Assembly: GCF_018069755.1 (NCBI RefSeq)
Contig: NZ_JAGQDE010000010.1
Location: 62,001 to 126,000 of the forward strand
DNA from: Ideonella aquatica
Lineage (GTDB): Bacteria > Pseudomonadota > Gammaproteobacteria > Burkholderiales > Burkholderiaceae_C
Direction: 5' to 3'
Length of the DNA stretch: 64,000 bases
Under the pieces are notes generated by a model that was given only the letters and a program-made list of their open reading frames with translations, was not told where the DNA came from and searched no databases. Positions 1-64,000 of this stretch are shown piece after piece. Positions within the stretch are counted from its first letter, which is position 1, and each line of letters starts with the position of its first letter. The position numbers were made by a program, and so were the translations under genes.

Positions 1-734
1 GTGCGGCAGTGGACGCTGCACGTTGTCCCGTCTCGGGATCGCATGTTTTCTGAGCTGCCTGTGCGGCAGTGGACCCGGAACAGGCCCGCCAGCATGTTGC
101 GCTTGATTTCTGAGCTGCCTGTGCGGCAGTGGACACGGTGAGCGCGTCACGCACGCCAGCCCCGCTTTTCTGAGCTGCCTGTGCGGCAGTGGACATGGCT
201 AGCCGGGTGATGGCTAGCCGGGTGATTTTCTGAGCTGCCTGTGCGGCAGTGGACGGGAAAAAGAATCCACTCCGACTAGTCCAGGTTTTCTGAGCTGCCT
301 GTGCGGCAGTGGACGTCACGCTCATCATCCACCCGGATGACAGCAATTTCTGAGCTGCCTGTGCGGCAGTGGACAGCACCGTGCGCTACTCCGTGGGCCC
401 CGACCTTTTCTGAGCTGCCTGTGCGGCAGTGGACTTCTCGGCCTGCTGGGTGTGGTGCTCCCGGCTTTTCTGAGCTGCCTGTGCGGCAGTGGACGGTTGC
501 GTTGATTTTCTCGGCCTGCTGGGTGTTTTCTGAGCTGCCTGTGCGGCAGTGGACTCCTGGCAGGGCTTGGGGGCAGCGTTGGGCATTTTCTGAGCTGCCT
601 GTGCGGCAGTGGACACGAACTGTTCGGCGACTTTCGGAGCCTCAACTTTCTGAGCTGCCTGTGCGGCAGTGGACTTACCCGCGTACCAACCAGTAACCAC
701 GCCGTTTTTCTGAGCTGCCTGTGCGGCAGTGGAC
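1..734 (-). CRISPR. Type I-F CRISPR array, leader-proximal part, 12 spacers visible
   Basis: Exact 60-bp periodicity: a 28-bp repeat (plus strand TTTCTGAGCTGCC... ending GCAGTGGAC) alternates with 32-bp spacers. Full repeats start at 47, 107, 167 and every 60 bp up to 707, and a half repeat lies at 1-14, so the array continues beyond the left edge. All complete repeats look identical. Read on the minus strand the repeat begins GTCCACTGCCGC and ends GCTCAGAAA, which matches the known I-F repeat form: a stem CTGCC/GGCAG with loop GCACA, and an 8-nt 5' handle CUCAGAAA after Cas6f cleavage. Transcription is therefore minus, from a leader at 735-863 next to cas6f; the newest spacer is 675-706 and the oldest visible one 15-46. 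Spacers 435-466 and 495-526 overlap in sequence, and spacer 195-226 is an internal tandem duplication. Confidence 0.99.
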
Positions 735-863
735 TAGGCGTCTGAGGCGCCAAGCACCTGTCAGTGCTCACGTTTCCTGGCGGACAGGCTCGCACACCAA
801 AGACTGGGATCCTTGCGCAAGTGCTTGTTTCCCAAGCACTTGCCAGGCAACGCGTAAAAAGGG
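735..863 (-). promoter_or_regulatory. CRISPR leader between cas6f and the array
   Basis: The 129-bp non-coding stretch between the cas6f stop codon and the first repeat sits where I-F leaders normally lie. On the minus strand it starts, overlapping the cas6f stop, with TTTTGACCCTTTTTACGCG, a T-rich run of the kind seen in other I-F leaders. It also holds a strong 11-bp inverted repeat at 817-843. Promoter boxes and an IHF site are expected from the family, but I cannot place them with certainty. Confidence 0.8.
817..843 (-). other. Perfect 11-bp inverted repeat in the CRISPR leader
   Basis: GCAAGTGCTTG (817-827) and CAAGCACTTGC (833-843) are exact reverse complements around TTTCC. No T-run follows on either strand, so it is a poor intrinsic terminator. 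It could be a protein-binding dyad used in leader recognition, or a transcript hairpin separating cas mRNA from pre-crRNA. The function is not shown by the sequence. Confidence 0.5.
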
Positions 864-1424
864 TCAAAACCAAGGGACGGTCGCAGTGGTGCTCAACCCG
901 TAGGCATTGAACTCGCCGCTAGCCTGCGGGCAAGGCGCACCCAGCCGAAGGAAGAACTTGAACCGTTGTCCTGTACTGGCACTGGACAAGCGCAAGTAGG
1001 GGAGTTTCAAGGTCTCAGCACAGCTGTCGGGCACCCGCTGCAGTGCCTCTTCATGGCTCAGGTTGTGTCGTCGCATTTGACGTCGCCGAAGCCGCTCAGC
1101 ACTGCTTTTGGCCTGGACTCGGCGCAGTGTGCGTTGAACAGCTTCCGCGGGCACCGGGGCCATGCCTCGCACGTCGGCATGGTCACGCATGCCTTTGAGC
1201 CAATCGTGCTCCATGAGCCGCGTCAATTCGACGGCAGGCCCCAGAAGCCGCAGGGTTGGTCCCAGGGTGACAGGGGACTCCGAGTAGCCGGGGAAGCTCA
1301 CGGCAATCTGCCGGCTCTGCACCAGTGCCAGCCAGCGGTGCAGCTTGGTAAAGAGAGCGGCCATCAACTGATGCTCTGCGAATTCTGGGTCCGGCCGCAG
1401 ATGTATGTCGATGTAGTGATGCAT
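864..1424 (-). CDS. cas6f: Type I-F pre-crRNA endoribonuclease Cas6f (Csy4)
   Basis: A 186-aa protein, the usual Csy4 length, that cuts each repeat 3' of its stem-loop and stays bound to the crRNA as the head of the Csy complex. It opens MHHYIDIHLRPDPEF like other Csy4 proteins. His29 (in FTKLHRWL) matches the known catalytic histidine of Pseudomonas Csy4. Arg102, Gln104, Arg115, Arg118 and Arg119 of the arginine-rich helix (about 101-120) fall at the same numbers as the RNA-binding residues of that enzyme, and a Ser-rich segment at 147-150 before TGQ supplies the catalytic serine region. The C-terminus VPWF is also typical. It is the last gene of the cas operon, 7 bp after csy3, and its stop codon abuts the CRISPR leader. 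Confidence 0.97.
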   Translation of the reverse strand: MHHYIDIHLRPDPEFAEHQLMAALFTKLHRWLALVQSRQIAVSFPGYSESPVTLGPTLRLLGPAVELTRLMEHDWLKGMRDHADVRGMAPVPAEAVQRTLRRVQAKSSAERLRRRQMRRHNLSHEEALQRVPDSCAETLKLPYLRLSSASTGQRFKFFLRLGAPCPQASGEFNAYGLSTTATVPWF

Positions 1425-1431
1425 TGTCGAC

Positions 1432-2472
1432 TCACTCCTTGCTTGCGTCGCCGAATACGCCGCCGCGAATCAGCGTGGCCATGACGAAATGCTGCTGTTC
1501 CACTGATGGCACTTTGTCCTTGAGAAGCCAGCTGTCCAACAGGTTGTAGAAGTCCAGCTTGTCGGTCGGCTTTCGACAGGCCTTGCCTAGCGTGGTCACC
1601 GAGCCGTAGGGCTCTACGGCAATGGGTCCCAACTCGGCCACATCGGGGTGCCAGGTGTCGATGGTGCGCAGGGCGTTGCCGAGCTTTTGAGAGTGGATGC
1701 CTGCCACGCCCTGGACGTGGTAAAGCGTCTTGCTCTTCTTGCTGTTGCCCTTGTCCAGAATGAGTTCCTGCGAGGGATAGACTTCCTGCGCAGCACCAAC
1801 TCGGGCATAGGCCGTGATTTGCAGCAGCACGTGGCTGCTGCCGGCCAGGCCTTGAGCGATCAGCGCAGCCAAGGCGCCCAGTTCCGATTCTGTGGTTGCC
1901 GGCGCCGAGAAATCGCGCAGTGGCAGGCTCAGAGCGTCGAACACCCAGGTTCGGGCCGCTTGGCCTTGCGCCAGGTGAACAACGTGAACCTCTACCTGCT
2001 CGGCGCCCACTCGGTTGCGCCAGAGGAAACGTGCATTGGCCAGATTGTGGGCGTAGCGCCGGGCAAGTTCGGTGAAGCCCTGTGCCTCCACGTAGCCCTT
2101 CACCGTGCTCAGCAACTTGGTCTGGTAGTCGGCGTTGTTGCAGGCGGATGGGAAGCCCATGCCGGCCAGCACGCGTAGCGTGAAGCTGACCTTCAGCGTA
2201 TCCGCGTCGGCGGGCAGGGCTGCCACGTCCACGGTTTGCAGGTTGGGGTTTTCAATGGCGGCATCTAGCTTGGCTGGATCCTGATCCTTGGTTTTGAGCC
2301 GATTGGAGATCGTGCCCCGAACGGACTTCTCATTGATCTTGACCGGGGCCCAGCCTGCACTGTTGCTTCGGCTGTCCCAAGTGCCGGCGAAGAACTGCGC
2401 GTCGGAGGGGTCCAGCTTGCGCTCGAAGGCGAGCACAGAAGCGGTCTTGAGAGTGATTTCCTTGGTTGCCAT
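1432..2472 (-). CDS. csy3: Type I-F Cascade backbone protein Csy3 (Cas7f)
   Basis: A 346-aa Cas7-family backbone subunit; in I-F complexes six copies coat the spacer part of the crRNA. The N-terminus ([20 protein letters not shown]), the FFAGTWDSR segment near residue 28 and the [15 protein letters not shown] stretch near 145-160 are family hallmarks, and the length agrees with the usual 340-350 aa. The ATG at 2472 has a good Shine-Dalgarno (GGGAG, 7 nt upstream on the coding strand). It lies 18 bp after csy2 and 7 bp before cas6f, so it is co-transcribed with both. Confidence 0.96.
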
Positions 2473-2490
2473 GGTGATCTCCCTGGGTGT

Positions 2491-3510
2491 TCAGATGGGG
2501 GTGGCCGATGTGGCCGAGGTATCGATGAAGCAGCGGTACAGCCCGTGGTCGTTGGGCTGTTCCGAACGGTGGTCGTGGCCGCTTTGCCAAATGAGGTCGT
2601 TGAGGCGCCGCAAGCGATGAGGGCTGATCCACTGTCCGATGGACCAGATGGTTTCGACGAATCGGAAAGGCACGGCCATGTCGCGCGCGCCTGCTACGCT
2701 GCCCGCTGGCAGCAGCGGTGACAGCGCGGCAAAGCCAACCGGTATGGGCACGATCCAGCCCGGACGAGGGTCGGTCTGCCAGGCCGTGTGGCTGTCCGGC
2801 TGGTCCTCGGCATCAGCGGCTGAGCGCTCAACCGGCCGACTGGTCCATCGGGCCAAGTCCAGCCAGGCATCCAGCGTGCTGGCTTGGGGACTTCGGGCAC
2901 GCAGCTCGACCAGTTGTTGATCCAATAGATCGTCGCGTGCAATGAGCGCAAAGCCCGGCACCAAACGCCGTGCCAACCGGCGGAACTGCTGGTGTTGCTC
3001 CTCTGAGTCGTCGGGGACCAAAGCCAGCAAGGGCCGTGTCGGACGCCGTTTGCTGGAGGCCAAAGGCGGCATGACGCTGCCCCCTGCCAGGCGCATGTCG
3101 GCCAAGGTTCTTGCAACGTGCTCCGCCAGGGTGTCACGCGCGGCGTCGTTGAGCAGCCCATCCGCCAGCCTCACCTCGAACACCAGACTGATGTCCAGGT
3201 GAACGCGGCCTTCCTCCACGATGGCTGCGGTGCTGCCATCCTGCAGCACGGGGTTGCGGGTGAGGTGAAAGGCCCGTGTATAGCCATCCGTTGTCACCTG
3301 CGCCTCGAAGCCATGGCACACCACGCCTACGCCCAGCAGGTTGATGCCGGCTTGCGGGCCCAATCGGCGCTCCAGTGCAGTCATCAGGCCGGTAAAGGCG
3401 GTGATGGCCGGGAAGCCCCAGGTGAGCGGGCTGGAGATGGCATTGGCGTTTTGCACCCGGATGTGCGGCAGCAGCAAAAGACCGCGATGTGGCAGATTGG
3501 TTTGGCTCAC
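2491..3510 (-). CDS. csy2: Type I-F Cascade subunit Csy2 (Cas5f)
   Basis: A 339-aa Cas5-like subunit that caps the 5' handle of the crRNA together with Csy1. It opens with MSQTNLPHRGLLLLPHIRVQ and has the NANAISSPLTWGFPAITAF segment near residues 22-40 that is typical of Csy2 (the SSPLTWGFP block). Its start overlaps the csy1 stop by 4 bp (ATGA), which implies translational coupling and 1:1 production with Csy1, as known for the heterodimer. The identification rests on the conserved N-terminal block, the length and the fixed csy1-csy2-csy3 order. Confidence 0.95.
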   Translation of the reverse strand: MSQTNLPHRGLLLLPHIRVQNANAISSPLTWGFPAITAFTGLMTALERRLGPQAGINLLGVGVVCHGFEAQVTTDGYTRAFHLTRNPVLQDGSTAAIVEEGRVHLDISLVFEVRLADGLLNDAARDTLAEHVARTLADMRLAGGSVMPPLASSKRRPTRPLLALVPDDSEEQHQQFRRLARRLVPGFALIARDDLLDQQLVELRARSPQASTLDAWLDLARWTSRPVERSAADAEDQPDSHTAWQTDPRPGWIVPIPVGFAALSPLLPAGSVAGARDMAVPFRFVETIWSIGQWISPHRLRRLNDLIWQSGHDHRSEQPNDHGLYRCFIDTSATSATPI

Positions 3511-4817
3511 AGCACACCCTCCCGCTCCATGGCCTTGAACAGTTCGCGGGCCTGCGCGCGCCAGTGCAAATACTCGGGGTCCCCTAGGGGCAGCGGGTCA
3601 CGCAGCTCGTGGTTGAGCCAGTTGGCGAAGTCCTGTGCCAGCGCGTCGATCAGATCAGGCACCGGGTCGGTCCCGCCATCAGGATCCAGCCAGACGCGAT
3701 GAGTGGCTGGCAGCTCGCATCGCGGGTCTGTCGACCAACCTGGTTCCAAGGTCTGCTGCTCAGCGGTGAACAGCATCAGCTCTTCCAGGAGAGCCTCCAC
3801 CCACTCATCGCGTTGGGTGCGGGTGGCCTGATTGCTCGCAGGATCGCCTTCCAGGAAGCGGCGCAGCAGTAGCGTCAGTCGGCGCACTTCTGGCCGGTGG
3901 CGATAGACCTTGAACAGTGAGGCCGTGCCCAACACGGGGCGGACCTCTGCTGAACGCCACACCGGCGGCAGCGAGGCCAGCAGCAGGTTGTCGCCCCGCC
4001 GCTCGCTGTTCAGCTGACTGATGTTCTGCGGTTTGGTGCCACCCAGCTTCTGAATGGCCAGGTGCGGGTACTCCCGCACCGGTCGCTCGTGCCAACGCTC
4101 CGCCTTCCGGGCCTCGCGGGCGGACTTGGCTTCTTCGCTGAAGCGGTCGTCTTGCAGCGTCTGGTAGACGCGATGGACCAGAGAAGTGGGATACAGCGGG
4201 GCCAGCAAGTGGTAGCCCGTGTCGTCGTGCGGATCATCGCCCACCGGCCAGTAGAGCTGCTTGGCCAGCGGATGCGAGGACGGATGTGGGCAACGTGGCA
4301 CATCGATGCTCGCCAGCTTGAAGGCAACCTTGGTTGCACCCTCCGCCGAATTGCTGAGGGCGGCGACAGCGTCAGCGTCACCCTCCTTTAGCCATGCCAG
4401 GACGCTCTGTCCGTCGACAGGAACCGACAGTAGACGGAATAGTTCGTAGACCAACTTGTTAAAGGCGCCATTGCCGGTAGCGTCTCTATCTACGTAGGTA
4501 CCCAGGACATGCGATCCCACCCAGGGCAGTTCGGGCAGACCAGCGCAGTCTACGTTCAGGTTGGTTGCATTCCGAACCTTCGTATCGGGATGAACCGCCT
4601 TCAAGATGTGTGTGGCGATCTGAATCTGATCAACGCATTCCGCGCCCTTTTCCAGAAGGGACTGGAGCTGATAGAAATCTTGCTGCTTCTTTCGCTCCTT
4701 GTCGGCAGCTGCATCTGTTCCAGTGATCTTCAACAGCACGTTGTTCAAGCGTGTTGTGATGTGCGCTTGCAGTGCGGCTCGGATCGACGCGGATCGCATA
4801 GGGTCTGGTGGTGACAT
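3507..4817 (-). CDS. csy1: Type I-F Cascade large subunit Csy1 (Cas8f)
   Basis: A 436-aa protein, the normal Csy1 length; in I-F surveillance complexes this subunit reads the CC PAM and recruits Cas2-3. Recognisable stretches are the middle motif around FEG-free GTKPQNISQLNSERRGDN (about residues 260-278, the most conserved Csy1 block) and a downstream LLLASLPPVW. It lies 56 bp after cas2-3, the widest gap inside the cas operon, so a separate promoter for the Cascade genes is possible. It overlaps csy2 by 4 bp. Confidence 0.95.
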   Translation of the reverse strand: MSPPDPMRSASIRAALQAHITTRLNNVLLKITGTDAAADKERKKQQDFYQLQSLLEKGAECVDQIQIATHILKAVHPDTKVRNATNLNVDCAGLPELPWVGSHVLGTYVDRDATGNGAFNKLVYELFRLLSVPVDGQSVLAWLKEGDADAVAALSNSAEGATKVAFKLASIDVPRCPHPSSHPLAKQLYWPVGDDPHDDTGYHLLAPLYPTSLVHRVYQTLQDDRFSEEAKSAREARKAERWHERPVREYPHLAIQKLGGTKPQNISQLNSERRGDNLLLASLPPVWRSAEVRPVLGTASLFKVYRHRPEVRRLTLLLRRFLEGDPASNQATRTQRDEWVEALLEELMLFTAEQQTLEPGWSTDPRCELPATHRVWLDPDGGTDPVPDLIDALAQDFANWLNHELRDPLPLGDPEYLHWRAQARELFKAMEREGVL

Positions 4818-4873
4818 TCAGTTCTCCCTGAAAGTTGAGGTCGGGTGGTGCGTTTGAATAGTCCGTGTGTGCT

Positions 4874-7800
4874 TCACCTCCGTTTCGCAAAGCCCAGCGC
4901 TGGGTGGTAGCGCCAGCCTTCCTCCTGCTGGTCGCCTGGCACGGCGACCGTTCCAAATCGCTTGGCGCAAGAATCGAGAGGCAGGTCCAACGCCAGGGCC
5001 AAATCGGCCAATGCGCCAAGATAGTCGGTGGTGCCCCAAACCTCCATGCGGTCACCGCGCACGGCATCGTCCGGCACACGGTGGTGCAGGGAGCGATCGA
5101 TGGGCACGTAGAGGTTCTGACCCCGCTTGGGGCCCTCGATCACGCGGTGCAGCAGGACATCGTCTCCGTCCTCGTCTGGCAGCAGCACCAAGGTCACGTC
5201 TGGCGGCGACGGCTCCTGGCGGAAGGGCTGGGCGCGCTGCAGCACCGCGGTGAGCGTGGCGTCTTGCGGGGCGGCATGCCACCAGGTACTGGCATTGAGC
5301 TCGAGTGCTGGCGGCGTTGTTGCCGCCTGGCTGCGGGCACGGCTCATCAGCCCTCCAGCGGGCGTGTGCGCTGGTGCGACGCTGGGCAGCATGTGCTTGT
5401 GCAGCCGGGCATGCTCCAAGTCGACCAGGCGCTGCTGGGCTTGTAGCACCGGTGGCGGCACGATACGGGGACGGGCGTCGATGGCAGCCAGTTCCTCAGG
5501 GCGCAGCAGAGCGTGCAGATCGTGGGTGCTCAGGTGGAACGCGGGCCCGTCCGTCTCGAAACCGGGGCGACGGAAGGCCGCACGTCCAGGTTCGCGGAAG
5601 TGACGCAGGTTGTGGTCGAAGACCAGCAGATTGGGGCTTTCCACCGCCCCGCGCCGGTGCCGACGAACGCGGCCGGCCAGTTGGATCAGGGAGCGCATGG
5701 AGGAGGGCTCCACCAAGGCCCAGTCGTAGTCATGGTCCCGACCCACTTCAGTCACGGGCGAGCCGAGCACGATGAAGAGCTGATCGAGCTCGGGCGCTGT
5801 ATCCAGCCGCTGGCGAATGTCCGACAGCGAGAACACGGCCGATGGGTCATGTCGGTTCAGAGTGCGGTCGAGCTGCTGCTCAATCGCCGAACGGATCAAT
5901 AGTGGGTGGCGGGAGTGGTAAACACATAGGTGGACTCGGCAGCCAGGTGGCACCGGTTGGCGGAACAGGGCCAGGGCCACTTCGAACAGCGGTTCGATAT
6001 TGGCCATGCGGACGAGGCCGAAGCTGACGCGGTGGCCGCTGACGGGATCCACGCTGTGATGCTGCTGGTGCAGGCTCGCCGCGGCGGCCAGCATGGCCGG
6101 CGCCCAGACGGCAGCCAGGGTGGCGATGTCCTTGGCCCCTGGTTGGGGCGGCTTGGGCGCTGACAGCAGCGCTGCGCGGCGCCGCGGCTGAGCCGCCAGC
6201 CTGGCCAGTTCGGTGTGGCGCTGTTGGGCAAACTGAGCGTGGGCGCGGCCGAAGCTGGCGGGATCAGGGCAGTCCTGCGCTTGTTGGTTGAACTCATCCA
6301 CCCATGCACAACAGACCACAGGTGGGATGTCGGCGCCCCCCGGGTGGGCGCCGCAGTTGCGCTGAAAGTGGTGGCGACCGTTCCGGTAGGCCTCGAACAG
6401 ACCCTGGATGAGGGCCGGCGGCAAGGTGGCCGAAGACAGCAGCACTCGTGCGCCCAGCAGTCCGGCCCAATGCACGAGCCGCGTGAGTGCGGGTAGATCG
6501 GCCAGATCAAAGTCGTCGGGCTCGTCCAGCACAAGGTCTCCACTCATCAGGCGCAACATGGGGGCGATCTGTCGGCCTCCACGTTGGCTCTCGGTGGCTG
6601 GGGTGAGGTGATCGATGGTGCACACGAGCAGTGGCGCCAACAGCAGCTTGCTGACTTCAGGGTCAGCCACAGCACGGCGCAGCAGGGGGTGCTGGTCGGT
6701 CGCACCTTCGAACAGCACGTGGCTGTCCTCCTCCAGGAGCGCCTGCCCGGAGGCCGACCCTCGCGCCTCGGCCAAGCCCTCGAAAAACTCGAACAAGGCG
6801 CGGTTTGCCGAGCCACCCACGCGGATGGCCAGGTCGTCATCTCCCAGTCCGAGCATGGCGCGGAACGACTGACCCGTCTGCAAGGTCAGCGTTCGCAAGC
6901 CCAAAGCAAAGGCACAGCGCAGGCCTTGGGTGGGATCGGCCAGTGCATACATGATGCGGGCATTGGCCAGCGTCTTGCCACATCCGGTGGAGGCCATGTT
7001 GACGAGAAAGGCGCCGTGCTGTTGGGCACGTTCACGCAAAGCGGCAGCCAGTTCGGCCGACTTGTCCTGCCAGCGAAAGCGTTCGTCGCGCGTGCGCTGT
7101 CTGAGCCCTTTGTGGGCGCCCAGGCGAGGCAGGTGCGTGGCCAGTCGGGGCAGGAAGCGCGCCACTTCCGAGCCGTGCTGGGCCACGCCCAGCAGATGCT
7201 CGTCGAGTCGCTGGTTCGGGCGGCCACCCTCCAGGGTGTTGGCCCATAAGGGGTGGTCAGCGTCGCCTTTCACTCGCTCGGCGCTGTCGCCCTGCAAGCG
7301 GGAATAGTGGTGATCGGCCAACATCAGGCTGAGCCGGCTCAGGTGCATCACGAACGGGTTGTTCAGCAGGCTATCTGCAGCGGGCTCTCCAGGCTGACGG
7401 GCTCGCCAGTCGGCTAGGCGCCCTGCGATGCGGCTGGCTCGACGGCGCCAGGCTGCGCTGCTGACGGGCAGGCCCTGCGGGAAGTGCCAGTAGGGCGCGA
7501 AGGCGGCCGGTTCGGCCTGATCAAACGCCTGTTCATTCCAGTCTGGTTGCACTTGGGTGAGCAGACCTCGCAGGCGTGACATCTGAAATCTGTCGTTCTC
7601 CTCCCTGCTTTTGGGCAAGGCCGGCAGCCGGTGATGGGTGACAACGAGCCAGCCCAGTGCCGACGCCAGTGGCGCGTTCTGCAGCGTCTTGAAGGGCGAA
7701 TCGAAGTGACCCCGGAGCCCGTCGCAACGCAGCTCCCGTCGCCATCGAGCATCGTCTTCGGCACTGGGACAGGCCAGCCGCCCCAGCCAAGTGGCGTCGT

Positions 7801-8290
7801 CGTCACTGCCGACAAAGGCCTCCAGCAGGCGAAGCGAGACCCACTCATGCCGGATCAGATTGCGGCCCTCCAACTGGCCGCACAGGCGCGCCTGGAAAGC
7901 TTCGGTGGCCTTGCCCAGGTCGTGCATCAGGCCCGCCATGTCGGCCAGTAGCCGAATCAGCTCACCGCTGTGCAATTGATTCTCATCGGCACTGCGAAGC
8001 ACATTGCGTCGAGTGGTATTGGTGGGCACCGCCCCTTGTTCGTTGAATCGGCGCCGGTCACCCACCACCCACAACAATTCCGAGTGATCGATGCCCCGGA
8101 TCCAGTGACAGGCCACGGCAGTGTTCTTGCGGGCGGTCTTGCGCAGCAAGCGACGCAAGGTGTCCAGGCCGTCCTGGGTGATGGGTGTTTGCCAGGTGCG
8201 GTCACCGCGACGCTCAGCGAACTGGTCCAGGATGCGACGGGTTTCGGTCAGAGCACGCTTGTCGCACTGGGAGATCAGCAGGACGTTCAT
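4874..8290 (-). CDS. cas2-3: Cas2-Cas3 fusion: HD nuclease and DEAD-box helicase of type I-F
   Basis: An 1138-aa protein with the I-F-specific fusion of an N-terminal Cas2 domain (about 1-90, opening MNVLLISQCDKRALTETRR) to Cas3. An HD nuclease motif is at His123-Asp124 (LMHDLGK). Helicase motifs follow: Walker A STGCGKT with Lys439, a DE pair at 589-590 in the LVLDEPDD motif II, SSATLPP as motif III, and GRVRRHR as motif VI. In known systems it works with Cas1 as the integration complex and also degrades targeted DNA. It starts 2 bp after the cas1 stop. All active-site motifs are intact, so I expect a functional enzyme. Confidence 0.97.
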   Translation of the reverse strand: MNVLLISQCDKRALTETRRILDQFAERRGDRTWQTPITQDGLDTLRRLLRKTARKNTAVACHWIRGIDHSELLWVVGDRRRFNEQGAVPTNTTRRNVLRSADENQLHSGELIRLLADMAGLMHDLGKATEAFQARLCGQLEGRNLIRHEWVSLRLLEAFVGSDDDATWLGRLACPSAEDDARWRRELRCDGLRGHFDSPFKTLQNAPLASALGWLVVTHHRLPALPKSREENDRFQMSRLRGLLTQVQPDWNEQAFDQAEPAAFAPYWHFPQGLPVSSAAWRRRASRIAGRLADWRARQPGEPAADSLLNNPFVMHLSRLSLMLADHHYSRLQGDSAERVKGDADHPLWANTLEGGRPNQRLDEHLLGVAQHGSEVARFLPRLATHLPRLGAHKGLRQRTRDERFRWQDKSAELAAALRERAQQHGAFLVNMASTGCGKTLANARIMYALADPTQGLRCAFALGLRTLTLQTGQSFRAMLGLGDDDLAIRVGGSANRALFEFFEGLAEARGSASGQALLEEDSHVLFEGATDQHPLLRRAVADPEVSKLLLAPLLVCTIDHLTPATESQRGGRQIAPMLRLMSGDLVLDEPDDFDLADLPALTRLVHWAGLLGARVLLSSATLPPALIQGLFEAYRNGRHHFQRNCGAHPGGADIPPVVCCAWVDEFNQQAQDCPDPASFGRAHAQFAQQRHTELARLAAQPRRRAALLSAPKPPQPGAKDIATLAAVWAPAMLAAAASLHQQHHSVDPVSGHRVSFGLVRMANIEPLFEVALALFRQPVPPGCRVHLCVYHSRHPLLIRSAIEQQLDRTLNRHDPSAVFSLSDIRQRLDTAPELDQLFIVLGSPVTEVGRDHDYDWALVEPSSMRSLIQLAGRVRRHRRGAVESPNLLVFDHNLRHFREPGRAAFRRPGFETDGPAFHLSTHDLHALLRPEELAAIDARPRIVPPPVLQAQQRLVDLEHARLHKHMLPSVAPAHTPAGGLMSRARSQAATTPPALELNASTWWHAAPQDATLTAVLQRAQPFRQEPSPPDVTLVLLPDEDGDDVLLHRVIEGPKRGQNLYVPIDRSLHHRVPDDAVRGDRMEVWGTTDYLGALADLALALDLPLDSCAKRFGTVAVPGDQQEEGWRYHPALGFAKRR

Positions 8291-8292
8291 GC

Positions 8293-9303
8293 CTAGGCGC
8301 CTTCGTCGGCGACCGGGTTGACGGGGTCCTGAGCCCGCCGACCAAAGGTCTCTGCAGTCGCCTTGACCGTGTCGATCATGAAGTCGAGTGCTTCACTTCG
8401 GGTGAGGGTTTCGATGCAGGTCTGCCGGAACTCCTGCTCACTGTGACCTTGCATCGCCGAGACGAAGGCCTGCGGCAAGATGACCGCATCCTTGATCAGA
8501 TCCGCCACGTCGAAGACCAGTCCCCCACGCCGCGTCTTGCCGTGCAACACGGCCAGCCCATGGGGGAGACCCAGTACCCAGGTGGCAGTGGCGCCCAGAC
8601 CGTAGGCCAGGTAGTTGCCGTGGTCCAGAAACCTGTTGGCCGCGTCGGTGCTGTCACCACGCTTGGCGCGTGTGAACTCGCCGTAGCCAGTGGCCAGGCT
8701 CGCCAGGCGATAGAGCTGTTTGCTCATCCGAGCTTCCTCGGTGAGCAGTGTCATGGTGTCTTGTGCTGCTGCGATGCCGGGGAGCGCGGCCTGAATGGCG
8801 GCAGCCAAGGCGTCGAGGTCGGGCTTGAATCGCTGTTGGCGCAAGGTCTTGCTCCCCGCCCAATGTTGTTGCAGACGCATTAGCCGCGCCCTCTGGAATG
8901 CCTTGGCCGCGCCAAGCCGCAATGCGTCGTCAAACCAGAAACGGACCCAATGCTGCAGGTACTCTGTCGGCCGGTACTCGCTCTGGGGTGACACCCAGGC
9001 CACTTCCAGGGACGAATCTGTAGCGGCGAACAGTGGTGTTCCGCCACCGCCACAAAAACCTAGCATCACCCCTGCCTTGGCCAGTTCGCGCATTGCTGCC
9101 TGCGTGACTGATGTACCGGTACCTAGCAGTACGGTGGTCGTGTTGGCGATTGGAATATTCCAGTACGCCGATCCCTTACCCTGCTCGGTGATGTATTCGA
9201 CCCGCCCGCCGTTGACGAGAAGCCGACAGTGCTCCAGGTAGTAGATGTTGGCCCGTTTGGAGTGCAGGATGCATTTCAAATCGCCGGCCATGAGCGAGTC
9301 CAT
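8293..9303 (-). CDS. cas1: CRISPR integrase Cas1, type I-F
   Basis: A 336-aa Cas1 that integrates new spacers together with the Cas2 part of Cas2-3. The metal-binding residues are in place: Glu190 (TEEARMSKQLYR), His254 (GLAVLHGKTRRGG), and Asp265 and Asp268 (LVFDVADLIKD). This is the same numbering as the well-studied Pseudomonas I-F Cas1. The start ATG at 9303 has GGGAG about 7 nt upstream on the coding strand. It is the first gene of the minus-strand cas operon, so the promoter should lie in 9304-9480, where I see no convincing boxes. Confidence 0.97.
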   Translation of the reverse strand: MDSLMAGDLKCILHSKRANIYYLEHCRLLVNGGRVEYITEQGKGSAYWNIPIANTTTVLLGTGTSVTQAAMRELAKAGVMLGFCGGGGTPLFAATDSSLEVAWVSPQSEYRPTEYLQHWVRFWFDDALRLGAAKAFQRARLMRLQQHWAGSKTLRQQRFKPDLDALAAAIQAALPGIAAAQDTMTLLTEEARMSKQLYRLASLATGYGEFTRAKRGDSTDAANRFLDHGNYLAYGLGATATWVLGLPHGLAVLHGKTRRGGLVFDVADLIKDAVILPQAFVSAMQGHSEQEFRQTCIETLTRSEALDFMIDTVKATAETFGRRAQDPVNPVADEGA

Positions 9304-9976
9304 GATTGACTCCCAAATCCTTTCGTTGTCTTCAGGTTAGGTGCCCACTGGCTCATGGCGTGATCTGGATGGATTTACAGGTGCGTGTACTTCAACGTGC
9401 ATTGCGCAGGGCCTCGCGCTCCGCATCGGTGGGTTAGTGCGGTCTGCGAGGTCCGCTGTGGTAACGCGCACGCTTCACGGTCACTGGGGCCAGTGGAGCC
9501 CAATCCGCCGCGCTCTATAGGGGTGACAGAAGCCAGCCGCCCGTCGTGATGGCGATGCGCATGTGCAGTGGCGCTTGAAATCGGCGAGGTTCCATTCGAT
9601 CGGCGCGTTCATCCGGTGGCGCAGCGCGTGGATGTCGCGGTTGATCGTGGAGCGAGACACCTCCAGCAGGGTGTGCAGTTGCGCGGGCGTGACGCATCGC
9701 CCTGCGTCCAGCAGATGCCGGATCTTGTACAGCCGCTCGTGCTGACCCACCGCCTTGTTCTCCCTGGCGTTTGTGCAGCGATCTTAGGCCGATCACAGCG
9801 GCGAGCAGGGCTGATGCGCCCCCCCCAAAAGGGGGGAAGGCGTTCAACTGGATGGCGCGGGCTCATCGGCCGGGTGTGTCGAACACGCCGTGGCCCGAGA
9901 CCTCATTCGAACTGAGGATGTCCAGCCCGCAGCGGCCGGGCAGGATGTTTCGCGTTACTGAACTCTGGAGTCCTTG
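9304..9976. other. 673-bp region between cas1 and the next plus gene
   Basis: No complete gene is visible. It contains the WYL-regulator fragment at 9481-9750 and a small dyad CACTGG-GG-CCAGTG near 9482-9495, and a run of seven Cs then AAAAGGGGGG near 9820-9837. It is the boundary between the cas operon and G/C-richer chromosomal genes, where remnants of mobile DNA would be expected. No transposase frame or recognisable terminal repeats are seen. Confidence 0.5.
9481..9750 (-). pseudogene. Truncated WYL-family regulator: N-terminal HTH only
   Basis: An 89-aa frame whose first about 54 residues (MGQHERLYKIRHLL..., then VSRSTINRDIHALRHRM) are a clear DeoR-like winged helix-turn-helix of the kind that begins WYL-domain regulators. 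After IEWN near residue 54 the frame passes into unrelated Arg/Cys-rich sequence and stops. Normal WYL proteins continue to about 300 aa with a ligand-sensing domain, which is absent in all three frames here. I infer a deletion remnant. It lies 177 bp upstream of cas1 in the same orientation; WYL proteins are known companions and regulators of CRISPR and defence loci. A short functional HTH protein is possible but less likely. Confidence 0.55.
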
Positions 9977-11206
9977 ATGTCCTCTCACTTCAAACGGCGT
10001 ACCGCCGGTGGGTCGCTGGCCGCTGTGCTGCTCGGTGTGTCGCTGCCCGCTGTGGCCGCCACTGAGCACACGGCTTACTTCACCCCTTGGCTGGGCTACC
10101 TGGGTGGCCAGGTGGTGCGCTGGGATACCGACAGCCAGACCGCGTTATTGGTCAACGAGTCGGGCGCGCGCCAGGGCAGCTACACGGTGGTGGGTGCGCG
10201 GCGGCGTCTGGTGGTGGATCCGCCATTTGCGTCTGAAGGCTATGTGTTCGACAGCTGCGGCAATCAGGCCTTGGTGCGCGATGAGACCGACATCTTCCTG
10301 ATCGGAATCGACAGCGGGGATGTCAGTCAGGGCACCTCCCGTGTCAACACGGTGGGTCGGCGTCAATTCTTGACGGGCTGCGACGCGGGCCAGACCGAAC
10401 CCATCGGCTCCGAGGACGAGCCGGGCTACACGATGTCGCACCTGGCCATGGCGCTGGCGCCGGGCATGTCCGATCTGAAGAAGGGCCGGCGGCTGGCCGG
10501 CCCGCAGGAGGCGTCGCTGAACGGCGCTGCGCTGTGGCAGCTGGCGCAGGAGGTGGTCAGCTTTCCGGACCGGCGGCATGTGCACTTTGAACGCTCGGGC
10601 CAGACCTATGCGCGCAGCACCCACCCGGATGGGTGGATGGTGGTGTCACTGCCGTCGGGTCCGCGCGGTTTCCTGCGCGTGGCCACCGACGGCAAGACCG
10701 GTGCCGAGACCTGGTTGGTGGCCGACATGGTGGACGGCCAGCCGGCCTGGGTCAGCAAGTCCGAGATGGTGATGGCCGATGCGGCACCCAGCTGGGGCGG
10801 TGCCAGCGGTGTGTCGCGCAACTGGCGCCTGTCCTGGGACTACGCCTTCATGGAGTACCGGCTGTACCCCGACCAGACGGGCGTGCGCTATTTCTACCGC
10901 GATGACTTCGTTCAGCCCCTGAGCTGGGGGCTGGCCGATGAGCGGGTGACCCTCACCCGCAACCATCGCAGCTACCAGAGCGTGCGGCATTGGACGCCGC
11001 TGGCCCGCAAGGGCCGGTTTCAATGGGTGATGGAGGACGACACCTGGACCTATACCGATGGCGGCACCTACGTCATCGCGCCCCGGGTGGTGATGTACAA
11101 GGACCTGGGGGCGGGCTCGCCGCCCGCGGCCGCGCGTGCCGCTCAGGCCGCACCGCCACAGCGGCGCGCGCCGCAGCAGGACCGTGCGGCGCGCCGGGTG
11201 CCCTGA
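9977..11206 (+). CDS. Secreted protein of unknown function
   Basis: A 409-aa protein. The ATG at 9977 is preferred to the TTG three bases earlier because GGAG lies at 9967-9970, a proper distance from 9977. An N-terminal signal peptide (basic SSHFKRR, a hydrophobic stretch, then AVAA near residue 28) predicts export. The mature part is rich in Trp/Tyr and Gly with no motif I recognise, and holds few cysteines. The last 40 residues are Ala/Pro/Arg/Gln-rich and probably disordered. It stands alone, converges with pckG, and is followed by a strong hairpin. It may be an envelope or periplasmic protein; no function is proposed. Confidence 0.75.
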   Translation: MSSHFKRRTAGGSLAAVLLGVSLPAVAATEHTAYFTPWLGYLGGQVVRWDTDSQTALLVNESGARQGSYTVVGARRRLVVDPPFASEGYVFDSCGNQALVRDETDIFLIGIDSGDVSQGTSRVNTVGRRQFLTGCDAGQTEPIGSEDEPGYTMSHLAMALAPGMSDLKKGRRLAGPQEASLNGAALWQLAQEVVSFPDRRHVHFERSGQTYARSTHPDGWMVVSLPSGPRGFLRVATDGKTGAETWLVADMVDGQPAWVSKSEMVMADAAPSWGGASGVSRNWRLSWDYAFMEYRLYPDQTGVRYFYRDDFVQPLSWGLADERVTLTRNHRSYQSVRHWTPLARKGRFQWVMEDDTWTYTDGGTYVIAPRVVMYKDLGAGSPPAAARAAQAAPPQRRAPQQDRAARRVP

Positions 11207-11220
11207 TCACCCCCGAAAGA

Positions 11221-11250
11221 ACAACAGGCCGCTGATGAGCGGCCTGTTGT
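11221..11250 (-). terminator. Shared intrinsic terminator between pckG and the secreted protein
   Basis: A perfect 13-bp stem, ACAACAGGCCGCT at 11221-11233 and its complement at 11238-11250, closes on loop GATG. On the minus strand it is followed by a T-rich stretch (TCTTTCGGG), so it best terminates pckG, which ends 16 bp before it. On the plus strand it lies 14 bp after the stop of the 9977-11206 gene and may act in both directions. Confidence 0.75.
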
Positions 11251-11266
11251 GCGGGGTTGTTGTGGC

Positions 11267-13132
11267 TTACTTCGCCAGCGCCGCTTCCATCTTCTGCTTG
11301 GTGGCGGTCAGCTCGGCGGGCAGGTGGTAGGCCAGCGTGGTGAACAGCTCCTCGTGCAGCTTCAGCTCGGCCTGCCAGGCGGTGGGGTCGGCGTCGATGA
11401 TGCTGTCGAACTGGGCCTTGCTGAAGTCCAGGCCGGTCCAGTCCAGGTCTTCGTAGCGCGGGCTGATGCCGAAGAAGTGGCCTTCGCCCTGGCCAGTGCC
11501 TTCCACGCGCTCGATCATCCACTTCAGCACGCGGGCGTTGTCGCCGTAGCCCGGCCAGACGAACTTGCCGTCGGCGCCCTTGCGGAACCAGTTGACGCAG
11601 AAGATCTTGGGCAGGCTCTTGCCCTCGCCCTGCAGCTTGTGCTCCATGTCCAGCCAGTGCTGGAAGTAGTCGGCCATGTTGTAGCCGCAGAAGGGCAGCA
11701 TGGCGAACGGGTCGCGGCGCACCACGCCTTGCGCGCCAAAGGCGGCGGCGGTGGTCTCGGAGCCCATGGTGGCGGCCATGTAGACGCCTTCCATCCAGTT
11801 GCGGGCCTCGGTCACCAGCGGCACGGTGGTGCTGCGGCGGCCGCCGAAGATGAAGGCATCAATCGCCACGCCCTTGGCGTCGTCCCAGGCCGGGTCCAGC
11901 GCGGGGTTGTTGGTGGCGGCCACGGTGAAGCGCGAGTTCGGGTGGGCGGCCTTGGCGCCGGTTTCCTTGGCGATCTGCGGCGTCCAGTCCTTGCCCTGCC
12001 AGTCGATGGCGTGGGCGGGCGGCTCGCCGTCCATGCCTTCCCACCACACATCGCCGTCGTCGGTGAGGGCGACGTTGGTGAAGATGGTGTCGCGCTCCAC
12101 CGACTTCATGCAGTTGGGGTTGGTCTTGAAGTTGGTGCCCGGGGCCACGCCGAAGTAGCCGGCTTCGGGGTTGATGGCGTAGAGCTTGCCGTCGGCGCCC
12201 GGCTTGATCCAGGCGATGTCGTCACCGATGGTGGTGACGGTCCAGCCGCCCAGCGCGGCCGGCGGGATCAGCATGGCGAAGTTGGTCTTGCCGCAGGCGC
12301 TGGGGAAGGCGGCGGCGACGTGGTACTTCTTGCCCTGCGGGTTGGTCACGCCCAGGATCAGCATGTGCTCGGCCAGCCAGCCCTGCTGGCGGCCCATGGT
12401 GCTGGCGATGCGCAGCGCAAAGCACTTCTTGCCCAGCAGCGCGTTGCCGCCGTAGCCCGAGCCGTAGGACCAGATCTCTTGCGTCTCGGGGTAGTGGACG
12501 ATGTACTTGACGGTGGGGTTGCAGGGCCAGGCGGTGGTGTCCTTGGCGCCTTCAGCCAGCGGCGCGCCGACGGTGTGCACGCAGGGGACGAAGTCGCCGT
12601 CGGTGCCCAGCAGGTCGATCACGGCGCGGCCCATGCGGGTCATCAGCTTCATGTTCACGGCCACGTAGGCCGAGTCCGACAGCTCCACACCGATGTGGGC
12701 GATCGGCGAGCCCAGCGGGCCCATGCTGAACGGGATCACGTACAGCGTGCGGCCCTTCATGCAGCCCTTGAACAGGGCCTTGTCGCCGGTTTGCAGCAGC
12801 GTGCGCATCTCGGCCGGGTCCATCCAGTTGTTGGTGGGGCCGGCGTCTTCCTTCTTCTGCGAGCAGATGTAGGTGCGGTCTTCCACGCGGGCCACGTCGG
12901 ACGGGTCGGTCACGGCCAGGTAGCTGCCCGGGCGCTTGGCCAGCTTCTTGAAGCTGCCGGCGTCCACCAGCAGCTGGCACAGGCGGTCGTATTCTTCCTG
13001 GGTGCCGTCGCACCAGTAGACATCGGCGGCCTCGGTCAGCGCGGCGATCTGGCCCACCCATTCGATCAGGCGGGCGTTCTTCACGTAGGCGGGCGCTTTG
13101 GCACGCAGCTCGGGCGTCAGGGGACGGTTCAT
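11267..13132 (-). CDS. pckG: Phosphoenolpyruvate carboxykinase (GTP)
   Basis: A 621-aa cytosolic enzyme that makes PEP, CO2 and GDP from oxaloacetate and GTP, the first step of gluconeogenesis. The start is the ATG at 13132 ([17 protein letters not shown]), with GGAG about 7 nt upstream; a longer frame to 13192 would run through the leader T-run region and is rejected. GTP-PEPCK hallmarks are all present: the P-loop-like [16 protein letters not shown] (kinase-1a), the metal-site [13 protein letters not shown] region, the PEP/OAA-binding [14 protein letters not shown] near residue 235, and TTVP with FIFGGRR near 400-410. The length is standard. It is monocistronic, preceded by a long structured leader. 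Confidence 0.97.
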
Positions 13133-13470
13133 CGGGGGCTCCAAGGTTGAAAAGACAAAAAAGGCATTGGGCGAGCCCCCTTGGCAGCGCATCCGTGGGT
13201 GCCGCCACCAGGAAGCTCGCCCAATGCCTGGCGCTGTTTCCGCAGGGCGGACTCAGGCCTCCGAACCAGGTACCGACGGGTTACATCGATCCGGCCCAGC
13301 CGCCCCTGCGCCACCCGGGGTTGCCCGGGCGCAGGGTCGTCTTTTGAGTGTAACGACGCGGTAATTTCAGGGGAATGGGCATCCATGCACATCTTGCATA
13401 ACCAAATGCCGAGGACGCAAGACGCCCCGCCAGGTGTGATCTCTGCACACCTGCAAACGGGGGAGTGGGC
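13133..13470 (-). promoter_or_regulatory. Long structured 5' leader of pckG
   Basis: This 338-bp stretch has no gene. Read toward pckG it contains a possible -10 TACACT near 13349-13354, a strong hairpin at 13305-13335 (CCTGCGCC paired with GGCGCAGG, inner CGGG/CCCG), and then the 15-bp stem at 13162-13229 followed by TTTTTTG just 25 bp before the start codon. The layout (promoter, structured domain, terminator, gene) is that of a transcription attenuator or riboswitch. I do not recognise a known riboswitch consensus in it. Confidence 0.55.
13157..13229 (-). terminator. Attenuator-like terminator hairpin inside the pckG leader
   Basis: On the minus strand AGGCATTGGGCGAGC (13229-13215) pairs perfectly with GCTCGCCCAATGCCT (13176-13162); 38 nt lie between, themselves able to form a shorter GGC/GCC hairpin. 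Six Ts (13162-13157) follow at once, then GTCTTTTC. This is an intrinsic terminator upstream of, and in the same direction as, pckG, with no minus-strand gene closer than the 13471 ABC gene. It could instead end that upstream operon by read-through; both roles are compatible. Confidence 0.7.
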
Positions 13471-14058
13471 TCAGTCGCCCAGCGCGATGTGGGCGGCCAG
13501 CGGCAGATCGGCCAGGGCCGGCGGCAGGGCGTAGTCGGCCACCACCCAGGCGCTGCGGGGGCTGTCGGCGGCCTCCGTCAGCAGCTCATCGACCAGGCGG
13601 CAGGAGCGTGCGTCCAGCGCCGCCCAGGGCTGGTCGAGCAGCACCAGCTCGGCGCCGCTGGCCGCAGCGCCCAGCAGGCCCAGCTTGCGGCGGCTGCCGC
13701 GCGACAGCATGTACAGCGGCTTGGGCAGGTGCTGGGCCAGGTCCAGCGCGTCGGCCAGGTTGTCGGCCAGTGCCTGGTCCCAGCGGGCGTGGTGCGGGCG
13801 GCGGGCCGCCAGCCAATCGGCGGCGACCACGGCATCGTCGGCGGGGTCGTCGGTGGGCGCGTACCAGACCGGCCCCTGCTGGCGCTCGATCCGGCCCTGC
13901 GCCGGCGCCAGCTCGCCGGCCAGCAGGCGCAGCAGCAGCGTCTTGCCGCAGCCTTCGCCGCCGGTGATGGCGCTCAGGCCAGGTGGCAAGGCCGCGTTCA
14001 GCCCGCGCAGCGGGCCGAGGCCGAGGTCGATCAGGCGGAGCAGCACGGGCGCGGTCAT
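13471..14058 (-). CDS. Small ABC-transporter-type ATPase, CcmA-like, with Glu-to-Gln in Walker B
   Basis: A 195-aa single nucleotide-binding domain. Walker A is GGEGCGKT (about residues 33-40), the signature LSRGSRRK is near 119, and Walker B is ELVLLDQPWAALD. The usual catalytic Glu after the Walker B Asp is Gln here (LDQP rather than LDEP), which in known ABC proteins strongly slows ATP hydrolysis. The size and signature (LSRGxxRK) resemble CcmA, but no ccm genes are nearby. It follows the substrate-binding protein by 20 bp and may be co-transcribed, although a branched-chain importer would need two larger ATPases and two permeases, which are not here. It may have a regulatory role or serve a transporter elsewhere. 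Confidence 0.7.
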   Translation of the reverse strand: MTAPVLLRLIDLGLGPLRGLNAALPPGLSAITGGEGCGKTLLLRLLAGELAPAQGRIERQQGPVWYAPTDDPADDAVVAADWLAARRPHHARWDQALADNLADALDLAQHLPKPLYMLSRGSRRKLGLLGAAASGAELVLLDQPWAALDARSCRLVDELLTEAADSPRSAWVVADYALPPALADLPLAAHIALGD

Positions 14059-14078
14059 CGCCCGTGATTGTCACCGGC

Positions 14079-15218
14079 TCAATCGACCTTCCAGTCGCCA
14101 CCCGCCACCCGCAGCATCACCGGGCTGGCCGGGCCGTAGGCCCAGTGGTTGTCCTTGGAGAAGTTGAGCACGCCGTTGGCCACCGGCTGCGGACCCAGTT
14201 GCTCGGTGAGGTCGCGCAGCGCGGTGCGGAAAGCCGGCGTGCCAGGCTTGCCCAGCTTCAGCGCCTTGGGGATGACCATCTGCAGCACCAGCTGCACGTC
14301 ATACACGCTGGCCGAGTAGATGGCCCGCGTGCCGGCACCGTAGGCACCCTCGTAGCCCTTGACGAAGTCCTGCGCCAGCGGCTTCGAGACATGGCCGGCG
14401 GGCAGTTGCTCAGGCACGATGCCGGGCGCGGCCACCACGTAGGCGCCCTCGGCGTCCTTGCCGGCCAGGCGCAGGAAGTCGCGGCTGGCGGCAGCATGGG
14501 TCTGGTAGATGCGGCCCTTGTAGGCGCGCTCGGCCAGCGCGCGCTGCGGCAGGGCCGCGCCGCCGCCGGAGGCCACCACCAGGATCGCATCGGGGGTGGT
14601 GCTGGCCAGCTTCAGCGCCTGGGCGGCCACGCTGCTGTCGGTGCGGGCGAAGCGCTCCACGGCCACCAGTGTTGGCGCGCCGGGCTGGGCCAGCAGCTTG
14701 TTCATCTCGGTCAGCCAGCCTTCGCCGTAGGCGTCGGCGTAGCCCAGGAAGCCCAGGGTCTTGACGCCGGATTTCCTCAGGTGGGCCATCACCGCCTGCG
14801 CCATCAGCTCAGGCGCGTGAACCATGCGGAAGGACCAGCCGTCCTTGCCGGGCAGGTTGGCAAACGGCCCCAGCGCGTACTGCGGCACCTGCGCCTCGTT
14901 GAGGTGCTGGGCCATCGCGGCGGCGATGGGCGTGACCACGCTGCCCACCACCAGGTCGGCGCCCTCCTCGGTGAAGCGCTTGGCGTTCTGCGCGCCCTTG
15001 GCCGGGTCGGTGGCGTCGTCGGCGATGACGATCTTCAGCTTCTCGCCGCCGATCTGCTCGGGAAAGAGCTTGATCTGGTTGGCCATCGGGATGCCCAGCG
15101 ACGAGGCCGCGCCGGTCAGCGGCAGCGACACGCCGATGGTGATGTCGGCCTGCGCCGCGCTGCCGCTCAGGGTCAGCGCGGCCAGCATCAGGCGGACCAG
15201 GGGGCGGGGGGTGTTCAT
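14079..15218 (-). CDS. Branched-chain-type ABC transporter periplasmic binding protein
   Basis: A 379-aa periplasmic protein of the LivJ/LivK type (Peripla_BP_6). The start ATG at 15218 follows AGGAG by 6 nt; the longer reading to 15566 overlaps the ligase gene and is not used. A signal peptide (LVRLMLAALTLSGSAAQA) is cleaved near residue 24, and the mature N-terminus DITIGVSLPLTGAASSLG is the family opening. It lies between an acyl-CoA synthetase (31 bp upstream) and an ABC ATPase (20 bp downstream). This context suggests binding of an aromatic or organic acid that is then CoA-activated, as in benzoate-type uptake clusters; the ligand itself is inference. Confidence 0.9.
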   Translation of the reverse strand: MNTPRPLVRLMLAALTLSGSAAQADITIGVSLPLTGAASSLGIPMANQIKLFPEQIGGEKLKIVIADDATDPAKGAQNAKRFTEEGADLVVGSVVTPIAAAMAQHLNEAQVPQYALGPFANLPGKDGWSFRMVHAPELMAQAVMAHLRKSGVKTLGFLGYADAYGEGWLTEMNKLLAQPGAPTLVAVERFARTDSSVAAQALKLASTTPDAILVVASGGGAALPQRALAERAYKGRIYQTHAAASRDFLRLAGKDAEGAYVVAAPGIVPEQLPAGHVSKPLAQDFVKGYEGAYGAGTRAIYSASVYDVQLVLQMVIPKALKLGKPGTPAFRTALRDLTEQLGPQPVANGVLNFSKDNHWAYGPASPVMLRVAGGDWKVD

Positions 15219-15249
15219 GTGGTGTCTCCTGGGGGGGGTGTGGGTGACA

Positions 15250-16947
15250 TCAGCGGCTGACCTCGAGCGCGTCCTGGGCCGCCTGCGCGCGCCGCCACAG
15301 CACCTTGCCGCTGGCGGTGCGGGGCAGCTCATCGACCAGGGCCACCTCGCGCGGGACCTTGTAGGCGGCCATGTGCTCGCGCGCCCAGGCGACGATGGCC
15401 TCGGGCGTGACCCGGCCGCGCTGGGCGTCGTGCAGCACGACCAGGGCCTTGGGCGACTCGCCGCGGTAGGCGTCGCGCATGGCGATGACGCAGGCCTCCT
15501 TGATGGCCGGGTGGCGCAGCAGCAGCGACTCGACCTCGGCCGGCCAGACCTTGAAGCCGCTGGCATTGATCATGCGCTTGAGGCGGTCGGCGATGGTGTA
15601 GTAGCCGTCGGCATCCCGCGTGCCCAGGTCGCCGGTGCGAAACCAGCGCTGGCCGTCGATCTCCACGAAGGCCGCCGCGGTGGCGCGCTCGTTGGCCCAG
15701 TAGCCTTTGAAGAGCTGCGGGCCGCGCACGACGATCTCACCGGCCTGGCCGTCGGGCAGCGGCGCCAGCGTGTCGGGGTCGACCACCAGCGCGCTGGTGC
15801 CGATGAACGGGATGCCCAGGCAGCGCAGGCGCGGCGCATGCATCGGGTTGCAGTGGGTGGGCGCGGCGGTCTCGGTCAGGCCGTAGCCTTCGACATAGCG
15901 CAGGCCAAACTGCGCTTGCAGTCGCTCGCCCACGGCGTCGGGCATCGAGGCGCCGCCGCCGCCGATGTAGCGCAGGCTGCCCAGCTGGTACTGGTCGAGG
16001 TCGTCGCCCGAGAGCAGGTCGATGACCATGGTCGGGATGTTGGCCCAGTGCGTGACGCGGTGCTCGCCGATGGCGCGCGCGGCCACGCGGCGGTCCCAGC
16101 GCGGCAGCACCACCAGCCGGCCGCCACTGTGCAGGCCGGCCAGCAGGCCCACCACCAGGCCGGTGATGTGGAACATCGGCGCGACGATCAGGTGGGTGTC
16201 GCACGGCCGCATGTCCTGCCAGCGCACCGAACCCAGCGCGTTGTGCAGCAGCGTGGCGTGGGTGTGCATGCAGCCCTTGGCGTGGCCGGTGGTGCCGCTG
16301 GTGTAGGGCAGCAGGGCCAGGTCGTCGCCCCGGCGCGGCACCAGCGCCGGCTCGATGGCCCGGGCCAGCAGCGCGGACCAGACATGCACCGCCGCGGCGC
16401 CGGCGGCGGGCAGCGGATGGCGCTGCGGCAGCCAGGCGCGCCAGGTGGCGGGCCAGTCGTCGCCGGTCGTGTGGGTCGGCAGCGCATCGGCCAGATCGAA
16501 CACCACCAGGTGCGCCAGGCCCGGGCAGGCGGCAGTGGCCCGGCCCAGCTCGGCGGCAATGTCGGACGAGGCGATGGCGTGGCGCGCGCCGGTGTCACGG
16601 AGGTAGTGCTCCAGCTCGTCGGCCTTGTTCATCGGGTTGACCGGCACCACCACACCACCGGCCGCCAGCACGGCATGGAAGGCCACCACGAACTGCGGGC
16701 AGTTCTGGCTGAACAACAGCACCCGGTCACCGGCACCCAGGCCCAGGCGCTGCAGTGCACCGGCCAGGTGGCGTGCATCGCGCGCCAGTGCGCCCCAGGT
16801 GAAGGCGCTGCCCAGGAAGAACAGGCCCGGCTCGTCGGGCGTGGCGGTGGCGCGGCGCGCCAGGCCGTCCCACAGCGACTCGTCGGGCACCTCGATCGTG
16901 AACGGCACGCCCGGAGGCCAGTGGCGGTGGTGCGGCGGCGTCGACAT
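15250..16947 (-). CDS. AMP-forming acyl-CoA synthetase (long-chain/aryl type)
   Basis: A 565-aa ANL-superfamily enzyme that activates a carboxylic acid to its CoA thioester through an acyl-AMP. Motifs in order: the P-loop LLPYTSGTTGHAKG (about 215-228), YVEGYGLTETAAPT (A5), GEIVVRGPQLFKGYW, WFRTGDLGTRDADGYY (A7/A8), the hinge DRLKRMINASGFKVWPAEVE, and the catalytic Lys near the end in LPRTASGKVLWR. The length is standard. It is the first gene of a minus-strand operon with a binding protein and is divergent from a MarR gene, an arrangement common for aromatic-acid or fatty-acid degradation. The substrate is not decided by the sequence. Confidence 0.92.
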   Translation of the reverse strand: MSTPPHHRHWPPGVPFTIEVPDESLWDGLARRATATPDEPGLFFLGSAFTWGALARDARHLAGALQRLGLGAGDRVLLFSQNCPQFVVAFHAVLAAGGVVVPVNPMNKADELEHYLRDTGARHAIASSDIAAELGRATAACPGLAHLVVFDLADALPTHTTGDDWPATWRAWLPQRHPLPAAGAAAVHVWSALLARAIEPALVPRRGDDLALLPYTSGTTGHAKGCMHTHATLLHNALGSVRWQDMRPCDTHLIVAPMFHITGLVVGLLAGLHSGGRLVVLPRWDRRVAARAIGEHRVTHWANIPTMVIDLLSGDDLDQYQLGSLRYIGGGGASMPDAVGERLQAQFGLRYVEGYGLTETAAPTHCNPMHAPRLRCLGIPFIGTSALVVDPDTLAPLPDGQAGEIVVRGPQLFKGYWANERATAAAFVEIDGQRWFRTGDLGTRDADGYYTIADRLKRMINASGFKVWPAEVESLLLRHPAIKEACVIAMRDAYRGESPKALVVLHDAQRGRVTPEAIVAWAREHMAAYKVPREVALVDELPRTASGKVLWRRAQAAQDALEVSR

Positions 16948-16997
16948 CGTGCGGCGTGGAGACGGTGTGCGGGAGCGGCGCGAGCATAGGCCTTATT

Positions 16998-17015
16998 CGT
17001 CAACCGGTGTTGACG
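16998..17015. promoter_or_regulatory. Palindromic operator between acyl-CoA synthetase and marR-type gene
   Basis: CGTCAAC-CGGT-GTTGACG is a perfect 7-bp-arm palindrome in the 122-bp divergent region. MarR dimers bind sites of this size, and the position between the two start codons fits autoregulation plus control of the synthetase operon. On both strands it contains a TTGACG box that could be a -35. The link to the neighbouring MarR protein is inference. Confidence 0.55.
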
Positions 17016-17069
17016 TTTGCCGCAGATCATGGGAAAACACCTAGCCTGCGCTTCGATCAAAATCGCGCG

Positions 17070-17513
17070 ATGCCCCGACCCCAGCCCTACCTGCGGCAAC
17101 TGCTGCGCCACCGCACCGACTGGCTGGAGGAGCGCCTGTACGAGCGCGCCGCTCACAACGGCTACGGCGACATCACGCCGGCGATGGCCCGCCTGTTCCC
17201 GCTGCTGGCCACGCGCCCGCTGGGCCTGAGCGATCTGGCGCGCCGCCTGGGCGTGAGTCGCCAGGCGGTGCACAAGCTGGCGCTGGAGGCCGCGGCGCTG
17301 GGCTATGTGGCCTTCATCGACAGCCCCGATGACGCCCGCGTCAAGCTGCTGGCCTACACCGACAAGGGGCGCGCGATGGCGCGCTCAGCCGAGCAGGAGC
17401 TGCAGCGCATCGAGGCCCGGCTGGTGCGGCACATGGGTGCGGCCAACCTGGCGCAGCTCAAGGCGCTGCTGGCAATGGCCTGGTCGGCCGACGAGCAACC
17501 CCCGCGGGGCTGA
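17070..17513 (+). CDS. MarR-family transcriptional regulator
   Basis: A 147-aa winged-helix regulator. The ATG at 17070 (MPRPQPYLRQLLRHRTDW) is chosen because the frame upstream to 16956 lies inside the divergent promoter region and shows no family similarity. The wHTH covers about residues 40-105: LGLSDLARRLGVSRQAVHKL is the recognition segment, and DDARVKLLAYTDKGRAM is the beta-wing, with the DxR signature of MarR proteins. It is divergent from an acyl-CoA synthetase operon, with a palindrome between, so it probably represses that operon and responds to its substrate or CoA product. It converges on the beta-lactamase gene 31 bp downstream. Confidence 0.88.
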   Translation: MPRPQPYLRQLLRHRTDWLEERLYERAAHNGYGDITPAMARLFPLLATRPLGLSDLARRLGVSRQAVHKLALEAAALGYVAFIDSPDDARVKLLAYTDKGRAMARSAEQELQRIEARLVRHMGAANLAQLKALLAMAWSADEQPPRG

Positions 17514-17544
17514 TCACGCGCCGGTGGGCACCACGGCCAGGGCG

Positions 17545-18417
17545 TCAGCGCGCCACCAGCCGGCCCACCGCCGCCAGCACCGCCTCGTCCTGCGGCCGCA
17601 CGCGGCGGCTGCCGCGCAGCGGGCCTTCGTAATAGGCTGCCACCACGCGCGGGGCGCGGCCGCCGGGAGGCCAGACGATGGCCACGTCATTGATGCGGTC
17701 GGGCAGGCCGTCGTCCAGGCCGGTGCCGGTCTTGTCGCCGGCCGTCCAGCCCGCCGGCAGGCCGGCGCGCAGGCGGCGCTGACCGGTGCGCGTGGCGCGC
17801 ATCCAGCCCAGCAGGCGCTCGCGGCTGGCGGCACCCAGCATGTCGCCGCGCAGCAAGCGAACCAGGTTGGCGGCGATGGCGGCCGGCGTGGTGGTGTCCT
17901 GCTCGTCACCGGCACGGACCTGGTTCATCGCCGGCTCGGGCCGGTCCAGGCGGGTGACGTGGTCGCCCTGCGTGCGCAGCCAGGCGGTCAGCGCCTGCGG
18001 CCCGCCCAGGTGGCGCAGCAGCAGGTTGGCGGCCAGGTTGTCGCTGTGGCACTGCGCGGCCTCGGCCAGCGCGGCCAGGGTCATGCCGGCGCGCGGGTCC
18101 TGCGTGGCCACCACCGGCATGTGGGGCACGGCGTCGGCCGCGTCCCAGTGCAGGCGCTCATCCAGCCGCCAGCGGCCGGCATCCACCTGCGCCAGCGTGG
18201 CCGCGGCCAGCCACAGCTTGAAGGTGGAGCACAGCGCGAAGCGCTCGTCGGCGCGGTGCGCCAGACCCGGCCCACCGGCCAGATCCTGCAGCGCCACGCC
18301 CAGGCGCCCGCCCTGGCGGCGCTCCAGCGCGGCGAGCGCGTCCGGCACGGCGCCCAGCGCGGGTGCGGCCAGCGTGGCGAGCAGGGTGCTGATCCAGTGG
18401 CGGCGGGTGGTCTCCAT
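17545..18417 (-). CDS. Class A serine beta-lactamase
   Basis: A 290-aa periplasmic enzyme that hydrolyses beta-lactams. Counting from ATG 18417, the active-site Ser64-x-x-Lys67 (CSTFK) is present, with Ser125-Asp126-Asn127 (SDN), Glu161 and Asn165 (EPAMN, the deacylating Glu), and Lys229-Thr-Gly (KTG). All four class A motifs are intact at normal spacing. There is a Cys just before the active Ser, as in many class A enzymes, but Gly rather than Cys follows KTGT, so the disulfide of KPC/SME-type carbapenemases is absent. The signal peptide (TRRHWISTLLATLAAPALGA) starts with two arginines and could use Tat. An in-frame ATG at 18429 is an alternative start. It is divergent from an AmpR-like regulator. 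Confidence 0.93.
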   Translation of the reverse strand: METTRRHWISTLLATLAAPALGAVPDALAALERRQGGRLGVALQDLAGGPGLAHRADERFALCSTFKLWLAAATLAQVDAGRWRLDERLHWDAADAVPHMPVVATQDPRAGMTLAALAEAAQCHSDNLAANLLLRHLGGPQALTAWLRTQGDHVTRLDRPEPAMNQVRAGDEQDTTTPAAIAANLVRLLRGDMLGAASRERLLGWMRATRTGQRRLRAGLPAGWTAGDKTGTGLDDGLPDRINDVAIVWPPGGRAPRVVAAYYEGPLRGSRRVRPQDEAVLAAVGRLVAR

Positions 18418-18515
18418 AGCTTCACTCATCCTTCGGGTTGGCGGTGTCGCTATTCTTCGCAGGCTTGCTTCCTTTGCCCAGCGACGAATGCTGGGCTCTG
18501 GCATGAGGATTTGTC
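18418..18515. promoter_or_regulatory. Divergent bla/ampR-type control region
   Basis: This 98-bp region separates the divergent beta-lactamase and LysR genes, the classic layout of AmpR/PenR-controlled lactamases. It holds the dyad GCCCAGC (18477-18482 plus next base) and GCTGGGC (18490-18496) separated by seven bases, 20 bp before the LysR start. That is a candidate LysR-type operator or a transcript hairpin. No textbook promoter boxes stand out. Confidence 0.45.
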
Positions 18516-19412
18516 ATGGCTCTGGCCCGTCTGTCGCTGAACCACCTGCACGCCTTTGCGGCCGCCTCGCGGCACCTGAACTTCACCCGCGCGGCCGACG
18601 AGCTGTGCGTGACCCAGGCCGCGGTGAGCCACCAGATCAAGGCGCTGGAGGCGCAGATCGGCCAGCGCCTGTTCCTGCGCACCGCGCGCGGCCTGCAGCT
18701 CAGCGACGAGGGCGCGCGCCTGGCGCCGCTGGTGCAGCAGGCCTTTGCGCTGCTGGACAAGGCGGTGCAGCTGCTGGACGAGCGCGCCCCGCCCGAGCGC
18801 CTGACTGTGGCCGTGGTGGGCACCTACGCCCAGGGCTGGCTGCTCGAGCGGCTGCCGCAGTTCCAGGCCGAGCACCCGCACATCGAGCTGCGCCTGCAGA
18901 CCCACAACAACAAGCTGGACCTGGCCACCGAAACCATCGACGCGGCGATCCGCTTTGGCGACGGCGCCTGGCGCAGCACCCACGCCGTGCCACTGCAGGC
19001 TGCGCCGCTCACCCCCTTGTGCGCGCCGGCCCTGGCCGCCACGCTGGCGCGAGCGGCCGACCTGCGCCGCTGCACGCTGCTGCGCAGCTACCGCGCCGAG
19101 GACTGGCCGGCCTGGTCGCGCGCCGCCGGTATCGAGCCGCTGGCCGCCCGCGGTCCGCAGTTCGACTCCTCGGTGCTGATGGTGCAGGCGGCGCTGCTGG
19201 GCAGCGGCGTGGCGCTGGCCCCGGCGGCCATGTTCCGGCGCGAGCTGGCCGAGGGACGGTTGGTGCAGCCCTTTGGCGTAGCGGTGGACGTGGGCCGCTA
19301 CTGGCTGACGCGGCCACTGGGGCGCGAGCCCTCCAGCGCCTTGCGGGCGTTCGAGGGCTGGCTGCAGGCCAGCCTGGCGCCGGCTGACGCTCAGCCGCCC
19401 GCGCTGAGCTGA
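18516..19412 (+). CDS. LysR-family regulator, AmpR/PenR-like, of the divergent beta-lactamase
   Basis: A 298-aa LysR protein. Its N-terminal HTH (about 6-65; LNHLHAFAAASRHLNFTRAA, then VTQAAVSHQIKALEAQIGQ) has the form seen in AmpR/GcvA-group regulators, including the FLRTARGLQLSDEG wing. The effector domain (about 92-290) contains RFGDGAW, a motif typical of the AmpR/GcvA branch (IRFG.G.W). The start has GAGG at a normal distance. In known systems AmpR senses cell-wall muropeptides and activates the divergent lactamase; the same role is inferred here. Its 3' end overlaps the convergent CHAT gene by 22 bp. Confidence 0.9.
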   Translation: MALARLSLNHLHAFAAASRHLNFTRAADELCVTQAAVSHQIKALEAQIGQRLFLRTARGLQLSDEGARLAPLVQQAFALLDKAVQLLDERAPPERLTVAVVGTYAQGWLLERLPQFQAEHPHIELRLQTHNNKLDLATETIDAAIRFGDGAWRSTHAVPLQAAPLTPLCAPALAATLARAADLRRCTLLRSYRAEDWPAWSRAAGIEPLAARGPQFDSSVLMVQAALLGSGVALAPAAMFRRELAEGRLVQPFGVAVDVGRYWLTRPLGREPSSALRAFEGWLQASLAPADAQPPALS

Positions 19413-21421
19413 TCCACCGCCAATTTGGCCAGCGCGCTCCAGCGCTCGTCGGCCCACTGCACGCAGTAGCGCTGGAACTGGCGCCGGGTGGATTGCACCG
19501 GGAACGGATCGGAGCCGGCCGAGGCGATGATCGCCTGGCAGGCCTCGGTGATCGTGTTCTGGGCCTGGCCCTGGCGGAACTGCCGACCGGCATAGACGCT
19601 GCCCAGCATGGTCAGCTCGGCCACCGTGCCCCAGGCCCAGGCCAGGTCCTTGCCCTTGGCGCTCAGCTGCTCAAGGCGGGCCAGCTGCGTTGTGAGCTCC
19701 CAGCGCAGCTTGCCGGCCGAGACCAGGGCCGCCAGCGCGGCCTTGTCGCCGCGCGCGGCGATGACGCCCATCGACAGGTACTGGGTGCTGACCCAGTGGT
19801 TGTGCGGCTCCTCGCGCGAGGCCTCCAGGTAGAGGTCCCGGGCGCGCCGGTAGGCCTCTTGAGCGCGCGGGTCCGGGGCGGCGGTGTCTGCACCTTTCTG
19901 CGCGGCCTCGGCATCGGCCACGCGCTGGTAGGCAATGCCCAGGCGCTTTTCGCTGGCGGCCGTCATGCCCAGCCATTCGGCCCGCAGCGCGCGGCGCGCG
20001 CGCTCGCTGCTGAAGCTGTCATCGACACGGTCGGCGGCTGCGGTCTGGCGCCGCAGCATCTCGCGGATGTCCTCGGCCAGCGGCGCGATGCGCGCGCGCA
20101 GCTCGGCACCGGTGGTGCCCAGGGCCAGCATCTCGTCGATCATCGAGAAGCGGGCCTCCAGCAGCGCGCGCGTCTGACGCTCGCGGAAGTCGGCCACCTG
20201 GCGGTCCAGGTCGAAGGGAATGGTGGCATAGGCCACCAGGCTGGCCCAGTCGAAGGTCTCGGGCACCTCGGCGGCCAGGCGACGCCGCACCTCCAGCAGC
20301 ACGCGGCGCGGGTCGTGGCCCACCAGCACGCCGGCATACAGCGACTCGGCCAACAGCACCGACGCATCCATCCACAGGGGGAACTGCGAGGCCACCACCC
20401 AGGGCACGCCGGCTTCGTGCAGCTCGTGGGCCAGGCTGCCGCCAGGCATCAGCACCGAATCGACCGCGCCCGAATCGCAGGTGGCCAGGCTGACCAGCGT
20501 GGGCATGCAGCCGTCGTCGGCGTCAATGCCGCCGCGCAGTGCGCCCACCAGCTGCGCGGCGTCCACGGTGGCCAGTGTCAGCGGTTCGCCGTCGCGGCAC
20601 AGGGCCATGCCGTAGCGGTCGCCACCGGCCATCTGGATCGGCAGGCCGTGGGCCAGGATGTGGACGTGGGTGAAGGACTGGCTGCGGCAGGCCTCGGTGA
20701 GCGAGCGCAGGCTGGCATTGGGCAGCACGTGCAGCAGCTCACCCACCTTGAGCAGGCGTTCCTTCTTGTTCTTCTCGGGGTCGGTCTCGGTGCTGCGCCG
20801 CACCAGCGGCTCGATCGCCCGGCGCAGTGCATTGAGGTGGTCCTGCGCCGGCACCGGCGCCAGACCGCCAGGCGAGGCAAAGGCGAACAGCACCTTCGGC
20901 GCGCGGTTCCAGCGCACCGCGGCGCGCTGCGAGCGCCGCACCTCGCGCGTGACCACCATGGGTGAATGCAGCAGCATCGGCTTGTTGCCGCCAGGGAAGT
21001 GATCGGGGGCCACCACCGCCTCGAAGGGCAGCATCGACAGCTCCAGCGCCGACAGCGCCAGTTGCACATGCAGCAGCGGCTCGTCGTCGCGGGTCATTGC
21101 GGCGTACAGCGAGGGCACCGTGCCCAGCACCTGGCCCAGCGGCTCGCCCAGGTCGCGCAGCACGGCTTCGCGCTCCATCGGCGGCATATCGCGGTCGGCC
21201 TGGCGCAGCCGGCCCAGGCGCGACAGCAGTTGCCGGTGCTCGAACGGAAAGTACAGCGTCTGCGGCGGCGCGTTGCCGCTGAGCGCCAGGTAGGGCGTGA
21301 TCGGCGACAACAGCTGGTTGTGCGCCGGACCCTGGCGCAGCAGTTCCAGCTTGAAGGGGTGCACGCGGGTGGCTGCATGGCGCGAGGCGGCGCAGCGGCT
21401 GTCGGCCTTGTCCTGGCTCAT
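19391..21421 (-). CDS. CHAT-domain (caspase-like) protein, probable cysteine protease
   Basis: A 676-aa cytosolic protein with no signal peptide. A CHAT caspase-fold domain spans about residues 40-405. Its catalytic dyad is visible as His258 (THVHILAHGLP) and Cys315 (LVSLATCDSGA), followed by GGSLAHELHEAGVPWVVASQ, the strand-helix typical of CHAT. The C-terminal about 270 residues are helical, charged and Ala/Arg-rich with a TPR-like feel (EAYRRARDLYLEASREEPHN near 535-555), and could be a sensor or oligomerisation part. Translation overlaps the upstream metallophosphoesterase by 4 bp (ATGA), so the two are made together. In known systems CHAT proteases cut partner proteins after a trigger (type III-E Craspase, gasdermin loci); the partner here is the phosphoesterase rather than a gasdermin or Cas protein. 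Role unknown. Confidence 0.85.
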   Translation of the reverse strand: MSQDKADSRCAASRHAATRVHPFKLELLRQGPAHNQLLSPITPYLALSGNAPPQTLYFPFEHRQLLSRLGRLRQADRDMPPMEREAVLRDLGEPLGQVLGTVPSLYAAMTRDDEPLLHVQLALSALELSMLPFEAVVAPDHFPGGNKPMLLHSPMVVTREVRRSQRAAVRWNRAPKVLFAFASPGGLAPVPAQDHLNALRRAIEPLVRRSTETDPEKNKKERLLKVGELLHVLPNASLRSLTEACRSQSFTHVHILAHGLPIQMAGGDRYGMALCRDGEPLTLATVDAAQLVGALRGGIDADDGCMPTLVSLATCDSGAVDSVLMPGGSLAHELHEAGVPWVVASQFPLWMDASVLLAESLYAGVLVGHDPRRVLLEVRRRLAAEVPETFDWASLVAYATIPFDLDRQVADFRERQTRALLEARFSMIDEMLALGTTGAELRARIAPLAEDIREMLRRQTAAADRVDDSFSSERARRALRAEWLGMTAASEKRLGIAYQRVADAEAAQKGADTAAPDPRAQEAYRRARDLYLEASREEPHNHWVSTQYLSMGVIAARGDKAALAALVSAGKLRWELTTQLARLEQLSAKGKDLAWAWGTVAELTMLGSVYAGRQFRQGQAQNTITEACQAIIASAGSDPFPVQSTRRQFQRYCVQWADERWSALAKLAVDQLSAGG

Positions 21422-22902
21422 GCGACGGCCCTCGTGTAGGTCTTCAGTGCCTTGCCGGGCTGGCGGCCATCGCCGTTGATCTGCACCAACTGGCCGACCA
21501 CCTGCTTCCCGTCCTGATCGACCGAGACCTCGATCGCGGTGGTCCTGTCCAGCACCAGCTTCTCGGCGCCGAAGCTCGCTTGATCCAGGTCGCTCATCGC
21601 CCCCTTCTCCAGCACCTCCCAGACCGCGCGGAACGAAGCCTCGCTGCGCAGCATGGCCTCGGTGAAGCGCATCAGCCGGATCCAGGTGCCGCTGTTGAAG
21701 TACATGCGCCCGGCGCCCAGGTCGATGGCCCGCGCCAGGTGGGTGTGGCCGGTGATGATGATGTCCACGTCGGCGCCCACGGCCTTGAGCACATCGGTGC
21801 AGGTGGTGTCGCGGTCGACGAAGTCAAAGGTCTTGTCGCCCTTGAGCCAGTCCAGCAGCGCGCGGCGCAGCGCCTCGGGCTTGTCGATGCCGCGGATCCA
21901 GCCGGTCAGGCGGTCCCAGACCAGGCCGGCGGTGCCCAGCTGGCCTGTCGGGACGCCGGTGGGCGCGGCGGTGGCGTATTGGTCTTCGGCGGCGGACAGC
22001 ATGTCCTGGGCGGTGTCGCGCGCGGGCGCCTGGCGCAGGTTCGGGCCCAGCAACTGCTCCAGCGTCTGGCTGGCAGGCGCGGCGGCCGGTGCATCCCCGG
22101 CCGACAGGCGCCTGGGCGCCTGGTACTCGCCCGCGGTCTTCACGCCGACGATGCCCAACAGATCGCCCAGCTGGTTCATCTTCTCGGGCGCCATCACCAG
22201 CAGCGTGCCCACCGCGGCCTGGGTTTCGGGCTTGAGCAGATCGATCCACGGGTACTGCTTCTTCACGCTGTTCATCACGTCCTTGACCATGCGGGTGCCG
22301 GCGTTGGGCGTCCACTCCGACGGCTCCAGGCGCTGGCCGGCGTTGAGCCGGCGGCCGGCGCGGGCCAGGTCTTCATAGCGGTTGAAGTTCCAGGCGTCCA
22401 CCTCGTTGCCGTGGGTGCAGTACACCCGCGCGCCACCCACCAGGCAGGTCCAGCCGCCGCCGGTGGTGGAGAACTCCACCCGCGCGCGCGCCGCCAGGTC
22501 ACCGCCGGCCAGCACCTGCAGCAGGTAGCGCTGCACCGGCGGCAGCGCCACCTCGATGTCGTGGTTGCCGATCACCACCACCAGGTGGCGGCCCTCGGTC
22601 TTCACAAAGGCCGCCAGGGCCTGCCAGACGGTGCCGAAGGACGGGCCCTCGACGATGCGCTGCAGCGTGGGCAGCGCGTCGTTGATCGCCACATAGCCCT
22701 CGATCTCCTCGGCCAGCGTGTCGACCACGTCGCCATTGAGCACCAGGGCCAGGCGCTGACCCTGGCGCTCGGTGCGCAGCCAATCAATGAAGCCGGCCAG
22801 GCGGGGCACTTCGCGCAGGATCTGGAAGCCGGGTTTGCCGCCCATGTGGATGTCGGAGATGACATGGATGGCGTCAAAGGCGGCTATCGGGTCGCTGAGC
22901 AT
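21418..22902 (-). CDS. Calcineurin-like metallophosphoesterase, operon partner of the CHAT protein
   Basis: A 494-aa protein. The ATG at 22902 has GGGAG 7 nt upstream; the frame reaches a TTG at 22923 without support. All metallophosphoesterase blocks are present: Asp17-x-His19 (SDIHMGG), Gly57-Asp58-x-x-Asp61 (NGDVVD), Gly112-Asn-His-Asp115 (GNHD), a His in VYCTHGNEVD near 165, and GHTHLARA near 385. A family member is usually 250-300 aa; about 150 extra residues between the fourth and fifth motifs (roughly 210-360, Ala/Pro/Gln-rich in part) form an insert of unknown role. No signal peptide is seen, so a cytosolic phosphatase or nucleotide/nucleic-acid phosphodiesterase is likely. It is the first gene of the pair, and the stop overlaps the CHAT start. 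Confidence 0.88.
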   Translation of the reverse strand: MLSDPIAAFDAIHVISDIHMGGKPGFQILREVPRLAGFIDWLRTERQGQRLALVLNGDVVDTLAEEIEGYVAINDALPTLQRIVEGPSFGTVWQALAAFVKTEGRHLVVVIGNHDIEVALPPVQRYLLQVLAGGDLAARARVEFSTTGGGWTCLVGGARVYCTHGNEVDAWNFNRYEDLARAGRRLNAGQRLEPSEWTPNAGTRMVKDVMNSVKKQYPWIDLLKPETQAAVGTLLVMAPEKMNQLGDLLGIVGVKTAGEYQAPRRLSAGDAPAAAPASQTLEQLLGPNLRQAPARDTAQDMLSAAEDQYATAAPTGVPTGQLGTAGLVWDRLTGWIRGIDKPEALRRALLDWLKGDKTFDFVDRDTTCTDVLKAVGADVDIIITGHTHLARAIDLGAGRMYFNSGTWIRLMRFTEAMLRSEASFRAVWEVLEKGAMSDLDQASFGAEKLVLDRTTAIEVSVDQDGKQVVGQLVQINGDGRQPGKALKTYTRAVA

Positions 22903-23014
22903 GCGTGGTCTCCCTGGGCGCAATGGCGCCGAGGCTTGATCTTCGCCCAGTGCCGACGCCTGTCAAGAGCGGGACTGGGGAGGGTGCGTCCCGCACTTGA
23001 GGCACCATCGCGCC

Positions 23015-23734
23015 ATGGCTGATTCCTGTCCCACCGATCCGCCCACCGACTTCATCGCGGTGATCGACCACGCGCTCGATCCGGCCTTCTGCCGCGCCCT
23101 GATCGAGCGCTTCGAGGCCAGCCCGCACCGCCACCCGGGGCGCACCGGCGCCGGGGTGGACACGGCCAAGAAGATCTCCACCGACCTGCACCTGGGCCAG
23201 CACGCCGACTGGCAGGCGCCGCTGCAGGACTTGCTGCAGACCGTGCGCCAGCACCTGCGTGACTACCTGCGTCAGCACCACTTCGCGCTGATCGCCCCGG
23301 TGACGCTCACCGTGCGCCACCCTGCCACCGGCGAGCCGGTGCTGCTGGGCCACGACAACTTCGACGAGGTGGGCGCGCCGATCGCTGGCGAGCTGATGGG
23401 CGCGGTGTTCCGCATCGGCGGCGTGCAGCTGCAGAAGTACGACGCCGGGCGGGGCAACTACAACTACTGGCACTGCGAGGTCTACCCCGAGCCCGGCCAC
23501 GAGGCGGTGCACCGCACGCTGCTGTGGATGGTCTACCTCAACGACGTGGACGAGGGCGGTGAGACCGACTTCTACTACCAGCGCCGCTCGGTGCAGCCGC
23601 GCGCCGGGCGCATGGTGATCGCGCCGGCCTACTTCACCCACACCCACCGCGGGCGCACGCCGGTCTCGGGCGACAAGTACATCGTCACCAGCTGGCTGCT
23701 GATGGCGCGGCCGGAACAGCTCTACAGCAGCTGA
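23015..23734 (+). CDS. 2-oxoglutarate/Fe(II)-dependent dioxygenase, prolyl-4-hydroxylase type
   Basis: A 239-aa cytosolic enzyme. The ATG at 23015 is preferred over a TTG six codons upstream. The double-stranded beta-helix has the metal and cosubstrate residues in order: WHCEVYPE supplies a His-x-Asp/Glu-like pair, HRTLLWMVYLNDVDEGGETDF is the typical P4H core, and THTHRG carries the distal His and the 2OG-binding basic residue. It couples 2OG decarboxylation to hydroxylation of a protein or small molecule; the substrate is unknown. It is divergent from the phosphoesterase/CHAT pair (112 bp between starts) and overlaps the TSUP gene tail to tail by 13 bp. Confidence 0.82.
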   Translation: MADSCPTDPPTDFIAVIDHALDPAFCRALIERFEASPHRHPGRTGAGVDTAKKISTDLHLGQHADWQAPLQDLLQTVRQHLRDYLRQHHFALIAPVTLTVRHPATGEPVLLGHDNFDEVGAPIAGELMGAVFRIGGVQLQKYDAGRGNYNYWHCEVYPEPGHEAVHRTLLWMVYLNDVDEGGETDFYYQRRSVQPRAGRMVIAPAYFTHTHRGRTPVSGDKYIVTSWLLMARPEQLYSS

Positions 23735-24483
23735 GCATCCCAGGCGGTCTTGGCGATCAGTGCGCCCACCACCACGATGAACACGCCGCGCACGAAGCCG
23801 GCACCGTGCTTCAGCGCCAGCCGGGTGCCCAGCAGGCTGCCGGCGATGTTGGCCAGCGCCAGCACCGCAGCGATGTGCCACCACACATGGCCCTTCCAGC
23901 CGAACAGCGCCAGCGCCGCCACATTGGTGGCCACGTTCAGCAGCTTGGCGGCGGCCGAGGCATGCAGGAAGTCATAGCCCAGCAGCCGCACGAAGGCAAA
24001 CACCAGGAAGCTGCCGGTGCCGGGGCCGAAGAAGCCGTCGTACAGACCGATCACGGCGCCGATGCTGCCGCCCAGCAGCGCCTCGCGCTGCGGCGCATGC
24101 AGCGGCGCGTGGGCGCGGCCCAGGTCCTTCTTGGCCAGCGTGTACAGCAGGATGGCGCCCAGCACAAAGGGCAAGGCCTTGCGCAGGCCTGAACCGTCGA
24201 TCTGCGTGAGCAGCCAGGCGCCCGCCAGGCTGCCACCAAAAGCCAGCGTGGCGGCGGGCAGCAGCGTGCCCCAGTTCATCGACACCCGCCGCGCATACTG
24301 CTGCGCGGCCCAGGCCGTGCCCCAGACGGCCGCGCCCTTGTTGGTGCCGGCCAGCGTGGCCGGCGCGGCGGCGGGATAGGCGGCGAACAGTGCGGGCAGC
24401 AGCACCAGGCCACCACCACCGACGATGGCATCCACAAAGCCGCCCAGCAGCGAGGCGGCGGCGGCGAACAGCAGTTCAAACAT
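23722..24483 (-). CDS. TSUP-family (TauE/SafE) membrane transporter
   Basis: A 253-aa integral membrane protein with about eight hydrophobic segments. It has the two half-repeats of the family: GGFVDAIVGGGGLVLLPALF near the N-terminus and GAVIGLYDGFFGPGTGSFLVF in the middle, the two conserved G-rich loops of TSUP carriers that export or import sulfite, sulfonates or small organic anions. The start is the ATG at 24483; codons further up run through a hairpin and are not used. A long palindromic element sits 19 bp before the start. Confidence 0.9.
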   Translation of the reverse strand: MFELLFAAAASLLGGFVDAIVGGGGLVLLPALFAAYPAAAPATLAGTNKGAAVWGTAWAAQQYARRVSMNWGTLLPAATLAFGGSLAGAWLLTQIDGSGLRKALPFVLGAILLYTLAKKDLGRAHAPLHAPQREALLGGSIGAVIGLYDGFFGPGTGSFLVFAFVRLLGYDFLHASAAAKLLNVATNVAALALFGWKGHVWWHIAAVLALANIAGSLLGTRLALKHGAGFVRGVFIVVVGALIAKTAWDAQLL

Positions 24484-24492
24484 GGGCGGGCG

Positions 24493-24544
24493 AGCAAAGC
24501 AAAAGGGCGCCAGTGGTAACTGGCGCCCTTTGGCATTTTTGCTC
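24493..24544 (-). other. Long palindrome in the 5' leader of the TSUP gene
   Basis: A perfect 13-bp stem (24502-24514 with 24519-24531; arms AAAGGGCGCCAGT and its complement) closes on four bases. It is flanked by a further GAGCAAA / TTTGCTC pair (about 24492-24498 and 24537-24544), so over 20 bp can pair. It lies in the mRNA leader of the TSUP gene. On the minus strand it is followed by TTGCTTTGC; on the plus strand by GGCATTTTTGC. It could be a translational or transcriptional control hairpin, or a terminator for transcripts arriving from 24741. The remaining 24545-24740 also holds the 9-bp hairpin CCTGTCTCC-TG-GGAGACAGG (24649-24668) and nothing I recognise as coding. Confidence 0.55.
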
Positions 24545-24740
24545 AACAACGTGGCAAGTTCAGCGGGCGGTGTCCGGATAGGGCCCCCGCTGGGCTCGAT
24601 GCATTCTGGTTATCGGCCCGGTTTGTCTCCTCGGACCCCCTCAAGCAGCCTGTCTCCTGGGAGACAGGGCAGAGAGTGACCGCACTGTAATGGGGCCCCG
24701 GGATGGTGCGCATCGGGGCAAACCCCCCGTTAGGAGACAC

Positions 24741-26408
24741 TCACTGTGGCCCGGCCCGCAGCCACTCGGCGGCCCGCTCGGCAATCATCAGCGTGGGCGA
24801 GTTGGTGTTGCCGCTGGTGATGCGCGGCATCACGCTGGCGTCGGCCACCCGCAGCCCGGCCACGCCGCGCACCCGCAGCCGGCTGTCCACCACCGCGGCG
24901 GGGTCGTCGTCGCGGCCCATCGCGCAGGTGCCCACCGGGTGGAAGATGGTGGTGCCGATGTCGCCGGCCAGCCGGGCCAGGTCGGCGTCGCTCTGGTACT
25001 GCACACCGGGCTTCCATTCCTCGGGGCGGTACTTGGCCAGCGCCGGCTGGGCGGCGATGCGGCGGGTCAGCCGCAGGGAATCGGCGGCCACCTGGCGGTC
25101 TTCGGGGGTGCTCAGGTAGTTGGCCAGGATGGAGGGTGCCACCTCGGCCTCGGGGCTGGTGATGTCGATGCGCCCGCGCGACGTGGGGTTGAGGTTGCAG
25201 ACGCTGGCGGTGAAGGCATTGAAGCGGTGCAGCGGCTCGCCAAACGCATCCAGCGACAGCGGCTGCACGTGGTACTCCACGTTCGGCCAGGCGTGGTCGG
25301 GCGAGGAGCGGGTGAAGGCGCCCAGCTGCGAGGGCGCCATGCTCATCGGGCCGCTGCGGCGCAGCAGGTACTCCAGGCCGATCTTGGCCTTGCCCCAGGG
25401 CGTGGCGGCCAGGGTGTTGAGGGTGGTCACGCCCTGCACCTTGAAGACCGCGCGGATCTGCAGGTGGTCCTGCAGGTTGCCGCCCACGCCGGGCAGGTCC
25501 TGCTGGACCGGGATGCCCAGGCGCTGCAACAGCGGCGCCGGGCCGATGCCGCTGCGCTGCAGGATGGCCGGCGTGCCCACCGCGCCGGCGGCCATCACCA
25601 CTTCGCCGCGGCAGTGGGCGATCACCGGCTCGCCACCGTTGACCGGCCGGCACTCCACGCCGCTGGCGCGCAGCGCGCCGTCGACACCGCGCTCCAGCAG
25701 CAGGCGCTGCACGGTGGCGCCGGTCCACAGTTGCAGGTTGGGCCGGCCGATCACCGGCCGCAGAAAGGCCTTGCTGGCGTTCCAGCGCAGGCCCGAACGC
25801 TGGTTGACCTCGAAGTAGCCCACGCCCTCGTTGCTGCCGCGGTTGAAGTCGTCGGTGGCGGGGATGCCAGCCTGCTGCGCGGCGGCGGCAAAGGCGTCCA
25901 GGATCTCCCAGGACAGGCGCTGCTTCTCCACCCGCCACTCGCCGCCGGCACGTGCGCCGGTGGGGTCGAAGCCGGGGGCGGCGTGCAGCGCGTTGGCGCC
26001 CTTCCAGTGGTCCTCGTGCTTCAGGAAGTAGGGCAGGCAGTGCTCCCAGCGCCAGTTGGCGTCGCCGCAGTCCTGCGCCCAGGCGTCGTAGTCGCGGCTC
26101 TGGCCGCGCATGTAGATCATGCCGTTGATGCTGGAGCAGCCGCCCAGCACCTTGCCGCGCGGGTAGCGCAGCCGGCGGCCGTTGAGGCCCGGGTCGGCGT
26201 CGGTCTGGTAGAGCCAGTCGGTGCGCGGGTTGCCGATGCAGTAGAGGTAACCCACGGGGATGTGGATCCAGGCGTAGTCGTCGTGGCCGCCGGCCTCGAT
26301 CAGCAGCACGCGGCGCTTCGGGTCGGCCGACAGGCGGTTGGCCAGCAGGCAGCCGGCGGTGCCGGCGCCAATGACGATGTGGTCGTAGGTGGGGATGTCG
26401 TGGTCCAT
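24741..26408 (-). CDS. GMC-family FAD-dependent oxidoreductase (choline/alcohol dehydrogenase type)
   Basis: A 555-aa flavoenzyme. The FAD-binding Rossmann motif HIVIGAGTAGCLLANRL begins at about residue 10 and ends in LLIEAGG. GMC signature 1 follows as YPRGKVLGGCSSINGMIYMRG, and signature 2 as GAVGTPAILQRSGIGP near 280. The C-terminal catalytic His (TIFHPVGTCAMG) and Asn (SGNTNSPTLMI) are present. It oxidises a primary alcohol such as choline or an alkanol with electron transfer to a quinone or cytochrome; the substrate is not decidable because the betaine genes are absent. It starts 7 bp after marC. Confidence 0.93.
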   Translation of the reverse strand: MDHDIPTYDHIVIGAGTAGCLLANRLSADPKRRVLLIEAGGHDDYAWIHIPVGYLYCIGNPRTDWLYQTDADPGLNGRRLRYPRGKVLGGCSSINGMIYMRGQSRDYDAWAQDCGDANWRWEHCLPYFLKHEDHWKGANALHAAPGFDPTGARAGGEWRVEKQRLSWEILDAFAAAAQQAGIPATDDFNRGSNEGVGYFEVNQRSGLRWNASKAFLRPVIGRPNLQLWTGATVQRLLLERGVDGALRASGVECRPVNGGEPVIAHCRGEVVMAAGAVGTPAILQRSGIGPAPLLQRLGIPVQQDLPGVGGNLQDHLQIRAVFKVQGVTTLNTLAATPWGKAKIGLEYLLRRSGPMSMAPSQLGAFTRSSPDHAWPNVEYHVQPLSLDAFGEPLHRFNAFTASVCNLNPTSRGRIDITSPEAEVAPSILANYLSTPEDRQVAADSLRLTRRIAAQPALAKYRPEEWKPGVQYQSDADLARLAGDIGTTIFHPVGTCAMGRDDDPAAVVDSRLRVRGVAGLRVADASVMPRITSGNTNSPTLMIAERAAEWLRAGPQ

Positions 26409-26415
26409 CGGGATG

Positions 26416-27057
26416 TCAGTTCGGCACGTGCGCCGCCAGGATCGGGAACAGCTTGACCAGGCCGTCGGCCAGCAGCTCCACCGCCATGGCGGCCAGGATC
26501 AGGCCCATCAGCCGGGTCATCACATTGATGCCGGTGGAGCCCAGCACCTTGGCGATGCGGCCCGAGGCCGAGAAGACGATGAAGGTGGCCAGGCCGATCA
26601 CCACGCCGTAGCCCACCAGCACCGCGTGCTCCCAGAAGGTGCGGGTCTTCTCGGCGTAGATGACCATGGTGGAGATGGTGGCCGGGCCGGTCAGCAGCGG
26701 CACGGTCAGCGGCACCACGGCGATCGAGGCGCCGGCGTCGGCCTTGGCCTGGCCTTCGTCGACGTCATCCTTGCGGCCTTCGGCGGGTTGGGCGTTGAGC
26801 ATGTGGATCGACGAGACCAGCAGCAGCAGGCCGCCACCCACCTGGAACGAGGCGATCGAGATGCCGAAGAACTCGATGATCTTCAGCCCGGCCAGGCCGC
26901 TGATGGCGATCACCGCGAAGGCGGTGGTGGCGCTGACCTGGATGGTGCGGCGGCGCTGGGTGCGGTCCATCGCCTGGGTGAAATGGATGAAGAAGGGCAC
27001 CACGCCGATTGGGTTGACGATCGCCAGCAGCGCGATCAGCGGCTTGAGCAGGTCCAT
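26416..27057 (-). CDS. MarC-family integral membrane protein
   Basis: A 213-aa inner-membrane protein with six hydrophobic segments. The N-terminus LIALLAIVNPIGVVPFFI, with its Asn-Pro in the first segment, and the central VPLTVPLLTGPATISTMV, containing the second conserved Pro/Gly loop, are MarC (UPF0056) hallmarks. The transport substrate of the family is not established. It lies 33 bp after the BtuF-like gene and 7 bp before the GMC oxidoreductase, so the three may be co-transcribed. Confidence 0.9.
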   Translation of the reverse strand: MDLLKPLIALLAIVNPIGVVPFFIHFTQAMDRTQRRRTIQVSATTAFAVIAISGLAGLKIIEFFGISIASFQVGGGLLLLVSSIHMLNAQPAEGRKDDVDEGQAKADAGASIAVVPLTVPLLTGPATISTMVIYAEKTRTFWEHAVLVGYGVVIGLATFIVFSASGRIAKVLGSTGINVMTRLMGLILAAMAVELLADGLVKLFPILAAHVPN

Positions 27058-27090
27058 GGCGCGATTGTGGCTGCGCCGCGCATCGCGCCC

Positions 27091-27861
27091 TCAGGGGCTT
27101 TCACGCAAGGCGCGCAGGTGGCGCAGCGCCTGGGCGGCGCGCGGGCCGTACCAGCTGAGCCATTCGCCATCCACCAGCCGCACCCGGGCCTGCGGGCACA
27201 GCGCCTGCACCTCGGCCAGGTGGCGCTCGTCGAAGCGGTAGGGCTCGCTGGGCAGCAGCACGCGGCGCACCGTGGCCAGCCAGGGCTCGGTGCCGGTCAT
27301 CACCGGGTAGCGCGCGGCGCCGGTGGGGCCGCCGAGCTGGCCGGGCAGGGTGGTCCAGTCCAGCCTGGCCAGCAGACGCGAGATGTAGGTGTCGCGCGCC
27401 ACGGTCATCCAGGGCTCGCGCCAGATCGGCACCCAGACCGACTCCACCGGGAGGCGGCCGGGGCGCGTGGCGTCCAGCTCGGTGTGCAGCGCGTCGGCCA
27501 GGCGCGCAGCGGCGTCGCGCACGCCAGGCTGGTCGCCAAAGACCTGGGCGAACTGGGCGTACAGCGCCAGGTTGTCCTCGGGCGCGCAGGGGTGGGTGAT
27601 GATCACCTCGGGCACGAAGTCGCGCAGCGCCTGCACGGTCTCCAGGCGGTTTTCGTCCACATTGACCAGGACGTGCGTGGGGCGGAGCGCCCGCAGCCGC
27701 TCCAGATGCACGTCCTTGGTGCCACCCACCTTGGGCACCTCGGCCAGGTCGCCGGGGTGGATGCAAAAGCCGGTGCGGGCGACCAGGGCGCTGCGCAGAC
27801 CCAGCGTGCAGACCAGTTCGGTCAGGCTGGGCACCAGGCTGGCGATGCGGGGGCGCGACAT
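27091..27861 (-). CDS. BtuF-like cobalamin/metal-complex binding protein without signal peptide
   Basis: A 256-aa protein of the helical-backbone metal-receptor fold (BtuF/FhuD type). Family features: RIASLVPSLTELVCTLGL at the start, LVARTGFCIHPGDLAEVPKVGG (the RTxxCxxP-type block), then LRALRPTHVLVNVDENRLE. There is no export signal, unlike true periplasmic BtuF. Such cytosolic relatives occur widely, often called cobalamin-binding, with no settled role. The start is taken as ATG 27861; an in-frame TTG at 27882 is the alternative, as the ATG has a purine run directly against it. No transporter genes adjoin it. Confidence 0.8.
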   Translation of the reverse strand: MSRPRIASLVPSLTELVCTLGLRSALVARTGFCIHPGDLAEVPKVGGTKDVHLERLRALRPTHVLVNVDENRLETVQALRDFVPEVIITHPCAPEDNLALYAQFAQVFGDQPGVRDAAARLADALHTELDATRPGRLPVESVWVPIWREPWMTVARDTYISRLLARLDWTTLPGQLGGPTGAARYPVMTGTEPWLATVRRVLLPSEPYRFDERHLAEVQALCPQARVRLVDGEWLSWYGPRAAQALRHLRALRESP

Positions 27862-27908
27862 CCCCCTATTCTCGTGGGCCAAAATGCAACACTCGGAGAC
27901 AAACGTGC

Positions 27909-27939
27909 TTTACGTCACGCGCCGATCTGTGCTCATAAT
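27909..27939 (+). promoter_or_regulatory. Probable promoter of the RRM gene
   Basis: TTTACG (27909-27914) and CATAAT (27934-27939) form -35 and -10 boxes with 19 bp between, a little longer than ideal. Transcription would start near 27946, giving a leader of about 120 nt before the RRM start codon. Long leaders are common for RNA-chaperone genes with cold-responsive control; whether that applies here is inference. Confidence 0.45.
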
Positions 27940-28067
27940 GCCCGCGCAGGCCGCGGACTCTCGCGGGAACTGCTGTCTGCTGTGTCTGGACGCGGCACCT
28001 TCGCTTGATGGTTCACGCTGGGTTGAAGCTCCACATGGTCTTTTGCGTTAGTTGAGGAGCTTCCCCC

Positions 28068-28568
28068 ATGGGAAACAAGCTTTACGTTGGCAACCTGGCC
28101 TACAGCGTGCGTGATGACGCGCTGCAACAAGCCTTTGCCGCCTTTGGTTCGGTGACCTCTGCGAAGGTCATGATGGACCGCGAAACCGGCCGTTCCAAGG
28201 GCTTTGGTTTCGTTGAAATGGGCTCGGATGCCGAAGCCCAGGCCGCGATCAACGGCATGAACGGTCAGCCGCTGGAAGGCCGCTCGATCGTCGTCAACGA
28301 GGCCCGTCCCCGTGAAGAGCGTCCGGGCGGCTTCCGCAGCGGCGGTGGCGGCGGCGGCTACGGTGGTGGCGGCGGCGGTGGTGGCTACGGCGGTGGTGGC
28401 GGCGGCGGTGGTCGCAGCCCCTACGGCGGTGGTGGTGGCGGCGGTGGCCGCAGCCCCTACGGTGGCGGCGGCGGCGGTGGCCGCGGCGGCTACGGTGGTG
28501 GCGGCGGCGGCGGTGGCCGCGGCGGCTACGGCGGTGGCCGTGGCGGCGACGGCGGCTACGGCTACTGA
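28068..28568 (+). CDS. Glycine-rich RNA-binding protein with one RRM
   Basis: A 166-aa protein. One RRM covers residues 1-82, with RNP2 KLYVGNLAY and RNP1 KGFGFVEM, both with the aromatic residues that stack on RNA. The remaining about 80 residues are low-complexity Gly with Tyr, Arg and SPYGG repeats, like the tails of cyanobacterial Rbp and plant GRP proteins; such tails favour self-association. It acts in the cytosol on RNA, probably as a chaperone. The start has GAGGAG upstream. It has its own promoter and a strong terminator, so it is a single-gene unit. Confidence 0.95.
   Translation: MGNKLYVGNLAYSVRDDALQQAFAAFGSVTSAKVMMDRETGRSKGFGFVEMGSDAEAQAAINGMNGQPLEGRSIVVNEARPREERPGGFRSGGGGGGYGGGGGGGGYGGGGGGGGRSPYGGGGGGGGRSPYGGGGGGGRGGYGGGGGGGGRGGYGGGRGGDGGYGY
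28330..28560 (+). repeat. GGT/GGC-rich repeat encoding the Gly tail
   Basis: Imperfect tandem units of GGYGGGGGGGG and GGRSPYGGGG are encoded by alternating GGC and GGT codons. Such tracts are prone to slippage and copy-number change, so the tail length may vary among strains. The frame is intact here. Confidence 0.8.
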
Positions 28569-28574
28569 TCTGCC

Positions 28575-28629
28575 GCGGGGCGCCTGCCCCGCATCATGAA
28601 GAAGGCACGGTGAAGACCGTGCCTTTTTT
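28575..28629 (+). terminator. Intrinsic terminator of the RRM gene
   Basis: The main hairpin has arms AAGGCACGGT (28602-28611) and ACCGTGCCTT around loop GAAG, and runs into TTTTTT at 28624-28629. A second small hairpin (GCGGGGC-GCCT-GCCCCGC, 28575-28592) precedes it. It lies 7-60 bp after the RRM stop and faces the convergent SDR gene, whose transcripts it may also stop. Confidence 0.93.
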
Positions 28630-28646
28630 CGTTGTCAGGGGCCGTT

Positions 28647-29429
28647 TCAGGGCACGCGCCGCTTCTTGCGTCCGCGTCCGGCCAGCAGGCGGTCGAACAG
28701 CGGGTTGGGCAGCAGGCGCAGCAGCTTGGCGACCACGCCCATGGGCCACGGGATGACGCGGTAGCTGTCCCCGGCGTCGATCGCCCGGAAGGCGCGGTCG
28801 GCAAACACCTCGGGGGCCATCAGAAAGGGCATCGGGTAGGTGTTGCCGGCCGTCAGCGGCGTGGCGATATAGCCCGGCAGCAGCGTCACCACGCGCACGC
28901 CCGAGCCCCGGCATTCGCCGCGCAGGCTCTCGCAGTAGGCCACCACGCCGGCCTTGCTGGCGCAGTAGGCGCCATGGCCGGGCAGGCCGCGGATGGCGGC
29001 CACGCTGGCGATGCCCACCAGCGTGCCGCGGCGCGCCGCGCGCATGTCCGCCAGGAAGGGGTGGAAGGTGGCGGCCAGGCCCAGGTTGTTGGTGGCCAGG
29101 GTCTCGCGCAGCACGTCCAGGTCGGCGCGCTCGGCGGTGTCCATGCCCACGCTGATGCCGGCGTTGGCGATCACCACCTGCGGCAGGCCCTGGGTGGCCA
29201 GGCAGCGCTGGCCGGCGCCGACGATGCTGTCCACGTCCTGCACATCGGCCGCATAGGCCTGCCAGCGCTCGGCCGGCAGGCCGGCAGTGGCGGCCCAGGC
29301 GGCGATCGCCTCGGTGCGGCGGGCCACCAGCGCCAGCCGCCAGCCGGCGGCGGCATAGCGTGCCGCCAGCGCCTGGCCGATGCCGCTGGAGGCGCCGGTG
29401 ATGAAAACCAGCGGGGCGGCGTCGCTCAT
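28647..29429 (-). CDS. Short-chain dehydrogenase/reductase
   Basis: A 260-aa classical SDR. The NAD(P)-binding motif TGASSGIGQAL lies at residues 11-21, followed by NAG (ANAGIS) near 91. The catalytic Ser sits in GIASVAAIRG and the Tyr-x-x-x-Lys in GAYCASKAG. The substrate is unknown; this subgroup is usually annotated as acyl or steroid reductase. Its start overlaps the lptC stop by 4 bp, so it is translated with the LPS genes, in a place where lptA usually follows lptC. Confidence 0.9.
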   Translation of the reverse strand: MSDAAPLVFITGASSGIGQALAARYAAAGWRLALVARRTEAIAAWAATAGLPAERWQAYAADVQDVDSIVGAGQRCLATQGLPQVVIANAGISVGMDTAERADLDVLRETLATNNLGLAATFHPFLADMRAARRGTLVGIASVAAIRGLPGHGAYCASKAGVVAYCESLRGECRGSGVRVVTLLPGYIATPLTAGNTYPMPFLMAPEVFADRAFRAIDAGDSYRVIPWPMGVVAKLLRLLPNPLFDRLLAGRGRKKRRVP

Positions 29430-30121
29430 CGGCGGGTGCTCTTGTCGGGGGTCAGGGTGGCCCGCAGCCGGCCCTGCAGCTGCAGCGTGCGGCGCGGCTC
29501 GTCGAAGACCAGCGCGGCGGCGGTGAATTCGCTGTGGCCCTGGCGCACCCGCACCGGCTGCTCGGTGCGCAACTGGCGCTCGGGCACCAGCACCAGCAGC
29601 TGCTGGCCTTCAAACCACAGAGGCGGCTCGTCGCCGGCCTGCGAGCGCACCTGCACGTCGCCGGCCAGGCGCACGCGCTGGCCGTCGCCGTCGACCACCG
29701 CCTGGCGCGCGGTGGCCTCGGTCTGGCGGCCGTCGGTGCCGGTCAGCCACAGGCGCACGGCGTCGATCTCGTGCTCGTCGGTGTCGGGGTAGTGGCGCAG
29801 CTTGTCGCCTTCCAGGCGCACCGTGGGGCGGCCTTCGGCGTCGTAGCGCTGCAGCTGGAAGCGCTCGAGCTGGTAATCGGCCTCGTGGCGCACCGCGCCG
29901 GGGGCGGTGGCGGTGTCGGGGCGCGGCGCGCTGCGCACCAGCCACCAGCTGAGCAGGGCCGCCAGCACCATCAGCGCCAGTGGCAGGTAGTTCAGCAGGG
30001 CCTGGCGCAGGCGCTCCGTCCAGGGCAGCTGCACGGGCCGGTAGGGCGCCGGCTCAGGGCCGATCGCCACCGGCACCTCGGGCAGGTCGGGCAGGTGGAG
30101 TTCGGCGCTGACCGGCTTCAA
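29426..30121 (-). CDS. lptC: LPS export protein LptC
   Basis: A 231-aa bitopic inner-membrane protein. A cytosolic N-terminus with LPWTERLRQALLNYLP leads into a single membrane helix (about 42-62, LALMVLAALLSWWLV). The periplasmic part is a beta-jellyroll that passes LPS from LptB2FG to LptA: YQLERFQLQRYDAEGRP, LRHYPDTDEHEIDAVRL and WFEGQQLLVLVPERQLRTEQPVRV are typical LptC strands. It overlaps kdsC by 4 bp on one side and the SDR by 4 bp on the other. lptA, lptB and rpoN, usually next, are not in the window. Confidence 0.9.
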   Translation of the reverse strand: MKPVSAELHLPDLPEVPVAIGPEPAPYRPVQLPWTERLRQALLNYLPLALMVLAALLSWWLVRSAPRPDTATAPGAVRHEADYQLERFQLQRYDAEGRPTVRLEGDKLRHYPDTDEHEIDAVRLWLTGTDGRQTEATARQAVVDGDGQRVRLAGDVQVRSQAGDEPPLWFEGQQLLVLVPERQLRTEQPVRVRQGHSEFTAAALVFDEPRRTLQLQGRLRATLTPDKSTRR

Positions 30122-30693
30122 CGCCCGTCCAGTGTGGCCAGGTGGCCGTCAAGCAGCCGCGCGTAGTGGCCGGCGGCCATCAGCAGCAGGTCACAGAACT
30201 CGCGCGCGGCGCCGTCGCCGCCAGCGCGCGTGGTGACGTGGTGGGCCACCGCGCGCACCTCGGCGTGGGCGTTGGCCGGCGCGCAGGCCAAGCCGGCGCG
30301 GGTGAGCAGCGGCAGGTCGGGCCAGTCGTCGCCGATCGCGGCCACCTCGGGCCAGTCCACGCCCAGCGTGGCCAGCAGCGGCGTGGCGGCGGTCAGCTTG
30401 TCCTCGGCGCCGAAGACGGCGTGCGTCAGGCCCAGGTCGGCCACGCGGCGGCGCACCGCTGGCGAGTCGCGGCCGGTGATCACCAGCGGCGTGATGCCGG
30501 CGCGCGCCAGCAGCTTCAGGCCATGGCCGTCCAGCGTGCTGAAGGCCTTGAACTGCTCGCCGCTCTCGCCGATGTAGAGCCGGCCGTCGGTGAGCACGCC
30601 GTCGACATCAAAGATGGCGGCCTTCATGCCCAGGTTCGGGCCCTGGGCCTTGAGCAGCAGCTCGGCTGGGAACGTCAGCTGCGGCGTGATCAT
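30118..30693 (-). CDS. kdsC: 3-deoxy-D-manno-octulosonate 8-phosphate phosphatase KdsC
   Basis: A 191-aa HAD-superfamily phosphatase (C0 type, no cap) that removes phosphate from KDO-8-P in lipopolysaccharide core synthesis. The nucleophile motif FDVDGVLTDG is near residue 28, then the KdsC-typical FSTLDGHGLKLLARAGI, motif II TGRDS, and motif III/IV GDDWPDLPLL. The start is taken at ATG 30693, not at the longer frame to 30723. It forms an operon with kdsD upstream and lptC downstream (4-bp overlap). Confidence 0.95.
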   Translation of the reverse strand: MITPQLTFPAELLLKAQGPNLGMKAAIFDVDGVLTDGRLYIGESGEQFKAFSTLDGHGLKLLARAGITPLVITGRDSPAVRRRVADLGLTHAVFGAEDKLTAATPLLATLGVDWPEVAAIGDDWPDLPLLTRAGLACAPANAHAEVRAVAHHVTTRAGGDGAAREFCDLLLMAAGHYARLLDGHLATLDGR

Positions 30694-30730
30694 GCGGTCT
30701 GGCCTTTCGCCGGGCCGCCCCAAGAAAGGC

Positions 30731-30772
30731 CAGCGCCCCCTCGGGGGGCAGCGAGCGCAGCGAGCGTGGGGG
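30731..30772. repeat. REP-like GC palindrome between kdsD and kdsC
   Basis: GCCCCC-TCG-GGGGGC (30735-30749) is followed by the direct repeat GCGAGC-GCA-GCGAGC and TGGGGG. Elements of this form (CCCCCTCGGGGGG then GCGAGC repeats) are scattered through many Burkholderiales genomes. Only one copy is seen here. In mRNA it makes a stable stem that could separate kdsD from kdsC expression. Confidence 0.6.
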
Positions 30773-30778
30773 TGGACA

Positions 30779-31816
30779 TCAGATCACCTTGGCGCGCAGC
30801 AGGTCGTTGGTGTTGATCGCGCCGACCAGCGCGCCATCGTCATCCACCACCAGCAGGCAGTTCACGCGGTGCTGCTCCATCAGCGCAGCGGCGTCCACGG
30901 CCAGCGCGTCGGCGCGCACGCGCCGCGGGTTGGCGTGCATGACCTCGGTGGCCTTGAGGGCGCGCAGGTCGGCGCCGGTCTCGATCAGGCGGCGCAGGTC
31001 GCCGTCGGTGAAGATGCCCAGCAGCTGCGGGCCGTCGACCACCGCGGTGGCGCCCAGGCCCTTGCGGGTCATCTCGTGCATCAGCTCGGAGAAGCTGGCG
31101 TCGGGCGCGACGCGCGGCACGGCATCGCCGCTGCGCATCAGGTCGCGCACATGCATCAGCAGCTTGCGGCCCAGCGAGCCGCCGGGGTGGGACTGCGCGA
31201 AATCGCGCTCGCGAAAACCCCGCGCATCCAGCAGCGCCACGGCCAGCGCATCGCCCAGCGCCATCTGCGCGGTGGTGCTGGCGGTGGGCGCCAGGTTCAG
31301 CGGGCAGGCTTCCTGGCCGACAGCGCACAGCAGCGCGATGTCGGCGTGGCGCGCCAGCGTGGACTGCGGCTTGCCGGTCATGCCCACCAGGGTCACGTCC
31401 AGCCGGCGCAGCGCGGGCAGCACGGCGTTGATCTCGTCGCTCTCGCCCGAGTTGGAGATGGCCAGCACCACATCGCCGGGCTGCACCATGCCCAGGTCGC
31501 CATGGCTGGCTTCGCCCGGGTGGACGAAGAAGGCGGGCGTGCCGGTGGAGGCCAGCGTGGCGGCGATCTTGCGGCCCACATGGCCGCTCTTGCCCATGCC
31601 CATGACCACCACGCGGCCGCGGGTGTTCAGCATGGCGCCGACGGCGGCGGTGAAGGCCTCGCCCAGGCTGTCGCGCACCTCGCGCAGCGCCTGCGCCTCG
31701 ATGTCAAAGGTTTGCCGCGCCAGCTCAAGCGCGCGGGGGTGGCTGAATGCGGTGGCTGAGTCCAAGGCGGCACGGGCTCCGGGCGACAATGCGCTTGATT
31801 CTAGGCGTCTGCCCAC
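30779..31816 (-). CDS. kdsD: Arabinose-5-phosphate isomerase (KpsF/GutQ/KdsD family)
   Basis: A 345-aa protein that converts ribulose-5-P to arabinose-5-P, the KDO precursor. The SIS domain (about 40-180) has VVVMGMGKSGHVGRKIAATL and SNSGESDEI, and Gln-Glu-Cys-Pro-Leu in GQEACPLNLAPTASTT matches the family. Two CBS domains follow (about 210-340), and the domain order and length are standard. The start is a GTG at 31816; no ATG fits the conserved N-terminus, so the exact start is uncertain by several codons. It diverges from the antiporter gene with only 12 bp between, so promoters must lie inside coding DNA or overlap. Confidence 0.93.
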   Translation of the reverse strand: MGRRLESSALSPGARAALDSATAFSHPRALELARQTFDIEAQALREVRDSLGEAFTAAVGAMLNTRGRVVVMGMGKSGHVGRKIAATLASTGTPAFFVHPGEASHGDLGMVQPGDVVLAISNSGESDEINAVLPALRRLDVTLVGMTGKPQSTLARHADIALLCAVGQEACPLNLAPTASTTAQMALGDALAVALLDARGFRERDFAQSHPGGSLGRKLLMHVRDLMRSGDAVPRVAPDASFSELMHEMTRKGLGATAVVDGPQLLGIFTDGDLRRLIETGADLRALKATEVMHANPRRVRADALAVDAAALMEQHRVNCLLVVDDDGALVGAINTNDLLRAKVI

Positions 31817-31828
31817 AACCCGCCGTCA

Positions 31829-33823
31829 ATGGCCACCACCCTCGAAGTCGTCCTGCTGTACCTGATCGCTGCCGTTGCCGGTGTGGTGGCGTGCCGCTCG
31901 CTGCGTCTGCCACCGATGCTGGGCTACCTGGCCGTGGGCGTCCTGATCGGGCCCAACGCGCTGGCGTTGGCCCGGGACTCGGCCGGTGTGAAGTACCTGG
32001 CCGAGTTTGGCGTGGTCTTTCTGATGTTCGTGATCGGGCTGGAGTTCAACCTGCCCAAGCTGCGCAGCATGCGCAAGCTGGTCTTCGGTCTGGGTCTGTG
32101 GCAGGTGGCGCTGACCATGCTGGGCGCGGTCATCGGCAATGTGCTGCTGGCGTGGGGCTTCGCGATGGTCGGCGTGGCCTGGGAGCTGGACTGGCCCGGT
32201 GCGCTGGTGCTGGGCAGCGCGGTGGCGATGTCGTCCACCGCCATCGTCGTGAAGATGATGGCCGAGCGGCTGGAGCTGGAGAGCGAGCACGGCAAGCGCG
32301 TGATGGGCGTGCTGCTGTTCCAGGATCTGGCGGTGGTGCCGCTGCTGGTGCTGATCCCGGCGCTGGGCGACAGTGGTCAGGACATGGCCCGCGCCATGGG
32401 CCTGGCGGTGCTCAAGGCTGGCGTGCTGCTGACCCTGCTGCTGGTGGGTGGCCAGCGCGTGATGCGCTGGTGGCTGACGCTGGTGGCGCGGCGCAAGAGC
32501 GAGGAGCTGTTTGTCCTGAACCTGCTGCTGATCACGCTGGGCCTGGCCTGGCTGACCGAGCACGCCGGCCTGAGCCTGGCGCTGGGCGCCTTTGTGGCCG
32601 GCATGCTGGTGGCCGAGACCGAGTACAAGCACCAGGTCGAGACCGACATCCGCCCCTTCCACGACGTGCTGCTGGGCCTGTTCTTCATCACCATCGGCAT
32701 GAAGCTCGACTGGCGCCCGGTGGCCGACCAGTGGCTGCTGGTGCTGCTGCTGACGATGGGCCCGGTGATCGCCAAGGCGGTGCTGGTGGCGCTGCTGGCG
32801 CGCGGCTTCGGCTCGGCGCCGGGGGTGGCCATCCGCACCGGCCTGTACCTGGCGCAGGCCGGCGAGTTCGGCTTCGTGCTGCTGACGCTCGGCGCCGAGC
32901 AGCAACTGATCGCCGCGCAGTGGCAGAGCCCGGTGCTGGCGGCCATGGTGCTGTCGATGCTGGCCACGCCCTTCGTGATCATGCACAGCGACCGCATTGT
33001 GATGCGCCTGTCGGCCAACGACTGGATGATGCAGTCGGTGGCGCTGACCACCATCGCCAAGAAGGCCATCCGCACCGAGAGCCACGTGATCATCTGCGGC
33101 TACGGCCGCAGCGGCCAGAACCTGGCGCGCATGCTGGCGCTGGAGCAGATCCCCTACATGGCGCTGGACCTCGACCCCGACCGCGTGCGTCAGGCCGCCG
33201 CCGCCGGCCAGAGCGTGGTCTTTGGCGACGCCGCGCGCCTGCAAAGCCTGATGGCCGCCGGCCTGGCGCGCGCCGCCGCGGTGGTGGTGACCTACCCCGA
33301 CACGCCCTCGGCGCTGAAGATCCTGCACCTGGTGGGCACCCACGCGCCCAAGGTGCCGGTGGTGGTGCGCACCATCGACGACAGCGATCTTGAAAAGCTG
33401 CGCGAGGCCGGCGCCACCGGCGTGGTGCCCGAGGCCATCGAGGGCTCGCTGATGCTGGCCAGCCACGCACTGGCGCTGGTGGGCGTGCCGATGCGCCGCG
33501 TGATCCGCCTGACGCGCGACGCCCGCGATGCGCGCTACGGCCTGCTGCGCGGCTACTTCCATGGCGCCGACGACGACACGGTGGAAGAGCTGCAGCAGGC
33601 CCGGCTGCACAGCGTGACGCTGCCGCCCGGCGCGAAGTGCCTGGGCAGCACGCTGGGCGATCAGGCGCTGGCGGTGCTGGAGGTCAATGTGGCTTCGGTG
33701 CGCCAGGCCGGCGGCCGGGTGCTTGAGCCCGACGACGCGCTGGTGCTGCACGCCGGCGACACGCTGGTGCTCTCGGGCCTGCCCGAGGCGCTGGCCGTGG
33801 CCGAGAAGAAGCTGCTGGGCTGA
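31829..33823 (+). CDS. CPA2 monovalent cation:proton antiporter, KefB/KefC/YbaL-like
   Basis: A 664-aa inner-membrane protein. A Na/H-exchanger domain of about 12 helices covers roughly 1-385: RLPPMLGYLAVGVLIGP, LAEFGVVFLMFVIGLEF and LAQAGEFGFVLLTLG are CPA2 blocks. A TrkA-N/RCK domain (about 415-540, HVIICGYGRSGQNLARML, a nucleotide-binding GxGxxG-like motif) and a TrkA-C domain (about 575-655) follow. It moves K+ or Na+ against protons and is gated by nucleotide or thiol ligands in known relatives. No KefF/KefG partner is adjacent. It is divergent from kdsD. Confidence 0.93.
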   Translation: MATTLEVVLLYLIAAVAGVVACRSLRLPPMLGYLAVGVLIGPNALALARDSAGVKYLAEFGVVFLMFVIGLEFNLPKLRSMRKLVFGLGLWQVALTMLGAVIGNVLLAWGFAMVGVAWELDWPGALVLGSAVAMSSTAIVVKMMAERLELESEHGKRVMGVLLFQDLAVVPLLVLIPALGDSGQDMARAMGLAVLKAGVLLTLLLVGGQRVMRWWLTLVARRKSEELFVLNLLLITLGLAWLTEHAGLSLALGAFVAGMLVAETEYKHQVETDIRPFHDVLLGLFFITIGMKLDWRPVADQWLLVLLLTMGPVIAKAVLVALLARGFGSAPGVAIRTGLYLAQAGEFGFVLLTLGAEQQLIAAQWQSPVLAAMVLSMLATPFVIMHSDRIVMRLSANDWMMQSVALTTIAKKAIRTESHVIICGYGRSGQNLARMLALEQIPYMALDLDPDRVRQAAAAGQSVVFGDAARLQSLMAAGLARAAAVVVTYPDTPSALKILHLVGTHAPKVPVVVRTIDDSDLEKLREAGATGVVPEAIEGSLMLASHALALVGVPMRRVIRLTRDARDARYGLLRGYFHGADDDTVEELQQARLHSVTLPPGAKCLGSTLGDQALAVLEVNVASVRQAGGRVLEPDDALVLHAGDTLVLSGLPEALAVAEKKLLG

Positions 33824-33837
33824 GTTGTTCGCCGGCC

Positions 33838-34320
33838 TCAGGCCACCGGCAGCCCGCGCTCCAGGTTCAGGCGCATGCGCTCGGCCATCACGGCACCGCA
33901 GGCGCGCAGGAACTCCAGCGCCAGCTCCGGCTGACGCGCGGACATTTCTTCAAAGCGGTTGCGGGTGAGCGCCCACACCGTGACGGCGCTCATCGCCTCG
34001 ACCTGGGCCATGCGCGGCGTGTCGCCGAACAGGCTGGGTTCACCGACCACCGCGCCCGGACGCAGGATGGCTACCGGCCGGCGCACCGGCCCGCCATCGG
34101 GCACATAGACCTGCAGCGTGCCCGACTCCAGCAGGTACAGCGCGCGGTCCATGTCCTGGTAGCGGATCACCACGTCGCCCGCGCGCAGCGTGTGCTGCTG
34201 CAGAAAACTGCCCAGCATCCGCCACTCGTCCTTGTTGAACCGCAGCCGAAGCGCGTCATCCGCGTTCAGCGACAACACCAGTTCACTCAGCTTGTCGATG
34301 TTCACCCGAGTCTCTCCCAT
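33838..34320 (-). CDS. Cyclic-nucleotide-binding (CAP_ED) domain protein without DNA-binding domain
   Basis: A 160-aa protein consisting of one cNMP-binding beta-roll (about 40-140): LRAGDVVIRYQDMDRALYLL, PGAVVGEPSLFGDTPRMAQV (a phosphate-binding-cassette-like loop with Gly-Glu and Arg) and a closing helix. Unlike CRP/FNR it lacks a C-terminal HTH and so cannot bind DNA itself. Stand-alone CAP_ED proteins probably sense a nucleotide and act on a partner; none is evident. It converges on the antiporter gene with 14 bp between. Confidence 0.82.
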   Translation of the reverse strand: MGETRVNIDKLSELVLSLNADDALRLRFNKDEWRMLGSFLQQHTLRAGDVVIRYQDMDRALYLLESGTLQVYVPDGGPVRRPVAILRPGAVVGEPSLFGDTPRMAQVEAMSAVTVWALTRNRFEEMSARQPELALEFLRACGAVMAERMRLNLERGLPVA

Positions 34321-34476
34321 CCATGGGTCGACCCCGCCCTCGCCGCGGGCCGACCGACCCGTCGATTATCCAGAGCGACGGGCCCGCGTCCATCGACCGC
34401 GCTGCCTTCCATCCCCCCAGGTTCGCCGTTGGTCGGTCCGGTGGTGACCGTCCGCGGCCGACGGCGGTGCGGGGCT

Positions 34477-34488
34477 TGACCCGGGTCA
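34477..34488. promoter_or_regulatory. Palindrome TGACCCGGGTCA before the GNAT gene
   Basis: A perfect 12-bp palindrome overlaps a TTGACC box (34476-34481) lying 30 bp before the GNAT start, with a weak CATACT further on. It may be an operator on the GNAT promoter. The regulator is unknown. Confidence 0.35.
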
Positions 34489-34511
34489 GGTCATCCACCG
34501 CATACTGGGCC

Positions 34512-35255
34512 ATGCCCACCGATCCCGCCGCCTTCACCGCCTGCCTCACGCTGCGCCGTCCGCTCGATGGCTTGGTCTACCGCTTCCGCCGCGTTGACCC
34601 CGACACCTTCGCCCGGGAGGACCGGCCCGAGCTCAGCTTGCGTCGCCACCCCATGCTGGGCTGGTCGATGCATGACCCGCTGAGCGGCGAGCTCACCGGC
34701 CGCCCCTGGGACGACGCGCAGCGCCATGCCCCCGGAGCGCCCGCGCCGGGCGTGTGGGTCAGCCGCCTGGGCGCGAAGAGCCATGTCTATGAGCTGACCC
34801 ACGGCGAGCCGCCGGCGGGTGAGGCAGAGCGCATCCGCATCCGTTTGGCGCAGCCGGGCGATCTGGCCGCCATCGCCGCCTTCGACGCCTTCAACGGCGA
34901 CCGCGCCGCCGAGGTGGCCGCCGCCACCTGCCTGGTCGCGCTGGATGGCACCGGTCAAGTGGCCGGCTATGCCTCATGGACGCCGCGCGGCCTGCTCGGT
35001 CAGCCCTTCCTGGCCTACCTGTGCGTGCGCCCCGAGGCCCGCCGCCAGGGCCACGCCACGTCGCTACTGCAGGCGGTGCAGCAGCAGGCGCGCGGCCGCT
35101 GGCTGCTGTCGTCGACGGAGGACTGGTGTGCGCCGATGCAGACGCTGTTCCAGCGCCTGGGCTGGGCGCGTTGCGGCGCGCTGCTGGGCATCAACCGGGA
35201 TGGCTCGGCGGAGTGGTTCTACCGGGTGGCGCTGGCAGCGCGGGGACGAGGGTGA
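34512..35255 (+). CDS. GNAT-family N-acetyltransferase
   Basis: A 247-aa protein; the ATG at 34512 starts MPTDPAAFTACLTLRRPLDG, whereas the frame further upstream lies in intergenic sequence. The C-terminal half (about 105-240) is a GNAT fold: IRLAQPGDLAAIAAFDAF opens it, and AYLCVRPEARRQGHATSLL is motif A with the acetyl-CoA pyrophosphate loop (RRQGHA). The N-terminal about 100 residues have no domain I recognise. The acceptor is unknown. Confidence 0.85.
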   Translation: MPTDPAAFTACLTLRRPLDGLVYRFRRVDPDTFAREDRPELSLRRHPMLGWSMHDPLSGELTGRPWDDAQRHAPGAPAPGVWVSRLGAKSHVYELTHGEPPAGEAERIRIRLAQPGDLAAIAAFDAFNGDRAAEVAAATCLVALDGTGQVAGYASWTPRGLLGQPFLAYLCVRPEARRQGHATSLLQAVQQQARGRWLLSSTEDWCAPMQTLFQRLGWARCGALLGINRDGSAEWFYRVALAARGRG

Positions 35256-35271
35256 CGCCACCCCCGGCGCC

Positions 35272-35970
35272 TCACTGCCGATCGGCCGTCCCGATGCCGT
35301 GCAGCGCAGCAGCGACGAGCTGCTCGGTGCGTGAGATGTGCGTCTGCAGCAGGGCCACCGCCTTCGCAGCATCGCGTGCGACCACCGCACCCAGCAACTG
35401 CTGGTGCTCGTCGTGCTTGCGCCGGGGCTGCGTGCGGTGGCGCGCGGCCCAGCGCCGGTAGCGCTCGGCGTTGTCGAACAGCACGTCGGCCAGGTCCAGC
35501 AGCAGCGGCGAGGTGCAGGCGGCGTACAGGCTCATGTGGAAGGCGCGGTGGCGGGCTGACCAGTCGTCGTCCAGCGGACGAGCCTCCTGACCCATGCGCC
35601 GCTCGGCCAGCGCCAGCGCGTGCGCCGCGGCGACGGCCTGGGCTTCCCAGGCATCGTCGCCATGGGCGATCGCGTCGCGCAGTGCCTCGCACTCCACCAA
35701 CTGACGCACCCGCGCCAGGTCGCTGACGCCTTCGGCGGTGAGCGGCGCGACGCGAAAGCCGCGGTTCTCGAGCATGCGCACCAGACCCTGCCCCGACAGC
35801 CGGTTCAGTGCCTCCCGGATCGGGCTGCTGCTGACGGCAAAGCGCCGGGTCAGGTCCTCGACGCGCAGGCGCGCACCAGCCTCGAACTCGCCACGCACGA
35901 TGGCGCGGCGCAGGTCGCGGTAGGCGCGCTCCGCCAGGGAGGCGGCGCTGTCGCTGGGCTCCTCGCTCAT
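35272..35970 (-). CDS. GntR-family regulator of the FCD (FadR) subgroup
   Basis: A 232-aa regulator. The N-terminal winged HTH covers about 10-75 (LRRAIVRGEFEAGARLRVED, FAVSSSPIREALNRLSGQGLV, NRGFRVAPLT). The C-terminal FCD all-helical domain has metal-ligand-type His residues (RHRAFHMSLYAAC; DEHQQLLGAV; LLQTHISRT). It is divergent from a catabolic operon, and the dyad at 36048-36059 in the shared promoter region fits an FCD operator. It probably represses that operon until its substrate binds. Confidence 0.93.
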   Translation of the reverse strand: MSEEPSDSAASLAERAYRDLRRAIVRGEFEAGARLRVEDLTRRFAVSSSPIREALNRLSGQGLVRMLENRGFRVAPLTAEGVSDLARVRQLVECEALRDAIAHGDDAWEAQAVAAAHALALAERRMGQEARPLDDDWSARHRAFHMSLYAACTSPLLLDLADVLFDNAERYRRWAARHRTQPRRKHDEHQQLLGAVVARDAAKAVALLQTHISRTEQLVAAALHGIGTADRQ

Positions 35971-36011
35971 GGCCGGATTGTCGTCCAGGTCGTTTCGCCC
36001 TCACCGCGGGT

Positions 36012-36059
36012 TTGTGCTCATGGATGCTTTTGTGCATAAAAAATAGAGTTGTGGACAAC
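36012..36059 (+). promoter_or_regulatory. Promoter and GntR-type operator of the catabolic operon
   Basis: TTGTGC (36012-36017) and CATAAA (36035-36040) are spaced by 17 bp. Just downstream GTTGT-GG-ACAAC (36048-36059) is a perfect palindrome of the TTGT-N2-ACAA form that many FCD-type GntR proteins bind, placed where it would block initiation. It lies 28 bp before the FAH-family start codon and faces the divergent GntR gene. Confidence 0.6.
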
Positions 36060-36086
36060 GCGGTCCGTTGACCGGCAGGAGCCAAG

Positions 36087-36947
36087 ATGAAGCTGTTGTC
36101 CTACCTGAACGGGAACCATGAAGACTGGGGTGTGGTTCTGGGCGACGGCGTCGCCTCGCTGGCGCAGCGCAGCGGCTGCGCGACGCTGGCCGAGTTCGTC
36201 GGCAGCCCGGCCTGGGAGCGGCGCGACGCGCTGGTGGCCGGCCTGCAGGCCGAGCGGCCGCTGGCCGGGCTGCACTACCTGCCGGTGATTCCGCGGCCGG
36301 AGAAGATCGTCTGCGCGGTGCGCAACTACATGGACCACCACCAGGAGGTGCTGGCCGCCGGCATGCAACGCGAGCTGTCCGACTTTCCGCCGATCTTCCT
36401 GCGCGTCTGGCGCTCGCAGACCGCGCACGAGGCGCCCATCGTGCGGCCCCGGGTGTCCGAGAGCCTGGACTGGGAGGGCGAGCTGGCGGTGATCATTGGC
36501 CGCGGCGGGCGCGACATCCCCGAGGCCCAGGCCTGGGACCATGTGGCCGGCTACAGCGTCTACAACGACGGCAGCGTGCGCGAGTGGCAGTTCCACGCCA
36601 AGCAGATCGCCTCGGGCAAGAACTTCGAGTCCACCGGCGGCTTCGGGCCCTGGATGGTCACCGCCGACGAGATCGCGCCGGGCCGCCAGCTGAAGCTGGA
36701 GACGCGGCTCAACGGCGAGACCATCCAGTCCAGCCACACCGGCCACATGATCTTCCCGATCCCGCGGCTGATCGCCTACGCGTCCACCATCTTCACGCTG
36801 GTGCCGGGCGACGTGATCATCACCGGCACGCCGGCCGGCGTGGGCTGGTCGCGCAAGCCGCAGCGCTTCATGAAACACGGCGATGTGTGCGAGGTCGAGA
36901 TCGAGGCCATCGGCACCCTGCGCAACCCGATCGTCGACCAGGCCTGA
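36087..36947 (+). CDS. Fumarylacetoacetate hydrolase-family protein
   Basis: A 286-aa FAH-fold enzyme. The metal-binding residues are the Glu pair in LDWEGELAVIIGRGG (about 128-142) and the Asp in YNDGSVREWQ, with the typical TPAGVG (TGTPAGVGW) near the end. Members cleave or hydrate beta-diketo acids such as acylpyruvates or 2-oxo-hept-enedioates in aromatic degradation. It is the first gene of the GntR-controlled operon, so I infer hydrolysis of a ring-cleavage product. The start follows AGGAG (GGCAGGAGCC) by 7 nt. Confidence 0.9.
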   Translation: MKLLSYLNGNHEDWGVVLGDGVASLAQRSGCATLAEFVGSPAWERRDALVAGLQAERPLAGLHYLPVIPRPEKIVCAVRNYMDHHQEVLAAGMQRELSDFPPIFLRVWRSQTAHEAPIVRPRVSESLDWEGELAVIIGRGGRDIPEAQAWDHVAGYSVYNDGSVREWQFHAKQIASGKNFESTGGFGPWMVTADEIAPGRQLKLETRLNGETIQSSHTGHMIFPIPRLIAYASTIFTLVPGDVIITGTPAGVGWSRKPQRFMKHGDVCEVEIEAIGTLRNPIVDQA

Positions 36948-36971
36948 GCGGCCCGCACCAAGGACGCCACC

Positions 36972-37550
36972 ATGTCGCTGATCGAGATCCGCAAACGCAG
37001 CCTGACCATCGAGACCATCCACCACGAGGGCGGGCCACAGGCCGCGGTGCCGCTGAAGCTGGCCGCTGCCTGCGCGGTGATCCGCAACCCCTACGCCGGC
37101 CGCTACGAAGAAGACCTGCTGCCCTTCATGGCCGAGTTGCGTTCCCTCGGCACGCTGCTGGCCACCGAGCTGGTCGAGACCCTGGGGCGCGACCAGGTCG
37201 AGGTCTACAGCAAGGCCGCCATCGTCGGCGTCAATGGTGAGCTCGAGCATGCGGCCGTCTGGCACGAGGCCGGCGGCTGGGCGATGCGCGAGGTGCTGGG
37301 CCAGCCCAAGGCGATCGTGCCCGCGGCCAAGGCCGTGGCGGCCACCGGCTACCGGCTGATGGTGCCGCTGCACTACATCCATGCCTGCTATGTGCGCAGC
37401 CACTTCAACACCATGGAGATCGGCATCCAGGACGCCCCGCGACCCGACGAGATCCTCTTTGCTCTGGTCATGGGCACCGGCGGGCGTGTGCACGCGCGCC
37501 TGGGCGGCCTGACCAAGGCGCAGGTCTCGGTGCACGATGGCCAGCGCTGA
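36972..37550 (+). CDS. DUF1185 (amino acid synthesis family) protein
   Basis: A 192-aa protein of the PF06684 family: IRKRSLTIETIHHEGGP opens it, with CAVIRNPYAGRYEEDL and a C-terminal LVMGTGGRVHARLGG. The biochemical role of the family is not established despite its name; members are repeatedly found in catabolic operons with FAH and amidohydrolase genes. It lies 24 bp after the FAH gene and overlaps the next gene by 14 bp if the latter's first ATG is used. Confidence 0.85.
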   Translation: MSLIEIRKRSLTIETIHHEGGPQAAVPLKLAAACAVIRNPYAGRYEEDLLPFMAELRSLGTLLATELVETLGRDQVEVYSKAAIVGVNGELEHAAVWHEAGGWAMREVLGQPKAIVPAAKAVAATGYRLMVPLHYIHACYVRSHFNTMEIGIQDAPRPDEILFALVMGTGGRVHARLGGLTKAQVSVHDGQR

Positions 37551-38550
37551 CGCGGGCACGATGCGCGCGATCCGTGTGCACACCCCCGGCGGCCCCGAGG
37601 CGCTGGTGGTCGAGGACCTGCCCACGCCCGTGCCGGCGCCCGGCGAGGTGCGGGTGCGTGCCGAGGTCATCGGCGTCGGCCGTCCCGACGTGCTGATCCG
37701 CCAGGGCACCTACAAGTGGATGCCGCCGCTGCCGGCCGTGCCCGGCGCCGAGCTGGTGGGCATCGTCGAGGCGCTGGGCGATGGCGCACCGCGCGAACTT
37801 CTGGGCCAGCGCGTGCTGGTGAGTGCGCGCGAGCTGCCGCAGCGCGGTGGCTGCTATGCCGAGGCGATCTGCGTGCCGGCCAGCGCGCCCTTCGTGTTGC
37901 CCGAGCGCATCGCACCGGCCGATGCGGCCAGCCTGCCCAACGTGCAGCTGGCACTGGCGCTGATGCAGTGTGCGGGCGGTGCCCCGGTAGGCAGCGTGCT
38001 GATTCCCGGCGCCGCCGGAGGCGTCGGCTCGGCGCTCACCCAGGTGGCGCGCGCCAAAGGCGCCCGCGTCTTCGGCACCGCGCGCGGCGAGGCCAAGCGC
38101 CGCTTCGCGCTGGACAACGGCGCCGAGGCGATCGTCGCCGCCGACCCCGCCGCGCTGGCCGACGACGTGCGTGCGCTGACCGGTGGCCGCGGCGTCGACA
38201 TGGCCTTCGACCACCTGGGCGGCGAGTGGCTCACCGCCGGCCTGCATGCGCTGGCGCCGATGGGCATGCTGGTGTCCTACAACCTGGTGCTGGGCTTTCC
38301 TCAGCGCGAGACGCTGAAGGAGATGCGTGCGCTGCTGGGCCGCAGCCTGGCGCTGCGCACCTTCTCGATGCACACCTACGACGAGCTGCCGGCGCAGCGC
38401 CGCGCTCTGCTCGAGGAGGCCATCGCCTTGATGGCCGCCGGCCGGGTGAAGGCACCGCCCACGCTGTCGCTGCCGATGGCCCAGGTGCGCCAGGCCCATG
38501 AGCTGCTCGACCGCGGCGACGTGCTCGGCAAGCTCGTCCTCGTTCCCTGA
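37537..38550 (+). CDS. NAD(P)H:quinone oxidoreductase-type MDR enzyme
   Basis: A 337-aa zinc-free medium-chain dehydrogenase/reductase. RAIRVHTPGGPEALVVEDLP is the quinone-reductase opening; the nucleotide-binding motif is PGAAGGVGSALTQVARAKGA (about 152-171, AxxGGVG form). The zinc ligands of alcohol dehydrogenases are absent. It reduces a quinone or enone with NADPH, which fits the aromatic pathway context. Two starts are possible: ATG 37537, overlapping the upstream gene, and ATG 37561, which matches the family N-terminus better; neither has a strong ribosome site. Confidence 0.88.
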   Translation: MASADAGTMRAIRVHTPGGPEALVVEDLPTPVPAPGEVRVRAEVIGVGRPDVLIRQGTYKWMPPLPAVPGAELVGIVEALGDGAPRELLGQRVLVSARELPQRGGCYAEAICVPASAPFVLPERIAPADAASLPNVQLALALMQCAGGAPVGSVLIPGAAGGVGSALTQVARAKGARVFGTARGEAKRRFALDNGAEAIVAADPAALADDVRALTGGRGVDMAFDHLGGEWLTAGLHALAPMGMLVSYNLVLGFPQRETLKEMRALLGRSLALRTFSMHTYDELPAQRRALLEEAIALMAAGRVKAPPTLSLPMAQVRQAHELLDRGDVLGKLVLVP

Positions 38551-38572
38551 CACCGTTCTCCCGGAGGCCCCG

Positions 38573-39118
38573 ATGCCCACGTCCTACGCGCCCCGTCTCG
38601 CCCACATGGGCATCGCCTGCTTCGACATCGAGCGGATGATCGACTTCTACACCTCGGTGTTCGACCTGCAGCTCACCGACCGCGGCGTGGGCTTCACCTT
38701 CCCCTACCCGCTGGCCTTCATGAGCGCGCGCTCGGACCAGCACCACCAGGTGGCGCTGGCGCAGAACCGGCCGGCCGGCTCGGCCAGCACGATCATGCAG
38801 GTCTCGTTCAAGGTCGACACGATTGACGCGCTGCGCGAAGCGCGCCGGCGCGCGCTGGACAAGGGCGCCACCGGGATGCGCGGCCTGAACCATGCCAACG
38901 CGCTGTCGATCTACTGCCTGGACCCCGAGGGCAACACGCTGGAGGTCTACCTCGACACGCCTTGGTATGTGACGCAGCCGCACGGCGATCCGCTGGATCT
39001 GGACCGTCCGGACGAGGAGATCTGGGCCGAGACCGAGCGCATCGCCAAGGCCGACCCCACCTTCATGCCGCAGGCCGAGTGGGCCGCGCGCTTCGAGGCC
39101 CGCCAGCGAGCGCTCTGA
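38573..39118 (+). CDS. VOC-superfamily (glyoxalase/extradiol dioxygenase-like) protein
   Basis: A 181-aa protein, start ATG 38573 after CGGAGG. It opens APRLAHMGIACFDIERMIDFYTSVF, the first beta-alpha-beta module with its metal His; a second His lies in DQHHQVALAQ and the Glu in GNTLEVYLDTP. This His-His-Glu set is that of type I extradiol dioxygenases or glyoxalases. In this operon an extradiol ring-cleavage or lyase role is a reasonable inference. It sits 22 bp after the quinone reductase and 1 bp before the hydroxylase. Confidence 0.85.
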   Translation: MPTSYAPRLAHMGIACFDIERMIDFYTSVFDLQLTDRGVGFTFPYPLAFMSARSDQHHQVALAQNRPAGSASTIMQVSFKVDTIDALREARRRALDKGATGMRGLNHANALSIYCLDPEGNTLEVYLDTPWYVTQPHGDPLDLDRPDEEIWAETERIAKADPTFMPQAEWAARFEARQRAL

Positions 39119-39119
39119 G

Positions 39120-40721
39120 GTGACGTCGTTCGCTGCATCGCGGCACGCCGATGTGCTGGTCATCGGCCTGGGGCCCACCGGTGCCACGCTGGCCGGCTTG
39201 CTGGCCCGGCGTGGCCTGCGCGTGGCGGTGTTTGATCGCCTGCCCGACCTGTACCCGCTGCCGCGGGCGATCGGGCTGGACCACGAGGCGCTGCGCATCT
39301 GGCAATCGCTGGGCCTGGCTGAGGCGCTGGCGCCGCACATCGCGCCCTACCGCCCCAGCGAGTACCGCGGCGTCAGCGGGCAACTGATCAAGCGGCTGGA
39401 CATGGCGCCACCCCCGCACCAGCTGGGCTGGGCGCCGAACTGGGTCTTCGACCAGCCGGCGGTGGAGCGGGTGCTGCGCCAGCACCTGGCCGCCCAGGAG
39501 AACGTGCACATCGGCCTGGCGCATGAGGTGCTCACGCTGGACGACGCGGGCGGCGGTGTCACGGCCACGGTGCGCGACGCCACCGGCCACACCAGCACCT
39601 GGACCGCGGCCTATGCCGTGGCCTGCGATGGCGGCGCCAGCCCGGTGCGCAAGCGGCTGGGCATCACGCTGGAGGACCTGCAGTTCGACGAGCCCTGGCT
39701 GGTGGTCGATGCCCATGTGCGGCCGGACAAGCTGGCCGAGCTGCCGCAGACCCAGGTGCAGTACTGCGAACCCGCGCGGCCCAGCACCTTCGTCGTCGGC
39801 CCGGGCACCCACCGTCGCTGGGAGCTGATGCTGCTGCCCGGCGAGCCGCTGCACGAGCAGTGGCCCGAAGAGACGCTGTGGCCGCTGCTGGCCCGCTGGA
39901 TCCGCCCGGGCGAGGCCACGCTGTGGCGCGCCGCGGCCTACCGCTTCCACGGTCTGGTCGCGCAGCGCTGGCGCGCCGGCCGCATCCTGCTGGCGGGCGA
40001 CGCGGCGCACATGACGCCGCCCTTCATGGCCCAGGGCATGGTGCAGGGCCTGCGCGACGCCGCCAACCTCGCCTGGAAGCTGGAACGCGTGCTGCGCTAC
40101 AGCGCGCCAGAGGCCCTGCTCGACAGCTACGAGACCGAGCGCCGCCCGCATGTGGTGGCCACCACCCGCGCGGCAATGGCGCTGGGCCGCGTGATCTGCG
40201 AACGCGACCCGGTGAAGGCCGCCGAGCGCGACGCGCGCCTGCTGGCCGAACACGGCGGCACCGTGCCCACCACCGTGCGCCAATCGATGCTGCCCGATCT
40301 GTCAGCCGGCCTGATCGCCGCCGGCAGCCCCGGCGCGGGCAGCCTGTTTCCGCAGCCGCGCGTGCGCAGCGTGCCCGACGGTGACACGGGCTGGCTGGAC
40401 GATGTGGGCGGTGGCGGCGTGCGTGTGCTGGCTGGCGACGACGCCCTCACGCCTGCCGACGTCAGGGCCTTCGAGGAAGCACTCTCGCCGCTGCAAGGCC
40501 GCCTGCTGCGCCTCATCGACCCGGCGGTCGACAGCGCGCCGGCCGAGCCGGGGCTGTTGATCGCCGAGGAGCAGTCCCTGCTGGTCGATTGGCTGCGTGG
40601 CCTGGGCGCGCGCTTCGCCATCGTCCGGCCTGACCACCAGGTCTACGCCACCGCGGCGAGCGTCCCCGGCGCCCTGAGGCACCTGGCCGAACTCGCCGCC
40701 GCCATCGGTTTCGGTCGCTGA
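39120..40721 (+). CDS. FAD-dependent aromatic hydroxylase, MhpA/PheA-like
   Basis: A 533-aa class A flavoprotein monooxygenase starting with GTG 1 bp after the previous stop. The FAD motif VLVIGLGPTGATLAGLLARRG is near residue 12-32 (GxGxxG), the DG motif is AVACDGGASPVRKRLG, and the GD motif is GRILLAGDAAHMTPPFMAQGM. The family hydroxylates phenolic acids, for example 3-(3-hydroxyphenyl)propionate or resorcinol. The C-terminal about 120 residues form a thioredoxin-like extension found in the same group. With the VOC and FAH genes it would give hydroxylation, ring cleavage and hydrolysis; the substrate is unknown. Confidence 0.9.
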   Translation: MTSFAASRHADVLVIGLGPTGATLAGLLARRGLRVAVFDRLPDLYPLPRAIGLDHEALRIWQSLGLAEALAPHIAPYRPSEYRGVSGQLIKRLDMAPPPHQLGWAPNWVFDQPAVERVLRQHLAAQENVHIGLAHEVLTLDDAGGGVTATVRDATGHTSTWTAAYAVACDGGASPVRKRLGITLEDLQFDEPWLVVDAHVRPDKLAELPQTQVQYCEPARPSTFVVGPGTHRRWELMLLPGEPLHEQWPEETLWPLLARWIRPGEATLWRAAAYRFHGLVAQRWRAGRILLAGDAAHMTPPFMAQGMVQGLRDAANLAWKLERVLRYSAPEALLDSYETERRPHVVATTRAAMALGRVICERDPVKAAERDARLLAEHGGTVPTTVRQSMLPDLSAGLIAAGSPGAGSLFPQPRVRSVPDGDTGWLDDVGGGGVRVLAGDDALTPADVRAFEEALSPLQGRLLRLIDPAVDSAPAEPGLLIAEEQSLLVDWLRGLGARFAIVRPDHQVYATAASVPGALRHLAELAAAIGFGR

Positions 40722-40759
40722 GGCCGGACCCCGTTCCACCACCACACGCAGGAGACACC

Positions 40760-41731
40760 ATGCAACGCCGACAGTTCATCCTCCAGTCCCTGGCCGGCAG
40801 CGCCGCGCTCGCCCTGCCCGGTGCGCGCGCGGCCGGCTGGCCCGAGCGCCCGATCCGCGTCGTGCAGGGCTTTGCGCCGGGCGGCAACGCCGACACGATC
40901 GCGCGGGTTGTCGGTGCCGAGATGGCCAAGGGCCTGGGCCAGCCGCTGGTGGTCGAGGCGATAGCCGGCGCGGGCGGCACGCTGGCCTCGGCCGCCGTGG
41001 CGCGGGCCGCACCGGACGGCCACACGCTGCTGCTGGCCACCGGGGGCCACGCCGTGGCCGGCGCGCTCTACGACAAGCTGCCCTACCAGACGGTGGGCAG
41101 CTTCCAGATGGTCTCGACGATCACCTTCTTCCCGTTCCTGATCGTCACCCAGGCCGAGTCCAAGCTGCGCAGCCTGACCGAGCTGCTGGAGGCCGCGCGC
41201 GCGAAGCCCGAGAACGTGGCCTACGGCAGTGCGGGTGTCGGCTCGACGCACCACCTGGCCGGCGAACTGCTCTCCCGGATGTCGGGCGCCCGGTTGCTGC
41301 ACATCCCCTACAAGGGCGATGCGGCCTCGGTGACCAGCCTGCTCGCGGGCGACCTGCCCATGGTCATCGCCCCGCCCACCGCGGTGCTGGGCCACATCAA
41401 GGCCGGCAAGCTGCGGGCGCTGGCGGTCACCGGCGCACAGCGCTGGCCCGGCATGCCCGAAGTGCCCACCGTGGCCGAGCAGGGCGTGGCTGGCTACGAC
41501 GTCCGTTCCTGGGCCGGCTGGATGCTGCCAGCCGGCACGCCGGCCGCGGTGGTCGAGCGCCTGCAGGCCGAAACCCAGCGCGCGCTGCAGATCGCCACGG
41601 TCAGCCAGCGCCTGGCCGAGATGGGTGGCGAAGCGCGCAGCAGCACGCCGCAGGAGATGACGGCGATGGTCGCGGCCGAGCTGCAGAAATGGACCCAGGT
41701 GGTCAGCGACGCGAAGATCGCTCGCCTGTGA
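40760..41731 (+). CDS. Bug-family (TctC) periplasmic solute receptor
   Basis: A 323-aa periplasmic protein. The signal peptide MQRRQFILQSLAGSAALALP has a twin-arginine-like RRQFI start and is cleaved near residue 25. The mature start WPERPIRVVQGFAPGGNADTIAR is the Bug signature, with the two loops that clamp carboxylates (GFAPGGNADT and IPYKGDAASVT). Bug receptors bind mono- or dicarboxylates and aromatic acids, usually feeding TctAB permeases, which are not here. As the last operon gene it probably captures the pathway substrate. It converges on mnmE with 9 bp between. Confidence 0.93.
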   Translation: MQRRQFILQSLAGSAALALPGARAAGWPERPIRVVQGFAPGGNADTIARVVGAEMAKGLGQPLVVEAIAGAGGTLASAAVARAAPDGHTLLLATGGHAVAGALYDKLPYQTVGSFQMVSTITFFPFLIVTQAESKLRSLTELLEAARAKPENVAYGSAGVGSTHHLAGELLSRMSGARLLHIPYKGDAASVTSLLAGDLPMVIAPPTAVLGHIKAGKLRALAVTGAQRWPGMPEVPTVAEQGVAGYDVRSWAGWMLPAGTPAAVVERLQAETQRALQIATVSQRLAEMGGEARSSTPQEMTAMVAAELQKWTQVVSDAKIARL

Positions 41732-41740
41732 GGGCAGCGC

Positions 41741-43123
41741 TCACTTGCCGATGCAAAACCGGCTGAAGATCTCCCCCAGCAAGTCATCCGCACTGAAGCG
41801 TCCGGTGATTTGCTGCAGCGCCTGGTGCGCCAGGCGCAGCTCTTCAGCGAACAGGTCGAGCTGGGCATCGGCCTGGGCGGCGTGCTCGGTGGCCAGCGCC
41901 AGGTGCTCGGCGCACCGGCGCAGCGCCTGCACGTGGCGGGTGCGGGCGATGAAGACGCCCTCGGGCGCGGCCTGCCAGCCGGCGCGCTCCAGCAGGGCCT
42001 GGCGCAGCGCGTCCAGGCCGGCGCCGGTCTTGGCGCTGAGCAGCAGGCCGTCGCGCGCCGAGCCGTCCGTGCGGTCGGCCTTGTTGTAGACCTGCAGCAG
42101 GCGCGCCGGGTCCACCTGGCGCAGGCGCTCGCTGATCTGCGCGTCGGCGGCCTGGTAGGCGGGCTCGTCCAGGCGGGTCAGGTCGTGCAGGAAGACCACG
42201 GCGTCGGCGCTGGCGATCGACTCCCAACTGCGCGCCATGCCGATGCGTTCCACCTCGTCGCTGGCAGCGGCGTCGTCGCGCAGGCCGGCGGTGTCGGTGA
42301 TGTGCAGCGGCACGCCCTGGATCTGGATGGTCTCGCTGACGCGGTCGCGGGTGGTGCCGGCGATCGGGGTGACGATGGCCAGCTCGGCGCCGGCCAGCGC
42401 GTTGAGCAGCGAACTCTTGCCCACGTTGGGCTGGCCGGCCAGCACCACGCGCAGGCCCTCACGCAGCAGCGCGCCCTGGCGCGCCTGGCCCAGCACGCGC
42501 TGCACCGCGGAGGCGATGGCTGACAGCTGGCCGCGCGCGTCGGCCTTCTCGAGGAAGTCAATCTCCTCTTCGGGAAAGTCCAGCGTGGCTTCGACCAGCA
42601 TGCGCAGCCGCACGATGCGTTCGGCCAGGGCGTCCACCTCGTGTGAGAAGGCGCCGCCCAGCGAGCGGCTGGCGCTGCGTGCGGCGGCCTCGGTGCTGGC
42701 GTCGATCAGGTCGGCCACGGCCTCGGCCTGGGCCAGGTCGAGCTTGTCGTTCAGGAAGGCGCGCTGGGTGAACTCGCCGGGCTCGGCCACGCGCAGGCCG
42801 ATGCTGGCACCGGCCTCCAGGCAGCGCGCCAGCAGCAGTTGCAGCACCACCGGGCCGCCGTGGGCCTGCAGCTCCAGCACGTCTTCGCCGGTGTAGCTGT
42901 GCGGGGCCGGGAAGTGCAGCGCCAGGCCGTGGTCGATCGCGCTGCCGTCGGCCGCGCGCAGCGGGCCGTAGTGGGCGTGGCGGGGCTTCAGCGGCGCGCC
43001 GATGAGGGCGTCGATCAGCGGCCGCAGGTCGCGGCCCGAGGCACGCACGATGCCCACCGCGCCGCGGCCGGGGGCGGTGGCGATGGCCACGATCGGGTCG
43101 TGCAGGCGGGCGAGATCGCTCAT
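41741..43123 (-). CDS. mnmE: tRNA-modification GTPase MnmE
   Basis: A 460-aa protein that with MnmG makes the 5-carboxymethylaminomethyl group of wobble uridine in tRNA. The N-terminal folate-binding domain opens [20 protein letters not shown]; the G domain inserted in a helical domain shows [12 protein letters not shown] (G1), TPIAGTTRD (G2), DTAGLRDD (G3) and YNKADRTD (G4). The C-terminus FCIGK carries the conserved catalytic Cys. The start is taken at ATG 43123, which begins the conserved N-terminus; the 17 codons upstream lack support. The usual yidC-rnpA-rpmH neighbours are absent on the left side, where Bug converges. Confidence 0.97.
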
Positions 43124-43150
43124 GGCGCGATTGTCCAGCCAGCTCGCCTT

Positions 43151-43249
43151 TGTAGTTTGAGTACATACAACCATGACTCCTCACGATCTACCCAGAGGTG
43201 AGATCGATTTCACCGGGAAACTACGCACTTAACGAAGTAGTTTTACTTC
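43151..43249 (+). promoter_or_regulatory. Repeated operator-like sites upstream of the pullulanase gene
   Basis: Two related imperfect palindromes lie in the 161-bp gap between mnmE and the pullulanase gene: TGTAGTTTGAGTACA (43151-43165, TGTA-N7-TACA) and GAAGTA-GTTT-TACTTC (43234-43249, perfect arms). They share the core GTAGTTT and the half-site AACTAC recurs at 43219-43224. Sites of this size and AT-rich core resemble LacI-family operators of maltodextrin genes. No regulator gene is in the window, so control by a MalR/MalI-like protein is inference. Confidence 0.45.
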
Positions 43250-43284
43250 AATACGATCGCGCCGGCGAACACGAGGAGACGCAG

Positions 43285-46200
43285 ATGGCGACCTGGATGG
43301 GTGCGTTGGGACGGTGGCTGCGGCAGGTGCTGCTGCTGGCGCTGATGGGCGTGGGGCTGGGGCTGAGCGGCTGCGGGGGCTCGGACGACCGGCTCTCGCT
43401 GTCGGATGCGAACGCCGCCGACGAACAGGCGGTGCTCTCCGCTGTGCCGGTCACGCGCCGCAGTGCGACATCGGCCACGGCGGCCACCACGCTGCGCATC
43501 CACTACCGCCGCACCAACGCCGACCACGACGGCTGGCAGGTACACAGCTGGGGTGCCGCGCAGGACCCGGGCTGGAACAACGGCTGGAACGCCAGCGGCA
43601 GCGATGACTTCGGCGCCGTTTACGACATCCCGCTGAGTGCCGACTCCGGCACGGTCGGCTACCTGTTCCACAAGGGCGATTGGAAGGACCACGGCGGTGC
43701 CGATCAGTCCTATACCCTGGTGCAGGGCCAGGCCAACGAGATCTGGCGCCTGGAGGGCGACGGCACCACCTACCTGAGCAACCCGCTCACCTCGGGCCCG
43801 CCCGACATCAGCACGGTGCGCGTGCACTACCAGCGCTATGCGGGCGACTACGCCGACTGGGGCCTGCACCTGTGGAACGGCAGCGGCCTGGACACCGTGC
43901 GCCTGGCGGGCCTGCCGATCGAGGACTGGAACGCGCCGCTCGCGTTCGACCGCATGCCCGGCTACAGCGCCGGCAGCGGCGAGGTGGTGTTCGATCTGCC
44001 GGTGCTCAACCCCAAGGATGACGCCAACCGACGCGGCGTGGAGTTCATCATCCATGGCATGCCGCCCAACCAGAACGACAAGGATGGGCGCTCGAGCAAC
44101 ATCCGTGTCGACTACGCGGCACTGACCATTGCCGGCCAGGTGGGCCATGTCTGGCTGGTCGAGCAAGACGCCACCGTCTACGTCGCCAAGCCCGACACCC
44201 GCTCGGTGTCCAGCACCGATGCGCGCGCGGTGTGGCTGAACCGTCAGCTGATCCAGTGGCCGCGCGTGCAGGCCATTGGCGCCGTGCGGCTGTACCACTC
44301 GATGAACGGCCAGATCAGCGTGGCGCTGGACCAGCCGGTCAGCGGGGCGGATGGCTTCCTGGCGCTGGACGCCTTCACCGGCCAGGTGCCCACCGACGCC
44401 GCCACCCGCTTCAAGTGGGTGGGCAAGGGCGCGGTCTTCAGCGTGCGCGACGCCGACCTGCGCCGCCTGCCGCGCCTGCACACGGCGCAGCTGGTGCTGG
44501 TGCAGGAGAACGAGGCCGGCCAGGTGCAGAACGCCACCACGCTGCAGCTGGCCGGTGCGCTGGACGACCTGTATGCCGCCGCCGAGGGCGTGACCGACCT
44601 GGGGGCCCAGGTCAGCGGCGGCCGCACCACCTTCAAGCTGTGGGCGCCCACCGCGCAGAAGGTGGCGCTGTTCCGCTACCCCGACGGCAACGGCCCGGCC
44701 AGTAGCGCCGAGGACATGCAGTTCGACCCGGCCACCGGCATCTGGCAGCTCAGCCGCGACGGTGACCTCTCCGGCACCTACTACCGCTTTGGCGTGAAGG
44801 TCTTCGTGCGCGGCGTGGGCGTGGTGCGCAATCTGGTGACCGATCCCTACTCGCTGGGCCTGTCGGCCAACAGCCGGCGCAGCCTGGTGGCGCGGCTGGA
44901 CGCCGACGCGCTCAAGCCCACCGGCTGGGACGCCAGCGTGCCGCCCGACCGCGTGGCCGCTGCGCCCGACATGTCGATCTACGAGCTGCATGTGCGGGAC
45001 TTCTCGGCCAACGACACCAGCGTGCCTGCGGCGCACCGCGGTACCTACCTGGCCTTCACCCACCCGCGCGCTGACGGCGTGAAGCACCTGCAGGCGCTGG
45101 CCCAGGCGGGCCTGACCGATGTGCACCTGCTGCCCAGTTTCGACATCGCCAGCGTGCCCGAGCGCGGCTGCGTCACGCCCAGCCCGTCGGGTGCGCCGGA
45201 CTCGGCCGACCAGCAGGCCGCGGTGGCCGCCACCGCCGGCCAGGACTGCTTCAACTGGGGCTACGACCCCTGGCACTTCACCACGCCCGACGGCGCCTAT
45301 GCCACGCGGGTGTCCGATGGCGCGGCGCGCATCGTCGAGTTCCGCCGCATGGTGCAGGCGCTCAACGGCCTGGGCCTGCGGGTGGGCATGGACGTGGTCT
45401 ACAACCACACCTCGGCCTCGGGGCAGAACGAGCGCTCGGTGCTGGACCGCGTGGTGCCCGGCTACTACCACCGGCTGAACGCCAGCGGTGACATCGAGCG
45501 CTCCAGCTGCTGCGAGAACACCGCCACCGAGAACCGCATGATGGGCAAGCTGATGATCGACTCGGTCGTCACCTGGGCCCGCGACTACCACGTCAGCAGC
45601 TTCCGCTTCGATTTGATGGGCCACCAGCCGCGCAGCGTGATGGTGGCGCTGAAGGAGCGCCTGCGCAGCGTCGTCGGCCGCGAGGTGCAGCTGATCGGCG
45701 AGGGCTGGAACTTCGGCGAAGTGGCCAATGGTGCGCGCTTCGTGCAGGCCGAGATGCTGTCGATGAACGGCACCGGCATCGGTACCTTCAACCCGATGCT
45801 GCGCGACGCGCTGCGCGGCGGCGGCTGCTGCGACAGCGGCAGTGCGCTGGTCGCCAACCAGGGCTATGTCAACGGCCTGTGGTTCGACCCGAACGACCAG
45901 GGCGGCGGCCGCTCGCGCAACGACCTGATGTGGCTGGGCGACGTGATCAAGGCCGGCCTGGCCGGCTCGATCCGCAGCTACACGCTGACCACCCACTGGG
46001 ACGCCACGCTGCCGCTGGAGCAGATCAACGTGGGCGGCCTGCCGGCCGGCTACGTGACCGACCCGTCGGAGGTGGTGAACTACTTCGAGAACCACGACAA
46101 CCAGACCTTCTTCGACATCAACGCCTACCGGCTGCCGCTGGCCACCTCGCGCGAGGACCGCGCCCGCGTGCAGATGCTGGGCGCGGCGCTGAACACCTTC

Positions 46201-46809
46201 GCCCAGGGCGTGGCCTACTTCCACGCCGGTGTGGACACGCTGCGCAGCAAGTCGATGGACCGCAACAGCTATGACTCGGGCGACTGGTTCAACCGCCTGG
46301 ACTGGACCTACGCCGACAACAACTTCGGCGTCGGCCTGCCGCCGCAGCGCGACAACGGCAATGAGTGGGGCATGATCCAGCCGCGCCTGGCCAACCCGTC
46401 GATCAAGCCCACCGGCACCGAGATCGGCTGGACGCGCGATGTCTTCCGCGACCTGCTGCGCATCCGCGCCAGCTCCACGCTGCTGCGCCTGCGCAGCGCC
46501 GACGACATCCAGGCCCGGCTGCGCTTTGTCAACACCGGCTCGGCCCAGGTGCCCACGGTGCTGGCCGGCGTGCTGGATGGCGAGGGCTACGCCGGCGCCA
46601 ACTTCCGCCGCCTGGCCTACTTCGTCAACGTGGGCAAGGAGACGCAGTCCTTCAGCGCCGACGCGCTCAAGGCCAGCGGCTGGCAGCTGCATCCGGTGCA
46701 TCGCGCGCCGCAGGCCGCCGATGCGCGCGCCAAGCTGGCCACGCTGGAGGGCGCCAGCGGCACGGTCAGCGTGCCTGCGCGCACCGCGGTGGTGTTCGTC
46801 ATCGAGTGA
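43285..46809 (+). CDS. Lipoprotein pullulanase (type I, alpha-1,6-glucosidase)
   Basis: A 1174-aa exported debranching enzyme. The start ATG 43285 follows GAGGAG; the earlier frame from 43198 spans the operator region. The lipoprotein signal ends LSGC, with Cys30 for lipid attachment. Two CBM41-like starch-binding modules follow ([40 protein letters not shown]), then a CBM48-type segment ([16 protein letters not shown]) and a GH13 barrel. The GH13 regions are [11 protein letters not shown] (I), [11 protein letters not shown] with the nucleophile Asp (II), [11 protein letters not shown] with the acid Glu (III) and YFENHDNQ (IV). [10 protein letters not shown] is the pullulanase signature. It is probably anchored to the outer membrane and cleaves alpha-1,6 bonds of pullulan or amylopectin. 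Confidence 0.95.
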
Positions 46810-47920
46810 CCGGCCGGCGAGCGGCATGGCGGTCGCGCCAGCGCTGCCAGCCGCTCCAGGCCAGCCAGGGCCAGGCCAGGCCGCACAGCAGCACGGCCCA
46901 GCGGCCCACCAGGCCGAAGGCCTCGCCGTTGTGCAGCGGGTGCATCCAGGCCAGCAGCGTGTCGCCCGCGGGTTGGGTCCGCGCGTCGCGGGCCGCCAGC
47001 ACGGCACCGCTCCAGGCGTCAACGCGCACGAAGCTCTTGGGGAAGCGCGCGCTGGGCTCGCCGGGCTGCTGCAGGCGCACGCGGTAGCTGCCCTCGGGGC
47101 CATCGGGCGTGTCCACCCAGCGCGGCTGGGCCTGCGGGAAGTGCGCTTGCGCGGCAGCCAGGGCCTGGTCCAGCGTGATCATCGTGCCGGGCAGCGGCTG
47201 GGAGTGCGCCATCGGCAGCGGCATCGGCGGACTGACGCGCGCCACCAGCGGCTCGATCCAGTCGGGCCAGGCCAGCACCGTGCCGGTCAGCGCCAGCACC
47301 AGCATCACCGGTGCGCTGTACAGCCCGATCAGACGGTGGCGGTCCCAGGTGCGGCGCTGGCGCACCGCGCCGGGCTTGCAGCGCCAGGCCTGGCGCCACT
47401 GGTGGGGCGTGGCCGGCCACCACAGGCGCAGGCCGGCCAGCGTCATCAGCGCACCCACCAGGCCCATGCCGCCCACCAGCCACAGCCCCGCGCGGCCCAG
47501 CAGCAGCGTGTAGTGCAGGTCGTAGAGCCAGGTCATCAGGCTGTCGCCCCAGAAGCGGCGCGCCAGCACCGTGTGCTGCGTGGGATGCAGCTGCAGCACC
47601 AGCGGCCGGAAGTGCGCCTGCAGGCTCTCGGCCGGGCGCAGGTAGCGCGCGTGGACGATGCCGCAGCCCTGCTCGGGCAGCTCAATGCGCCAGGGGCCGG
47701 GGCGCTGGGGCTCGGCGGCGCGCAGCGCATCGAGCACCGGCTGCCAGCGCTGCACGCAACCGTCCTGCGGCGTCCAGCGCAGCGCCGGGTTCAGCGCTGC
47801 GTCCAGCACCGGGTAGAAGACCAGCAGGCTGCCGCTCAGGCCCAGCAGGGCCAGCCAGCCGCCTAGCAGCAGGCCGACCCCGCCGTGCCAGCGCCGCCAG
47901 GTGGCGCGGTGGCGGCTCAT
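46799..47920 (-). CDS. PepSY-associated transmembrane protein (siderophore-reductase type)
   Basis: A 373-aa inner-membrane protein with four main hydrophobic segments: LLLGGWLALLGLSGSLLVFY near 20, LWLVGGMGLVGALMTLAGL near 170, LYSAPVMLVLALTGTVLAW near 220, and one near 345. PepSY-like periplasmic stretches lie between (LDQALAAAQAHFPQAQPRW). Conserved His residues (WRRWHGGVG; DLHYTLLLG; HPLHNGE) may hold heme, as in the FoxB/PiuB group that reduces ferric siderophores. It follows the TonB receptor by 4 bp, which supports a metal-uptake role. It overlaps the pullulanase gene tail to tail by 11 bp. Confidence 0.88.
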   Translation of the reverse strand: MSRHRATWRRWHGGVGLLLGGWLALLGLSGSLLVFYPVLDAALNPALRWTPQDGCVQRWQPVLDALRAAEPQRPGPWRIELPEQGCGIVHARYLRPAESLQAHFRPLVLQLHPTQHTVLARRFWGDSLMTWLYDLHYTLLLGRAGLWLVGGMGLVGALMTLAGLRLWWPATPHQWRQAWRCKPGAVRQRRTWDRHRLIGLYSAPVMLVLALTGTVLAWPDWIEPLVARVSPPMPLPMAHSQPLPGTMITLDQALAAAQAHFPQAQPRWVDTPDGPEGSYRVRLQQPGEPSARFPKSFVRVDAWSGAVLAARDARTQPAGDTLLAWMHPLHNGEAFGLVGRWAVLLCGLAWPWLAWSGWQRWRDRHAARRPVTR

Positions 47921-47924
47921 GCGC

Positions 47925-49925
47925 TCAGAACCGGCTGAGCAGCGACAGCGCCAGCGAGCGCCCAGCGCCCGGCGCATGCAGGCTTTGCGTGCCGTCGAAC
48001 CAGACGTACTCGGTGTAGCGGTCCGCCAGGTTCTTCAGCTCGGCCGACAGCGTCCAGTGCGGCGCCACCTGCCAGGTCGCCGCCAGGTTCAGCAGCGTGT
48101 AGGCGCCAAAGCGGCCGGCGCTGTTGGCGCGGTTGAGCTCATAGCTGCCCTGGCCCTGCAGCCAGGCCGACAGCTGCAGCGACTCGGTGGCCTGCCAGTC
48201 GGCGCCGGCGCTGTAGAGCCAGCGCGGCACATGGTCCAGCTCGTTGCCGGCCACCGCGCCCGAGCTGCTGTCGGGCGTGACGATGATGGCCTGCTGGCGC
48301 GACACGCCCAGCCAGCCGTCCACCCGCGATGCCAGCGCGCCGCGCAGCTGCAGGTCGATACCGCGGCGCCGTGTGGCGCCGATGTTCTCGCTGTCGTTGC
48401 TGGGGTCGTTGAGCTTGCGCATCACCTCGTTGGTGGCGGTCTGCTGCCACAGCGCCAGACGGCCGTTCACGGCGGGCAGGCTGAACTTCCAGCCGGCCTC
48501 CCAGCCGCTGTTGATCGACGGCGCCAGGTCGTCGACGCGGCTGATCTTGAACATCGCCGCGCCCACGCCGACCTGGAAGCTGCGGCCCCAGTTGGCGTAC
48601 AGGCTGTGGCCCGGCAGCGGCGTCCACACCGCGCTGAGCTTGGGCTGGCTGATCGTGCCGTAGTCGTTGATCTCGTAGGTCTTGCCGCTGAGCTGATTGG
48701 TGAAGCCGCCGCTGAGCCGGTCCACGCGCAGCGCCGGCACCAGGCGCAGCGTGGGTGTGGGCTCGATCAGCGCCTGCGCGTACAGGCCGCGGGTGCGCTG
48801 GGTCCAGGCCTGGTCGCGGGTGGTGGACTGGCGCGCGCGTGAGGTGGTCAGGTAGCGCAGGCTGGCGTCGTCCTGCAGCTCGATGTCACCACCGGCTTCC
48901 AGCTGCAGCCGGTGCAGGCCGCTGACGGCGGGCGACCAGCGCAGGCTGGCGCGCAGGCCGTGGTGGGTTTCCAGGGTGTTGCGCTCCTGCTGCGAGACCG
49001 CGGCCGAGAAGGTCACGAAGCGGGCGTCGTCGAACTCGTTGCGCCAGGCCAGCAGTTGCCAGTCCAGGTTGGTGGCCGGCTGCCCGTCGGCGCGCAGCGA
49101 GAACTGGCGCAGCGTGCGCGTGCCGCCATCGGTGGCCACGTGGGCGGGCGACTGTTCCGGGTCCTGCCGCGACTGCGCCAGGGTCAGGTAGCCGGGTTCC
49201 TGGGCGTCGGCCTCGTGCTGGCGCGCGGTGACGCCCACGCGCCAGTCGCGGCCCTCGGGCTGGTAGAACAGCTGGCCCGCCACCACCTGGCGCTGGCTGG
49301 CCGAGTGCTCGCGCTGGCCTTCGCCGTCGCGCCAGCCGACGAACAGGCTGCTGCGCCAGTCGCCGCTGTCGCGGCCCCAGGCGATCTGCACATCGCGCTG
49401 GCCCAGCGTGTCCACGCCGATGCGGTGGCTGAGGTAGTTGCCGCCGCGGGTGTCGATCTCGACATGGCCGGCGATCTGGTGCTGGCCGAAGCGCGGGTCA
49501 TTGGTGCCGCGCACGGTGGTCAGGCGGCCGATCTCCAGCGGCCAGACCGCGTCGATCCAGGGCATGTTGCCGTCGTTGCTGTTGGACGGGATGCCGTCGA
49601 TCAGCAGCTTGACGGCGTTGACCTCGCCCTCGCCGTTGAAGCCGCGCATCGACAGCTTGCCCGAGGTGGTGCCCTGGTTGAACTCGGTGAGCTGGATGCC
49701 GGGCACGCGGCGCATCAGCGCCCAGGTTTCCAGCACGCTGGCGTCCTGCAGGCGGTCGCCGCCGACCACGTCGACCGAGCTGAGGACGCCGCGCGGCCCG
49801 TCGCGCTGGCCGCTGACGTCGATGCGGCCGAGTTCAAAGACCGTGTCGGCGGCCTGGGTGGCGGGGCTGAGGCTGGCCAGCGCCAGGGCCAGGGCCAGCG
49901 GGGTGAGCAGGTGTCGGGGTGTCAT
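47925..49925 (-). CDS. TonB-dependent outer-membrane receptor
   Basis: A 666-aa receptor starting at ATG 49925. A signal peptide (LLTPLALALALASLSPATQA) is followed by a plug domain (about 35-150: VLETWALMRRVPGIQLTEF, KLSMRGFNGEGE, VKLLIDGIPSN) and a 22-strand barrel ending in the outer-membrane-targeting Phe (LALSLLSRF). The TonB box is probably in FELGRIDVSG. A DUF2946 gene lies upstream and a PepSY membrane protein downstream. This set is typical of ferric-siderophore or copper-complex uptake; the ligand is unknown. No Fur box was identified with confidence. Confidence 0.93.
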   Translation of the reverse strand: MTPRHLLTPLALALALASLSPATQAADTVFELGRIDVSGQRDGPRGVLSSVDVVGGDRLQDASVLETWALMRRVPGIQLTEFNQGTTSGKLSMRGFNGEGEVNAVKLLIDGIPSNSNDGNMPWIDAVWPLEIGRLTTVRGTNDPRFGQHQIAGHVEIDTRGGNYLSHRIGVDTLGQRDVQIAWGRDSGDWRSSLFVGWRDGEGQREHSASQRQVVAGQLFYQPEGRDWRVGVTARQHEADAQEPGYLTLAQSRQDPEQSPAHVATDGGTRTLRQFSLRADGQPATNLDWQLLAWRNEFDDARFVTFSAAVSQQERNTLETHHGLRASLRWSPAVSGLHRLQLEAGGDIELQDDASLRYLTTSRARQSTTRDQAWTQRTRGLYAQALIEPTPTLRLVPALRVDRLSGGFTNQLSGKTYEINDYGTISQPKLSAVWTPLPGHSLYANWGRSFQVGVGAAMFKISRVDDLAPSINSGWEAGWKFSLPAVNGRLALWQQTATNEVMRKLNDPSNDSENIGATRRRGIDLQLRGALASRVDGWLGVSRQQAIIVTPDSSSGAVAGNELDHVPRWLYSAGADWQATESLQLSAWLQGQGSYELNRANSAGRFGAYTLLNLAATWQVAPHWTLSAELKNLADRYTEYVWFDGTQSLHAPGAGRSLALSLLSRF

Positions 49926-50030
49926 GGGGGTGGGTGTCTGGTGGAGGCGCGCATGCGCAGCCGCGTGGCCGAAGGGCGGCACGCGGGTGGGTGTCGAAGG
50001 GGGGAGGCCGGCGGTATGGCCGGCGGTCGC

Positions 50031-50375
50031 TCAGGCGAGCGGCGGGGCGCGGGCGCGCGCCGCTGTGCGGCGGGCCGGCACAGGCGCCGCCACGATCGGC
50101 GGCTGGGGCTCGGCGGCGCCAGCAGCGTTCACCGTCTGCCAGCGCGGATCGACGAAGGGCGTCGGGGCCCAGGACGGGACCAGGCAGGCCGGGCAGTGGC
50201 CGGCGTTCGGGGGCTGCTCGGTCCCGGGCGGGACCGGGTTGCCGGCATGGCAGACCGCGGCGAAGAAGGGATCGGCGGGCGCCGCCAGCACCGGCCCCCA
50301 GCCCACCCGCAGCAGGCCCACCAGCAGCGCCAGCCACAGCAGGCGCAGGATGATCGGGCGGTGGGCGGTGCTCAT
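50031..50375 (-). CDS. DUF2946-like small membrane-anchored protein
   Basis: A 114-aa protein. One N-terminal hydrophobic helix (IILRLLWLALLVGLLRVGWG) is followed by a short periplasmic part with a CHAG motif and the pair GHCPACL, then a Pro/Ala/Arg-rich tail. DUF2946 proteins of this form (one helix plus a Cys-x-x-Cys) are regularly found beside TonB receptors for copper or other metals. The CPAC motif could bind metal or be redox-active. It lies 105 bp upstream of the receptor in the same direction. Confidence 0.75.
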   Translation of the reverse strand: MSTAHRPIILRLLWLALLVGLLRVGWGPVLAAPADPFFAAVCHAGNPVPPGTEQPPNAGHCPACLVPSWAPTPFVDPRWQTVNAAGAAEPQPPIVAAPVPARRTAARARAPPLA

Positions 50376-50422
50376 GGCGGCGCGGATTCTAGGCAGCGCG
50401 CCGCCGCCGAGACTGATACTTG

Positions 50423-51310
50423 TCAGCCCGGCAATTCCTCGATCAGGTAGCTGGCGCCGTCGTACTGCGCCAGTTGCTCGGTCAGCCAGGGCATCAGCTC
50501 AGCCAGCTGCTGGTGCAGCGTGTAGGGCGGGTTCAGGATGAACACGCCGCTGCCGGCCAGGCCAAAGCCCTGCTGGTCGGGCTGGGCCACGGTCAGGCGC
50601 ACATGCAGCCAGCCTTTGGGGGCTACGCCGGTCAGGCGCTTGGGCAGCTGCACCGCCTCGACGCGGCTGACCTGCGGGTACCAGACCATGTAGACGCCCT
50701 CGGCAAAGCGCTGCACGGCCTCGCGCAGGCTGGCCACGACGCGGCTGTAGTCGCCCACGGTCTCGTAGCTGGGGTCGATCAGCACCACGGCGCGGCGCGG
50801 CGTGGGCGGCAGCTCCTTCTTCAGTGCCGCAAAGCCGTCTTCCTGCATCACCCGGCTGCGCTTCTCGCCACCGAAGTGGGCGGCCAGCGTGCGGGCGTCG
50901 GCCGGGTGCAGCTCATACAGATGCAGCTTGTCGAAGGGGGTGAGCAGCAGGCTGGCCAGGCTGGGCGAGCCGGGGTAGAGCGCCAGCGGCGGCGTCATGC
51001 CCTTTTCCAGCGCGGGCAGGCGGCCGTCCTCGGCGGGCGGCAGGTTGAAGCGCTGCACCAGCTGCACATAGTCGGCCACCAGCGGCGGCAGGTCGGCGCG
51101 GCTCCACAGGCGGCCGATGCCTTCGCGGTACTCGGTCTTCTTCTGCGCCACGGCGCCCTTGAGCTGGTAGCCGCCGGCGCCGGCATGGGTGTCGATGTAG
51201 CGAAAGGGCTTGTCCTTGCCCACCATGTAGCGCAGCACCTGGACCAGCACCAGGTGCTTGAGCACGTCGGCGTGGTTGCCGGCGTGGAAGGCGTGGCGGT
51301 AGGCGAGCAT
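50423..51310 (-). CDS. rlmJ: 23S rRNA (adenine-2030-N6)-methyltransferase RlmJ
   Basis: A 295-aa SAM-dependent enzyme that methylates A2030 of 23S rRNA. The family opening MLAYRHAFHAGNHADVLKH is intact, the SAM-site is FRYIDTHAGAGGYQL (about 36-50), and the catalytic NPPY-like motif is LIDPSYE near 173. Length and start agree with the family. It stands alone between a DUF2946 gene and the divergent OYE gene. Confidence 0.96.
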   Translation of the reverse strand: MLAYRHAFHAGNHADVLKHLVLVQVLRYMVGKDKPFRYIDTHAGAGGYQLKGAVAQKKTEYREGIGRLWSRADLPPLVADYVQLVQRFNLPPAEDGRLPALEKGMTPPLALYPGSPSLASLLLTPFDKLHLYELHPADARTLAAHFGGEKRSRVMQEDGFAALKKELPPTPRRAVVLIDPSYETVGDYSRVVASLREAVQRFAEGVYMVWYPQVSRVEAVQLPKRLTGVAPKGWLHVRLTVAQPDQQGFGLAGSGVFILNPPYTLHQQLAELMPWLTEQLAQYDGASYLIEELPG

Positions 51311-51372
51311 GGCGGGGGACTTTCAACAGGGGTCAACACGACACTGTAGCCGCCCGGCTAAGCTCGCGGCCC

Positions 51373-52473
51373 ATGGAATCCCTCTTCACCCCCCTGCAGG
51401 TCGGCGACATCGCGCTGGCCAACCGCGTCGTCATGGCGCCGCTCACCCGCAACCGGGCCACTGGTCAGGTGCCCACCGCGCTGATGGCCGAGTACTACCG
51501 ACAGCGCGCCAACCCCGCCACCGGCGCCGGCCTGATCATCACCGAGGCCACGCCGATCGCGCCGATGGCGCATGGCTACCTGGACACCCCGGGCCTGCAC
51601 ACGGCCGAGCAGGTGGCGGCCTGGCAGGCCGTGACCGCGGCGGTGCACGCCGAGGGCGGGCGCATCGTCACCCAGCTGTGGCATGTGGGCCGGATCTCGC
51701 ACACCTCGCTGCTGCCGGGCGGCGCGGCGCCGCAGTCGTCCACCGCGCGGGCGGCCAAGAGCAAAACCTACATCGCCGGCGGCTTCGCGCCGGTGTCCGA
51801 GCCGCGCGCGCTGACCACTGATGAACTGCCCGGCATCATTGAGCAGTACCGCCAGGCGGCGCTCAACGCGATGGAAGCGGGTTTCGACGGGGTCGAGATC
51901 CACGCCGCCAACGGCTATCTGCTCGAGCAGTTCCTGAAGGACTCGGCCAATGACCGCAGCGATGCCTACGGCGGCTCGATCATCAACCGCTGCCGCCTGA
52001 CGCTGGAGGTGGCGCGCGCCATCACCGGCGCCATCGGCGGCGGCCGCACCGGCATCCGCCTCTCGCCCATCACGCCGGCCAACGACATCGGCCAGGACAG
52101 CGACCCGCAGGCCCTCTACACCCACCTGGTGGCGCAGCTGGCACCGCTGGGCCTGGCCTATATCCACGTGGTGGAAGGCGCCACCGGCGGCCCGCGCGAC
52201 CTGAGCGAGCAGGGTGTGCCGCCGTTTGACTACGCCGCGTTGAAGGCGCTGTTCCCGGGCCGCTGGATGGTCAACAACGGCTACACCCGCGCGATGGCGC
52301 TGGCCGCCACCGCCAGCGGCGCGGCCGACCTGGTGGCCTTTGGCAAGGGCTTCATCGCCAACCCCGACCTGGGTCGGCGCCTGCGCGAGGACGCGCCCTG
52401 GAATGCGCTGGACATGATGACGCTGTACGGCGGCGGCGCGGCCGGCTACACCGACTACCCGGTGCTGCCCTGA
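51373..52473 (+). CDS. Old Yellow Enzyme-family alkene reductase (NemA-like)
   Basis: A 366-aa FMN-binding TIM barrel. The opening LFTPLQVGDIALANRVVMAPLTRNRA, TQLWHVGRISH, the substrate-binding His/Asn pair in VEIHAANGYLLEQFL, SDAYGGSIINR and the FMN-phosphate region FGKGFIANPDLG are all OYE hallmarks. It reduces activated C=C bonds of enones, maleimides or nitro-esters with NAD(P)H. It is a single gene divergent from rlmJ with no regulator beside it. Confidence 0.95.
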   Translation: MESLFTPLQVGDIALANRVVMAPLTRNRATGQVPTALMAEYYRQRANPATGAGLIITEATPIAPMAHGYLDTPGLHTAEQVAAWQAVTAAVHAEGGRIVTQLWHVGRISHTSLLPGGAAPQSSTARAAKSKTYIAGGFAPVSEPRALTTDELPGIIEQYRQAALNAMEAGFDGVEIHAANGYLLEQFLKDSANDRSDAYGGSIINRCRLTLEVARAITGAIGGGRTGIRLSPITPANDIGQDSDPQALYTHLVAQLAPLGLAYIHVVEGATGGPRDLSEQGVPPFDYAALKALFPGRWMVNNGYTRAMALAATASGAADLVAFGKGFIANPDLGRRLREDAPWNALDMMTLYGGGAAGYTDYPVLP

Positions 52474-53664
52474 TCACGGCCCGGCCAGCTCGCGCCGGGC
52501 CCGGTCCACATCGCGCTGCAGCTCGTCCAGGTAGCGCTGGCGCTCTTCGCTCTGCCATTCGGCCTCGGAAAAGCGACTCAGTGGATAAACGCGGCTGGTG
52601 TGCACCACGCCGGCCAGGCGCGGCAGCATCGCGCGGTCGGGGTGGCGGTCGGGGTGCAGCAGGAAGCCTTCCACGTCACGCAGCCGCAGCGGCATGGCCG
52701 GCTGGCCGTCGCGCAGCAGCTTGCCAAAGGCCACCAGCCGCGCCTGCTGCGCGCCGCTGCCCAGTTCCTCGTTGAACTGCAGCAGCGCAAAGGGCTGGCC
52801 TTGCGCATCGTCCAGGCGGGCGCTGATCAGGTAGCGGCCCGGCTGCGCCACCTGCAGGCCCAACGCAAAGACCAGCGAGCCGTCCTGCACCGCCTCGCGC
52901 ACGCCGGCCCACTGCGCCGGCACCTGCGGCTCGTAGACCAGCTCGAAGGCGAACTCGCCGCGCCGGCCGTCCTGGCTCAGCTCGAGCAGCAGGCGCAGCG
53001 TGCCGGCGTAGTCGGCAAAGCCCATCGCGGCGGGCGCGGCGCGGGCGCTCCAGACGCCGTCGCCGGCCTGCGCATCGGCGCCCTGGCCGTCGTCGGCAAA
53101 GGGCAGGGCCACCGGCGAGCGGCCGCTGGCGGCGCGCGGGTCGGGGGCGTCGAACAGCACCGAGCGGGTGATCAGCAGCGGCAGGCGCCGTCCCTGCTCG
53201 TCCACCGCGGCGATGCTGAAGGCCACCGTCTCCTGGCCGCTGACGAAGACCCGCTCCTGCGTGGTCTGCAGCCGCACGCCGGCCACCGGCGCGCTGCCGC
53301 GCAGGCGCAGCGGGTAGTCGGCGCTGATCGGTGCGAAGGGCTGCACCTGGTCGGGGTGCTCGGTGATCGGCCGGGCCTCGGGCGGGTAGCGGGTGGCGGC
53401 GCGGTAGCTGGCCAGCGCGCGCTCGGCGCGCTGCAGCTGCTCGTGCGCCAGGGCTGGGCCGTCGTCGCGCTGCGCGGGGGCCCAGCCACTGAAGGCCGCG
53501 CTGGCCGGCGCGGTGGGGGCCGGTCTGTCGGAGCGGGCCGACGAGGCCACTGAGGGCGCGGCCTCCAGCGCTGCGGTCGATGGCGGCGCCTGGTCGCTGC
53601 CTTGCCACCACCACAGCGCTGCCAGCAGCCCTGCCGCCAGCAGTGCCCAGCCGATGGGCCTCAC
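52474..53664 (-). CDS. Membrane-anchored periplasmic protein of unknown function
   Basis: A 396-aa protein. An N-terminal hydrophobic helix (IGWALLAAGLLAALWWW) is a membrane anchor or uncleaved signal, followed by an Ala/Pro/Ser linker to about residue 60. The rest looks like beta-sandwich modules: YPLRLRGSAPVAGVRLQTTQ, DDGQGADAQAGDGVWSA (an Asp-rich turn also seen in choice-of-anchor X proteins) and GRYLISARLDDAQGQPFAL. The C-terminal 30 residues are charged and helical. Its start overlaps the stop of the hydrolase-like gene by 4 bp, so it is the second gene of a two-gene operon and may act on or carry that secreted protein. Confidence 0.7.
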   Translation of the reverse strand: MRPIGWALLAAGLLAALWWWQGSDQAPPSTAALEAAPSVASSARSDRPAPTAPASAAFSGWAPAQRDDGPALAHEQLQRAERALASYRAATRYPPEARPITEHPDQVQPFAPISADYPLRLRGSAPVAGVRLQTTQERVFVSGQETVAFSIAAVDEQGRRLPLLITRSVLFDAPDPRAASGRSPVALPFADDGQGADAQAGDGVWSARAAPAAMGFADYAGTLRLLLELSQDGRRGEFAFELVYEPQVPAQWAGVREAVQDGSLVFALGLQVAQPGRYLISARLDDAQGQPFALLQFNEELGSGAQQARLVAFGKLLRDGQPAMPLRLRDVEGFLLHPDRHPDRAMLPRLAGVVHTSRVYPLSRFSEAEWQSEERQRYLDELQRDVDRARRELAGP

Positions 53665-54551
53665 TTGGCGTTGTTCACCATGTCGGCGCGCATCGTGGTG
53701 ATCGCGCCGCCCCAGTTGCCGTTGGGTCCGTGGTCGTACTTTTCCTTGTCATCGCGGAAGCGCACCGAATGGAAACTCCATTTGGTGCTGCCACCCTGGT
53801 TGGCGGCGGTGCCCAGGGTCAGGTCGTCGCAGAACCAGTCGCTGGGGTTGCACAGCGACCGGCCGGACGACCCCGCCGTGCCGCCGGCCGAGTGGTAGGC
53901 CACCGCGCCATCGTCCTGGCCCGGCAGCAGGCCCGAATAGAAGGCGCCGCCCGCGCCGGTGAACAGGTAGAACCACAGGCCGCGGGTGCTGTTGTGGTTG
54001 TACAGCGCGCGGGCGGTGCTGGTGCGCAGGTCGGACACCAGCGGCTCGCTCACCGCCCACTCGCCCAGGTCGGCCAGCTCGCTGCCGCCTGCGGCGCCGG
54101 CCGCCACGTCGACGAACTTGATGTTCCAGCCAGTTTGCGTGCTGCCGTCGGTGTTGCCGCAGACGCCGCTGCCGTCCGGCGCCGCGTTCTTCTTCAGGCG
54201 CGCGCTGCCGCCGTACATCGCCAGCGCGTAGCCGATCTGCAGATTGCCGGCGCTGTGGGCGGCGATGTAGCACCAGTTGGGGCCGGTGCAGTAGCAGTCC
54301 AGCGCGTTGCGTACATGCTGGTTCTGGTCGGCGATGTGGCTGGTGCCGTCCCAGTTGACCGAGCGCTTGTTGACGCCGCCGGCGGTGCTGGCCGGTCCCC
54401 AGTAGGTAAAGTCCAGGTGGTTGCCGACCTGGCCGCCGCCGCCACGGCCGTTGACCCACAGCGAGTAGTTGGTGGCCAGTGCCGCGGCACCGGCCAGCAG
54501 GATCAGCGCCGCCACCGCGCCGCGCCAGGTGTTCTTGCTCAGGCCCATCAT
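53661..54551 (-). CDS. Secreted protein with a lipase-like HSAGN motif
   Basis: A 296-aa protein, start ATG 54551 after GGGAG. A hydrophobic signal (WRGAVAALILLAGAAALA) precedes the mature NYSLWVNGRGGGGQVGNHLD. It has cysteines suited to disulfides (LDCYCTGPNWCYIAA; SGVCGNT; SLCNPSDWFC). CYIAAHSAGNLQIGYAL has the shape of an alpha/beta-hydrolase nucleophile elbow (AHSxGN), with Ser as the likely nucleophile. I infer an extracellular or periplasmic hydrolase, but no classical family could be named. It forms an operon with the anchored protein downstream (4-bp overlap). Confidence 0.7.
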   Translation of the reverse strand: MMGLSKNTWRGAVAALILLAGAAALATNYSLWVNGRGGGGQVGNHLDFTYWGPASTAGGVNKRSVNWDGTSHIADQNQHVRNALDCYCTGPNWCYIAAHSAGNLQIGYALAMYGGSARLKKNAAPDGSGVCGNTDGSTQTGWNIKFVDVAAGAAGGSELADLGEWAVSEPLVSDLRTSTARALYNHNSTRGLWFYLFTGAGGAFYSGLLPGQDDGAVAYHSAGGTAGSSGRSLCNPSDWFCDDLTLGTAANQGGSTKWSFHSVRFRDDKEKYDHGPNGNWGGAITTMRADMVNNAK

Positions 54552-54656
54552 GCGCTCCCCCGGCGCCTGCCCGACGCCGCCGAGGCGACTGTGCGCCGCC
54601 GCGTCGCAGCGGTCCATGCGGGGATACCCCAGGGCCGCGCTGCGACAATCGTCGCC

Positions 54657-55361
54657 ATGCCCCGTGACACCGTCCGCCCCCTGTGGCAGCAGGACCTGCT
54701 GGTCGCTGTACTGGCCCTGCTCGCCCTGATCGCCTGGGACGCCAGCGGCGCCGACCTGTGGGCGGTGCGCCAGGTCGGCAGCGCCGAGGGCTTTGCCTGG
54801 CGCGAACACTGGCTGACCAGCAGCGTGCTGCACCAGGGCGGCCGGGCGGCCGGCTGGCTGGTCTTTGCGGTGCTGCTGGTGGGGATCTGGAAGCCCCTGC
54901 CCTTCGCCCGGCCGCTGCCGCGTGCAGCGCGGGTGTGGTGGGTGGGCGCCACGCTGGCGTGTGTGGCGCTGATCCCGCTGCTCAAGGCGCGCAGCCTCAG
55001 CAGCTGCCCCTGGGACCTGGCCGAGTTCGGCGGCAGCGCGCAGTACGTGTCGCACTGGCTGCGTGGCGTGGCCGATGGCGGGTCGGGGCGCTGCTTTCCG
55101 TCGGGCCATGCGTCGGCGGCCTTTGCGTTCGTGAGCGGCTGGTTCGCGCTGCGGGTGCATGCGCCGCGCGCCGCGCGCTGCTGGCTGCTGGGCGTGTTGC
55201 TGGCCGGCTTGGTCTTTGGTGGCGCGCAGATGCTGCGCGGCGCCCACTACCCCAGCCACACCGCCTGGACCGGCTGGATCTGCTGGGTGCTGTGCGCCGG
55301 ACTCAGCCAATTCATCCCGGCGCTGCGCGCGCGGCCAAACGGCGGCACACTGGCGGCATGA
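54657..55361 (+). CDS. PAP2-family membrane phosphatase
   Basis: A 234-aa inner-membrane protein with about six hydrophobic segments. The three phosphatase motifs are visible: LLKARSLSSCPWDL (motif 1, K-x6-P form), GRCFPSGHASAAFAF (motif 2, PSGH) and RGAHYPSHTAWTGW (motif 3, R-x4-H). It dephosphorylates a lipid phosphate such as undecaprenyl-PP, PGP or lipid A, which the sequence does not decide. Its TGA overlaps the gshB ATG (ATGA), so both are translated together. Confidence 0.9.
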   Translation: MPRDTVRPLWQQDLLVAVLALLALIAWDASGADLWAVRQVGSAEGFAWREHWLTSSVLHQGGRAAGWLVFAVLLVGIWKPLPFARPLPRAARVWWVGATLACVALIPLLKARSLSSCPWDLAEFGGSAQYVSHWLRGVADGGSGRCFPSGHASAAFAFVSGWFALRVHAPRAARCWLLGVLLAGLVFGGAQMLRGAHYPSHTAWTGWICWVLCAGLSQFIPALRARPNGGTLAA

Positions 55362-56320
55362 AGCTGCTCTTTGTTGCCGACCCGCTCGCCACCTTCAAGA
55401 CCCACAAGGACTCGACCTTCGCGATGATGCGCGAGGCCGCCCGCCGCGGCCACGAGCTGCTCGCCTGCGAGTCCGCCCAGCTGCACTGGCGCCAGGGTGG
55501 CCGCGTCTCGGCGCGGCTGCTGCGCCTGACGCTGACCGGCCGCAGCGGCTATGGCGTGGACGACTGGTACACCGCCGAGGCCCTGGGCGAGACCGCGCTG
55601 GCCGATGTGGATGCAGTGGTGATGCGCAAGGACCCGCCCTTTGACAGCGAGTACTTCTACGCCACCCACCTGCTGGGCCGCGCCGAGGCCGAGGGCGCGC
55701 GCGTCTTCAACAGCCCGCGCGCGCTGCGCGACCACCCCGAGAAGCTGGCCATCCTTGAGTTCCCCCAGTTCATCGCGCCCACCCTGGTCACGCGCAGCGC
55801 CGACGACGTGCGCGCCTTCCACGCCGAGCAGCGCGACATCATCCTCAAGCCGCTGGACGGCATGGGCGGCATGGGCATCTTCCGCGTGCGCGACGACGGC
55901 CTGAACCTGGGCGCCATCCTGGAAAGCCTGAACCGCGACGGCGCCGAGACCATCATGGTCCAGCGCTACCTGCCCGAGATCGCCGACGGCGACAAGCGCA
56001 TCCTGGTGATCGACGGCCAGCCCGTGCCCTTCTGCCTGGCCCGCATTCCGCAGGGCGGCGAGGTGCGCGGCAACCTGGCCGCCGGCGGCAAGGGCGTGGC
56101 CCGCCCGATCAGCGCCCGCGACCGCGAGATCGCCGAGGCCATCGGCCCGGTGCTGGCCGCGCGCGGCCTGCTGCTGGTGGGCCTGGATGTGATTGGCAGT
56201 TGCCTCACCGAGATCAACGTCACCAGCCCCACCTGCTTCCAGGAGATCACCGACCAGACCGGGCATGACGTGGCCGCCCAGTTCATCACCGCGCTGGAGG
56301 CTGCATGCGCATCGCACTGA
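55358..56320 (+). CDS. gshB: Glutathione synthetase
   Basis: A 320-aa ATP-grasp enzyme that joins gamma-glutamylcysteine and glycine. It opens [39 protein letters not shown] is the substrate-binding block near 85-105. ATP-grasp motifs include [18 protein letters not shown] and the C-terminal [20 protein letters not shown], with metal-binding Glu and Asn. The length is standard. It overlaps the PAP2 gene by 4 bp and mgsA by 16 bp. gshA is not in the window. Confidence 0.97.
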
Positions 56321-56667
56321 TCGCCCATGACCGCATGAAGGACCGCATGGTGGCGCTGGCGCGCGAGTTCGCGCCGATGCTGCGCCAGCACCAGCTGATG
56401 GGCACCGGCACCACCGGCGGCCGGCTGGTGGACGAGGTCGGCCTGGACGTGGAGCGCCTGCTTAGCGGCCCGCTGGGCGGTGACCTGCAGATCGGCGCGC
56501 GCCTGTCGGTGGGCGAGGTCGACGCGGTGGTCTTCCTGCGCGACCCGATGACGCCGCAGCCCCACGAGCCCGACATCAACGCGCTGGTGCGGGCCTGTGA
56601 TGTGCACGATGTGCCCTGCGCTACCAACATCAGCAGCGCGCGGCTGCTGCTGCGCGCGTTGGGCTAA
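56305..56667 (+). CDS. mgsA: Methylglyoxal synthase
   Basis: A 120-aa enzyme that turns dihydroxyacetone phosphate into methylglyoxal and phosphate. It opens [31 protein letters not shown] is the phosphate site, [13 protein letters not shown] holds the catalytic Asp, and [17 protein letters not shown] is the family signature. It starts 16 bp inside gshB, so it is translated with the glutathione gene. That pairing makes sense, because glutathione is the cofactor of methylglyoxal detoxification by glyoxalase I. Confidence 0.96.
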
Positions 56668-56677
56668 ATTTTTTTTG

Positions 56678-56764
56678 CCGGCCTGAAAGGTTTGGCGGTC
56701 CTGGTTCGACTGACTCCATGTGCGAGATGACTTGCACATCGTCAACCCAACCCAAGGAACCACC
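56678..56764 (+). promoter_or_regulatory. Duplicated control block upstream of precursor 1
   Basis: From CCGGCCTG (56678) to the start codon this block resembles the one before precursor 2: shared elements are CCGGCCTG, AGGTT a few bases later, CGAC 13-14 bp after that, a palindrome, CCCAACCC and AGGAAC before the ATG. Here the palindrome is ATGTGC (56718-56723) with GCACAT (56734-56739). AGGTT and CGAC would suit an ECF sigma promoter with a short spacer; that reading is inference. Confidence 0.5.
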
Positions 56765-57013
56765 ATGAACCTCCGCCACGCCGCCCTGCTCGCCGCCGCC
56801 CTGATCGCCCAGTCCGCCGCCCATGCCGCGCCGCCCAAGGACAGCGCCTGCGGTGCCGGCTCCTGCGGCAAGAAGACCGCCACCGCCCCGAAGAACGCCG
56901 CGTCCGGCGCCACCGATGCCGGCTGCAGCAAGAAGGACGGCGGCTGCTCCAAGAAGGCCGGCGGCAAGGAGAGCGGCTGCTCCAAGAAGGATGGCGGCTG
57001 CTCGAAGAAGTGA
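56765..57013 (+). CDS. Secreted Cys/Lys/Gly-rich RiPP precursor, copy 1
   Basis: An 82-aa peptide. The signal peptide MNLRHAALLAAALIAQSAAHA is cleaved after residue 21, and the core follows. Six cysteines (29, 34, 54, 61, 72, 79) sit in repeats of the form GCSKKDGG, with CGAGSCGKK near the front. It has no DUF2282 pattern and no EGKCG repeats, the two known core types beside DUF692 enzymes (bufferins and HvfA). Because the next gene is a DUF692 oxidase that modifies Cys in such peptides, I infer a copper- or metal-binding, modified periplasmic peptide. The start has AGGAAC upstream and the stop overlaps the GTG region before hvfB. Confidence 0.82.
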   Translation: MNLRHAALLAAALIAQSAAHAAPPKDSACGAGSCGKKTATAPKNAASGATDAGCSKKDGGCSKKAGGKESGCSKKDGGCSKK

Positions 57014-57021
57014 GCGCGGCG

Positions 57022-57813
57022 ATGAACACGTCTGCTGTGGGCATCGGTTACCGGCGCGAGATGGCCGAGTGGGATCTGTCGGCGCTGCCCGCCGACTTCC
57101 ACGAGGTCGTCCCCGAGAACTGGCTGCGCCGCGACCGCGCCCCGCTGCACGCGATGCGTGCACTGGGCCGGCCGGTGTGGCTGCACGGGGTCACGCTGAA
57201 CCTGGGCGGCACCGCGCCGCTGAACGTGGCGATGCTGCGCGAGGTGGCTGCGCTGATGGATGAGCTGGGTGCCACCTGGTACTCGGACCACCTGGCCGCC
57301 AGCGGTGATGCCCACCAGCTGCACGACCTGTTCCCGCTGCCGCACACGCAGACTGAGCTGATCCGCGTGGCCGACCGCATCCGCCAGGCGCAGGACATCC
57401 TGGGCCGGCGCATGGCGATCGAGAACCCCACCTGGTACGCCAACATCGGCGACATCCCCGAGCCCGATTTCCTGGCCGGTGTGGCCGATCGGGCCGACTG
57501 CGCGGTGCTGCTGGACCTCAACAACATCGAGGTCAACCGCAAGAACCACGGCAGCCCGCCGCTGGACGCCTTCATGGCCCGGCTGTCGCCCGATCGCATC
57601 GCCTACCTGCATGTGGCCGGCCATGAATGGGACGAGCGCTTCGGCCTGCATGTGGACACCCATGCGCGCTCGGCATCTGATGAGGTGCGTGCCCAGGCGC
57701 GTGCGCTGTCGGCCGCGCACGGCTGGCCGGTGCTGCTGGAATGGGACCACGACCTGCCGGAGCCCGCGGGCCTGGCCGAGGAGCTCGCATGTCTGCGTTC
57801 TTCGACTATGTGA
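57022..57813 (+). CDS. DUF692 multinuclear non-heme iron oxidase (MNIO; HvfB/BufB/MbnB-like)
   Basis: A 263-aa TIM-barrel enzyme of the MbnB/TglH/HvfB family, which oxidises cysteines of peptide substrates to oxazolone-thioamide, thiooxazole or related groups. The metal-ligand blocks are visible: HGVTLNLGG, WYSDHLAA, IENPTWY, LLDLNNIEVNRKNHG, LHVAGHEWDE, VDTHARSASDEV and LLEWDHDLPE, with the usual His, Asp, Glu and Asn ligands. The start is taken at ATG 57022; a GTG at 57010 overlapping the precursor stop is the alternative. It lies 8 bp after precursor 1 and overlaps the HvfC-like gene by 25 bp. Confidence 0.92.
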   Translation: MNTSAVGIGYRREMAEWDLSALPADFHEVVPENWLRRDRAPLHAMRALGRPVWLHGVTLNLGGTAPLNVAMLREVAALMDELGATWYSDHLAASGDAHQLHDLFPLPHTQTELIRVADRIRQAQDILGRRMAIENPTWYANIGDIPEPDFLAGVADRADCAVLLDLNNIEVNRKNHGSPPLDAFMARLSPDRIAYLHVAGHEWDERFGLHVDTHARSASDEVRAQARALSAAHGWPVLLEWDHDLPEPAGLAEELACLRSSTM

Positions 57814-58058
57814 GAGGCCGCAGCGACGAGCTGCCCGCCGGCTACGACGAGCGCGGCATGCGCCTGTACCGCCACCTGGTGTGGCTGGGCGCCAGCCAGA
57901 CCATCGAGGCCCACCATCCGGACCTGCGTGAACAGCTGGGCGAAGAGGCCTGGCGCGGGCTGATCGAGGCCTGGGTGCGCGACTCCACCTGGGACTCGCC
58001 CTTCGTCAACGACCTGGCCGAGGACTTTGCCGCCTTCCTCGCGCGGACCTCGGCCTGA
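57789..58058 (+). CDS. Short HvfC/BufC (DUF2063) N-terminal-domain protein, MNIO partner
   Basis: An 89-aa protein that matches only the N-terminal helical domain of HvfC/BufC: GMRLYRHLVWLGASQTIEA, HHPDLREQLGEEAWRGLIEA and DLAEDFAAFL. Full-length relatives have a further C-terminal domain that binds the precursor peptide, about 250 aa in total. That second domain is missing, and the next frames do not supply it. It starts 25 bp inside the MNIO gene, so coupling is strong. It probably presents the precursor to the oxidase, perhaps in a minimal way. Confidence 0.8.
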   Translation: MSAFFDYVRGRSDELPAGYDERGMRLYRHLVWLGASQTIEAHHPDLREQLGEEAWRGLIEAWVRDSTWDSPFVNDLAEDFAAFLARTSA

Positions 58059-58077
58059 GCCGCTGCGCCAGCTGGCC

Positions 58078-58278
58078 ATGCATTGCCGCGACGCTTTCTT
58101 CCTGCTGCACAGCGGGCCGCACCACGAGGCCGGCTGGCCCCGGCGCCTGCAGGCGCACACCCACCGCTGGTGGTGTGTGCAATGCCGCCGCCTGGCCCGC
58201 GATGACGCACGCCTGGACCGTCTGCTGGCGCAGTGGCGCGCGCAGGCCTGGCGTGCCGATGACGCTGCGCCGCGCTGA
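58078..58278 (+). CDS. Tiny protein with zinc anti-sigma (ZAS) motif
   Basis: A 66-aa protein (ATG 58078; the same frame is open from 58027). It contains HRWWCVQC, an exact His-x3-Cys-x2-Cys, followed by RRLARDDARLDRLL. That is the motif and helix of zinc-binding anti-sigma domains (zf-HC2/ZAS), which hold ECF sigma factors. An N-terminal Cys (MHCRDAF) and further His residues (HSGPHHE) could add metal ligands. There is no membrane segment. No sigma gene is adjacent, so its partner would be elsewhere. It lies 19 bp after the HvfC-like gene. A role as metal-sensing anti-sigma for the cluster is inference. Confidence 0.6.
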   Translation: MHCRDAFFLLHSGPHHEAGWPRRLQAHTHRWWCVQCRRLARDDARLDRLLAQWRAQAWRADDAAPR

Positions 58279-58306
58279 GCACCACCGGCCGAAAAAAAGT
58301 GTCTCT

Positions 58307-58397
58307 CCGGCCTGTCAGGTTCTGACCGCTGGCCCGACCAAAGGACATGCACACGCTGTGCATGAGCACCCAACCCCAACCCACCAGGAACCTCACC
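58307..58397 (+). promoter_or_regulatory. Duplicated control block upstream of precursor 2
   Basis: It matches the block at 56678-56764 in order and spacing: CCGGCCTG (58307), AGGTT, CGAC, a palindrome, CCCAACCC and AGGAAC. Here the palindrome is perfect with 7-bp arms, ATGCACA (58347-58353) and TGTGCAT (58357-58363). It suggests the second precursor has its own start of transcription under the same regulator, besides read-through from upstream. Confidence 0.5.
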
Positions 58398-58637
58398 ATG
58401 AACCTCCGTCACGCCGCCCTGCTCGCCGCCGCCTTGATCGCCCAATCCACTGCCCACGCCGCGCCCGGCAAGGACAGCGCCTGCGGTGCCGGCTCCTGCG
58501 GCAAGAAGACCGCCACCGCGCCGAAGAACGCGGCGTCGGACGCCGCCTGCAGCAAGAAGGACGGCGGCTGCAGCAAGAAGGACGGTGGCAAGGAGTCGTC
58601 GTGCGCCAAGAAGGACGGCGGCTGCTCGAAGAAGTGA
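58398..58637 (+). CDS. Secreted Cys/Lys/Gly-rich RiPP precursor, copy 2
   Basis: A 79-aa paralogue of precursor 1. The signal peptide and first 47 residues are nearly identical (two differences seen); the core has six cysteines at 29, 34, 51, 58, 69 and 76 in CSKKDGG and CAKKDGG units. It is three residues shorter and lacks one Gly-Ala-Thr insertion. It arose by duplication together with its upstream block. It lies 119 bp after the ZAS-like gene and 8 bp before the DoxX gene. Two substrates for one MNIO enzyme are inferred. Confidence 0.82.
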   Translation: MNLRHAALLAAALIAQSTAHAAPGKDSACGAGSCGKKTATAPKNAASDAACSKKDGGCSKKDGGKESSCAKKDGGCSKK

Positions 58638-58645
58638 GGTCCGAC

Positions 58646-59134
58646 ATGAACGCACTCTCACTCCCCACCTGGGTCGTGCGCACGCACGGCTCGCTCACCC
58701 AGGCGATCGACGGCCTGGGCCTGCTGGCCCTGCGGCTGTGGCTGGCGCAAGAGTTCGGCCAGGCTGGCTGGACCAAGTTGAGCCATGGCCTGACGGCGCC
58801 CGAGTGGTTCGTCGGCCTGGCCTTTCCCGGCCCGCTGGGCTGGCTCTCGCCCGACATGAACTGGCTGATGGCCGGTGTGACTGAAGTGCTTGGCGCAGCC
58901 CTGCTGCTGCTGGGCTGGCCGGTGCGGCTGGCGGCGCTGGCGCTGCTCTTCGTCGATGTGATCGCCGTCTGGACCGTGCACTTCGACCTCGGCTGGGCCG
59001 GCTGGAACCAGATCGAGACCGACGCCGGCCAGGGCTTCAAGCTGCCGCTGATGATGGGCCTGATGCTGCTGGCGCTGCTGAGCCAGGGCAGCGGTCGCTG
59101 GGCCTGGCGCGGTCCCCTGCGGCCAGTGGCTTGA
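58646..59134 (+). CDS. DoxX-family membrane protein of the MNIO cluster
   Basis: A 162-aa protein with four hydrophobic segments typical of DoxX (LGLLALRLWLAQEFGQAGWTK; LMAGVTEVLGAALLLLGW; LAALALLFVDVIAVWTV; LPLMMGLMLLALL). DoxX-type proteins (HvfD/BufD) are regular members of HvfA/bufferin operons and may take part in electron transfer or export of the modified peptide; their exact job is not established. It starts 8 bp after precursor 2, with GAGG upstream. Confidence 0.9.
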   Translation: MNALSLPTWVVRTHGSLTQAIDGLGLLALRLWLAQEFGQAGWTKLSHGLTAPEWFVGLAFPGPLGWLSPDMNWLMAGVTEVLGAALLLLGWPVRLAALALLFVDVIAVWTVHFDLGWAGWNQIETDAGQGFKLPLMMGLMLLALLSQGSGRWAWRGPLRPVA

Positions 59135-59156
59135 CCGATCTCAAGACTTCATTCGT

Positions 59157-59177
59157 GGGGGATGGGTGAGATCCCCC
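59157..59177 (+). terminator. Possible terminator hairpin after the MNIO cluster
   Basis: GGGGGAT (59157-59163) pairs with ATCCCCC (59171-59177) around GGGTGAG, 22 bp after the DoxX stop. No T-run follows, so termination would be weak or Rho-assisted. Confidence 0.4.
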
Positions 59178-59226
59178 AGCAGGCTCCGCTAGCGTGGGAT
59201 CGTCCATGCTGTGGAGGGACCCACCG

Positions 59227-62200
59227 ATGAAGAACACACCAATGCGCATGGGCCTCGCGGCCCTGCTGACCAGCCTGGCTGCCCAGGCCGGCGCATTCAG
59301 CCTGACCGACCGGATCGATTGCCAGCGCGCGGTCGAGCGCGTGTTGTGGCAGCACCGTGGCGACGCCGGCCAGCGCCTGGCCTTTGAGCAGGTGCTGCCC
59401 GAGCGGCTGATCCGCCGCCGCGCGGAGGATGTCGAGCGCCAGAGCAACGCGCTGGCCCAGTGGTGGCGCACGCCGATCACCAGCGCCCAGCTGCAGGCCG
59501 AGCTCGACCGCATGGCCGCTGGCTCCAAGGATCCAGCCATGCTGCGCGAGCTGTTCGCCGCGCTGGGCAACGACCCGCTGCGCGCCGCCGAATGCCTGGC
59601 CCGCCCGGCGCTGGCCGATCGCCTGTGGCGCGCCCAGTACGCGCGCGATGAACGCATTCATGGCGAGCGTCGCCGCCAGGTGCTGGCCGAGCACGCCAGC
59701 GGCCAGGCCACCACCGCCGAGCGCCAGTCCCATGTGCTGGTGCGCGACCGCGCCGCGCTGGCCGGTGCCGGTGCCGGCGCCCGGCTGCTGGCGCCCGAAG
59801 CCTTCGACCGCCAGGCCCGGCTGCTGCGCGCCGCCGCCACCACGCCGGCCGGCAGCCTGGCGCTGGGCCAGACCGTGCGCCTGCGCGAGGACAGCGACCG
59901 CTGGACTGCGGTGCGTGTGGACGCGGTTGACGGCCCGGTGCTGCGCAGCCGCGCCACCGTCTGGCGCAAGACGCCGATCGAGACCTGGTGGTCGCAGGCC
60001 CGCAAGGGCTTTGCCGCCACCCTGGCGCTGCCCGAGGCGCGCTACACCCTGCCGCAGGTGGCCACCGTCTGCCGCGATGACAGCTGGCAGCCCACCGCGT
60101 CGCTGCCCGATGGCCGCTACGAGCACACGGCGGTCTGGACCGGCAGCGAGATGATCGTCTGGGGCGGCATGGAGGCGGTGGGCAACTACCGCATCGACGG
60201 CGCCCGCTACCGTCCGGCCACGGACACTTGGCTGCCGATGGCCGATGCGCCGGTCACCCGCACCGCGATGAGCAGCGCCTGGACCGGCAGCGAGATGCTG
60301 GTCTGGGGTGGCCGCGCCGATGGCGTGGGCTCGCTCTACGACCCGGCCACCGACACCTGGCGCGCCACCAGCGCGGTCAACGCACCGCTGGAGGGCGCCT
60401 CCTGGGCCGCCTCGGTCTGGACCGGCAAGGAACTGATCGTCTGGGGCGGCATGGGCGGCATGACGGGCAACGCCGTCAACACCGGTGCCCGCTACAACCC
60501 GAAGACCGACACCTGGGTGCGCCTGCCCGCGTCGCCGCTGGCCGCGCGCGCCTTTGTGCCGGCGGCGTGGACCGGCCAGGAGATGGTGGTCTGGTCCGGC
60601 TACAACGTCAGCATCGGCCAGCTCTACGGCGATGGTGCGCGCTACAACCCCGGCACCAACCAGTGGACCCCGATGTCCACCGCCAACGCGCCGGACGCCA
60701 ACTACTGGAACACGGCGGTCTGGAGTGGCAGCGAGGTGCTGGTCTGGGGTGGTGTGGTCGGCGGTACCGAGGTGCGTGCCTACAACCCGGCCAGCAACAG
60801 CTGGCGCATCGGCAGCGGCAGCGGCATGCCGCAGTGGCGCTACATGCACGGCGCGGTCTGGACCGGCAGCGAGATGCTGGTGCACGGCGGCTGGCCGTCG
60901 GCTGCGCCGGCCGGGCTGTACAACCCGGTCACCGACAGCTGGCGCACGGCCACCGGCATCGGCCATCAGCCGGGCACCCAGGCGGGCACGCTGGTCTGGA
61001 CGGGCACCGAGGCGCTGGCCTGGGGCGGCATGGACGACCAGTTCGGCTTCCGCGCCGATGGCGGCCGCTACAACCCGTCGGCCGACAGCTGGCAGCCGAT
61101 GACCACGAACAACGTGCCCACCGGCCGCGGCCTGCACTCGGCCGAGTGGACCGGCGCCGAGATGGTGATCTGGGGCGGCTACGACGGTGTCGGTGTCACC
61201 GATGCCGGTGCGCGCTACACGCCCGCCACCGACAGCTGGCAACCCACCAGCACCGTGGGCGCGGCCACCGCACGCAACAACGCCACCGCGGTGTGGACCG
61301 GCAACGAGATCATCTTCTGGGGCGCCGGCTCCAGCGCGCCCTTCACGCCTGACACCGGCGGCATCTACAACCCCGCCACCGACCAGTGGCGGCCGATGTC
61401 CAGCAAGAAGGGCCCGTGGGTCACTTACGGCCACACGGCGGTCTGGACCGGCAGCGAGATGATCACCTACGGCGGCATCAGCTCCAGCGAAGGGCCGTAC
61501 ATCTACGACCTGGCCAGCAACAGCTGGCGCCGTGGCACGCTGAACAAGGACCCCGGCCACCGCGACCACCATGGCGCGGTCTGGAGCGGCAGCGAGATGA
61601 TCGTCTGGGGCGGCTCGATCGATGCCGGCGTCAGGCCCACCGGCGGCCGCTACAACCCCGCCACCAACACCTGGACGCCGCTGCCCGTCAGTGGCTCGCC
61701 CGATGCCCGCATGTGGCCGGTGGCGGTGTGGACCGGCAGCGAGGCCATCTTCTGGGGCGGCTATGACCAGCTCTTTGGCGTCGACTACAACGACGGCGCG
61801 CGCTTCTCGCCCACCACCGGCCAGTGGACCCGCACCAGCCAGAACGGCGCGCCCACGCCGCGCATCGCCCAGGGGGTGTACACCGGCAGCGAGATGATCG
61901 TCTGGGGCGGCACGCTCAACGGCAGCGGCGGCCGCTACGACCCGGCCACCAACAGCTGGCGCGCCACCACCCTGCTGCACGCGCCGGATGGCCGGCCGTC
62001 CGGCGGCCGCTGGAGCACGGTCTTCACCGGCGACCGCATGATCATCTGGGGCGGCTATCCGCCGGTGCGGCAAGGCGCGGCCTACTGCACCTCGGGCGCG
62101 CCCAACCAGGCGCCGCAGGCCGCGGCCGACCGCTACCGCGCCAAGCCTGGCAAGTCGCTGCTGGTGAGCACCGAGCGCAGCGTGCTGCGCAACGACAGCG

Positions 62201-62388
62201 ACGCCAACGGTGACCGCCTGGGCGCGCGCCTGGTCAGCCCGCCCGCCGGGCAGCTGAGCTTCAACGCCAACGGCAGTTTCCGCTACACGCCGCCGCCGGG
62301 CTTCACCGGCACCGACCAGTTCGACTACGTGGCCAATGACGACCTGCTCGACAGCGCGCCGACGACGGTGAGAATCCAGGTGAAGTGA
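59227..62388 (+). CDS. Exported Kelch-repeat protein with C-terminal cadherin-like domain
   Basis: A 1053-aa protein starting at ATG 59227. A signal peptide (RMGLAALLTSLAAQAGA) leads to an about 250-aa helical, Arg/Ala-rich N-terminal part rather like a PpiC-type or lipase-chaperone region. Then come about 14 Kelch-type blades, each with a variant of AVWTGSEMIVWGG followed by RYNPATDTW, spaced about 45-55 residues (from about 295 to 950). That would form two propellers. The last 95 residues (QAPQAAADRYRAKPGKSLL, NDSDANGDRLGARLVSPP, FRYTPPPGFTGTDQFDY) are a VCBS/cadherin-like Ig domain. It is probably a surface or secreted adhesion or sensing protein. A catalytic centre was not found. Confidence 0.85.
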   Translation: MKNTPMRMGLAALLTSLAAQAGAFSLTDRIDCQRAVERVLWQHRGDAGQRLAFEQVLPERLIRRRAEDVERQSNALAQWWRTPITSAQLQAELDRMAAGSKDPAMLRELFAALGNDPLRAAECLARPALADRLWRAQYARDERIHGERRRQVLAEHASGQATTAERQSHVLVRDRAALAGAGAGARLLAPEAFDRQARLLRAAATTPAGSLALGQTVRLREDSDRWTAVRVDAVDGPVLRSRATVWRKTPIETWWSQARKGFAATLALPEARYTLPQVATVCRDDSWQPTASLPDGRYEHTAVWTGSEMIVWGGMEAVGNYRIDGARYRPATDTWLPMADAPVTRTAMSSAWTGSEMLVWGGRADGVGSLYDPATDTWRATSAVNAPLEGASWAASVWTGKELIVWGGMGGMTGNAVNTGARYNPKTDTWVRLPASPLAARAFVPAAWTGQEMVVWSGYNVSIGQLYGDGARYNPGTNQWTPMSTANAPDANYWNTAVWSGSEVLVWGGVVGGTEVRAYNPASNSWRIGSGSGMPQWRYMHGAVWTGSEMLVHGGWPSAAPAGLYNPVTDSWRTATGIGHQPGTQAGTLVWTGTEALAWGGMDDQFGFRADGGRYNPSADSWQPMTTNNVPTGRGLHSAEWTGAEMVIWGGYDGVGVTDAGARYTPATDSWQPTSTVGAATARNNATAVWTGNEIIFWGAGSSAPFTPDTGGIYNPATDQWRPMSSKKGPWVTYGHTAVWTGSEMITYGGISSSEGPYIYDLASNSWRRGTLNKDPGHRDHHGAVWSGSEMIVWGGSIDAGVRPTGGRYNPATNTWTPLPVSGSPDARMWPVAVWTGSEAIFWGGYDQLFGVDYNDGARFSPTTGQWTRTSQNGAPTPRIAQGVYTGSEMIVWGGTLNGSGGRYDPATNSWRATTLLHAPDGRPSGGRWSTVFTGDRMIIWGGYPPVRQGAAYCTSGAPNQAPQAAADRYRAKPGKSLLVSTERSVLRNDSDANGDRLGARLVSPPAGQLSFNANGSFRYTPPPGFTGTDQFDYVANDDLLDSAPTTVRIQVK
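60110..62060 (+). repeat. About 14 tandem Kelch-unit repeats
   Basis: Diverged direct repeats, each containing TGGACCGGCAGCGAGATG-like sequence and GTCTGGGGCGGC. The first is at about 60136 and the last near 62020. High nucleotide similarity between some units makes copy-number change by recombination possible. Confidence 0.8.
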
Positions 62389-62419
62389 GCCCCGGGCCCC
62401 TGGCGGCGACAATGCCGCC

Positions 62420-64000
62420 ATGGCCCTGCTCACCCTCACCAATGCCCACCTCGCCTTCGGCCATGTCGCGCTGCTCGACGGCGCCGACTTTTCCCTGGAA
62501 GCCGGCGAGCGCGTCGCGCTGATCGGCCGCAATGGCGCCGGCAAGTCCTCGCTGCTGAAGATCCTCGCCGGCCTGGAGCGGCCGGACGACGGCGAGCTGC
62601 AGGTCCAGGGCGAGCAGCGCCGCTTCTATGTGCCGCAGGAGCCGGCCTTCGCGCCTGGCGCCACGGTGTTTGAAGCGGTCAGCGAAGGCCTGGCCGAGGT
62701 GAAGGCGCTGCGCGCGCGCTTCGAGGCCCACGCCCCCGAGGACGATCTCGACGCGCTGCAGACCCGCCTGGAGGCGCTGGACGGCTGGACCTGGGAGCGC
62801 CGGGTGGATGAAACCCTGCAGCGCCTGCGCCTGGACGCCAGCGCGGTGGTCGACACCCTGTCGGGCGGCAACCGCAAGCGCGTCGCGCTGGCCCAGGCCC
62901 TGGTGGCCGCGCCCGACGTGCTGCTGCTCGATGAGCCCACCAACCACCTCGACCTGGACGCGATCCGCTGGCTGGGCGAGCTGCTGGTGGCCTTCCGCGG
63001 CGCGCTGCTGCTGATCACCCACGACCGCGCCTTTCTGGACGTGGTGGCCACCCGCATCCTTGAGCTGGACCGCGGCCAGCTGCGCAGCTACCCCGGCAAC
63101 TACAGCGCCTTCCAGGGCCACAAGGCGCGCGAGCTGGCCAACGAGGCGCTGGCCAACGCCCGCTTCGACAAGCTGCTGGCGCAGGAAGAGGTGTGGATCC
63201 GCAAAGGCGTGGAGGCCCGCCGCACCCGGAGCGTGGCGCGCATCGCGCGGCTTGAGCAGATGCGCCACGAGCACGCCGCGCGCCGCAACGTGCAGGGCAA
63301 TGTGCGGCTGGACATCGACCGCGGCGGCGCCAGCGGCAAGCTGGTGGCCGAGCTGGAGAACGTCAGCAAGGGCTTTGGCGGACCGCCGCTGGTGAAGGAC
63401 TTCTCCACCATCGTGATGCGCGGCGACAAGATCGGCCTGGTCGGCCCCAACGGCGTGGGCAAGACCACGCTGCTGAAGATGATCCTGGGCCAGCTCGCCC
63501 CCGACAGCGGCAGCGTGCGCACCGGCACCAAGCTGGAGATCGCCTACTTCGACCAGATGCGCGAGGTGCTCAACCCCAACGCCACGCTGGCCGACACCAT
63601 CAGCCCGGGCAGCGAGTGGATCGAGATCGGCAGCCAGCGCAAGCATGTGATGAGCTACCTGGGCGACTTCCTGTTCGCCCCGGCGCGCGCCAATTCGCCG
63701 GTCAGCAGCCTCTCGGGCGGCGAGCGCAACCGGCTGCTGCTGGCGCGCCTGTTCGCCCGGCCGGCCAATGTGCTGGTGATGGACGAGCCCACCAACGACC
63801 TCGACATCGAGACGCTGGAGCTGCTGGAGGAGTTGCTGGCCGACTACGACGGCACCGTCTTCCTGGTCAGCCACGACCGTGCCTTTGTCGACAACGTGGT
63901 GACCAGCCTGATCGCCTGGGAGGGCGACGAGCAGCCGGGCCTGTGGCGCGAGTACGAGGGCGGCATCGGCGACTGGCTGGTGCAGCGCGAACGCGGCCGC
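62420..64000 (+). CDS. uup: ABC-F ATPase, Uup-like (cut by the window end)
   Basis: The first 527 residues of an ABC-F protein; the frame is open to the last base, so the C-terminus is missing. There are two nucleotide-binding domains in one chain. Domain 1 has IGRNGAGKSSLLK, LSGGNRKRVALAQ and LLLDEPTNHLDLD; domain 2 has VGPNGVGKTTLLK, LSGGERNRLLLAR and VMDEPTNDLDIETLE. A charged linker (about 240-300, RTRSVARIARLEQMRHEH) lies between, with no membrane segments. Uup and its relatives act in the cytosol on ribosomes or branched DNA. The linker and the DEPTNDLDIETLELLEELL form favour Uup over EttA. The start ATG 62420 lies 31 bp after the Kelch gene. Confidence 0.93.
   Translation, partial: MALLTLTNAHLAFGHVALLDGADFSLEAGERVALIGRNGAGKSSLLKILAGLERPDDGELQVQGEQRRFYVPQEPAFAPGATVFEAVSEGLAEVKALRARFEAHAPEDDLDALQTRLEALDGWTWERRVDETLQRLRLDASAVVDTLSGGNRKRVALAQALVAAPDVLLLDEPTNHLDLDAIRWLGELLVAFRGALLLITHDRAFLDVVATRILELDRGQLRSYPGNYSAFQGHKARELANEALANARFDKLLAQEEVWIRKGVEARRTRSVARIARLEQMRHEHAARRNVQGNVRLDIDRGGASGKLVAELENVSKGFGGPPLVKDFSTIVMRGDKIGLVGPNGVGKTTLLKMILGQLAPDSGSVRTGTKLEIAYFDQMREVLNPNATLADTISPGSEWIEIGSQRKHVMSYLGDFLFAPARANSPVSSLSGGERNRLLLARLFARPANVLVMDEPTNDLDIETLELLEELLADYDGTVFLVSHDRAFVDNVVTSLIAWEGDEQPGLWREYEGGIGDWLVQRERGR

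Follow-up and report, generated by a model that had tools for sequence, protein, structure and literature searches.

A gene cluster in Ideonella aquatica for candidate Cys-modified peptides with C[SGA]KK repeats, with a DUF2063 partner lacking the RRE part

Gene content and recurrence of the cluster

The window, a 64-kb stretch of Ideonella aquatica DNA, contains two precursor peptide genes and genes for an MNIO, a DUF2063 protein, an anti-sigma-like protein and a DoxX protein at 56765–59134 on the + strand. An earlier sequence-only reading had called this an MNIO RiPP cluster related to the bufferin and HvfA pathways, and the genes it named are all present on that strand. Precursor 1 (56765..57013, +) has 82 aa, six Cys and a Sec-type signal peptide, judged by eye to be cut between AHA and A. 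It is followed by the MNIO (DUF692) oxidase of 263 aa (57022..57813, +), with an E-W-D-H-D motif at the specificity site, and by a stand-alone DUF2063 partner of 89 aa without the RRE part (57789..58058, +). Next are a ZAS-like (HxxxCxxC) anti-sigma-type protein of 66 aa (58078..58278, +), in a cluster without a sigma gene, precursor 2 with 79 aa, six Cys and a Sec-type signal peptide (58398..58637, +), and a DoxX/HvfX-like protein of 162 aa (58646..59134, +). The proposal that one enzyme would serve both precursors fits this arrangement, in which the two are beside a single MNIO gene.

The identification of a DUF692 oxidase and a DoxX protein was borne out by Pfam, with matches to MbnB_TglH_ChrH (PF05114, E 3.5e-69) and PF07681 (E 4.6e-14), respectively. 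Among the NCBIfam models, the DoxX protein scored 74.8 bits against HvfX, under the cut-off of 80, and the MNIO scored 213 of 360 bits and 201 of 310 bits against the HvfB and BufB equivalogs, below both cut-offs. The MNIO of locus L044 was also below them (252 bits for HvfB, 216 for BufB), and the control from locus L009 passed BufB with 365. Comparison with plasmids gave no match at 1e-50, and PADLOC found no system.

Are the precursors simply chance reading frames? The motif C[SGA][KR][KR] occurs at least once in 44 of the 971 window frames (stop-to-stop, at least 30 aa); 42 have it once and the two precursors have it five times each. Given that no other frame holds five motifs and that other genomes show this arrangement again, the C[SGA]KK-rich precursor pair and its arrangement are not due to chance.

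MNIOs 54–96% identical to that of the window are present at 39 loci, mostly betaproteobacterial. The candidates were fetched by two peptide patterns, at about residues 10–17 and 24–31, and conservation at these residues is therefore partly built in. The patterns may also exaggerate the gap in identity between this group and the next MNIOs (54% versus 42%); in a pattern-free comparison the identities were 96, 61 and then at most 42%. In 37 of the 39 loci a precursor lies no more than 0.8 kb upstream of the MNIO. The short DUF2063 partner is present in all 39 and DoxX in 35. Besides the known genes and shadow frames, no further family was common to eight or more of these loci among frames of 45–400 aa. 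These last observations bear on whether the precursors might be unmodified Cys/Lys-rich metal-binding peptides, with the MNIO acting on something else. Bufferin precursor genes without MNIO genes have been reported (PMC12452194), yet the regular placement of a precursor upstream of the MNIO, and the lack of any other shared family at the loci, make this explanation very improbable here.

A promoter-like motif of the type TGTCAGG-N15/16-CGAC is common to the upstream regions of the cluster family, four near-identical regions having been dropped from the count. In the window it is found 5' of precursor 2 as TGTCAGG-N15-CGAC (58313..58338, +) and 5' of precursor 1 as the variant TGAAAGG-N16-CGAC (56682..56710, +). 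The first pattern has one match in the window and at least one in 17 of 100 shuffles. The second is degenerate and was written from the site itself, with matches in 16 of 100 shuffles. The presence of related motifs 5' of both precursors was absent from the sequence-only reading, as was the anti-sigma-like gene. The 66-aa product of this gene has no Pfam family and matches NF052368 at E 1.4e-4 with 21.6 bits, below the cut-off of 50. In relatives its homologue follows DoxX and a sigma gene of the ECF type, and ECF-type sigma genes with ZAS-like or NrsF genes occur at many loci. The nearest sigma gene in the I. aquatica genome, 43% identical, adjoins its own anti-sigma-like gene.

The precursor core and the MNIO group

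Both precursors are of the Sec type with six Cys, as had been described, but the description of all Cys as lying in CSKKDGG units was too simple: five of the six are in C[SGA]KK and the first is in CGAGS. Across 40 precursors with 4–10 Cys each, near-identical ones retained, 207 of 258 Cys are within C[SGA][KR][KR]. The residue following Cys is small in 249 (Ser in 143, Gly or Ala in 106). Cys-Lys is found at four Cys, and the motifs GKCG and CKG at none.

The family models agree with these counts that the core differs from DUF2282 and EGKCG types, as had been claimed, and also from CKG. No NCBIfam or Pfam family matched the window precursors, the Pfam scan covering these two, whereas control precursors of three known classes matched their own. 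BufA2 (NF050166) matched neither the two window precursors nor five from relatives (control 94 bits, cut-off 60). Pfam DUF2282 did not match the window pair (control bufferin-1 precursor 87.9 bits, cut-off 22.4), and the NCBIfam KCGExKCG repeat and HvfA models matched neither this pair nor the relatives scanned. An HvfA-type control passed NF050137 (31.8, cut-off 19.5) but failed the full HvfA model (33.8, cut-off 95). Membership in bufferin-1, bufferin-2 or HvfA was rejected on the family models and motifs.

The structure model of the MNIO has a pLDDT of 90.3, and the nine PDB entries matching it best are MNIOs (3bww, E 4.7e-19). In the residue, tree and similarity comparisons that follow, the label CSKK was assigned to enzymes by locus and so reflects MNIO similarity. 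H55, H90, E134, D165, N168, H197, H201, H214, E240 and D242 are identical in 40 of 40 CSKK enzymes, and the same ten are kept in 22 of 22 bufferin-2 and 11 of 11 EGKCG enzymes. We take the iron ligands to be among them. The published specificity position, the Phe250 site, is Asn or His in all 40 CSKK MNIOs, as against Phe or Asp elsewhere. D242 occupies the alignment position of the catalytic base given in PMC13097082. Two trees were built, both without L073, which has an in-frame stop. In the first, the CSKK MNIOs form a single long-stemmed group (support 100/99) apart from the bufferin-1, bufferin-2 and HvfA/oxazolin enzymes. They again formed one group in the second tree, from which 14 CSKK rows were omitted and to which 15 MNIOs were added, including 11 encoded next to bufferin-1 type precursors.

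Could this nevertheless be an ordinary bufferin-2 or HvfA/oxazolin cluster in which the precursor has drifted and the enzyme class and recognition are unchanged? The same core genes are present, the window MNIO is 35–42% identical to those of loci L006–L032, a small residue follows Cys in both C[SGA]KK and EGKCG cores, and a best similarity score of 51 still joins the CSKK MNIOs to the others when the level is set at 50. The separate group, well supported and long-stemmed in the first tree and recovered in the second, the invariant Asn or His and the absence of GKCG and CKG speak against drift. So do the models that miss these precursors while matching controls, and the partner, short at every CSKK locus and full-length in other classes where it is separately encoded. 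We consider drift unlikely.

Signal peptides were compared between 29 CSKK and 22 bufferin-2 precursors, ten loci being left out and L063 having no precursor. Their similarity was 0.51 for CSKK versus 0.29 for bufferin-2 at 50–60% MNIO identity, and 0.55 versus 0.42 at 60–70%. Above 80% the order was reversed, with 0.89 for bufferin-2 and 0.82 for CSKK (4 and 7 pairs).

The short DUF2063 partner

The sequence-only reading had named a DUF2063-type partner. The domain is indeed present (PF09836, E 7e-15), but the protein is not of the full-length type: its 89 aa are about one third of the usual partner, covering positions 4–88 of 237 in the HvfC model, with the remainder, including the presumed peptide-gripping RRE (RiPP recognition element) part, absent. 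In all 39 CSKK loci the partner has 89–113 aa and is a DUF2063 domain alone, versus the usual length of about 250 aa. The 34 partners of other classes that have a gene of their own, with lengths taken by position and a loose regular expression, all have at least 236 aa; in three of nine fusion-like loci, frames of 96, 222 and 175 aa were judged not to be partners.

Genome-wide profile searches covered 33 of the 39 clade loci. Of these genomes, 22 have one MNIO gene, and 23 have only one DUF2063 gene (PF09836, E at most 0.001), with coordinates, compared by eye, within the range of the cluster locus. This makes it unlikely that another PME1 supplies an RRE in trans, though less so in the other ten genomes, which hold further DUF2063 genes, and in that of I. 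aquatica, where a bufferin-2 locus encodes a DUF2063 partner of 257 aa. A separate RRE gene within the cluster also appears unlikely, because no extra family recurs at eight or more of the 39 loci among frames of 45–400 aa and the RRE profile matches were all elsewhere: NGO1945_C had six matches, over the cut-off in four of the 33 genomes, and PqqD had 27 in 18. These profiles are weak controls, since NGO1945_C recognizes only the EGKCG-type among four full-length partners, all of which have DUF2063.

When the sequence of the DUF2063 protein was searched against the PDB, 3dee came up at E 0.35, behind an unrelated flavoprotein at 0.021. Foldseek placed chain C of the MbnABC complex first (E 0.99) and 3dee second (E 2.7). 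This chain is presumably MbnC, because chains A and B match the window MNIO.

Proposed pathway and relation to published systems

The gene content and its conservation, the MNIO group and its kept residues, the missing RRE part, the motif statistics and the promoter-like motif are direct observations. On the sequence evidence, the cluster probably directs the synthesis of secreted Cys-modified RiPP metallophores, a fourth, C[SGA]KK-repeat class resembling bufferins and captophorins, with leader recognition free of an RRE. Each precursor would be transcribed from a stress-type (ECF-type) promoter. The stand-alone DUF2063 helical domain would hold the MNIO in the cytoplasm, where the enzyme would bind the conserved signal-peptide leader. 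Its oxidation of Cys in every x-C-[SGA]-K-K unit would most likely yield 5-thiooxazole and remove 4 H per Cys, at most about 24 Da from each precursor. The modified peptide would be exported by Sec, after which the signal peptide would be removed. The Lys-rich, thiol-bearing periplasmic peptide would bind a soft metal, probably excess copper, and DoxX would assist. We infer the modification, its sites, the export, the copper role and the reading of the leader by DUF2063 from homology and published work. In favour of the explanation are the regular grouping of precursor, MNIO, short partner and DoxX genes, the ten kept residues, the small residue after Cys, signal peptides more alike than in bufferin-2 clusters at 50–70% MNIO identity, the shared promoter-like motif and the sigma and anti-sigma-type genes at many loci. 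Several observations run against this explanation: the Asn or His at the Phe250 site, the long stem, the missing sigma gene, the degenerate motif of precursor 1, the MNIO and DoxX scores under the NCBIfam cut-offs and the greater likeness of bufferin-2 signal peptides above 80% identity.

The same architecture might instead carry a modification other than thiooxazole, and perhaps have a role other than copper. According to PMC13097082, all characterized MNIO-PME1 cases install thiooxazole, but the partners of its thiooxazole MNIOs are predicted to contain an RRE, and a different chemistry may thus apply here. FonBC is reported to prefer a small residue after Cys, and every tested change there blocked it except Ala. 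The C[SGA]KK cores are in line with this preference, yet the tolerance of FonBC covers only part of the sites, because Ser follows most of the Cys. The distinct MNIO group with its Trp-Asp-Asn/His motif and the varied chemistry of MNIOs of other groups (PMC12452194, PMC13097082) also favour another modification. However, the shared active-site-type residues are all retained, and the nearest enzymes by sequence and tree belong to classes reported to form thiooxazole. We give this alternative a small chance, and favour thiooxazole formation.

How does the cluster compare with published systems? The captophorins or MNIO-PME1 RiPPs of PMC13097082 (fontiphorin, oxazolin/HvfA, gonophorin) share the Sec-type Cys-rich precursor, the kept MNIO residues, DUF2063 and often DoxX. 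Of the features described for captophorins, the MNIO enzyme and Cys-rich precursor are found here, and the partner has DUF2063 only, not DUF2063 and RRE; the specificity residue also differs. The C[SGA]KK core is set apart, by the group descriptions, from their DUF2282, Lys-Cys 5-mer and multiple Cys-Lys precursors. Bufferin-2 (BufA2) resembles it in often having six Cys, Lys near Cys and equal gene order; bufferin-2 differs in that Lys is at +1 rather than +2/+3, and its MNIOs are 36–39% identical (five loci aligned).

Adjamnio-3, published and uncharacterized, and the unassigned Sec-type precursors of PMC12452194 share a Sec signal, an unstructured precursor, a bona fide DUF2063 signature and a bufferin-like cluster. 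The C[SGA]KK class, compared by description only, may be adjamnio-3 or among those precursors; the main-text sections of PMC12452194 examined make no mention of an RRE-less PME-type 1. Its CxxxxC family has a Sec signal, and CGAG[ST]C is formally CxxxxC, but 54% of its clusters have a Lactamase_B_2 gene, compared by coordinates with 0 of 33 C[SGA]KK loci within the fetched flanks (four candidates were read and rejected), a weak discriminator as 46% of the CxxxxC family also lack it. Many PME-type 2 partners are too short for both domains; unlike here, they have no DUF2063 signature and their precursors no Sec signals. The cluster is of a known kind, and its C[SGA]KK peptide type is unnamed in the main-text literature examined, where we found no named, characterized family of this type; supplementary alignments may include it.

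The main new point, judging from the sequences, is that the partner consists of nothing but the DUF2063 domain and lacks the RRE part. In PMC12452194, Sec-signal MNIO substrates are tied to PME-type 1 (DUF2063 and RRE) partners, and the partner is speculated to mask the signal peptide before export. We see an even chance that this is a Sec-signal MNIO pathway without an RRE, in which a DUF2063 protein of about 90 aa and the MNIO read the signal peptide as leader, with C[SGA]KK as a fourth core class. The same type of substrate handled without an RRE would ask directly what the RRE is for. The two proteins of the system would form a maturase of about 350 residues, and studies of how an MNIO selects its Cys would gain a fourth pairing of enzyme and substrate.

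Gene layout and distribution of the CSKK group

All six genes of the cluster lie on the + strand: precursor 1 (56765-57013), the MNIO (57022-57813), a DUF2063 protein (57789-58058; its gene shares 25 bases with the MNIO gene), a 66-aa HxxxCxxC protein (58078-58278), precursor 2 (58398-58637) and DoxX (58646-59134). A methylglyoxal synthase gene, identified by family-model scan, lies 5' of the cluster, and a gene which we take from its sequence type to be glutathione-synthetase-like is also upstream. Directly 3', at 59194-62388, a 1064-aa protein is encoded that has many VWTGSEMIVWGG-type repeats, presumably kelch-like.

Species genomes were scanned with an alignment of three MNIOs. This returned 46 loci, seven at 37-42% identity and 39 (L033-L071) at 54-96%. 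The hosts of these 39 are, by record titles, mostly Betaproteobacteria, including Ideonella alba, Comamonas, Bordetella, Aquabacterium, Vandammella, Methylophilus, Methylobacillus, Thauera and Azonexus; two MAGs carry the titles Moraxellaceae and Pseudomonadales. An MNIO match was present in 64 of 100 genomes, the window's own included, and the CSKK group in three (the own genome, one at 96% and one at 61%). In an evenly drawn class sample of 369 genomes, at 1e-55, only the own genome matched. The CSKK MNIO group is real, yet rare. The own genome also has a second MNIO locus (C11:255580-256371); it is of bufferin-2 type, and its DUF2063 partner is full-length at 257 aa.

The precursors and their cores

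The two window precursors matched no Pfam family, even at E values up to 1, and in NCBIfam only one unrelated model (E 0.23 and 0.43); the precursors of five relatives had no meaningful NCBIfam match (best E 0.04). As controls, a bufferin-2 precursor passed the BufA2 model and an EGKCG precursor the HvfA repeat model, both in NCBIfam, where a bufferin-1 precursor was unmatched, yet it passed DUF2282 in Pfam.

Core statistics were taken from 40 precursors, the window's two and 38 from 37 loci. Each contains 4-10 Cys, and 207 of the 258 Cys in total are within C[SGA][KR][KR]. The opening C[GSA]A[GS][STA]C[GSA]KK is present in 39 of the 40, the commonest Cys-Cys distance is 7 (102 spacings), and GKCG and CKG are absent from all 40. 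A precursor lies within 0.8 kb 5' of the MNIO in 37 of the 39 loci; locus L037 starts at a contig end. In L063 (Methylobacillus glycogenes), upstream of 4185, the precursor is spread across two reading frames, through frameshift or sequencing error. In the four Comamonas loci (L068-L071) about 0.45 kb separates precursor from MNIO and holds another small ORF of about 100 aa, secreted-looking, free of Cys and ending HGDGFGE or similar. The Ideonella alba locus, L033, carries a third copy of the precursor some 4.1 kb 5' of the MNIO (about 860-5000), preceded by sequence resembling the end of the window's methylglyoxal synthase; the genes between this copy and the MNIO are presumably a 2Fe-2S oxidoreductase and an AraC regulator.

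Leaders were compared over the first 21 residues between precursor pairs of equal MNIO divergence. Similarity was 0.51 for CSKK versus 0.29 for bufferin-2 (27 and 142 pairs), 0.55 versus 0.42 in the next bin (291 and 76 pairs) and 0.62 versus 0.53 in the third (81 and 9 pairs), the order reversing above 80% MNIO identity (0.82 versus 0.89; 7 and 4 pairs). This likeness is compatible with, and no proof of, the signal peptide serving as the recognition element, a role for which the available text of PMC12452194 gives preliminary evidence in bufferin-1.

The enzyme and its short partner

In a tree of 74 MNIOs, for which the program warned that long branches meet, the 40 CSKK rows fall on one side of a branch of length 2.06 with support 100/99, and the bufferin-2 (22) and EGKCG (10) rows each form one group. 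The groups remained apart when 15 MNIOs were added, 11 of these beside bufferin-1 type precursors, in a tree made by a quick method with 26 CSKK rows (bufferin-2 branch 89). Ten active-site-type residues are identical in all 73 CSKK, bufferin-2 and EGKCG enzymes compared. Numbering after FonB, the MNIO of a published system, is based on our alignment, 3bww and the text of PMC13097082. The position aligned with Phe250 is Asn (36) or His (4) in the CSKK group, Phe in 11/11 EGKCG enzymes, and Asp in 20 of 22 bufferin-2 enzymes, with Ala in two. CSKK enzymes have Trp instead of Arg just before the Asp base, E-W-D-T occurs in 11 of the 15 added MNIOs, and 34 of the 40 CSKK enzymes have Arg at the Arg16 site. 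A structure model of the window MNIO from 46 sequences (pLDDT 90.3, residues 98-100 low) was compared with known structures, and its top nine hits are all MNIOs.

Immediately 3' of the MNIO, in the window and all 39 loci, is a DUF2063 protein of 89-113 aa. A scripted search of 50 loci of other MNIO classes found 34 separate partners, each of at least 236 aa (DUF2063 was present in all four of these that were scanned), nine fusion-like MNIO frames and seven loci with no partner, in one of which (L026) separate inspection revealed a 256-aa frame. The fusion-like frames (563-727 aa; L007, L011, L014, L015, L019, L020, L028, L030 and L031) have bufferin-2 type precursors nearby and may be natural MNIO-partner fusions. 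In the available text of PMC12452194, partners of PME-type 1 have a narrow size range, mostly 250-260 residues, contain an RRE and are linked to Sec-signal precursors, and short forms are described for PME-type 2. The short protein is predicted to fold by itself into five helices (pLDDT 92.6). Of 33 genomes, 23 have its gene as the sole PF09836 match. NGO1945_C, which is the Neisseria partner's C-terminal domain, exceeded the cut-off in four of the 33, where it accompanied another DUF2063 gene and always lay outside the cluster. Most of these genomes thus showed no further DUF2063 partner that could act in trans.

Regulation and relation to described systems

An ECF-type sigma gene lies 3' of DoxX in at least 22 of the 39 loci, 20 by motif and two (L035, L059) by reading, with a profile check covering L049. 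A ZAS-like protein is encoded in 24. Homologues of the ZAS-like gene at 58078-58278 accompany the ECF-type sigma gene in relatives; in the window it is an orphan anti-sigma-type gene, the cluster having no sigma gene and keeping the promoter-like motif. L033 resembles the window, with a ZAS-like gene and no sigma gene between. The own genome's nearest sigma factor shares 43% identity with the one of L049 and has an anti-sigma-like gene of its own alongside. Seven loci have a divergent sigma and NrsF-like pair 5', confirmed with Pfam in the one checked, L067.

Of 35 precursor upstream sequences, 16 have an exact TCAGG-N16-CGAC and 24 contain TGTCAGG; across five single-base shuffles such a dyad never exceeded 3. 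The window has an exact copy 5' of precursor 2 and a variant 5' of precursor 1, single matches that are not rare, as 17 and 16 of 100 shuffles, respectively, also match. A different motif, TGTAACC ... CGTATTA, is common to the upstream regions of L056, L057, L064, L065 and L067, from Methylophilaceae and an Oxalicibacterium MAG.

Among the papers listed by a literature text search, the one on MNIOs was matched by 'adjamnio' alone and by none of the CSKK-type core strings. The CSKK precursors fit none of the three precursor groups named in the available text of PMC13097082. That of PMC12452194 mentions about 4,000 MNIOs for which no precursor is named, along with small Cys peptides of Sec type that number in the hundreds; its adjamnio-3 could, by description, be the CSKK family. 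In our sample the highest score linking the CSKK group to the others is 51, the cut in that paper being 50, and all 89 sequences are joined, so the group could sit inside the paper's large cluster or apart. The class may be listed already, without characterisation. In an EGKCG relative, 4 H are reported to be lost per Cys, and copper binding is named in the title of the same paper (PMC12538549). For the CSKK peptides, we infer modification at particular sites, export and the binding of a metal.
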